From positions 1-35,023 of the forward strand of contig JAPSHL010000012.1 of NCBI GenBank assembly GCA_031179905.1: a stretch of 35,023 bases of DNA, in the 5' to 3' direction. Positions 1 to 35,023 of this stretch are shown here, one piece after another. Position 1 is the first letter of the stretch. Every line of letters begins with the position of its first letter. The notes beneath the pieces are model-generated. The model was not told the origin of the DNA and ran no database searches. It saw only the letters and a program-made list of their open reading frames with translations. The translations under genes were made by a program, and so were the position numbers. This DNA is from Bacillus sp. (in: firmicutes) (lineage in GTDB: Bacteria; Bacillota; Bacilli; Bacillales; Cytobacillaceae).

Positions 1-95
1 AGATTAGCTCATTTGCTAAACTCTAGCTTTTTGTTACTTGTTTTTGTTTCTATAACGAAAGTTATAAAAACGATTATTGTTGACGTTTTGTTTGT

Positions 96-112
96 TCAGT
101 TTTCAAAGAGCA
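96..112 (-). promoter_or_regulatory. rRNA operon boxA-like leader element
   Basis: Read on the minus strand this is TGCTCTTTGAAAACTGA, the boxA-type antitermination sequence found in the leaders of Bacillus rRNA operons. It lies downstream of two strong minus-strand promoters (144-172 and 227-255). In B. subtilis an rRNA operon follows gyrA, so the 16S gene is inferred to begin just left of position 1. No mature 16S sequence is visible inside the window. Confidence 0.75.
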
Positions 113-143
113 ATTTAATGTTGCTATCAGAAGCAACTTTTAT

Positions 144-172
144 ATATTAACATACTAATCTATACAAGTCAA
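144..172 (-). promoter_or_regulatory. rRNA operon promoter P2 (sigma-A type)
   Basis: On the minus strand this reads TTGACT, a 17-nt spacer, then TAATAT. It is the proximal of two tandem promoters pointing out of the left edge towards the inferred rRNA operon. Tandem SigA promoters in front of a boxA leader are the normal Bacillus rrn arrangement. Confidence 0.75.
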
Positions 173-226
173 CAGGAATTTCAAAAGTTTTTGTTGGAAC
201 TTTTTTCTGTTTTGCTGACTTGTATG

Positions 227-255
227 ATTATAACAACATAAATTATTGCGTGCAA
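227..255 (-). promoter_or_regulatory. rRNA operon promoter P1 (sigma-A type)
   Basis: On the minus strand this reads TTGCAC, a 17-nt spacer, then TATAAT. It lies about 83 nt upstream of P2 and only 36 nt past the stop codon of the HD-GYP-like gene, so transcripts of that gene could run into the rRNA leader. I see no strong intrinsic terminator between them. Confidence 0.7.
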
Positions 256-290
256 TACTTTTTTTAAAAAAACATAAAAAAACTCTAAGT

Positions 291-1370
291 TCAGCTGTTT
301 TGAAGGATTTCTTCAATATAAAGATGCCTGTTTTTTTCAAGATCCAGCAACAATTGATCCTCTGTAATCTTTACAAGCGGTCTTGTAGCAGTTTTACCTT
401 CGATAAAGACAATCTCAGCTTTTTGTCCGTTAGAAAGCCTGACGGTACTTCCTATTGTATATTGGATAATACTGCTGCTTAAAGCCTTTAGGACTACATG
501 ATCAAACTTTCCAAAATAGTCTTGCTGCAGCCTTTCTAACACTTTAAAAGGAGATTGTTTGCTTCTGTAAAGTCTTTGGGAGGTCATAGCATGAAAAGTA
601 TCTGAAACAGCAATAATTTTTGCATATGGATGTATTTTACTGTCTCCATTACCTAACGGATAACCGCTTCCATCAAGTCTTTCATGATGCTGCAAGATAG
701 CAAGCCTTGTTTCCTTTTTTAAGAGAGTATGTTCTGGCAGCATTTGCAGACTATAACTTGTATGTTTTTTAACTTCCTCAAATTCTTCCTCTGTTAAAGG
801 TTCTTCCTTTATAATTAAACTAGACGGTATTTTTGACATTCCTGCATCACTTAAACAGCCAGCCATAGCTATCTGGACAATGTCCCCTTTGCTATAGTCC
901 ATCCTTTTTGCAATAAGTGCACTAATAACACCTACTGCAACAGAATGCTGATATATATATTCTTGCTTATTAGATAAATGATACAGAGAAAAAACTTCCT
1001 TGCTATACTGTTCTAAATTCTCTAATAGCGGCAGCAATATTGCACGGACTGCAGGGATGCTTAACGGTATACCTGACTGCCAGGAACGAAATTCTTTTTT
1101 ATATTGATTTACAGCATGAAGAAATTTATCAAAAAAACTAGCTTCAATCTTTTTTATTCCTGCAAAATCTGTTTCCTCCAAATTATCAAGAAGGTTTCCA
1201 TCAATTTGAGTATTTTCAATCTCTACCTTTTTAATTTGAAATGATTTAAGAATATCTATATGTTCATCTGTCAAAACAGTTTTTGATGTTATAATTGGTC
1301 TATTCGTCATACTGAAAACATCTTCTGTTAAGATGCATCCAGCCGTTAAACGATCAACACTTATATTCAT
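291..1370 (-). CDS. HD-GYP-like domain protein with degenerate HD motif
   Basis: A 359-residue soluble protein with no signal peptide or membrane segment. The C-terminal half (about residues 135-300) has the shape of an HD-GYP cyclic-dinucleotide phosphodiesterase: H142, H203, the H228-H229 pair followed by DGSGYP at 233-238, and D257. The defining HD doublet, normally within HDIGK, reads S174-D175 in CLSDAGM, so one metal-ligand histidine and the conserved lysine are missing. The family normally hydrolyses c-di-GMP; this copy may have reduced activity or act as a binding protein (inference). The N-terminal 130 residues are not a domain I recognise. A ribosome-binding site (GGGTGGAG) precedes the ATG. 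The gene lies between gyrA and the rRNA promoters, in the same direction. Confidence 0.8.
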   Translation of the reverse strand: MNISVDRLTAGCILTEDVFSMTNRPIITSKTVLTDEHIDILKSFQIKKVEIENTQIDGNLLDNLEETDFAGIKKIEASFFDKFLHAVNQYKKEFRSWQSGIPLSIPAVRAILLPLLENLEQYSKEVFSLYHLSNKQEYIYQHSVAVGVISALIAKRMDYSKGDIVQIAMAGCLSDAGMSKIPSSLIIKEEPLTEEEFEEVKKHTSYSLQMLPEHTLLKKETRLAILQHHERLDGSGYPLGNGDSKIHPYAKIIAVSDTFHAMTSQRLYRSKQSPFKVLERLQQDYFGKFDHVVLKALSSSIIQYTIGSTVRLSNGQKAEIVFIEGKTATRPLVKITEDQLLLDLEKNRHLYIEEILQNS

Positions 1371-1539
1371 GTATTACTCCACCCTCACAAGGACTTTTAT
1401 ACTATATTCTACTTTATTTTTTATCGGAAAGATAACTTTATTTTTTAATAAGACACTGTTTAATTGACAATTTTGGCATTATTATAATTCATTTTTCCTA
1501 TAAAAATCATTTCTATCTGAAGCTGCAAAATAAGTTATA

Positions 1540-1575
1540 GCATAAAAAAGAAGCTGCCTTTGGCAGCTCCTTTTT
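1540..1575 (-). terminator. Intrinsic terminator after gyrA
   Basis: Directly after the gyrA stop codon, read on the minus strand, AGCTGCC-AAA-GGCAGCT forms a short-loop hairpin followed by a T-rich tail (TCTTTTTT). This should end the gyrBA transcript before the HD-GYP-like gene. The flanking A-run means it could also work on the opposite strand. Confidence 0.8.
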
Positions 1576-4089
1576 TTATTCCTCTGTTTCAGCAGCATCA
1601 GATGCTATGCTATCATCCGCTGTCTCTTCAGTCATTTCTGCTTCATCTTCTTCTTCTTCTTTTTCTACTTTAGCGACGGTTGCTACAAACTCGCTTTCGC
1701 TTTCGTTAAGCTTAATCAGCTTTACACCTTGTGTGCTTCTGCCCATTGATGAAATATCGCCAACTGCCATACGGATTAAGACACCACCAGTAGTAATTAG
1801 CATCAAGTCTTCCTCACCAGTTACTGCCTTCATGGAAACTAATGGTCCATTTTTGTCAGTAATATTGCAAGTTTTGATACCTTTTCCGCCTCTTCCTTGG
1901 ATTCTATATTCCTCTGCAGGTGTTCTTTTTCCGTAACCATTCTTCGTTACGATTAGAATTTCTGAATCTTCTTCCAAAACTTCCATTCCTACAACTTCAT
2001 CATTGGAGGAAAGGGTAATTCCTTTTACACCAGTAGCAGTTCGTCCCATAGAGCGTACATCAGTTTCTGGGAAACGGATAAGCAGTCCGTTTCTAGTACC
2101 AATGATAATTTCCTTGTTGCCATCTGTGAGACGTACAGAAATTAGTTCATCTCCATCCCTTAAGTTAACAGCAATCAGCCCATTGTTCCTGATATTTGCA
2201 AAGGATGATAACGGAGAACGTTTTGATATACCTTCCTTAGTTGTGAAGAATAGGAACCAATCATCGACAAATTCCGATACTGGAATAATAGCATTCACCC
2301 ATTCACCCTTCTCTACTCCGAGCAGGTTAATGATCGGTATACCTTTAGCTGTACGGCTGAATTCAGGGATTTCATATCCTTTAAGGCGATAAACCTTCCC
2401 TTTATTCGTAAAGAACAAAATTGTATCATGTGTCGAAGTTGTGCTTAGCTGTTCCACAAAGTCATCTTCGTTTGTACCCATTCCTTGAATACCACGACCG
2501 CCCCGTTTTTGGGCACGGTAAGTAGATGCAGGCAGTCTCTTGATATAACCGTTATGGGTTAGTGTGATGATGATATTCTCTTCTGGAATTAAATCTTCAT
2601 CTTCTATATTTTCAATCCCGCCTGCTACAATTTCTGTACGGCGCTTATCGTTGAAACGCTCTTTAACTTCAGCTAGCTCTTCACGGATAATATCAAGAAG
2701 CTTTTCTTCATCAGCTAAGATTGACTTCAGCTCTTGAATTAATGCAACTAATTCTTTATATTCTTCCTCTATTTTTTCTCTTTCAAGTCCAGTCAATCTT
2801 TGCAGACGCATGTCCAGGATAGCCTGAGCTTGCTTTTCTGACAAACTGAAATTGCTCATCAATCCTTCTCTGGCAATATCCGTTGTTCTAGAACCGCGAA
2901 TTAAAGCAATTACTTCATCTAAATGATCAAGTGCAATACGCAAACCCTCTAGTATATGAGCACGTGCTTCTGCTTTTCTTAATTCAAATTCAGTACGGCG
3001 GCGGATAATAACCTTTTGATGATCCAAATAATAGACGAGGCATTGTTTTAAATTAAGAACTTTAGGTTGTCCATCCACAAGCGCCAGCAAGTTAATTCCA
3101 AAGCTTGTCTGCATTGCCGTATGTTTATACAAGTTATTCAGCAGTACATTAGCATTTGCATCTTTACGGACTTCAATTACAACCCGCATTCCATTACGAT
3201 CAGATTCATCTCTCAAGTCTGTTATACCATCAATTTTCTTATCCCTTACCAATTCAGCAATCCGCTCTACTAAGCGAGCTTTATTAACTTGATAAGGAAT
3301 TTCTTTAACGATAATAACTTCTTTTCCATTCGGCTTTACTTCAATATCCACTTTGGCTCTAACGATGATGGACCCTCTGCCTGTTTCATAAGCTTTTCTG
3401 ATTCCAGATCTTCCGACGATCATCCCGCTTGTAGGAAAGTCAGGACCAGGTATGATCTCCATCAATTCAGGAATTGTTATATCAGAGTTTCTGCTGACAG
3501 CCAAAACACCATCAATGACCTCTCCCAACTGGTGCGGCGGGATGTTTGTGGCCATACCAACTGCAATCCCGCTTGTTCCGTTTACCAAAAGATTTGGAAA
3601 ACGAGACGGTAAAACAACAGGTTCTTTTTCTTCCCCATCGAAGTTTTCCGTGTAGTCAATTGTATCCTTGTTGATATCTCTTAACAGCTCCATTGCTATC
3701 TTGGACATTCTTGCTTCCGTATAACGCATCGCAGCAGCAGAATCGCCATCTACCGAACCAAAGTTACCATGGCCATCTACCAACATGTAACGGTAGTTAA
3801 AATCCTGCGCCATACGTACCATTGTTTCATATACAGCACTATCACCGTGGGGATGGTACTTACCAATTACTTCCCCAACAATACGAGCAGATTTTTTAAA
3901 AGGCTTGTCAGAATGCATACCTAAATCATGCATAGCATATAATATGCGGCGATGAACCGGTTTTAGCCCGTCCCGGACATCTGGAAGTGCACGGGAAACA
4001 ATGACACTCATTGCATAATCCAAGAAGGATGTACGCATTTCCTTGCTTATATTTATTTCTTTAATTTGAGAATTCGGCATATCAGCCAT
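1576..4089 (-). CDS. gyrA: DNA gyrase subunit A
   Basis: The breakage-reunion subunit of DNA gyrase; as an A2B2 complex with GyrB it introduces negative supercoils using ATP. The protein has 837 residues, normal for a Bacillus GyrA. The catalytic tyrosine is Y123 in MRYTEARM. The quinolone-determining positions are S84 and E88 in HGDSAVYE, the susceptible-type residues. The C-terminal beta-pinwheel carries the GyrA-box [10 protein letters not shown], and the protein ends in a strongly acidic tail rich in E and D. The ATG follows a strong AAGGAGG site. The gene lies 73 nt after gyrB and is almost certainly co-transcribed; a perfect 9-bp hairpin lies in that gap. A terminator follows the stop. 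Confidence 0.98.
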
Positions 4090-4116
4090 ATAGGAACCTC
4101 CTTAAGCAAAGCGCAA

Positions 4117-4139
4117 GGTGCTAAATCTCCTTTAGCACC
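4117..4139 (-). other. Intercistronic hairpin between gyrB and gyrA
   Basis: A perfect inverted repeat with 9-bp arms (117-125 and 131-139 of the 4000s) and a 5-nt loop. In the mRNA the loop reads GGAGA. No U-run follows, so it does not look like a terminator. It sits 27 nt upstream of the gyrA start and might affect mRNA processing or stability (inference). Confidence 0.55.
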
Positions 4140-4162
4140 ATAGTCATTCTTTTGCATTTATC

Positions 4163-6139
<1,977 letters not shown>

Positions 6140-6162
6140 CTACCCTATTTGACCTAATACCT

Positions 6163-6411
6163 CTAATACTCCTGAGCTGTTAGTCTGTATGATCGCCTTT
6201 TTAATGTATTGGAAGCAATCGGAGAATAATAAATGGCATCTTTTGTAATAACAATAGATTTATAAGCTTTACTGTCGCCACTTACCACTGTCTCTTTTTG
6301 CGTATTTAAAAATTCAGTTGTAATCTCAGAGGAACCAATTGTTTGTTTATCTAAAATTGTAATGATATCTACAGTTCTTATAAGTACATTTTCACCAATA
6401 TGAACGTACAC
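6163..6411 (-). CDS. remB: Extracellular matrix regulator RemB (DUF370)
   Basis: An 82-residue protein of the DUF370/RemB family (YaaB in B. subtilis), recognised by the start YVHIGENVLI and the IVITKDAIYYSP-ASNTLKRR core. RemA-family members are DNA-binding regulators of biofilm matrix genes; RemB was assigned a related role in B. subtilis. The start codon is GTG, preceded by GAGGTGA. It lies between recF (15-nt gap) and gyrB, the standard Bacillus position, and is probably part of a recF-remB-gyrB transcript. Confidence 0.9.
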   Translation of the reverse strand: MYVHIGENVLIRTVDIITILDKQTIGSSEITTEFLNTQKETVVSGDSKAYKSIVITKDAIYYSPIASNTLKRRSYRLTAQEY

Positions 6412-6426
6412 TTTTTCACCTCAAAG

Positions 6427-7545
6427 CTATTGAATCTTTTTCATCGTTCCTGCTTCCACCTGGAATGTGGATGCTTCTTTTAATGTTTGATGATCAATTC
6501 CATCCACATTCGTAGTCGTCACGAATGTCTGTACCTTTCCCTGGATGGTATTCAAAAGGTGAGATTGACGATAATCATCTAATTCAGAAAGCACATCATC
6601 TAATAGTAGGATAGGATACTCGCGGATTTCCGCATGTATGAGTTCGATTTCTGCCATTTTTATTGAAAGTGCTGTAGTTCTTTGCTGACCTTGTGAACCA
6701 AAAGTTTGAACATCTCTTCCATTAACAAAAAACAATAAATCATCTCGGTGAGGACCGAATAAGGTCATGCCTCGGTCAATCTCTCTTTTTTTGACATTGG
6801 TAAACTTTTCTTCGTATACTCTTCTCATTTTCGACAAATCTAGTTCTTCTGATACATCTGCCGAAGCTTTATACTGAATTTCCAATGTCTCCAGTCCTCT
6901 TGAAATTCCTTTATGAATTGGGATTGCCCAATTTTCCAGAAGTTCCAGGAACTCAAAGCGCTTTGATACTATCTTCACTGCCATATCAATGAACTGTTCT
7001 GTCAGTATGTCAAGCATAGTATGATCTGACTGTTTATTCATCTGCAGTTGTTTTAAGTATGTGTTCCGCTGCTGCAATATCTTTTGGTATTGACTCATAT
7101 CGTGCAAGTAAACAGGTGAAATTTGCCCAATCTCCATATCAATAAATCTTCTTCTAATCTGGGGACTACCCTTAACAAGATTAAGGTCTTCCGGTGCAAA
7201 CATTACAACATTCATATTGCCGATGTACTGGCTTAACTTCCGTTGCTCAATATGATTGTACTTAGCCTTTTTTCCTTTTTTAGACACAACTAATTGCATG
7301 GGTAGCTGCCCATGTGTTTTTTTTAATCTACCTTCTATTTTAGCATACTCTGAGTCCCAGCGAATAAGATCTTTATCATTTGAAGTTCGATGAGATTTTG
7401 CCATCGCCAAAACATAGATGGATTCCATCACATTTGTTTTGCCTTGTGCATTTTCCCCCAGAATGACATTTACTTTATTCTCAAATGCAACTTCCAGATG
7501 CTCATAATTACGGTAATTCCTCAATTGCAGTTGCTCAATAAACAT
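6427..7545 (-). CDS. recF: DNA replication and repair protein RecF
   Basis: An SMC-like ABC ATPase that helps load RecA onto gapped single-stranded DNA with RecO and RecR. The 372 residues match family length. Walker A is GENAQGKTN (residues 30-38), the ABC signature lies in FGSQGQQRT, and the Walker B/D-loop region reads [13 protein letters not shown]. The ATG follows an AAGGGATGATCC-like stretch only weakly resembling a ribosome-binding site. The gene is 18 nt after yaaA and 15 nt before remB, so translation may be coupled. Confidence 0.97.
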
Positions 7546-7563
7546 AAGGGATCATCCTTTTTT

Positions 7564-7776
7564 TTACAGAACTGTAAATGTACCAATAGAAGGAATTTCA
7601 ATCTGGTCGCCTGCCCTTAATTTTCTGCCTCTGCGCTGATCTAGTTCTCCATTGACAAATACTTCATGTTCACTTAGAAACCACTTCGCCATTCCCCCAG
7701 ATTGAATGATATCTGCAAGTTTTAAAAATTGGCCTAATGTTATATATTCCGTATCAATTTTAATTTGATTGTTCAT
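7564..7776 (-). CDS. yaaA: S4-domain RNA-binding protein YaaA/RlbA
   Basis: A 70-residue protein that is essentially one S4 RNA-binding fold: ITLGQFLKLADIIQSGGMAK, then the VFVNGELDQRRGRKLRAGD segment typical of YaaA (renamed RlbA). In B. subtilis this small protein is linked to ribosome assembly. It sits between dnaN and recF as in other Bacilli. A 249-nt gap and a hairpin separate it from dnaN, so it may have its own promoter, though I cannot identify one confidently. Confidence 0.93.
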   Translation of the reverse strand: MNNQIKIDTEYITLGQFLKLADIIQSGGMAKWFLSEHEVFVNGELDQRRGRKLRAGDQIEIPSIGTFTVL

Positions 7777-7982
7777 GTTTTCACTCTTTCAAGTTTAATC
7801 GTATCTCTTTATTTTACTAAATTTATCAAGGATACACAAAGGAAACTGAAATATTTCTATAAATTAGTAGTATTCAGCACATTTATTAAGAGGTTTTAAC
7901 GATATTTTAAAGATAAAATTTTTGTTCGGAAAAAATTATTCATAAAACTAGATTCTCCAAAATATATTATTCATGAAGGAAA

Positions 7983-8010
7983 ATAGGATGCCCCTTTGGG
8001 ACACCCTATA
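7983..8010 (-). terminator. Probable terminator after dnaN
   Basis: Shortly after the dnaN stop codon the minus strand can fold a 12-bp stem (two G-U pairs) with an AAA loop, beginning ATAGGGTGTCCC. The following tract (TTTTCC) is short, so termination is probably partial, leaving yaaA-recF partly served by dnaA-dnaN transcription. Confidence 0.55.
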
Positions 8011-8025
8011 AGCTTTAGTCAGCTT

Positions 8026-9159
8026 TTAATATGTTCTGACTGGAAGGATAAGCTGAAGAATAGAATCATCATTTAACGGATTTATCACGAACGGACGCAT
8101 AGCACCAGTGAAGTTAATTTTAACCTCCGTTCCTTCCAAAGCTTTTAAAGCATCCATCATATATTTGGCACTAAAAGATATTTTTAGTTCTTCACCTTGT
8201 ATCGACTCACCGACAAGTTCCTCAACAACTTTACCAATTTCAGGTGTGAAGGAAGATATTTCAATTACATCCTGTCCGATAGTTGAGAATTTAACGACAT
8301 TGTTCCGTCCTTCCCTTGCAAGCAAAGAAGCACGATCAATTGCCTGTAGGAATTCTTTTGCGTTTACAACAATCTCCGTCTTGCTTTCTGTCGGAATTAG
8401 ACGATTTGTATCGGGATAATTCCCTTCAAGCAGACGAGAGAAGAATAATATATGCTTCGCCTTGAAAAGAATTTGATTTTCTGTAACGACAATTTCAACA
8501 GGTTCATTATGATCATCTAAAATACGGTTCAATTCATTCAGACTTTTTCCTGGAATAATAATATTAAAGGACTGTTCTGTGTTCGAATCAATCCTCGCCT
8601 TTCTTAACGCAAGACGATGGCTATCTGTTGCAATACAGATTAAGTCGTTATTTTCAATCTTCCAGTTTACACCTGTCAACACCGGGCGTGTTTCTGAGGT
8701 GGACACTGCAAAAACTGTTTGCTTAATAATGTTTTTTAGCAGGTCTGTTGGAATTTTAAAGATATTTTCTTCTGATATTTGCGGTAAATGTGGATATTCT
8801 TCAGAATCCAGACCATTTAAGTTAAATTCGGATTTTCCTGAACGAATTACTGTTTGCAAGTTATCTACTTCAAGCTCAACTTGACTTGTAGGCAGCTTCT
8901 TAACGATTTCACTGAAGAACTTAGCTTGCAGTACTATAGATCCTGGGCGCTGAATTTCGGCAATTACTGTGTCATTTTCCTCTTTAGGAATAAATGATTC
9001 AATAGAGATATCAGAATCACTTCCTGTTAACGTAACACCTTCCTCTGTTGCTACGATTTTTATCCCTGTCAAAATAGGAATTGTTGTTCTGCTTGTTATT
9101 GCTTTCATTACGTCTTGCACACTTTGTACAAGATTTTCTTTTTGGATGATAAATTTCAT
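8026..9159 (-). CDS. dnaN: DNA polymerase III beta subunit (sliding clamp)
   Basis: The ring-shaped clamp that tethers the replicative polymerase to DNA and recruits partners through its hydrophobic groove. The 377 residues give the usual three-domain repeat; typical segments include FSRLLEGNYPDTNRLIP and the C-terminal QLILPVRTY. The ATG is preceded by GGAGGATCAATTA. It lies downstream of dnaA across a 188-nt spacer containing the probable origin-unwinding elements, as in B. subtilis. Confidence 0.98.
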   Translation of the reverse strand: MKFIIQKENLVQSVQDVMKAITSRTTIPILTGIKIVATEEGVTLTGSDSDISIESFIPKEENDTVIAEIQRPGSIVLQAKFFSEIVKKLPTSQVELEVDNLQTVIRSGKSEFNLNGLDSEEYPHLPQISEENIFKIPTDLLKNIIKQTVFAVSTSETRPVLTGVNWKIENNDLICIATDSHRLALRKARIDSNTEQSFNIIIPGKSLNELNRILDDHNEPVEIVVTENQILFKAKHILFFSRLLEGNYPDTNRLIPTESKTEIVVNAKEFLQAIDRASLLAREGRNNVVKFSTIGQDVIEISSFTPEIGKVVEELVGESIQGEELKISFSAKYMMDALKALEGTEVKINFTGAMRPFVINPLNDDSILQLILPVRTY

Positions 9160-9174
9160 TAATTGATCCTCCGA

Positions 9175-9226
9175 TATTTTTAATTTTTTATTGCGTTTTT
9201 ATAATAATAATTTCTTTTAAAAGATC
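9175..9226. other. Probable DNA-unwinding element (AT-rich) of oriC
   Basis: An almost pure A/T stretch in the dnaA-dnaN spacer, directly next to a run of TAG triplets and a consensus DnaA box. In B. subtilis the origin opens in the equivalent place. Assignment is by composition and position; no biochemical proof can be read from sequence. Confidence 0.65.
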
Positions 9227-9227
9227 G

Positions 9228-9263
9228 TAGTACTAGTAGTAGGCCCTGTTAATTTGTGAATAA
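9228..9263 (+). other. DnaA-trio array with adjacent DnaA box
   Basis: The plus strand reads TAG TAC TAG TAG TAG (9228-9242), then a GC-rich GGCCC, then TGTGAATAA (9255-9263), which is a perfect TTATTCACA box on the other strand. This order (AT-rich element, 5'-TAG trios, GC patch, DnaA box) is the basal unwinding layout described for B. subtilis, where DnaA is loaded from the box onto a single strand through the trios. One triplet (TAC) deviates. Confidence 0.75.
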
Positions 9264-9281
9264 CTCACTTTTTCATAGGAA

Positions 9282-9313
9282 ACACAGTCTATCCACATGT
9301 GGATAGACTGTGT
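9282..9313. repeat. 32-bp perfect palindrome in dnaA-dnaN spacer
   Basis: A perfect inverted repeat with 16-bp arms and no spacer. Its centre TATCCACATGTGGATA contains two near-consensus DnaA boxes facing each other (first base differs from TTATCCACA in each). No T-tract follows on the minus strand, so it is not an ordinary dnaA terminator. It may be a DnaA dimer site, a cruciform, or a transcript hairpin. Confidence 0.8.
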
Positions 9314-9328
9314 CTAAGTCAAGCCAAG

Positions 9329-9337
9329 TTATGCACA
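9329..9337 (+). other. DnaA box TTATGCACA
   Basis: A perfect match to TTATNCACA, 10 nt beyond the dnaA stop codon in the dnaA-dnaN origin half. With the box at 9255-9263 and the palindrome it makes up the downstream DnaA-box cluster. Confidence 0.75.
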
Positions 9338-9347
9338 TTATTCAGCT

Positions 9348-10688
9348 TTATACTTTTAGCAGCTCATGGATTTCTTTGAGCTGTTTTTGCAGAAGAGAAT
9401 CAGATACCAGCAGCTTTGAGATTTTTTCGTGTGCATGGATAACTGTCGTATGGTCTCTTCCGCCGAATTCTTCACCGATTTTCGGAAGGGAAAAGTCTGT
9501 TAGTTCACGTGACAAGTACATGGCAATCTGTCTAGGAAAAGCAATCGATTTCGTTCTTTTTTTAGCTTTGAAATCCTCTAGTTTTACACTGAAATGTTCT
9601 CCGACCACTTTTTGAATATCATGTATTGTGATGACGCGCGGCTTAGAGCTAGGGACAATATCTTTTAATGCTTCTGCCGCAAGATCTGCATTAATGTCTT
9701 TATTGATTAAGGAGGAATATGCAACAACTCTTATAAGTGCACCTTCTAATTCACGAATGTTGGAATCGATTTGATTCGCGATATAAAGCATGACTTCATT
9801 AGGAATATCTAACCCATCTGCTTTTGCCTTCTTTCTAAGAATGGCAATCCTTGTCTCTAAATCAGGCGGAGTTATATCCGTTATAAGTCCCCATTCAAAC
9901 CGTGAACGAAGCCTGTCTTCCAATGTCGGAATCTCCTTTGGAGGCCTGTCACTGGAGATAATAATTTGTTTGCTTTCCTCATGTAAGGTATTAAAAGTAT
10001 GGAAAAATTCCTCTTGAGTCGATTCTTTTCCAGCAAGGAACTGAATATCATCTATGAGAAGCACATCCACATTCCGGTATTTGTCGCGGAATTCAGCGCC
10101 TTTATTGTCTCTAATACTATTAATGAACTCATTTGTAAACTTTTCTGAAGATAAATAAACGACCTTTGCTGAAGGATTATGATCTAAAACATAATGCCCA
10201 ATTGCATGCATTAAGTGAGTTTTTCCAAGACCTACACCCCCGTAAATAAAAAGCGGGTTATAAGCTTTAGCAGGAGCTTCTGCAACTGCTAAAGAAGCAG
10301 CATGTGCGAAGCGGTTTCCTGAACCAATTACAAATGTATCAAAGGTATATTTAGAATTCAGTATTGTCTGTTCGGTTGTTTCTTCTTCTTTTTTCTTTTG
10401 TTTAGAGGAGATTTGAAGATCAAATTCTTCCTCTTTTTGGTTTTGAGGAATTATAAACTTTACACCAAGTTCTTCACCAGTTATTTCTTCAAGAATATCC
10501 GAAATAAGCTGGGAATATCGTTCTTCCAACCAGTCTCGAGCAAATTCATTAGGAGCTGTTATGATTAGGCTGTCTCCTTGAAGGGCGTGAGCCTTCGTTG
10601 CTTTTAGCCATGTATCAAAGCTAGGTTTGCTGATTTTTTTTTCAATATTGCTTAATGCTTTATTCCATAGATCCGCAATATTTTCCAA
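9348..10688 (-). CDS. dnaA: Chromosomal replication initiator DnaA
   Basis: The AAA+ ATPase that binds DnaA boxes, opens the origin and loads the replicative helicase. Of 446 residues, domain I is about 1-80, a charged linker rich in K/E about 82-110, Walker [10 protein letters not shown] at 150-158, Walker [11 protein letters not shown] near 208-217, and the C-terminal DNA-binding domain shows [12 protein letters not shown] and [15 protein letters not shown]. The start is a TTG with GGAGGG seven bases upstream; no in-frame ATG is nearby. It is flanked on both sides by DnaA-box clusters, which suggests autoregulation as in B. subtilis. Confidence 0.98.
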
Positions 10689-10778
10689 CCATTTTCCCTC
10701 CTTTTCCTTTTTATTTGCGTGCCGAAAAGAACAGATTCCTAAAAAAGAGCAGAATCTGCCAATATATAAATAATGATC

Positions 10779-11098
10779 TGTGGAAAAAATATATAATAAG
10801 GAAGTAAAGTAGCATTTCGACAGTATCCACTATTTGTGGACAACTCTTTTAAGAGGTGTCTAATAAGCTGTCCACATTTTATCCACACTCTGTGGATAAA
10901 AGAGTTATACACAGAAATTATTCAAATGTGAAAACAAAACTATAATATCAAAAATTCACAATAACTGCAATGGTTTTTCATATCTTATCCACAAGCGGAA
11001 CAATATGTTGATAATAAATGTCCACAGGTTATTAGTTTGTTTAAAACCTGTAAATAAGTATTGTGGATAGTGAAAAAAATGTCGAAAATTTATCCACA
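10779..11098. other. oriC upstream half: DnaA-box cluster between dnaA and rpmH
   Basis: Exact TTATNCACA boxes are at 10879-10887 (+), 10891-10899 (-), 10905-10913 (+), 10985-10993 (+) and 11090-11098 (+). One-mismatch boxes are at 10835-10843 (-), 11006-11014 (-) and 11062-11070 (-), and a weaker TGTGGAAAA at 10779-10787. Position and density match the incA/incB half of the Bacillus bipartite origin. The dnaA promoter should lie within this region on the minus strand. From 11100 to 11340 I see nothing beyond AT-rich sequence. Confidence 0.9.
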
Positions 11099-11340
11099 GG
11101 CTCGAAAGCTGTCATTTAAGTACTAAATAAGGGCAAATCGAAAAGTGTAAAAATCTATTTTAGAGAAGGGAAAAGTGACAGCATATTGACAAAGGGCCAT
11201 GTATTCCTTATTATTACTATTCAGAAAGAAATATAGTATGTAGCATATGTTTTACAGGAGATTTCCGATGTTATAGAACATAAAACAAAAAAACTTGTTT
11301 TAGCAAAACAGGGATATATAAATAGAAAATAAATGAATGG

Positions 11341-11370
11341 TTGACAATCAATCAGCTATGTTTATATAAT
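11341..11370 (+). promoter_or_regulatory. rpmH promoter
   Basis: TTGACA at 11341-11346 and TATAAT at 11365-11370 with an 18-nt spacer, about 49 nt before the rpmH start. This is a near-consensus SigA promoter, fitting for a ribosomal protein gene. Confidence 0.8.
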
Positions 11371-11388
11371 TGTAAGGACTGTCTGTAA

Positions 11389-11553
<165 letters not shown>

Positions 11554-11580
11554 GCCACTGAAACGTCAGTGGTCTTTTTT
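11554..11580 (+). terminator. Terminator/attenuator after rpmH
   Basis: CCACTGA-AACG-TCAGTGG followed by TCTTTTTTT directly after the rpmH stop codon. It probably ends most rpmH transcripts while allowing some read-through into rnpA, which would explain the large excess of L34 over RNase P protein needed by the cell (inference). Confidence 0.85.
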
Positions 11581-11602
11581 TCGATAAAGGGAATAAAGTT
11601 AA

Positions 11603-11630
11603 GGGCTCTTAGAATAAATTGTAAGAGCCC
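11603..11630 (+). other. Hairpin in rpmH-rnpA spacer
   Basis: GGGCTCTTA (11603-11611) pairs perfectly with TAAGAGCCC (11622-11630) across a 10-nt loop. No T-run follows, and a TATAAT-like hexamer at 11635-11640 comes next without a convincing -35. Possibly a processing or stability element. Confidence 0.5.
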
Positions 11631-11744
11631 ATACTATAATGGAAATATAAGCTCCTGGTTTTGAAGCAAAGGATGTTTCTATGTTGGAAGGTACATAAAT
11701 AATATAGAATCGGAAAGTATGGAATAAATAAGGAGTAATCTGAT

Positions 11745-12095
11745 TTGAAGAAAGAATATCGTATAAAAAAAAGTAAAGAGTTCCAAGAAGCATTTAAAAA
11801 GGGACAATCATTCGGCAATAGGCAGTTTGTTGTTTATAAGTATGAAAAAAGCGGACAAGCTCATTTCAGAATAGGACTCTCTGTCAGCAAGAAGATAGGA
11901 AATGCCGTCATGAGAAATAAAATTAAACGATATATTAGGCAGATTTTCTTGGAAATCGGGGATCTTGTGGAAAATGAAGCGGATTATGTCATTATTGCTA
12001 GAAAACCTCTAGCGGAAATGGATTATGAGGAAACAAAAAAAAGCCTTCTCCATGTTCTCAAAATAGCAAAGGTATTAAAAAGAAAGATTCATTGA
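11745..12095 (+). CDS. rnpA: Ribonuclease P protein component
   Basis: The protein cofactor of RNase P, which removes the 5' leader of pre-tRNAs with the catalytic RNA. The 116-residue basic protein begins [21 protein letters not shown] and carries the RNR signature region [14 protein letters not shown]. The start codon is TTG with AAGGAG upstream (near 11730). It lies between rpmH and spoIIIJ, the near-universal arrangement. Confidence 0.97.
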
Positions 12096-12194
12096 AAATT
12101 CAAGTTAAGCGTTTCCTATATTAACGAAATTAGGATACAATGAAGCCAGAAGCTAATTTTGGCTCTATTATCTATTAACAGGAGGATTTTACGG

Positions 12195-12974
12195 TTGAAG
12201 AAAAAATTAATGTTGCTATTTGGTCTATTATTCTTAGTGACTATCTTGGCTGGATGTACTGAATTCAATCAGCCAATCACTTCAGAAAGTGACGGCTTTT
12301 GGAATGAATATATTGTTTATCCACTATCGCAGCTCATTATTAAAACAGCAGAACTTGCTGGCGGAAGCTTCGGCATATCTATCATTATTGTAACGATACT
12401 AGTTCGACTTGTTATCTTGCCGTTAATGATTAAGCAAACAAAAAACAGTAAAGCCATGCAGGCCGTCCAGCCGGAAATGGAAGCATTAAGAAAAAAATAC
12501 AGTTCTAAAGATCAAAAAACACAACAAAAGCTCCAAGAAGAAACAATGAAGCTTTTCCAGGAAAATAAAGTGAATCCATTGGCAGGATGTTTCCCATTAA
12601 TCGTCCAAATGCCAATTTTAATCGGTTTCTATCATGCGATTTCACGCACAAGGGAAATTGCTCAGCATGAATTTTTATGGTTTAACTTGGGACAGCCAGA
12701 TCCATTCTATCTGCTTCCTATCATTGCAGGGATTACGACTTTCATTCAAACGAAAATGACGATGGCAGGGACTGCAAACCAGAACCCGCAAATGGTTATG
12801 ATGCTTTGGATTATGCCTATTATGATCTTAGTATTTGCAATTAATTTCCCGGCAGCATTGTCATTATATTGGGTTGTAGGTAATATTTTCACAATTATCC
12901 AAACGTATTTCATTAAAGGTCCAGAGTTGAAAAAGTCTGGTCAAACAGGAAAATTGGAGGGAGCCAAAAAGTGA
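12195..12974 (+). CDS. spoIIIJ: Membrane protein insertase SpoIIIJ (YidC/Oxa1 family)
   Basis: Inserts proteins into the membrane with or without SecYEG; the Bacillus paralogue SpoIIIJ is also needed for sigma-G activation during sporulation. The frame is open from 12159, but AGGAGG at 12180-12185 points to TTG at 12195, giving a 259-residue protein starting [12 protein letters not shown] with a lipoprotein signal and lipobox LAGC. Further segments are the typical YidC membrane helices ([49 protein letters not shown]) and the conserved membrane-facing arginine in VRLVIL. It overlaps jag by 4 nt, showing coupling. Confidence 0.94.
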
Positions 12975-13612
12975 GAGAAGTAACTGCTACAGGACATTCT
13001 GTCGAAGCAGCAGTGGAATCAGCTTTAGCTCAGCTTAAGACAACAAAGAACCAAGCCGAAATCATTGTTGTTGATAAAGGAAAAAAAGGCTTTTTAGGAA
13101 TTTGGGCCCGCTCGGCTACTGTAACTGTGAGGAAGCTGGAGACGCCTCTAGAGTCAGCGGAGCAATTTTTGCAGGATATATGCTTCCAAATGGGAGTCAA
13201 AGCATCTATTATGGCAAAAAAATCTGGCAGAAATATCTTTTTTGAGCTTAAAGGAGATAATATCGCCATTTTAATCGGAAAACGAGGTCAGACGCTCAAC
13301 TCGCTACAGTATTTAACGCAATTGGTCATTAATAAGAACTCCAATGAATACTTGAGGGTAACGCTGGACGCTGAGGGCTACCGGGAAAGAAGAAAGCAAT
13401 CCCTTATTCAGCTTGCAGAAAGAACGGCCCATAAAGCCCTAAAGCTTGGCAAAGAAATTTCTTTGGAGCCGATGTCGTCAAATGAAAGAAAGATCATTCA
13501 TAATGCATTGACAGGCATTAAAAGCATAAGCACCTATTCATCAGGTGAGGATGCTTTCAGGCATATTATCATATCTCCAGAAAAAAAGTCTGAACAAAAT
13601 GCGCGTAAGTAA
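12971..13612 (+). CDS. jag: RNA-binding protein Jag/KhpB (KH and R3H domains)
   Basis: A 213-residue protein with an N-terminal Jag domain ([19 protein letters not shown]...GFLGIW), a central KH domain ([18 protein letters not shown]) and a C-terminal R3H domain ([16 protein letters not shown]). It is known as SpoIIIJ-associated protein and, in streptococci, as the RNA-binding partner of KhpA affecting cell elongation. The start codon is GTG overlapping the end of spoIIIJ. A terminator follows immediately. Confidence 0.95.
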
Positions 13613-13618
13613 AAAAAG

Positions 13619-13650
13619 GCAATCCCTAATTCAAGGGATTGTCTTTTTTT
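13619..13650 (+). terminator. Terminator after jag
   Basis: GGCAATCCCT and AGGGATTGTC form a 10-bp stem (one G-U) followed by TTTTTTT, a few bases past the jag stop. It isolates the spoIIIJ-jag operon from mnmE. Confidence 0.88.
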
Positions 13651-13789
13651 GTTCTTCTTACTTTAACATTCTGCAAATTTCCCTCAAAAAATTACCCAGC
13701 ATTTAGTTTTAAAGAGTCAATTCGGCAAAAAAGCCAGTAAATCAGTGAATTATTTGTCTGAACAGCGCTATTTTTGGTGCGTTTTATTG

Positions 13790-13925
13790 TTATTCACATG
13801 TGGATAAGATAAAATGGTAATAATGATGAATAGTAATGTGGATAAGTGTGCGGATTTTTTTCTTTTTTTAAAGTTGTGGATATGATAATCTAATCTATTG
13901 TAACAATTGAAATAGTTGTTGATAA
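13790..13925. other. DnaA-box cluster upstream of mnmE
   Basis: Perfect boxes are at 13790-13798 (TTATTCACA, +), 13799-13807 (-, back to back with the first) and 13837-13845 (-). One-mismatch boxes are at 13875-13883 (TGTGGATAT) and 13917-13925 (TGTTGATAA). In B. subtilis the equivalent jag-thdF(mnmE) spacer is one of the known DnaA-box clusters outside oriC that influence initiation. The mnmE promoter is probably within or next to it, so DnaA could also regulate mnmE. Confidence 0.85.
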
Positions 13926-13976
13926 GTTGACGTCAATATTTATATAAATAGATTTTTAATGAATTGAGGTGACAGC

Positions 13977-15362
13977 ATGGAACTAGATACTATTGCGGCA
14001 ATCTCCACACCAATGGGAGAGGGAGCGATTGCGATTGTAAGAATGAGTGGTCCAGACTCATTTACTATTGCAGATAAGGTTTTTAAAAGTATTGGAAATA
14101 AAAAAATAAGAGAAGTAGCGAGTCATACGATACATTATGGACATATCATTGATCCAACTACGAATGAAACAGTTGAAGAGGTAATGGTTTCTGTAATGAA
14201 AGGACCAAAAACCTTCACTAAAGAGGATGTTATCGAAATCAACTGTCATGGCGGGATGGCTTCTGTAAATCGTTTACTTCAACTGCTTGTAACAAACGGA
14301 GCAAGACTTGCTGAACCAGGTGAATTCACGAAAAGGGCATTCCTTAATGGAAGAATTGACCTGTCACAAGCAGAAGCAGTCATGGACTTGATCAGGGCAA
14401 AAACAGATAAGGCGATGAATGTGGCACTTGGACAAATGGAAGGAAGACTTTCAAAGCTGATTAGAACGTTGAGACAAGAAATATTAGAAACACTTGCTCA
14501 AGTTGAAGTTAATATCGATTATCCGGAATATGATGATGTGGAAGAAATGACACATCAACTCATGATGGATAAATCTCGGTTTGTACAGGGAGAGATAAAG
14601 AAACTTCTGCAGACCTCCCAACAAGGGAAAATATTAAGAGAAGGACTGTCAACGGTTATTGTCGGACGTCCTAATGTAGGAAAATCTTCGCTGCTGAACA
14701 GTTTGGTTCAGGATAATAAGGCAATCGTTACTGATATTCCTGGGACAACTAGAGATGTTATTGAGGAATATGTAAATGTGCGCGGTGTTCCTCTTCGCCT
14801 ATTAGATACGGCGGGTATTCGTGAAACAGAAGACATTGTTGAAAGAATTGGTGTCGAAAAGTCCAGGAAGGTTCTAAAGGAAGCGGACCTTATTTTACTT
14901 GTACTCAATTACTCAGACGACTTGACGGAAGAGGATATCAAATTGTTTAAAGCGGTTGAGGGAATGGATTATATTGTGATTGTTAATAAGACTGACCTTC
15001 CGCAGAAAATTGACATGGACCGTATCAAAGAATTATCAGCAAATCAAAAAATGGTCACGACTTCTTTATTGCAGGATAAAGGTATTAACCAGCTTGAAGA
15101 GGCAATTTCCAGCCTGTTTTTTGAAGGTGTGATCGAAGCAAGTGATATGACGTATGTGTCCAATACAAGACATATCTCCCTTTTGAACCAAGCGCTTCAG
15201 TCAATCAATGAAGCCATTTCAGGAGTGGAAATGGGAACCCCAATTGATATAGTCCAAATAGATTTGACTAGAACTTGGGAGCTGCTGGGTGAAATCATTG
15301 GTGATAGTGTACACGAAAGCCTGATTGACCAGTTGTTCTCCCAATTTTGCTTAGGTAAATAA
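13977..15362 (+). CDS. mnmE: tRNA modification GTPase MnmE
   Basis: With MnmG it installs the carboxymethylaminomethyl group at the wobble uridine of certain tRNAs, using methylene-tetrahydrofolate and GTP hydrolysis. The 461 residues comprise the N-terminal folate-binding domain, a helical domain, and an inserted G domain with P-loop GRPNVGKSS (230-238), [12 protein letters not shown] (277-280) and NKTD. The C-terminal CLGK motif carries the conserved cysteine (C458). GAGGTG precedes the ATG. It heads an mnmE-mnmG-rsmG cluster. Two tRNA genes later in this window (Lys-UUU, Glu-UUC) are of the expected substrate type. Confidence 0.98.
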
Positions 15363-15409
15363 AAGAAGTTATTATTTTTGTACTAAATGAGATACAGTTA
15401 GGAGGCACC

Positions 15410-17293
15410 ATGATGCAGTACGAAGCAGGAAATTATGATGTCATTGTGATTGGAGCAGGACATGCTGGCTGTGAAGCAGGACTTGCTGCCGCAAGATTAG
15501 GCGCCAATACATTGATGTTAACAATAAATCTAGATATGGTTGCTTTTATGCCTTGTAACCCTTCTGTAGGGGGGCCAGCTAAAGGAATCGTCGTTAGGGA
15601 AATTGACGCACTTGGCGGAGAAATGGGAAAAAATATCGACAAGACCTATATTCAAATGAGAATGTTGAATACAGGGAAAGGGCCAGCTGTCAGGGCTCTT
15701 CGCGCACAGGCTGACAAATATATGTATCAGCATGAAATGAAAAAAACATTGGAAAACCAGCCGAACTTAACCTTGGTTCAAGGCATGGTTGAACAGCTTA
15801 TTGTGGAAGACAATACAGTAAAAGGTGTTATAACGAAAACAGGAGCTACTTATACTGCCAAGACAGTTGTAGTAACAACTGGGACATATTTACGCGGTGA
15901 AATTATTCTGGGAGAGCTCAAGTATTCAAGCGGTCCGAATAACCAGCAACCATCGATTCGCCTTTCTGAACATTTGCAAGAATTGGGGTTTGATCTTGTA
16001 CGCTTCAAAACAGGGACACCTCCAAGAGTCAATAGTCATTCCATTGACTATAGCAAAACGGAAATTCAGCCAGGTGATGATGTTCCAAGAGCATTTTCAT
16101 ACGAAACAACGAAATATATTACAGAACAGCTGCCATGCTGGCTAACATATACAAACGAAACAACGCATCAAATCATTGATGCCAACTTGCATCGATCTCC
16201 AATGTATTCCGGAATGATTAAGGGAACTGGCCCGCGCTATTGCCCATCTATTGAAGACAAAGTTGTTCGTTTCAATGATAAGCCAAGGCATCAAATCTTC
16301 CTTGAGCCAGAAGGAAAAAACACACAGGAAGTATATGTGCAAGGCTTGTCTACAAGCTTGCCTGAGGATGTACAGCAAGAGATTCTCCGCACCATTCCTG
16401 GATTGGAAAATGTTCAAATGATGAGAGCGGGTTATGCAATTGAATATGACGCTATTGTACCTACTCAATTATGGCCAACATTAGAAACAAAAAAAATTAG
16501 AAATCTTTATACAGCAGGACAAATAAACGGTACATCAGGCTATGAAGAGGCTGCTGGCCAAGGTTTAATGGCTGGTATTAATGCTGGTTTGAACGCCACA
16601 GGCAAAGATCAACTTATCTTAAGCCGTTCTGATGCTTATATTGGAGTACTAATTGATGATCTTGTTACTAAAGGCACGAATGAACCGTATCGTCTGCTAA
16701 CATCCAGAGCAGAGTATCGCCTGCTGCTGCGCCATGATAATGCAGATTTGCGCTTAACTGATTTCGGACATGAAATCGGCCTAATCTCTGAAGAAAGATT
16801 TGAGAAATTCACTAACAAGAAGCAGCAGATTGAGCAAGAAAAGAACCGGTTAAAGGAGATTATCCTTAAGCCTAATGAACAAGTTCAATCTGTCATTAAA
16901 GAACAAGGCGGCAGTGAACTGAAAGATGGTATAAAGGCAGCAGACCTGCTGAGAAGACCGGAAATGAATTACAAACATATTCATCAGTTGGCACCAAGCG
17001 AAGCTAGTTTATCAGAAGAAGTAACAGAACAGGTAGAAATCCAAATTAAGTATGAGGGTTATATCGAAAAGTCATTGCAGCAAGTAGATCGTCTGAAAAA
17101 AATGGAAAACAAGAAAATTCCTGAGAATATCGATTATGATGCAATTTCCAGCCTTGCAACAGAAGCGAAGCAGAAGTTGAAAATGGTGCGACCATTATCC
17201 TTGGCACAGGCTTCTAGAATCTCTGGAGTAAATCCTGCAGATATATCCATACTATTAGTATATTTGGAACAAGGGCGCATAGCGCGAGTGTAA
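15410..17293 (+). CDS. mnmG: tRNA uridine 5-carboxymethylaminomethyl modification enzyme MnmG
   Basis: The FAD-dependent partner of MnmE. The 627 residues begin with a Rossmann FAD-binding motif [15 protein letters not shown] (about 10-24). The catalytic cysteine region PCWLTYTNE and the second cysteine segment YCPSIEDK are present, as are the conserved [13 protein letters not shown] and the C-terminal helical MnmE/tRNA-binding region. Two ATGs in tandem (15410 and 15413) follow AGGAGG; either could be used. It starts 47 nt after mnmE in the same direction. Confidence 0.98.
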
Positions 17294-17305
17294 ATAAAAG
17301 TGGTT

Positions 17306-17338
17306 GGCTTTTTGCCTAATTATCGTAGGCAAGGAGCC
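17306..17338 (+). other. Strong hairpin in mnmG-rsmG spacer
   Basis: A 13-bp stem (positions 306-318 with 326-338 of the 17000s, two G-U pairs) closing a 7-nt loop. It starts 12 nt after the mnmG stop. What follows is TCTCCTATTG, not a U-run, so it is not a classical terminator. Likely an mRNA processing or stabilising element. Confidence 0.6.
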
Positions 17339-17392
17339 TCTCCTATTGTAAAAAATATACATAATCAGCAACTGGATGGAAAGGGAGCAAGC

Positions 17393-18112
17393 ATGAATAC
17401 AGAACAATTTAGACAAATGCTCCAAGAGAAAGGTCTGGAGCTCTCTGATAGACAGATGGAACAGTATAGGATTTATTTTGAAACACTTGTTGAATGGAAT
17501 GAAAAAATGAATCTGACTGCCATTACAGAACAATCCGAGGTATATTTAAAGCATTTTTATGATTCAATTACAGCAGGTTTTTATTTAGACAGCTTGAAGT
17601 CGCCAATTCATATTTGCGATGTGGGAGCTGGAGCAGGCTTTCCAAGCATCCCACTAAAAATAGCTTTTCCGCAGCTAAAGATAACGATTGTTGATTCCTT
17701 AAAAAAACGCATTCACTTTTTAGAGCATTTAGCTGATACTTTAGATCTGAAAGAGGTCCAGTTTATCCATGACAGGGCGGAAACCTTCGGACAAAACAAA
17801 GAATATAGAGAATCTTTTGACATGGTTACTGCAAGAGCTGTAGCAAGATTATCTGTCCTAAGCGAACTTTGCATGCCGTTGGCGAAGGTCGGAGGAGTAT
17901 TTGTTGCAATGAAAGCCGCAAGTGCACAAGAGGAAATCGAAGCTGGCAAAAAGGCTATATCTGTACTAGGTGGAAAATTGGTCGAAGCTCATTCATTCAC
18001 TCTTCCAATTGAAGAAAGTGAACGCAACATTCTCGTCATCTCTAAAGAGAAGCAAACGCCTAAAAAGTATCCAAGAAAACCAGGTACTCCAAACAAAGAA
18101 CCAATTGAATGA
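17393..18112 (+). CDS. rsmG: 16S rRNA 7-methylguanosine methyltransferase RsmG
   Basis: Methylates N7 of a guanine in the 530 loop of 16S rRNA (G527 in E. coli numbering). The SAM-binding motif is [15 protein letters not shown], and the upstream [10 protein letters not shown] and VYLKHFYDS are typical. The frame is open from 17300, but the ATG at 17393 follows AAAGGGAGC and gives [10 protein letters not shown] and 239 residues, the standard length; the extra upstream residues overlap a hairpin. It follows mnmG as the classic gidA-gidB pair. Confidence 0.96.
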
Positions 18113-18143
18113 ATATATGCTATAGCCAGATAGCATATATTCA
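18110..18143 (+). other. Perfect hairpin overlapping the rsmG stop codon
   Basis: A 14-bp perfect stem (18110-18123 with 18130-18143) and 6-nt loop AGCCAG; the 5' arm begins with the TGA stop of rsmG. The downstream sequence is CCTAAAAAAG rather than T-rich, so plus-strand termination is not obvious. Confidence 0.6.
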
Positions 18144-18356
18144 CCTAAAAAAGTGTTGCAATAGCTTTGGAACAGGTGTTTGTTCAGGCGATTATCTTAT
18201 TTTTTGTACTATATCATTTTTTCTATCTACTATATAATATAACTATAAAAAGCACATTAAAGAAAATTAGAGAAGTTTCTTATTATATTTATATATTGCA
18301 GCAAAATGCTTGAATTACTTTAAATAATAGGGAGTTTCGTAAAGGTGGTGCAGGTT

Positions 18357-19244
18357 TTGAAGCCTTCTTTCTCACGCTTTTTTGGCTTAGGCGAAAAAGG
18401 GAATAACACAGAAGAAAGTCAATTCGAGACGGTAGACGCTAATGAGGAGCTTGAAAAAATGGTGAATAATGAAGAGATTAATAGATTGCCAATAAGCCAA
18501 ATTGTTCCAAACCGTTTTCAGCCAAGAACTGTATTTGATGATGAAAAAATCGAAGAACTATCAAGAACCATTCATACACATGGCATTATACAGCCAATTG
18601 TTGTCCGAGAATATGATAGAGGTAAATATGAGATAATTGCGGGTGAAAGACGCTGGCGAGCAATGAAAAAACTAGGGTGGGAAGAAGCTCCTGCTATCAT
18701 TAAAAATATGAGCGATACAGAAACTGCCTCTGTTGCCTTGATAGAGAACCTTCAAAGAGAAGAACTGTCACCGATTGAAGAGGCTGTTGCTTATGGGAAA
18801 TTGCTCGAACTGCATAACCTGACACAGGAAGCACTTGCCCAGCGGTTAGGAAAAGGGCAGTCAACAGTAGCTAACAAGCTGAGACTTCTAAAACTTCCTG
18901 AAGAAATACAGGAAGCACTTTTAAATAAGCAAATTTCAGAGCGTCATGCTCGTTCCCTGATTCCTTTAAAAGAAGAGGAAAAGCAGCTTAAGCTTCTTCA
19001 AGAAATATTGGAGAGGAACTTAAATGTTAAACAGACAGAGGAGCGAGTCGCTAGGATGTTGGAGCAATCAGAGCAGAAGCCAAAGCCAAAAAGGAAGGCT
19101 TTTAGCAAGGATATGCGCATTGCTGTCAATACAATCAGACAATCCCTTACAATGGTGTCCGACAGCGGCATTAATTTGAACGCCGAAGAAGAAGAATTTG
19201 AGGATTTTTATCAGTTCACCATAAAAATTCCAAAAAAGAAATAG
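18357..19244 (+). CDS. noc: Nucleoid occlusion protein Noc
   Basis: A ParB-like CTP-dependent clamp that binds NBS sites and blocks Z-ring assembly over the nucleoid. I take the TTG at 18357 as start: AAAGGTGGTG lies just upstream and the product then begins [14 protein letters not shown], the amphipathic membrane-binding helix of Noc. This gives 295 residues; a GTG 12 nt upstream is the alternative. The ParB/Noc core is clear: [42 protein letters not shown], and the helix-turn-helix [27 protein letters not shown]. No perfect Noc-binding site is visible in this window. Confidence 0.95.
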
Positions 19245-19274
19245 CTATTATAATTTGAATATAAATCATTCACT

Positions 19275-19317
19275 GTGAGAACATTAACCATTCTGGTTTT
19301 AATTTCTCACTTTTTTT
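19275..19317 (+). terminator. Terminator after noc
   Basis: GTGAGAA (19275-19281) pairs with TTCTCAC (19304-19310), with additional inner pairing of AACC and GGTT, followed by TTTTTTT. It ends the noc transcript. Confidence 0.8.
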
Positions 19318-19655
19318 CTGCCAAAAAAAACGAATCTTGTAAAATCACTTCTTATAAAAAAATAGGCTTTCAGCATCATATAAGAAGTGAAAAATAGAGC
19401 AATGCTTCTATATGTAATAAAGTCGATTAAAAAATGACGATATTTAGAAGTTTTCATGATAAAATAATAGTTGATTGTACTTTACCTATCCTTTTTGGAA
19501 TAAAAACAGTCACAATCACTGAAAAACGGTGTTTTCACACCTATTTTTCATTAAAATCACTTTTTCATGTCTTTTTTAATAAATAAAATCACATTTACAA
19601 CACCTTCTTCTTTAGTAATTGAAGGTGATTTATCGTAATAAAGGTAGGTGACATC
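19318..19655. other. noc-parA spacer with inverted repeats
   Basis: No gene is visible. It holds a 12-bp perfect inverted repeat (19345-19356 and 19379-19390, 22-nt loop), a smaller repeat CACCTTC/GAAGGTG (19601-19607 and 19621-19627) about 30 nt before parA, and several copies of the short word AAAATCAC. The parA promoter must lie here, but I cannot choose one confidently. Confidence 0.5.
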
Positions 19656-20417
19656 ATGGGGAGAATAATTACGGTAGCTAATCAAAAAGGGGGAGTTGGA
19701 AAAACAACGACCTCAGTCAATCTTGGCTCTTGTTTAGCTTATATCGGAAAAAGAGTACTATTAGTTGATACAGATCCACAAGGAAATGCCACAAGCGGTG
19801 TGGGAATTGAAAAGGCAGATGTAGATCATTGCATTTATGATGTATTAGTAGATGATATTGAAGCAAGCCAAGTCATCAAAGCAACAAATGTAGAGAACCT
19901 TGATGTAATTCCGGCAACGATTCAGTTAGCTGGTGCAGAAATTGAGCTTGTATCTACGATTTCCAGAGAAGTTCGCTTGAAAAGAGCATTGGAAGAAGTG
20001 AAAGACAGATATGATTATATACTAATTGATTGTCCGCCATCTTTAGGTTTATTGACAATAAATGCGCTAACGGCTTCAGATGCTGTCCTGATACCAGTAC
20101 AATGTGAATATTATGCACTTGAAGGATTAAGTCAGCTTTTGAATACAGTAAGATTAGTGCAAAAGCATTTAAACCATGAGCTTGCAATTGAAGGTGTATT
20201 GCTGACAATGCTTGATGCCCGCACGAACTTAGGGATACAAGTAATTGAAGAAGTAAAAAAATACTTCCAAGATAAAGTATTTAAAACCATTATTCCGCGA
20301 AATGTACGATTAAGCGAAGCGCCCAGCCATGGAGAACCAATTATTATTTATGATCCAAAATCCCGTGGAGCGGAAGTATATCTAGAGTTGGCAAAGGAAG
20401 TGGTTACAAGTGGCTAA
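19656..20417 (+). CDS. parA: Chromosome-partitioning ATPase ParA (Soj)
   Basis: A 253-residue ParA/MinD-type ATPase with deviant Walker A KGGVGKTT (11-18), the DTDPQGNATSG switch, and DCPPSLGLLTINAL. With ParB it acts in origin segregation, and in B. subtilis Soj also directly regulates DnaA, so its position next to oriC is functional as well as historical. The ATG follows AGGTAGGTGA. It overlaps parB by 8 nt, implying coupled translation. Confidence 0.97.
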   Translation: MGRIITVANQKGGVGKTTTSVNLGSCLAYIGKRVLLVDTDPQGNATSGVGIEKADVDHCIYDVLVDDIEASQVIKATNVENLDVIPATIQLAGAEIELVSTISREVRLKRALEEVKDRYDYILIDCPPSLGLLTINALTASDAVLIPVQCEYYALEGLSQLLNTVRLVQKHLNHELAIEGVLLTMLDARTNLGIQVIEEVKKYFQDKVFKTIIPRNVRLSEAPSHGEPIIIYDPKSRGAEVYLELAKEVVTSG

Positions 20418-21267
20418 AGGATTAGGGAAAGGTCTTGACGCTTTTTTTCCGAGTATGGAAGCAGAAAAAGAAGAAGTAATTAAGGAAATAAATTTAAAAG
20501 AATTACGACCAAACCCTTATCAGCCGAGAAAAGTTTTTGAAAAAGAGGCAATTGAGGAACTTAAAGCTTCAATCTTGGAACATGGAATACTTCAGCCAAT
20601 CATAGTACGTAAAAGCATTAAAGGGTTTGAAATTGTTGTAGGAGAACGGCGTTTCCGTGCGGCGAAAGAAGCTAATCTGGAAGTTGTTCCTGCTGTAATT
20701 CGAGAACTGACTGAACAGCAAATGATGGAGCTTGCTGTGTTGGAGAACTTGCAGCGTGAAGATTTGTCGCCGATTGAAGAAGGACATGCTTATCAGCTGC
20801 TTATGAAAAAGCTAAATTTCACACAGGAAGAATTGGCTAAACGCCTTGGTAAGAGCAGACCTCATATTGCCAATCATGTTCGACTCCTATCACTGCCACC
20901 GGCTATTCAAGAGATGATTACTGACGGTACTATAACAATGGGACATGGAAGAGCATTGCTCGGATTAAAAAACAAAGAAAAGTTGCCTCTTCTTGTTGAA
21001 AAAACAGTCAAGGATGGTTTGAACGTAAGGCAATTAGAGTATTTAATCCAACAACTGAATGAAGATGTTTCACGTGAAACAACGAAAGAAACAAAAGATA
21101 CTAAAAATGTTTTTATAAAGGAACAGGAAACCTTCCTTAGAGAAAGATTCGGTACTACTGTAAATATTAAACAATCGAAAAATAAAGGTAAAATTGAGAT
21201 TGAGTTCTTTTCTGAGGATGATTTAGAAAGAATTTTACACCTGCTCGAAAGTAACCACGATATTTAA
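20410..21267 (+). CDS. parB: Chromosome-partitioning protein ParB (Spo0J)
   Basis: Binds parS, slides as a CTP-dependent clamp and loads the SMC complex at the origin. The start is GTG, giving MAKGLGKGLDAFFPS, the N-terminal segment that stimulates ParA. The CTP-binding ParB core contains QPIIVRKSIKGFEIVVGERRFRAAKE, then the helix-turn-helix FTQEELAKRLGKSRPHIANHVRLLSLP. The 285 residues match the family. A perfect parS lies inside the gene at 21066-21081. A terminator shared with the convergent yyaC follows. Confidence 0.97.
   Translation: MAKGLGKGLDAFFPSMEAEKEEVIKEINLKELRPNPYQPRKVFEKEAIEELKASILEHGILQPIIVRKSIKGFEIVVGERRFRAAKEANLEVVPAVIRELTEQQMMELAVLENLQREDLSPIEEGHAYQLLMKKLNFTQEELAKRLGKSRPHIANHVRLLSLPPAIQEMITDGTITMGHGRALLGLKNKEKLPLLVEKTVKDGLNVRQLEYLIQQLNEDVSRETTKETKDTKNVFIKEQETFLRERFGTTVNIKQSKNKGKIEIEFFSEDDLERILHLLESNHDI
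21066..21081. other. parS site inside parB
   Basis: TGTTTCACGTGAAACA is an exact match to the Bacillus parS consensus TGTTNCACGTGAAACA and a perfect palindrome. The site within spo0J is also present in B. subtilis. Confidence 0.95.
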
Positions 21268-21300
21268 AAAGAAGAAACCAAAACATGGTTTCTTCTTTTT
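21266..21300. terminator. Bidirectional terminator between parB and yyaC
   Basis: AAAAAGAAGAAACC and GGTTTCTTCTTTTT form a long stem around a 7-nt loop, with A-run on one side and T-run on the other. It lies between two convergent genes and can serve both. Confidence 0.88.
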
Positions 21301-21301
21301 G

Positions 21302-21919
21302 TTAAATCGGCCGTTCTTGAAGGGAATATTCTTCTTGACCTTCGGAATATCTATATCGAAGACTGCTTTGATAAATGCCCTTGGAAATTGTTTTGGCCAT
21401 ATCAAGTACGAGACTCAGTCTTGTATTTTGGAGTACTAAAAACTCCATAAAGCCGCTAATATTGACAATACCAGTGATATGAATATTCCCTACTGGAGGT
21501 AATTCTTTTTTTACTCCGCTTCCAGGTCTAACAGGACCATCACCAAGATGTATAACACCAACACTTTTCATTCTGCCTAAACAGGCATCTATCCCAATAA
21601 TGAAAGGGTTAATATGCTTTTCTTGAATCTCAACCATTTTTTCTTCTAGGTTCAGCGCATGAATAGGATCATTTAATGTACCATAAACAAAAAAAGAACC
21701 AAGTTTTTTCTCTGTTAATAAAGTCCCAACAAGGGGGCCGAGTGAATCACCTGTAGAGCGATCAGTGCCAATACATACAAGCACAATTGGCTGTGCAGAA
21801 GAAGCTGGCGGCAACTGTTTATATAAAGAGTCTGCCAGTTTATAGGATGCTAACTGCTCATTATGAGCAATTCTTACCGGGAGTTCACTTTTATCAAATA
21901 TATTGGTATAGATGCTCAT
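21302..21919 (-). CDS. yyaC: Spore-protease-like protein YyaC (DUF1256)
   Basis: A 205-residue protein of the DUF1256 family, related in fold to the germination protease and hydrogenase maturation proteases. Visible segments are VLVCIGTDRSTGDSLGPLVG, then IIGIDACLGRMKSVG and the HITGIVNISGF region. It is sporulation-linked in B. subtilis; the substrate is not established. I use the ATG at 21919, with AAAGGAG 8 nt upstream, rather than the TTG directly before it. It is the only gene in the right arm transcribed towards the origin, convergent with parB and divergent from mscS. Confidence 0.9.
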   Translation of the reverse strand: MSIYTNIFDKSELPVRIAHNEQLASYKLADSLYKQLPPASSAQPIVLVCIGTDRSTGDSLGPLVGTLLTEKKLGSFFVYGTLNDPIHALNLEEKMVEIQEKHINPFIIGIDACLGRMKSVGVIHLGDGPVRPGSGVKKELPPVGNIHITGIVNISGFMEFLVLQNTRLSLVLDMAKTISKGIYQSSLRYRYSEGQEEYSLQERPI

Positions 21920-22125
21920 CAAATCTACTCCTTTACGCTAGGAAACTATAAATAAGCAAGTGTTCAAGTTTATATGTTATTTCAAAGTAAAGTAATACCA
22001 TTATAGGGATATATATTAAATTCTATACATTTTCATGCCAATTCTGTTGATAAAGAGGGAGAAAGATAGGGAGAAACAGTTAATTATAAGTAAATATACC
22101 TACGAAAATACAGGTAGGTTATTAC

Positions 22126-22154
22126 TTCAAACTAAATTTAGAAACTGTTAAAAT
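22126..22154 (+). promoter_or_regulatory. Possible promoter of the mscS-like gene
   Basis: TTCAAA and TAAAAT with a 17-nt spacer, 65 nt upstream of the ATG. Just upstream lies a small inverted repeat ACCTAC/GTAGGT (22098-22103 and 22114-22119), and just downstream a hairpin AAAAGAC/GTCTTTT (22161-22167 and 22182-22188). Either repeat could be regulatory. Confidence 0.45.
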
Positions 22155-22218
22155 AGACTAAAAAGACGACGGTAACAGTCAGTCTTTTGGAGATGAGAAT
22201 AAGCAGCAGAGGTGTGTT

Positions 22219-23079
22219 ATGGATAATATTGAAGATAAAGTGAACGATAGTGTAGATGTTATTACTGATGAGAATATTTGGATCAGTTTAGGACAGGGTT
22301 CTTTAAAAATTATTGTTATCATCTTAATAAGTGTCGTTGTTACAAGGATTGCTAAGATTGCTGTGCGGAATATATTTAAGGTTAGAACACATTCTGCACT
22401 CAGAATATCGGAAAGAAGAGAAGCTACATTAGTTAAGCTATTGGAAAATACCCTTACCTACGTTATCTATTTTATTGCCTTAATGATGATTTTAGGTACA
22501 TTGAATATTGACGTGAAGGGATTGCTTGCCGGGGCGGGAATTGTGGGCTTAGCTGTCGGTTTTGGTGCCCAAAGTTTAGTAAAGGATATTATTACAGGTT
22601 TTTTCATTATTTTTGAAGACCAGTTTTCTGTAGGCGATGTTGTACAGATTGGCCAATTTCAGGGTGTTGTGGAGGAAATTGGGTTAAGGACAACAAAAGT
22701 AAAAAGTTATACTGGCGAAGTGAATATTATACCGAATGGAAGTATAATGGAAGTAACGAACTTCTCATTAAACAATAGTAAGGCAGTTGTTGATGTCAGC
22801 ATAGCATACAAGGGCGATATAGATAGGGCTGAAAAAGTAATCAAAGACCTTATTGAAACATTTCCAGAAAAATATGACCAAATTGTTGGTGTTCCGGAGC
22901 TTTTGGGAGTTGAAAACATTATGGCGACAGAGGTAGTTATAAGAGTGGTCGCTGAAACATTACCAATGCAGCATTATACAGTCGCTCGTGCCTTAAGGAA
23001 AGAAATTAAGAATGTTCTGGATGAAAATGGAATTGAAAGCCCGTATCCAAAGTTAATGATGTACTCAAAACCAGAATAA
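22219..23079 (+). CDS. MscS-family small-conductance mechanosensitive channel
   Basis: A 286-residue membrane protein. Three hydrophobic segments are visible at about residues 28-50, 72-92 and 97-125; the last holds the glycine/alanine-rich pore helix (GLLAGAGIVGLAVGFGAQSLVKD), the hallmark of MscS. The soluble beta domain follows with EDQFSVGDVVQIG and VNIIPNGSIMEVTNFS. Such channels release solutes on hypo-osmotic shock. It forms a pair with the DUF951 gene 15 nt downstream. In B. subtilis the corresponding interval carries yyaD and yyaE instead. Confidence 0.93.
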   Translation: MDNIEDKVNDSVDVITDENIWISLGQGSLKIIVIILISVVVTRIAKIAVRNIFKVRTHSALRISERREATLVKLLENTLTYVIYFIALMMILGTLNIDVKGLLAGAGIVGLAVGFGAQSLVKDIITGFFIIFEDQFSVGDVVQIGQFQGVVEEIGLRTTKVKSYTGEVNIIPNGSIMEVTNFSLNNSKAVVDVSIAYKGDIDRAEKVIKDLIETFPEKYDQIVGVPELLGVENIMATEVVIRVVAETLPMQHYTVARALRKEIKNVLDENGIESPYPKLMMYSKPE

Positions 23080-23094
23080 ATATAGGGAGGAAAT

Positions 23095-23292
23095 ATGGAA
23101 CAGAAAGAGTTTGCTATTAATGATATTGTTGAAATGAAAAAAGCTCATCCTTGCGGTACGAACCGCTGGAAAATCATAAGGATGGGCATGGATATTCGCA
23201 TTAAATGTGAAGGCTGTGAACATAGCGTTCTTATTCCAAGGCGGGAATTTTCTAAAAAAATGAAAAAAATGTTGGTAAAGCATGAAGAATGA
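23095..23292 (+). CDS. DUF951 family small protein
   Basis: A 65-residue basic protein with a strongly conserved-looking core: DIVEMKKAHPCGTNRWKIIR, then DIRIKCEGCEHSVLIPRREF. The three cysteines (one in HPCG, two in KCEGC) suggest possible metal binding, but this is inference. It belongs to the DUF951 (YyzM-like) family found next to ychF in many Firmicutes; function unknown. AGGGAGGAAAT precedes the ATG, and it is likely co-transcribed with the mscS-like gene. The stop codon lies inside the following terminator hairpin. Confidence 0.85.
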   Translation: MEQKEFAINDIVEMKKAHPCGTNRWKIIRMGMDIRIKCEGCEHSVLIPRREFSKKMKKMLVKHEE

Positions 23293-23307
23293 TTCATGCT
23301 TTTTTTT
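23279..23307 (+). terminator. Terminator overlapping the DUF951 stop codon
   Basis: AGCATGAA (23279-23286) pairs with TTCATGCT (23293-23300), followed by a run of eight Ts. The TGA stop (23290-23292) is in the loop, so terminating ribosomes cover the hairpin. Confidence 0.85.
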
Positions 23308-23349
23308 ATGAAAACTAGGTTTTTTTGCCTGACGAACAAACGTGGCTAC

Positions 23350-23378
23350 TTGTCTTTTTTGAAGGATAAATCTATAAT
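23350..23378 (+). promoter_or_regulatory. ychF promoter
   Basis: TTGTCT, a 17-nt spacer, then TATAAT, 78 nt upstream of the ychF ATG and just after the previous terminator. Confidence 0.65.
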
Positions 23379-23455
23379 TGGTAAAGGTTTAATAGTACAA
23401 ATGAAATAAATCTCTGCCTATTAGAAAAGCAGGTTTAATATAAGGGAGTGACATT

Positions 23456-24556
23456 ATGGCATTAACTGCTGGAATAGTTGGATTGCCGAACGTCGGTAAA
23501 TCTACATTGTTTAATGCAATAACACAGGCGGGTGCAGAATCGGCAAACTATCCATTCTGTACAATCGATCCGAATGTTGGAATCGTAGAGGTACCAGATC
23601 CGAGACTAACGAAGTTGACTGAGCTTGTTCAACCGAAAAAAACAGTGCCGACAACTTTTGAATTTACAGATATTGCCGGAATCGTAAAGGGTGCGAGTAA
23701 AGGGGAAGGGTTAGGGAATAAATTCCTCTCACATATCCGTGAAGTAGATGCAATTTGTCAAGTAGTACGCTGCTTTGCTGATGACAATATTACTCATGTC
23801 TCCGGAAAGGTAGATCCAATTTCCGATATTGAAACAATCAACCTAGAATTGATTCTTGCGGATTTAGAGTCTGTTGAAAAAAGAATTGCACGTGTAGGAA
23901 AAATGGCTAAACAAAAAGATAAAGAGGCGGTAGCGGAATTAGAAGTTCTTGAGCTTCTGAAAACTGCATTTGAAGAAGAAAAGCCAGCAAGAGCTGTTGA
24001 ATTCACAGAGGAGCAGGCTAAATTGGCAAAGAATCTTCACTTACTGACAATCAAGCCTGTTCTTTATGTGGCTAATGTCGGCGAAGATGAGATTGGCGAT
24101 ACAGACAACAATGAATATGTGCAGCGTGTAAGAGAATTTGCTTCTAATGAGAATGCAGAAGTTATAGTTATTTGTGCAAAAATCGAAGAAGAAATCGCGG
24201 AGCTTGAAGGCGAAGAAAAAGCAATGTTCCTTGAGGAGCTTGGAATTGAAGAGTCTGGTCTTGACCAGCTGATTAGAGCTGCTTACGACTTGCTTGGCCT
24301 AGCAACATACTTTACTGCTGGAGTACAAGAAGTGCGTGCATGGACATTCGTACAAGGAATGAAAGCACCTCAATGTGCGGGCATTATCCATTCTGACTTT
24401 GAAAGAGGTTTTATCAGAGCAGAGACTGTTTCATACGATGATTTGATTGTGAGCGGCAATATGGTTGCAGCAAAAGAAGCAGGCAAAGTTCGTCTAGAAG
24501 GTAAAGAGTATATTGTAAAAGACGGAGATATTATCCATTTCCGTTTTAATGTTTAA
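23456..24556 (+). CDS. ychF: Redox-regulated ribosome-binding ATPase YchF
   Basis: An Obg-family P-loop protein of 366 residues that prefers ATP over GTP. The P-loop is GLPNVGKSTLFNAI (about 8-21), switch regions include ANYPFCTIDPNVG and FTDIAGIVKGASKGEGLGNKFL, and the C-terminal TGS-type domain ends with AGKVRLEGKEYIVKDGDIIHFRFNV. It is called yyaF or engD in older B. subtilis naming. AAGGGAGTGA precedes the ATG. It appears monocistronic, with its own promoter and a strong terminator. Confidence 0.97.
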   Translation: MALTAGIVGLPNVGKSTLFNAITQAGAESANYPFCTIDPNVGIVEVPDPRLTKLTELVQPKKTVPTTFEFTDIAGIVKGASKGEGLGNKFLSHIREVDAICQVVRCFADDNITHVSGKVDPISDIETINLELILADLESVEKRIARVGKMAKQKDKEAVAELEVLELLKTAFEEEKPARAVEFTEEQAKLAKNLHLLTIKPVLYVANVGEDEIGDTDNNEYVQRVREFASNENAEVIVICAKIEEEIAELEGEEKAMFLEELGIEESGLDQLIRAAYDLLGLATYFTAGVQEVRAWTFVQGMKAPQCAGIIHSDFERGFIRAETVSYDDLIVSGNMVAAKEAGKVRLEGKEYIVKDGDIIHFRFNV

Positions 24557-24577
24557 TAGCTATTATTTATATGAGAG

Positions 24578-24613
24578 AAAACCCGCCTTTATACAAATAA
24601 AGGCGGGTTTTAC
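24578..24613 (+). terminator. Terminator after ychF
   Basis: A perfect 14-bp stem, AAAACCCGCCTTTA with TAAAGGCGGGTTTT, around a 6-nt loop. It starts 21 nt after the stop and can act in both directions. Confidence 0.9.
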
Positions 24614-24817
24614 ATTTTCTTAAGCTCATTCGACAACCAGCTATTCCATAAAAGCAGTTAGAAAGGAAATTTCTTGTAAGCTTGTTTAGAAGAGCTGGCT
24701 TAATTCGACAATATGATAAAGAAGATACTTTTACAGTGCCTTTACACGCCCCTTTCAAACTGGTGCTATCATTCCTTTAGAGGAATCATAATACATGTTC
24801 CAAAGGGGGATTTTTAG

Positions 24818-25969
24818 GTGAAAATTGCAATTTTTACTGATACCTATTTTCCGCAAGTGAATGGAGTTGCCAATTCGTTAAAGAGGTTAACAGATCATTT
24901 AGAAAAAAGGCAGATTCAATATCAGATTTTCGCGCCAGAAGTGGAGGATACTCCTGCATACCCCAATATTAATCAGTTTTTTAGCATTCCAGTTTTTTTA
25001 TATCCTGAATGCAGGACAGCATTAGCGAACCCCAAACGAATTAAAGCTAAAGTTCAAGAATTCAATCCAGATATCATACATATTGCAACACCGTACATGA
25101 TGGGGCTGTATGGACTTTTTTGTGCTAAAAGACTCCACATACCAGTAGTTTCCTCCTACCATACTCATTTTGACCAGTATTTGGAATATTATAAAGCTTC
25201 ATGGCTGCTGCCTGTTCTTCATAAATACTTAAAATGGTTTCATGAGTCCACAGAAAGAATATTTGTACCTTCAAAAGAGACTAAAATCAAGCTTAAGGAG
25301 CTTGGTTTTCACTCCTTATCTATATGGGGGAGAGGGGTAGACTGCTCCCAATTCCGACCTGTCGCAGTGAACCAGTCAATCAGAGATAAATATGGGATAA
25401 CAGAAGAATATATTATTTTATATGTCGGAAGATTTGCCCCAGAAAAAGATTTAGCTACACTTTCATCAATAATAGAATCCCTCCCTACAAGCTGGAATAA
25501 TAGGGTACATTGGTTGCTTGCAGGAGACGGTCCCTGCTTACCTGAATGGAAGCGTAAAGCGGCTGTTAGAAGAAATATGACTTTAACAGGTTATTTGAAA
25601 GGAGTGGAATTATCACAAGTTTATGCAAGCGCTGACCTGTTTGTTTTCCCCTCTACTACTGAAACATTTGGAAATGTTGTACTGGAATCTTTAGCATCTG
25701 GAACTCCTGCTATTGTCTCTGATTCAGGCGGTGTAAAGGAAATGGTGGAAGATGGCATAACGGGAAGGATTTGTCCTGCTAAAAGCACGGAACATTTCAA
25801 TGCTGCTATTATCGATTTGCTAGAACAAAAGACGGCGCGAAATATGTATGGTGCGGCAGCAAGAAAATATGCCTTAAGCCAATCTTGGGAGAGTATATTA
25901 GACAGTTTGGTTGGCGAATATGAAGAAGTGATAATTAATAACAGAGACGAACAAAGAATATATGCGTGA
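24818..25969 (+). CDS. Family 4 glycosyltransferase (GT-B fold)
   Basis: A 383-residue soluble GT-B enzyme. The N-terminal acceptor domain begins KIAIFTDTYFPQVNGVANS with a glycine-rich loop, HTHFDQY follows near 116-121, and the nucleotide-sugar domain has GRFAPEKDL (R205, K210) and the retaining-GT signature with E282 and E290 in ETFGNVVLE. The closest-looking relatives are mannosyl- or glucosyltransferases acting on diacylglycerol or phosphatidylinositol lipids, so glycolipid synthesis is a reasonable guess, not a proof. The GTG start follows AAAGGGGGA. It stands alone between ychF and rpsF, where B. subtilis has no such gene. Confidence 0.88.
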   Translation: MKIAIFTDTYFPQVNGVANSLKRLTDHLEKRQIQYQIFAPEVEDTPAYPNINQFFSIPVFLYPECRTALANPKRIKAKVQEFNPDIIHIATPYMMGLYGLFCAKRLHIPVVSSYHTHFDQYLEYYKASWLLPVLHKYLKWFHESTERIFVPSKETKIKLKELGFHSLSIWGRGVDCSQFRPVAVNQSIRDKYGITEEYIILYVGRFAPEKDLATLSSIIESLPTSWNNRVHWLLAGDGPCLPEWKRKAAVRRNMTLTGYLKGVELSQVYASADLFVFPSTTETFGNVVLESLASGTPAIVSDSGGVKEMVEDGITGRICPAKSTEHFNAAIIDLLEQKTARNMYGAAARKYALSQSWESILDSLVGEYEEVIINNRDEQRIYA

Positions 25970-26015
25970 AATACTGCCATTATCCATAACTACTCCGATT
26001 CTTTTCCAGTATTCA

Positions 26016-26044
26016 TTGCAAATTGTTTTTCAATATGCTATAAT
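26016..26044 (+). promoter_or_regulatory. rpsF-ssb-rpsR promoter
   Basis: TTGCAA, a 17-nt spacer, then a perfect TATAAT. It lies 72 nt before the rpsF start and is the obvious promoter of the S6-Ssb-S18 operon. Confidence 0.85.
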
Positions 26045-26080
26045 TTCATCTTGTGAGTAATGTAAATATTGCTCCTTGCC

Positions 26081-26100
26081 CAATCGGGCCGTTTAGACCA
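26081..26100 (+). promoter_or_regulatory. Possible S6:S18 autoregulatory leader hairpin
   Basis: In the rpsF leader, GCCC-AATC-GGGC forms a tight hairpin directly followed by CCG context (GGGCCGTTT). Leaders of rpsF in many bacteria carry an RNA that mimics the 16S site of the S6:S18 complex and features a conserved CCG. The match here is by position and the CCG only, so it is tentative. Confidence 0.35.
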
Positions 26101-26116
26101 AAAGGAGGTGAAAGTG

Positions 26117-26407
26117 ATGAAAAAGTACGAAATTATGTACATCATCCGTCCAAATATTGAAGATGAAGCGAAAAAAGCTCTAGTTGAGCGTTTTAACGGT
26201 ATTCTTGCTGATAATGGAGCGGAAGTTGCTGAATCAAAAGAGTGGGGTAAACGTCGTCTTGCATACGAAATCAATGATTTCCGTGATGGCTACTACCAAC
26301 TTGTGAAAGTTAACGCTGCACCAGTAGCAGTTGAGGAGTTTACTCGTTTAGCTAAAATTAGCGAGGATATTATCCGTCATATTGTTATTAAAGAAGAAGC
26401 GAAATAA
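26117..26407 (+). CDS. rpsF: 30S ribosomal protein S6
   Basis: A 96-residue S6 that pairs with S18 on the small-subunit platform. The product starts [20 protein letters not shown] and shows [24 protein letters not shown]. The frame extends upstream to 26069, but the ATG at 26117 has a near-perfect AAAGGAGGTGA and matches S6 length. First gene of rpsF-ssb-rpsR. Confidence 0.97.
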
Positions 26408-26424
26408 TAAATAGAATGAATTCA

Positions 26425-26440
26425 TGTTCCACGTGAAACA
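26425..26440. other. parS site in the rpsF-ssb spacer
   Basis: TGTTCCACGTGAAACA matches the parS consensus TGTTNCACGTGAAACA exactly (N = C). It lies in the 54-nt gap between two translation/replication genes, 5.3 kb from the parB site. Confidence 0.93.
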
Positions 26441-26461
26441 TGATGAAGGGAGTTGAAACTG

Positions 26462-26986
26462 ATGATGAACCGTGTTGTTCTTGTTGGCCGATTGACGAAG
26501 GATCCTGAACTGCGATACACACCGAGTGGAGCTGCTGTTGCAACTTTCACACTTGCGGTCAACCGTACTTTTACGAACCAACAAGGTGAAAGAGAAGCAG
26601 ACTTTATCAATTGTGTAGTCTGGAGGAAACCTGCAGAGAACGTAGCTAATTTCTTGAAGAAAGGAAGCTTAGCTGGCGTGGACGGCAGACTTCAAACGCG
26701 CAGTTATGAGGGACAAGATGGGAAACGTGTCTATATAACAGAAGTGCAGGCGGAAAGTGTTCAATTTCTTGAACCTAGAAACAGCAGCTCTGGAAATAGA
26801 AATGACAACATGAATTATAGCGCACCAAGGGAGCAAGACAATCCTTTCGGAGGCTCTAATAATTATCAGAATCAACGACCTCAAAATCAAAATCAAAATA
26901 GAAATAACGATTATACAAGAGTGGACGAAGATCCATTTGCAAATAGCGGTCAAATCGATATTTCAGATGATGACTTGCCGTTCTGA
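26462..26986 (+). CDS. ssb: Single-stranded DNA-binding protein Ssb
   Basis: Coats single-stranded DNA at forks and recruits partners. The OB fold covers residues 1-107 ([21 protein letters not shown]...[25 protein letters not shown]). A glutamine/asparagine-rich flexible linker follows, then the conserved tip DISDDDLPF that binds repair and replication proteins. Two ATGs in tandem (26462 and 26465) follow GAAGGGAG; I use the first, giving 174 residues. A TTG at 26453 is less likely. Confidence 0.97.
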
Positions 26987-27020
26987 TAATCAGAAAAAAG
27001 TATAAAGGAGGGAAATTGAC

Positions 27021-27263
27021 ATGGCAATGGGCGGACGCAGAGGCGGACGTGCTAAACGCCGTAAAGTATGCTACTTTACTGCTAATGGCATTACGCAAAT
27101 CGACTATAAAGATGTAGATCTTCTTAAGAAATTCATCTCTGAACGTGGTAAAATCTTACCTCGTCGTGTAACTGGTACAAGTGCAAAATATCAACGCAAG
27201 TTGACTATTGCAATCAAACGTTCACGTACTATGGCTTTACTTCCATATGTAACTGGTGAATAA
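27021..27263 (+). CDS. rpsR: 30S ribosomal protein S18
   Basis: An 80-residue basic protein, [19 protein letters not shown], followed by [22 protein letters not shown] and [13 protein letters not shown]; clearly S18, which binds with S6. AAGGAGGG precedes the ATG. Last gene of the operon, closed by a strong terminator. Confidence 0.97.
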
Positions 27264-27264
27264 T

Positions 27265-27303
27265 AAAAAAACACATTAGGGTTAAACCCTAATGTGTTTT
27301 TTT
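27265..27303 (+). terminator. Terminator after rpsR
   Basis: A perfect 12-bp stem ACACATTAGGGT/ACCCTAATGTGT extended by A-T pairs and followed by TTTTTTT. From here to 27558 I see no gene; B. subtilis has further genes including yybS before gdpP. A weak promoter may precede gdpP (TATAAT near 27498). Confidence 0.9.
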
Positions 27304-27558
27304 ATACTTTATATAATATAGTCTATACAAATTATATGTTTGAATGACCTTCTATAAAATAGTAAAATGATAAAGAGGATATCTCTATATACTTTATATG
27401 TATAGGCTGTAAAATCGTGTTTATGAATATAAGGGTTAGTGGAAATACTAAAGGATGAATTGTATTTTTCCTTGTTTCGTAATTATCGAGATACGGTATA
27501 ATAATGAATAAACAACCGTATACATATTAAATTAACTATATTAGGAGTTGAATAAATT

Positions 27559-29532
27559 TTGCCTGCTTTTTTGGAAAAGGGATCAATTCGCTATCCATTA
27601 GTTTGTCTGATTGGCATTACTCTGATCCTACTTGGTATCATCTCCTATTATAATTGGCTTTTTGCCTTGGTGGGGTTACTCCTTTCTGTTATCCCTTTTT
27701 ATCTCATCATCCAGATGAATTTGCGACAAAGAAAGGAAACAGAAGAATATATTACGACCCTTTCCTATCGTGTGAAAAAGGTCGGAGAAGAAGCATTGAT
27801 GGAAATGCCGATTGGAATTATGCTCATTAATGATGAGTACTATATTGAATGGACAAATCCATATTTAGCTTACAGTTTTACAGAAGACAGCCTAGTTGGA
27901 AGATCATTATATGATGTCTCTCCTTCTGTTATTCCTCTAATTAAGCAAGAGGTGGAAACGGAAATTATTACGCTTCATAACCGTAAGTTTCGTGTAATCC
28001 ATAAAAAAGAGGAACGCCTTCTTTACTTTTTTGATGTTACTGAACAAACGGAAATTGAAAAATTGTATGAGGATGAAAGAACAGCGATTGCAATCATCTT
28101 TTTAGATAATTATGATGATCTTACACAAGGTATGGATGATCAGACTCGAAGCAGTTTGAATAACAGCGTTACTTCTATTCTGAATAAATGGGCAACAGAC
28201 AATGGCGTTTTATTGAAACGGGTATCATCCGATCGCTTCTTTGCAGTATTCAATGAAAACATTCTGCAGCATCTCGAAAAAGATAAATTTACAATTTTAG
28301 ATGAAGTGAGAGAGCTAACCTCTAAACAAAATGTACAGCTAACGTTAAGTATTGGTGTTGGTTCAGGAGTTTCCTCTCTTCCTGAATTAGGAACTATTGC
28401 ACAATCAAGTCTTGATTTGGCTCTAGGTCGTGGTGGAGATCAGGTTGCTATTAAACAGCCAAATGGTAAAGTGAAGTTCTATGGCGGAAAAACTAATCCT
28501 GTTGAGAAAAGAACAAGAGTAAGAGCAAGAGTTATATCGCATGCTTTAAAGGAATTGATAACTGCTAGTGATAAAGTCTTCATCATGGGTCATAAACATC
28601 CTGATATGGATGCGATTGGAGCTGCTATTGGAATTAATAAGATAGCACAGATGAATAAGAAGGAAGCATATATCGTTTTAAATCCGAATGAAATTGATTT
28701 AGGTGTAAGAAGACTGCTAGAGGAAATAAAAAAACATGAAACATTGTATAATCGATTCATCACTCCAGAACAGGCCATGGAAATGGATACAGATGAAAGT
28801 CTGTTAGTTGTTGTAGATACCCATAAACCATCATTAGTGATTGAAGAAAAACTCATTCATAAGATTGAGGATGTTGTGGTTATTGACCATCACAGGCGAG
28901 CAGAAGAGTTCATTGATAATCCATTGCTTGTCTATATGGAGCCATATGCATCATCAACAGCAGAGCTTGTCACAGAGCTACTGGAGTATCAGCCAAAGAC
29001 AGCTAAAATTGAGATGCTGGAAGCAACTGCCTTATTGGCAGGGATAATTGTCGATACAAAAAGTTTTACGCTCAGAACTGGAGCAAGAACCTTTGATGCT
29101 GCATCTTATTTGCGAGGACAAGGCGCTGATACTGTATTAGTACAGAAATTCTTGAAAGAAGATATCGGCAATTATGTGAAGAAAGCAAAAATCATTGAAA
29201 ATGTTATTTTTTATAAGCCTGGTATTGCCATTGCCAAAGCTCAAAACAATGAAAAAAGTGATAATGTCCTTATAGCGCAAACAGCAGACACTTTATTGAC
29301 AATGGACGGCATTTATGCGTCATTTGTTATCTCTCCAAGAGGCGATGGGCAAATAGGCATTAGTGCAAGGTCATTAGGGGAAATAAATGTCCAAATCATA
29401 ATGGAAAGCCTTAAAGGCGGCGGTCATTTAACTAATGCAGCGACACAGCTTTCCAATATGACAATGGCAGAAGCAGAAGCACGGCTGAAGCTGGCAATCG
29501 ATGAATATTTTGAAGGGAGAAAAAAGGAATGA
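27559..29532 (+). CDS. gdpP: c-di-AMP phosphodiesterase GdpP
   Basis: Membrane-bound enzyme (YybT) that hydrolyses c-di-AMP to pApA and so affects wall homeostasis and beta-lactam tolerance. The 657 residues comprise two N-terminal membrane helices (about 11-32 and 34-54), a degenerate PAS domain (about 80-160), a degenerate GGDEF domain in which the signature reads SSDRF (223-227), and a DHH-DHHA1 catalytic part with GHKHPDMDA (344-352), D420, DHH at 443-445 and GGGHLTNAA near the C-terminus. All expected DHH metal ligands are present. The start is TTG after TTAGGAG. It overlaps rplI by 4 nt. Confidence 0.97.
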
Positions 29533-29978
29533 AAGTAATCTTCTTAAAAGACGTTAAAGGTAAAGGAAAAAAAGGTGAAGTGAAAAATGTGGCAGACGGC
29601 TATGCACATAACTTTCTATTAAAACAAGGACTTGCTGTTGAAGCAAATTCTGCAGCTGTCAGCACATTAAACGCACAAAAGAAAAAAGAAGAAAACCTAG
29701 CTGCCGAAGAGTTAGCAGAAGCAAAGGTTTTAAAGGAAAAGATAGAAAAGCTTACAGTTGAGCTTACTGCTAAATCAGGAGAAGGCGGAAGACTATTTGG
29801 CTCTATCACTAGCAAACAAATTGCAGAAGAGTTAAATAAAAAACATCAAATTAAGATCGATAAGCGTAAAATTGAACTAAATGATGCAATTCGATCCTTA
29901 GGAGTAACAAAGGTTCCTGTGAAGCTTCATCAAGAAGTGTCAGCTACACTAAATGTTCATGTAAAAGAATTAAGCTAA
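29529..29978 (+). CDS. rplI: 50S ribosomal protein L9
   Basis: A 149-residue L9: the N-terminal rRNA-binding domain [31 protein letters not shown], a long charged helix rich in A, E and K (about 42-75), and the C-terminal domain with [17 protein letters not shown]. The ATG overlaps the end of gdpP, so the two are translationally coupled. Confidence 0.97.
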
Positions 29979-30031
29979 TATTGGAAGTTCCTTTTAAGCT
30001 TAAACATGATAAAATAGAATAGATTTAGGAG

Positions 30032-30065
30032 AAATGTGATACAGGCAAACTGATCACATTTTTTC
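30032..30065 (+). terminator. Terminator after rplI
   Basis: AAATGTGAT pairs perfectly with ATCACATTT across a 12-nt loop, followed by TTTTTCTTTT. It separates gdpP-rplI from the helicase gene, although the hairpin is 54 nt after the rplI stop. Confidence 0.75.
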
Positions 30066-30122
30066 TTTTGGCATGTACAAATTTGACATTATCCTCTTAA
30101 AATAAGGAGGTTTTAAAATTTT

Positions 30123-31487
30123 ATGAGTGAAATGCTCCATGATAGAATTCCACCACAAAATATTGAAGCAGAGCAAGCTGTACTAGGGGCGATCTTTTTA
30201 GAACCGCAAAGCTTGACAATGGCTTCAGAAATCCTCATTCCAGAGGATTTTTACAGGGGTGCCCATCAGAAGATTTATACAGCAATGCTAAAGCTGAACG
30301 ATGCAGGAAAGGCGGTTGACCTTATAACCGTCACAGCAGAGCTTTCTGCCGGCAATAATCTTGAGGATACTGGAGGAGTCAGCTACTTAAGTGAACTGGC
30401 AGCATCTGTACCTACCGCAGCCAATATAGAGTATTATGCGAAGATTGTTGAGGAAAAATCCTTGCTGCGCAGACTTATACGAACAGCCACTGATATAGCC
30501 CAAGACGGCTATGCAAGAGAAGATGAAGTAGAGGTATTGCTGAGCGAGGCAGAAAAAAATATCCTTGAGGTTGCCCAAAGAAAGAATGCTGGGGCGTTCC
30601 ACAATATTAAGGATGTATTAGTACGGACATATGACAATATTGAGTTAATGCATAACCGTCAAGGTGATATAACAGGTATTGCTACTGGGTTTGCTGAGCT
30701 TGATAAAATGACAGCTGGTTTTCAGCGAAATGATTTAATCATTGTTGGCGCTCGTCCCTCTGTTGGTAAGACGGCGTTTGCTTTGAATATTGCCCAAAAC
30801 GTAGCCACAACAACTGGGGAAAATGTAGCGATATTCAGTCTTGAGATGGGTGCAGAGCAGCTCGTTATGCGTATGCTATGTGCAGAAGGAAATATTGATG
30901 CACAGCGTCTTCGTACAGGATCATTGACAGACGAGGATTGGGGCAAGCTTACTATGGCGATGGGAAGCCTCTCTAATGCCGGTATATTCATTGATGATAC
31001 GCCAGGCGTAAAAATCACTGATATACGTTCTAAGTGCCGCAGGCTAAAGCAGGAGCATGGTCTAGGTATGATTCTAATCGATTACTTGCAGCTCATCCTT
31101 GGAAGCGGGCGCTCTGGGGAAAACAGACAGCAGGAAGTATCGGAAATCTCACGTTCTCTTAAACAGCTTGCTCGTGAACTGCAAGTGCCAGTAATCGCAT
31201 TGTCTCAGCTTTCCCGTGGGGTAGAGCAAAGACAGGATAAGAGACCGATGATGTCGGATATAAGGGAATCAGGAAGTATTGAGCAGGATGCAGATATAGT
31301 TGCCTTTTTATATCGTGATGATTATTATGACAAAGAATCAGAAAGCAAAAATATTATTGAGATTATTATAGCCAAACAAAGGAATGGTCCAACAGGAACG
31401 GTACAGCTTGCCTTTGTGAAGGAATATAATAAATTTGTTAACTTAGAAAGGCGGTTTGATGATCCATCAATGCCGCCGGGAGCATAA
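30123..31487 (+). CDS. dnaC: Replicative DNA helicase (DnaB family; dnaC in B. subtilis)
   Basis: The hexameric 5'-3' helicase that drives the replication fork. Of 454 residues, the N-terminal domain is about 1-120, a linker follows, and the RecA-like motor has Walker A GARPSVGKT (209-217), Walker B MILIDYLQLI, and the arginine-finger region. Conserved segments include SDIRESGSIEQDADIVAFLYR and RNGPTGTV. B. subtilis calls this gene dnaC while most databases use dnaB. AAGGAGG precedes the ATG; a strong terminator follows. Confidence 0.97.
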   Translation: MSEMLHDRIPPQNIEAEQAVLGAIFLEPQSLTMASEILIPEDFYRGAHQKIYTAMLKLNDAGKAVDLITVTAELSAGNNLEDTGGVSYLSELAASVPTAANIEYYAKIVEEKSLLRRLIRTATDIAQDGYAREDEVEVLLSEAEKNILEVAQRKNAGAFHNIKDVLVRTYDNIELMHNRQGDITGIATGFAELDKMTAGFQRNDLIIVGARPSVGKTAFALNIAQNVATTTGENVAIFSLEMGAEQLVMRMLCAEGNIDAQRLRTGSLTDEDWGKLTMAMGSLSNAGIFIDDTPGVKITDIRSKCRRLKQEHGLGMILIDYLQLILGSGRSGENRQQEVSEISRSLKQLARELQVPVIALSQLSRGVEQRQDKRPMMSDIRESGSIEQDADIVAFLYRDDYYDKESESKNIIEIIIAKQRNGPTGTVQLAFVKEYNKFVNLERRFDDPSMPPGA

Positions 31488-31491
31488 ATAT

Positions 31492-31530
31492 AGGCAGATT
31501 GGCTGTTTAAAGCTAATCTGCCTTTTTTTG
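31492..31530 (+). terminator. Terminator after the helicase gene
   Basis: AGGCAGATTGGCT pairs with AGCTAATCTGCCT (13 bp, one G-U) followed by TTTTTTT. Confidence 0.9.
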
Positions 31531-31603
31531 TGCTCAAAATTAGGAACCAAACTCAGATTTTCATCTTAGAAAATCTATTGAAATAAACCTATATTAGTAG
31601 AAT

Positions 31604-31648
31604 TATTACGAACATATATTTATTTGCTAGTTTTGAATGTTCGGGTTT
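31604..31648. promoter_or_regulatory. Paired PurR boxes upstream of purA
   Basis: Two inverted PurBox-like sequences. The downstream one (31636-31648, minus strand AAACCCGAACATT) fits AWWWCCGAACWWT at 12 of 13 positions. The upstream one (31604-31616, TATTACGAACATA) fits 10 of 13 with the central CGAAC intact. They directly precede the purA -35 region. In B. subtilis purA is repressed by PurR through such a pair and relieved by PRPP. Confidence 0.7.
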
Positions 31649-31650
31649 TG

Positions 31651-31680
31651 TTGACTTTTGTATGCTTAAATTGGTAAAAT
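31651..31680 (+). promoter_or_regulatory. purA promoter
   Basis: TTGACT (31651-31656) and TAAAAT (31675-31680), 18-nt spacer, abutting the downstream PurBox. Confidence 0.7.
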
Positions 31681-31704
31681 AAGATTGTTTGGTAAGGAAT
31701 ATAA

Positions 31705-33033
<1,329 letters not shown>

Positions 33034-33052
33034 AAAGGCTTAGTAAACATGA

Positions 33053-33092
33053 AGGAGCCGCTTTTAAGAGCGGCTCCTAAATATTTTTTTGG
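33053..33092 (+). terminator. Terminator after purA
   Basis: AGGAGCCGCT pairs with AGCGGCTCCT around a 6-nt loop, followed by AAATATTTTTTT. Confidence 0.88.
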
Positions 33093-33109
33093 TTTTTTTA
33101 AAAAAAGTA

Positions 33110-33139
33110 TTGCCATTTATAGTAGATGCATGATAATAT
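33110..33139 (+). promoter_or_regulatory. tRNA operon promoter
   Basis: TTGCCA and TAATAT with an 18-nt spacer, 66 nt upstream of the first tRNA gene and just after the purA terminator. Confidence 0.65.
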
Positions 33140-33205
33140 AAAAAGCGTCGCAAATGAAGCGAATTAAGCAGAGAAACAAACGATCTGCAAGTTTTCTTTT
33201 AAAGC

Positions 33206-33281
33206 GAGTCATTAGCTCAGTTGGTAGAGCATCTGACTTTTAATCAGAGGGTCGCAGGTTCGAATCCTGCATGACTCACCA
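33206..33281 (+). tRNA. tRNA-Lys (anticodon UUU)
   Basis: A complete 76-nt cloverleaf. Acceptor arms GAGTCAT/ATGACTC pair fully, the anticodon stem TCTGA/TCAGA closes a CTTTTAA loop with anticodon TTT at 33239-33241, and the T arm contains GGTTCGAATCC. The 3' CCA is encoded. The wobble U is an expected MnmE-MnmG substrate. Confidence 0.97.
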
Positions 33282-33291
33282 TTTTTAATAT

Positions 33292-33363
33292 GGCCCATTG
33301 GTCAAGCGGTTAAGACACCGCCCTTTCACGGCGGTAACACGGGTTCGAATCCCGTATGGGTCA
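33292..33363 (+). tRNA. tRNA-Glu (anticodon UUC)
   Basis: A complete cloverleaf of 72 nt. Acceptor arms GGCCCAT/ATGGGTC pair (one G-U), and anticodon stem CCGCC/GGCGG closes CTTTCAC with anticodon TTC. The sequence after the discriminator A is TTTTT, so CCA is not encoded and must be added by CCA-adding enzyme. The wobble U is also an MnmE-MnmG type site. Confidence 0.96.
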
Positions 33364-33383
33364 TTTTTACATATAGTTTGTCT

Positions 33384-33459
33384 GGTCCCGTGGTGTAGCG
33401 GTTAACATGCCTGCCTGTCACGCAGGAGATCGCGGGTTCGATTCCCGTCGGGACCGCCA
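33384..33459 (+). tRNA. tRNA-Asp (anticodon GUC)
   Basis: Acceptor arms GGTCCCG/CGGGACC, anticodon stem CCTGC/GCAGG closing CTGTCAC with anticodon GTC, T arm with GGTTCGATTCC. CCA is encoded (33457-33459). Confidence 0.97.
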
Positions 33460-33518
33460 TTTTTGTTTCATATGCATTATGCATATTTTACATATATTAA
33501 AGAGAGATTATAAAATAT

Positions 33519-33591
33519 GGCTCAGTAGCTCAGTCGGTAGAGCAAAGGACTGAAAATCCTTGTGTCGGCGGTTCGATTCCGTCCTGAGCCA
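33519..33591 (+). tRNA. tRNA-Phe (anticodon GAA)
   Basis: Acceptor arms GGCTCAG/CTGAGCC, anticodon stem AAGGA/TCCTT closing CTGAAAA with anticodon GAA. After the discriminator A the sequence is TCC, so CCA is not encoded. It is the last gene of the tRNA cluster. Confidence 0.96.
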
Positions 33592-33598
33592 TCCTTAA

Positions 33599-33636
33599 AA
33601 AACAACTATGCGATATGCATGGTTGTTTTTTTTATT
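33599..33636 (+). terminator. Terminator of the tRNA operon
   Basis: AAAACAACTATGC pairs with GCATGGTTGTTTT (13 bp, one G-U) around GATAT, followed by a run of eight or more Ts. Confidence 0.9.
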
Positions 33637-33702
33637 CCAAGAGTAATACATTTCTATTACAATATTGCAACGACTTAAATTTATATAAGGAGTTATGATA
33701 AA

Positions 33703-33894
33703 ATGATAATAGGCGGATTCTGCAGTTAGAGTGGTCATTATATCTTTAAAAACAAAAAAAAGAGGCGAGAGGCAAGCGAAAAATTACCTCTCAACCACAA
33801 ATAAAGGAAAATGAAACTACATGTTATTAACGGATGAGAGTCCCAAAAGGTTTCATTTTATTGAATTTTCAACCCTCTATATTGGAGGGTTTTT
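33703..33894. other. Hairpin-rich non-coding element upstream of walR
   Basis: A 190-nt stretch with no convincing gene. It has three stem-loops. First, 33767-33775 with 33784-33792 (GAGAGGCAA/TTACCTCTC); on the minus strand it is followed by GCCTCTTTTTTT. Second, a perfect 10-bp stem 33808-33817 with 33850-33859 (AAAATGAAAC/GTTTCATTTT) closing a 32-nt loop. Third, 33871-33877 with 33885-33891 (AACCCTC/GAGGGTT) followed by TTTTT on the plus strand. It could be a small RNA, a leader attenuator of walR, or a pair of overlapping opposite transcripts. A tiny frame MIIGGFCS begins at 33703 with AAGGAG ten bases upstream. I do not recognise a known RNA family. Confidence 0.5.
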
Positions 33895-33895
33895 C
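33871..33895 (+). terminator. Terminator-like hairpin upstream of walR
   Basis: AACCCTC, a 7-nt loop, GAGGGTT and then TTTT. It lies 144 nt before the walR start, so it either ends a short upstream RNA or attenuates walRK transcription. From 33900 to 34038 the sequence is AT-rich and must include the walR promoter unless transcription comes from upstream; I cannot pick one. Confidence 0.65.
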
Positions 33896-34038
33896 AAATA
33901 GCTAAATAAATGTAATGAAAAAGCGGAAGAATAGAAAAAAAGTGAATATATAAAATGAAAATGGTAAAGTAGAAGTAGATTTTATATTGGAAATAACAAC
34001 AATTTTAATAGATAGAACAATGAAGGAGATAAACGTGC

Positions 34039-34749
34039 ATGAATAAAAAGATACTCGTAGTAGATGATGAAAAACCGATTGCTGATATTCTGCAATTTAA
34101 TTTAAAGAAGGAGGGCTTTGAAGTACATTGTGCCTATGACGGCAATGCAGCATTAGAAATGGTAGATGAAGTGCAGCCAGATTTAGTTTTGCTTGATATT
34201 ATGCTTCCGCAGCGAGATGGAATGGAAGTTTGCCGTGAAATCCGTAAAAAATATGAGATGCCTATTATTATGCTGACAGCAAAGGATTCTGAAATAGATA
34301 AAGTACTTGGTCTTGAGCTTGGTGCCGACGATTACGTTACAAAGCCTTTCAGCACAAGAGAGCTTATTGCTCGTGTTAAAGCAAACTTAAGACGCCATCA
34401 GCAAGTTCCTGCAGCCGCAGAGGAAGAGAATGAATCAAATGAGATTGAAGTGGGATCTTTAATCATTCATCCGGATGCTTATATTGTTTCTAAGCGTGGG
34501 GAAATGATTGAGCTGACGCATCGTGAGTTTGAACTTCTGCATTATTTGGCTAAACATATCGGCCAGGTTATGACAAGAGAGCATTTGCTCCAAACTGTTT
34601 GGGGCTATGACTATTACGGTGACGTTCGTACAGTGGATGTGACGGTGAGAAGATTGAGAGAAAAAATAGAGGATAACCCAAGCCATCCAACCTGGATTGT
34701 AACGAGAAGAGGGGTAGGGTATTACTTGCGTAATCCTGAACAGGAGTAA
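34039..34749 (+). CDS. walR: Response regulator WalR
   Basis: The essential OmpR-family regulator of cell-wall hydrolases in low-G+C Gram-positives. The 236 residues comprise a receiver domain with acidic D9/D10, phospho-acceptor D53 in LLDIMLP, T80 and K102, and a winged-helix DNA-binding domain with [33 protein letters not shown] and [25 protein letters not shown] precedes the ATG. It leads the walRK operon; walK starts 9 nt downstream. Confidence 0.97.
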
Positions 34750-34758
34750 TAGACATTA

Positions 34759-35023
34759 ATGAAAAAAGTTAGTTTTTTTAGATCAATCCATGTAAAGCTA
34801 ATGATAATAATTGTATTGCTCATACTTATATCGATACAGATTATCGGTGTGTATTTTGTACAAAAGCTGCAGTCCACCTTGATCGAAAACTTTAAAACTT
34901 CCATTCAGGAAAAGGTAAATATAGTTTCTATTTATATGGAGGAACAGCTTGTAAAAGAGCGGCCAGTGGAAAACACCGATACAACTCTTGAAGAAGATGT
35001 GAAAAGACTGTTGAGCGAACATA
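34759..35023 (+). CDS. walK: Sensor histidine kinase WalK (partial, 5' end only)
   Basis: The first 88 codons of a gene cut by the right window edge. The product begins MKKVSFFRSIHVKLMIIIVLLILISIQIIGVYF (shown here by its ends: a short basic leader, then one membrane helix at about residues 13-33), followed by the start of the extracytoplasmic sensor domain. This matches the beginning of WalK, the cognate kinase of WalR. The start ATG has CAGGAG 12 nt upstream, inside the end of walR, so translation is probably coupled. Kinase domains lie outside the window. Confidence 0.92.
   Translation, partial: MKKVSFFRSIHVKLMIIIVLLILISIQIIGVYFVQKLQSTLIENFKTSIQEKVNIVSIYMEEQLVKERPVENTDTTLEEDVKRLLSEH

Follow-up and report, generated by a model that had tools for sequence, protein, structure and literature searches.

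In Bacillus subtilis, the gene yabE is opposed by S25, an antisense RNA transcribed by sigma-M/sigma-X (Eiamphungporn and Helmann 2009, as described in PMC8464778), and cwlO is opposed by S1326, an antisense RNA dependent on sigma-B (PMC8464778). The locus considered here lies between a tRNA cluster and walR near the end of a 35,023-nucleotide stretch of Bacillus sp. DNA (contig JAPSHL010000012.1; the whole stretch is referred to as the window), and S25 appears to be its nearest precedent. Both have an ECF-sigma promoter of the same type, antisense to the gene of a G5-domain cell-wall protein: yabE in the case of S25 and, for the element at this locus, a LysM-G5-M23 gene of sister genera, inside which the promoter lies. 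They differ in that S25 is about 1350 nt long and has a gene still in place on which it acts in cis, whereas the sRNA predicted in the genus of the window would have a length of about 60–75 nt, with its own terminator, and its target gene has gone. S1326 and the element can likewise be compared as stress-sigma antisense RNAs to a peptidoglycan endopeptidase gene; S1326, however, uses sigma-B and its target gene is present, whereas the element has an ECF-type promoter and its target has been lost.

FsrA and RoxS/RsaE are trans-acting sRNAs of the Bacillaceae that carry a pyrimidine-rich unpaired segment next to the terminator. The predicted sRNA resembles them in its shortness, its unpaired, UUUUCC-containing 5′ segment and its intrinsic terminator, but an Rfam search revealed no sequence relationship. 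The type I systems bsrG/SR4, txpA/RatA and fst share with the locus an arrangement of two convergent overlapping units; they differ from it in promoter type and origin, and the locus has no conserved toxin ORF.

The end of the window comprises, in order, purA, four tRNA genes (Lys, Glu, Asp and Phe) and walR at position 34039, with a spacer of 444 bases between tRNA-Phe and walR. A first-pass annotation had described stem-loops in this spacer, set apart by a tRNA terminator upstream, and all of these features were found where it had placed them. The hairpin with a minus-strand T-tract maps to 33764–33796 (T-run 33761..33754), the plus-strand stem with a T-tract to 33871–33894, and the perfect 10-bp inverted repeat to AAAATGAAAC (33808–33817) and GTTTCATTTT (33850–33859). 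The annotation had also recognized no riboswitch, T-box or Bacillaceae-1 RNA, in agreement with an Rfam scan of the window in which only the four tRNAs matched; covariance models applied at gathering and relaxed thresholds gave chance-level matches only in the region. Comparisons within the genus were made on 13 species genomes, among them clade A (the window, G006, G002, G005 and G007) and clade B (G001 and G008–G012). The features of the spacer, each with the evidence for it, are as follows.

~33600–33633, plus strand: terminator of the tRNA-Lys-Glu-Asp-Phe cluster (sequence; conserved in aligned spacers).
33645..33704, plus strand: putative retained M23 promoter, with the repeat AATACA-N5-ATTACA (33645–33661) 51 bp upstream of an extended −10, TGATAAAAT (33696–33704) (spacing).
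33754..33821, minus strand: predicted sRNA of ~68 nt (promoter-to-terminator interval; conservation of the 5′ segment).
33764..33796, minus strand: intrinsic terminator hairpin of the sRNA, T-tract 33761..33754 (consensus scan; kept in 11/11 elements with different sequence).
33787..33860, no strand assigned: segment homologous to the stretch of the lost M23 gene around the LPxLKENETRLLDVRFSxNVS codons (hits of an nhmmer profile built from M23 genes).
33829..33832, minus strand: −10, CGTT, or CGTC in clade B and the M23 genes (CGT[C/T] at exactly 17 nt in 11/11, the spacer sequence having diverged).
33850..33855, minus strand: −35, TGAAAC, followed by the run CTTTT at 33849..33845 (invariant in 11/11 genus elements; antisense GTTTCA codons in M23 genes).
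33871–33894, plus strand: intrinsic terminator (found in both clades and in G003 and G004, genomes without the sRNA).
33943–33970, plus strand: predicted walR-proximal promoter with an extended −10, TGGTAAAGT, at 33962–33970 (block upstream of walR conserved in the genus).

The terminator of the tRNA cluster has an A-run on its 5′ side and may act in both directions. In the sister-genus genome G019 (L022, about 2785–2750, minus orientation), a truncated tRNA-Asp-like fragment, apparently a broken duplicate, precedes the complete tRNA-Asp. A likeness between the block upstream of walR and a site near an HPr-like gene was attributed to A-rich similarity and set aside.

Most of the structure in the spacer is better explained, on the sequence comparison, as a small minus-strand transcription unit (33855..33754), and this unit is probably a small RNA gene under an ECF sigma factor of the sigma-M/sigma-W group. 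The promoter reads TGAAAC-CTTTT-N12-CGTT, with a 17-nt spacer (33855..33829, minus strand). Each of the 11 elements recognized in the genus has TGAAAC, a T-run after the −35 and CGTN at 16–17 nt, as expected of an ECF promoter. The TTTT after the −35 is invariant among them, and the middle of the spacer varies while its length is fixed; a fixed TGAAAC, TTTT and 17-nt spacing around a variable spacer middle is a promoter signature. No other match to TGAAAC-N17-CGT[C/T] was found in the genus spacers. The −10 of clade A, the window included, is CGTT, which is less canonical than CGTC; the difference between clade A and clade B or the M23 genes possibly reflects a switch to another sigma factor or a weaker promoter.

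With the +1 estimated 8 nt downstream of the −10 (33821 in the window), the predicted RNA has a length of about 59–74 nt across the 11 elements. Full-length folding predictions leave its 5′ segment unpaired (UAGUUUCAUUUUCC in the window). This segment, with the consensus AUG(U)AGUUUCAUUUUCC[C/U]UU, is near-identical in the 11 genomes, where it differs by one indel and C/T changes only, and so provides the conserved unpaired seed expected of a trans-acting sRNA. The terminator hairpin follows, then 6–8 T, completing, at the level of sequence, a short unit with its own promoter and intrinsic terminator. In 11/11 elements the hairpin is more stable as minus- than as plus-strand RNA, because G-U pairs of the minus strand are A-C mismatches on the plus strand. 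Its sequence is entirely different between clades A and B, and within clade B paired changes were seen by inspection in G011 relative to the others.

In 11 of the 13 genus genomes the promoter, the length of its spacer, the 5′ segment and the terminator are all kept, amid an intergenic region that has otherwise diverged. The intergenic spacers of the genus are poorly alignable except in the element and in the promoter block of walR; in the aligned spacers of clade B, identity is 0.96–0.99 in the core and mostly 0.2–0.6 in the flanks. The two genomes without the element, G003 and G004, are nested inside the genus in a walRK tree (support 0.81), and loss in that pair is for this reason the simplest reading. 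In both (L195, L196) the plus-strand terminator is kept, as is the direct repeat, which forms a perfect WalR-type box on the plus strand; the sequence between them is different.

Folding by itself exceeds chance by no more than a modest margin: z was −1.97 for the plus strand and −1.59 for the minus strand, with 5/200 and 9/200 shuffles, respectively, folding equally well. The significance of the stem-loop region comes from the genus comparison, that is, from the conserved core and the kept minus-strand terminator, and not from folding. Conservation of the stems in relatives, which the first-pass annotation had made a test of its proposal, was borne out for the minus-strand terminator, present in 11/11 elements with altered sequence; the length of the 10-bp repeat, by contrast, is lineage-specific, and the long-range repeat of relatives has 6–8 bp. 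The 10-bp repeat overlaps the minus-strand ECF promoter and consists mainly of the −35 hexamer and its inverted copy, and its halves pre-existed in the peptidase gene as GAA-AC(T) and GTT-TCA codons. The H2 stem was considered as an RNA structure and rejected: it has an invariant core that overlaps the −35, and so lacks covariation support.

In nearly all sister genera, the interval between tRNA-Phe and walR is occupied by a LysM-G5-M23 peptidase gene of ~490 codons (domains from Pfam). The M23 orthologue is absent from all 13 genus genomes, in which only domain-level M23 paralogues occur elsewhere. Here, a nucleotide profile built with nhmmer from 30 LysM-G5-M23 genes was compared with the genus spacers, which it matched on the plus strand at the same columns (~550–625), with a best score of 19.7 bits. 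The window spacer scored 2.3 bits, the highest of 1500 shuffled spacers 0.3, and 8 of the 11 element-bearing spacers, the window included, scored above all 1500 shuffles. Two of the other three match the same profile columns more weakly, and one was identified by alignment with its clade-mates. Given that the matches share columns and strand, the element descends from the LPxLKENETRLLDVRFSxNVS codons, and on this profile evidence it is homologous to a stretch of the M23 gene found at the same locus in sister genera. Two further genera have no M23 gene between the tRNAs and walR (L174, G016; L183, G024) and no remnant of the ECF promoter.

The spacing of 51–52 bp between the direct repeat and the extended −10 is common to the genus and about 20 M23-bearing loci. 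With its T[A/T]TACA-type half sites, the repeat is of a form resembling WalR or PhoP boxes. Upstream of M23 in sister genera (L022, L172–L205), the direct repeat is of the TATACA-N5-GTTACA type, and the tRNA terminator there is often followed by a further box that is oppositely oriented (TGTAAY-N5-TGTAAY).

Synonymous constraint was assessed in 49 non-redundant intact M23 genes by permuting synonymous codons within each gene. Of the 481 windows along the gene, the one with the codons homologous to the element ranks first for constraint (z 18.7, against a gene mean of 4.1 with sd 4.1), and the constrained bases, read on the opposite strand, are TGAAAC-N17-CGTC. The stretch is thus the most constrained because an ECF promoter lies antisense to it. 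The exact antisense TGAAAC-N17-CGTC occurs in 24/49 M23 genes, compared with a mean of 1.45 after synonymous shuffling (maximum 5 in 200), and at least one exact copy is present in 11/18 genera. The two hexamers tend to be gained or lost jointly, both being found in 23 genes, neither in 17 and one in 9 (Fisher p 1e-5), and the strongest codon associations among 694 tested codon-column pairs fall inside the element; kinship of the sequences makes such p-values optimistic and does not affect the within-gene ranking in the same way. No consistently placed antisense terminator was found in the intact M23 genes. A promoter antisense to a wall hydrolase gene, as in S25, is accordingly present in the sister genera; in the genome of the window there is no target gene opposite the RNA. 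In other families of the order, too, a pattern search returned sequences of similar form, while its controls matched almost nothing, and the motif CGTCTAATANACGAGTTTCATTTTC also occurs outside the family (L271–L282; families f11, f28 and f44 of the order). The −10 in f28 reads CTTC or CATC, which suggests promoter loss.

TGAAAC-N16/17-CGTCT has four matches in the genome of the window, a number that by itself proves nothing because the reversed-pattern control returns at least as many. Two of the four have a T-run, and these are informative. One, TGAAAC-N17-CGTCTA, lies antisense to a yabE homologue (DUF348-G5-3D, Pfam), between this homologue and an rnmV-like gene (L246:1501–1528; G000:C68:8681–8708), and seems to correspond to the S25 promoter of B. 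subtilis. The other, TGAAAC-N16-CGTCTA, is found ~310 nt upstream of an spx-like gene (L247:949–975, G000:C252); spx of B. subtilis has a sigma-M promoter, PM1 (PMC6057675). A further site, TGAAAC-N17-CGTA, precedes an ECF sigma gene. On the evidence of these three sites, ECF promoters of such form, with 16–17-nt spacing, exist in the organism. Six ECF-like sigma genes were matched in this genome, none above the SigM cut-off.

The comparison as a whole supplies a promoter with its 17-nt spacer, an invariant 5′ segment, a terminator and descent from an antisense ECF promoter within the M23 endopeptidase gene that lay next to walR and was lost in the genus. Under a mechanism consistent with these features, envelope stress would lead an ECF sigma factor to transcribe the ~60–75-nt minus-strand RNA. 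In sister genera the antisense transcript would lower expression of the M23 peptidase, as S25 does on yabE, and such repression would match a logic in which wall-synthesis stress turns hydrolases down. In the genus, without the target gene, the shortened RNA would persist and act in trans, pairing via its unpaired 5′ end (UAGUUUCAUUUUCCUUUA), and a plus-strand RNA transcribed from the promoter that the peptidase gene left behind would be perfectly complementary to the sRNA and could be its partner or sponge. Two opposite RNAs at the locus are plausible because the promoter of the lost gene (33645–33704) and the plus-strand terminator remain. Two overlapping opposite transcripts, one of the two suggestions in the first-pass annotation, are the best reading of the region, now as a minus-strand ECF unit facing a retained plus-strand promoter and terminator. 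The annotation had overlooked that the conserved sequence is a minus-strand ECF-sigma promoter, derived from one that lay antisense within the lost peptidase gene. Trans action is favored most strongly by the 5′ segment, which is part of the predicted transcript and which, like the promoter, is invariant even though the cis target has vanished. It is opposed most strongly by the genome of the window, which contains no second perfect 14-nt complement to this segment, so any trans pairing would be imperfect; target searches for perfect complements gave only scattered matches outside the element. Alternatively, the relevant partner may be the plus-strand RNA of the same locus. The full account, in which an antisense promoter in an endopeptidase gene outlived its host, the enzyme gene was deleted throughout the genus, the antisense unit gained a compact terminator and became a stress-sigma trans-acting sRNA beside walRK, and the promoter of the enzyme came to drive a complementary partner RNA, is put forward tentatively, at a little under an even chance.

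It is unlikely that the element is instead a decaying relic, a leftover of the lost gene that is eroding slowly and resembles a promoter and a hairpin by accident. The segment is demonstrably a remnant of the M23 gene, the promoter of that gene and the plus-strand terminator are also left, and two species have lost the element; however, this piece is 96–99% identical across clade B, whereas the remainder of the gene has disappeared, the spacer length has stayed at 17, the terminator has been retained despite sequence change, and the surviving piece is exactly the one under synonymous constraint in intact genes. The functional strand could also be the plus strand, with a WalR- or PhoP-type regulated non-coding RNA running from the peptidase promoter to the plus-strand terminator (~190 nt in the window) and the minus-strand features secondary. 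The direct repeat conserved at 51–52 bp from the extended −10 and the conserved terminator are consistent with such an RNA, as is the retention of repeat and terminator in G003 and G004, which lack the minus-strand unit. It is nonetheless improbable: a minus-strand ECF promoter accounts base by base for the best-conserved part, and the hairpin, whose T-tract lies on the minus strand, is better folded as minus-strand RNA in 11/11 elements. The plus-strand interior, moreover, is poorly conserved outside the core.

The other suggestions of the first-pass annotation, an attenuated leader of walRK and a type I system, fared less well. A leader might be expected from a terminator placed 145 nt upstream of walR, but the conserved extended −10 promoter at 33943–33970 sits downstream of that terminator, between it and walR, and a conserved alternative antiterminator structure is absent; this reading is very unlikely. 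A type I toxin-antitoxin system, with a small toxin on the plus strand and an antitoxin RNA on the minus strand, has even less in its favor. The units are convergent and overlapping, and the plus strand has a short ORF start (AAAGGAAAATG); no conserved toxin ORF was found, however, since the ORF has 5–32 codons with frames and stops that differ among species, the context of its ATG derives from K-E-N-E codons that stood in frame in the peptidase gene, and a match to the fstAT antitoxin (E 3.7) is at chance level. A small-peptide reading (Shine-Dalgarno and ATG, MKL... ORF) was rejected on the same ground, neither frame nor length being conserved.

In summary, the locus is a predicted ECF-sigma sRNA gene that would have arisen from a promoter lying antisense within a cell-wall peptidase gene since lost. 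Antisense control like that of S25 is of a kind already known; what would be new is the evolutionary twist that the host gene has been lost. The finding points to a testable route of sRNA birth, from an antisense promoter through loss of the sense gene to an orphan sRNA, of which both states are present when the genus is set against its sister genera. If this is true, the transition from cis-antisense RNA to trans-acting sRNA would be directly observable. The walRK genes encode essential regulators of cell-wall hydrolysis, and the antisense promoter adds a predicted, widely conserved link between envelope-stress sigma factors and the peptidoglycan endopeptidase encoded next to them. Together with the precedent of S25 and yabE, it suggests that ECF-sigma antisense control of G5-domain wall enzymes may recur.
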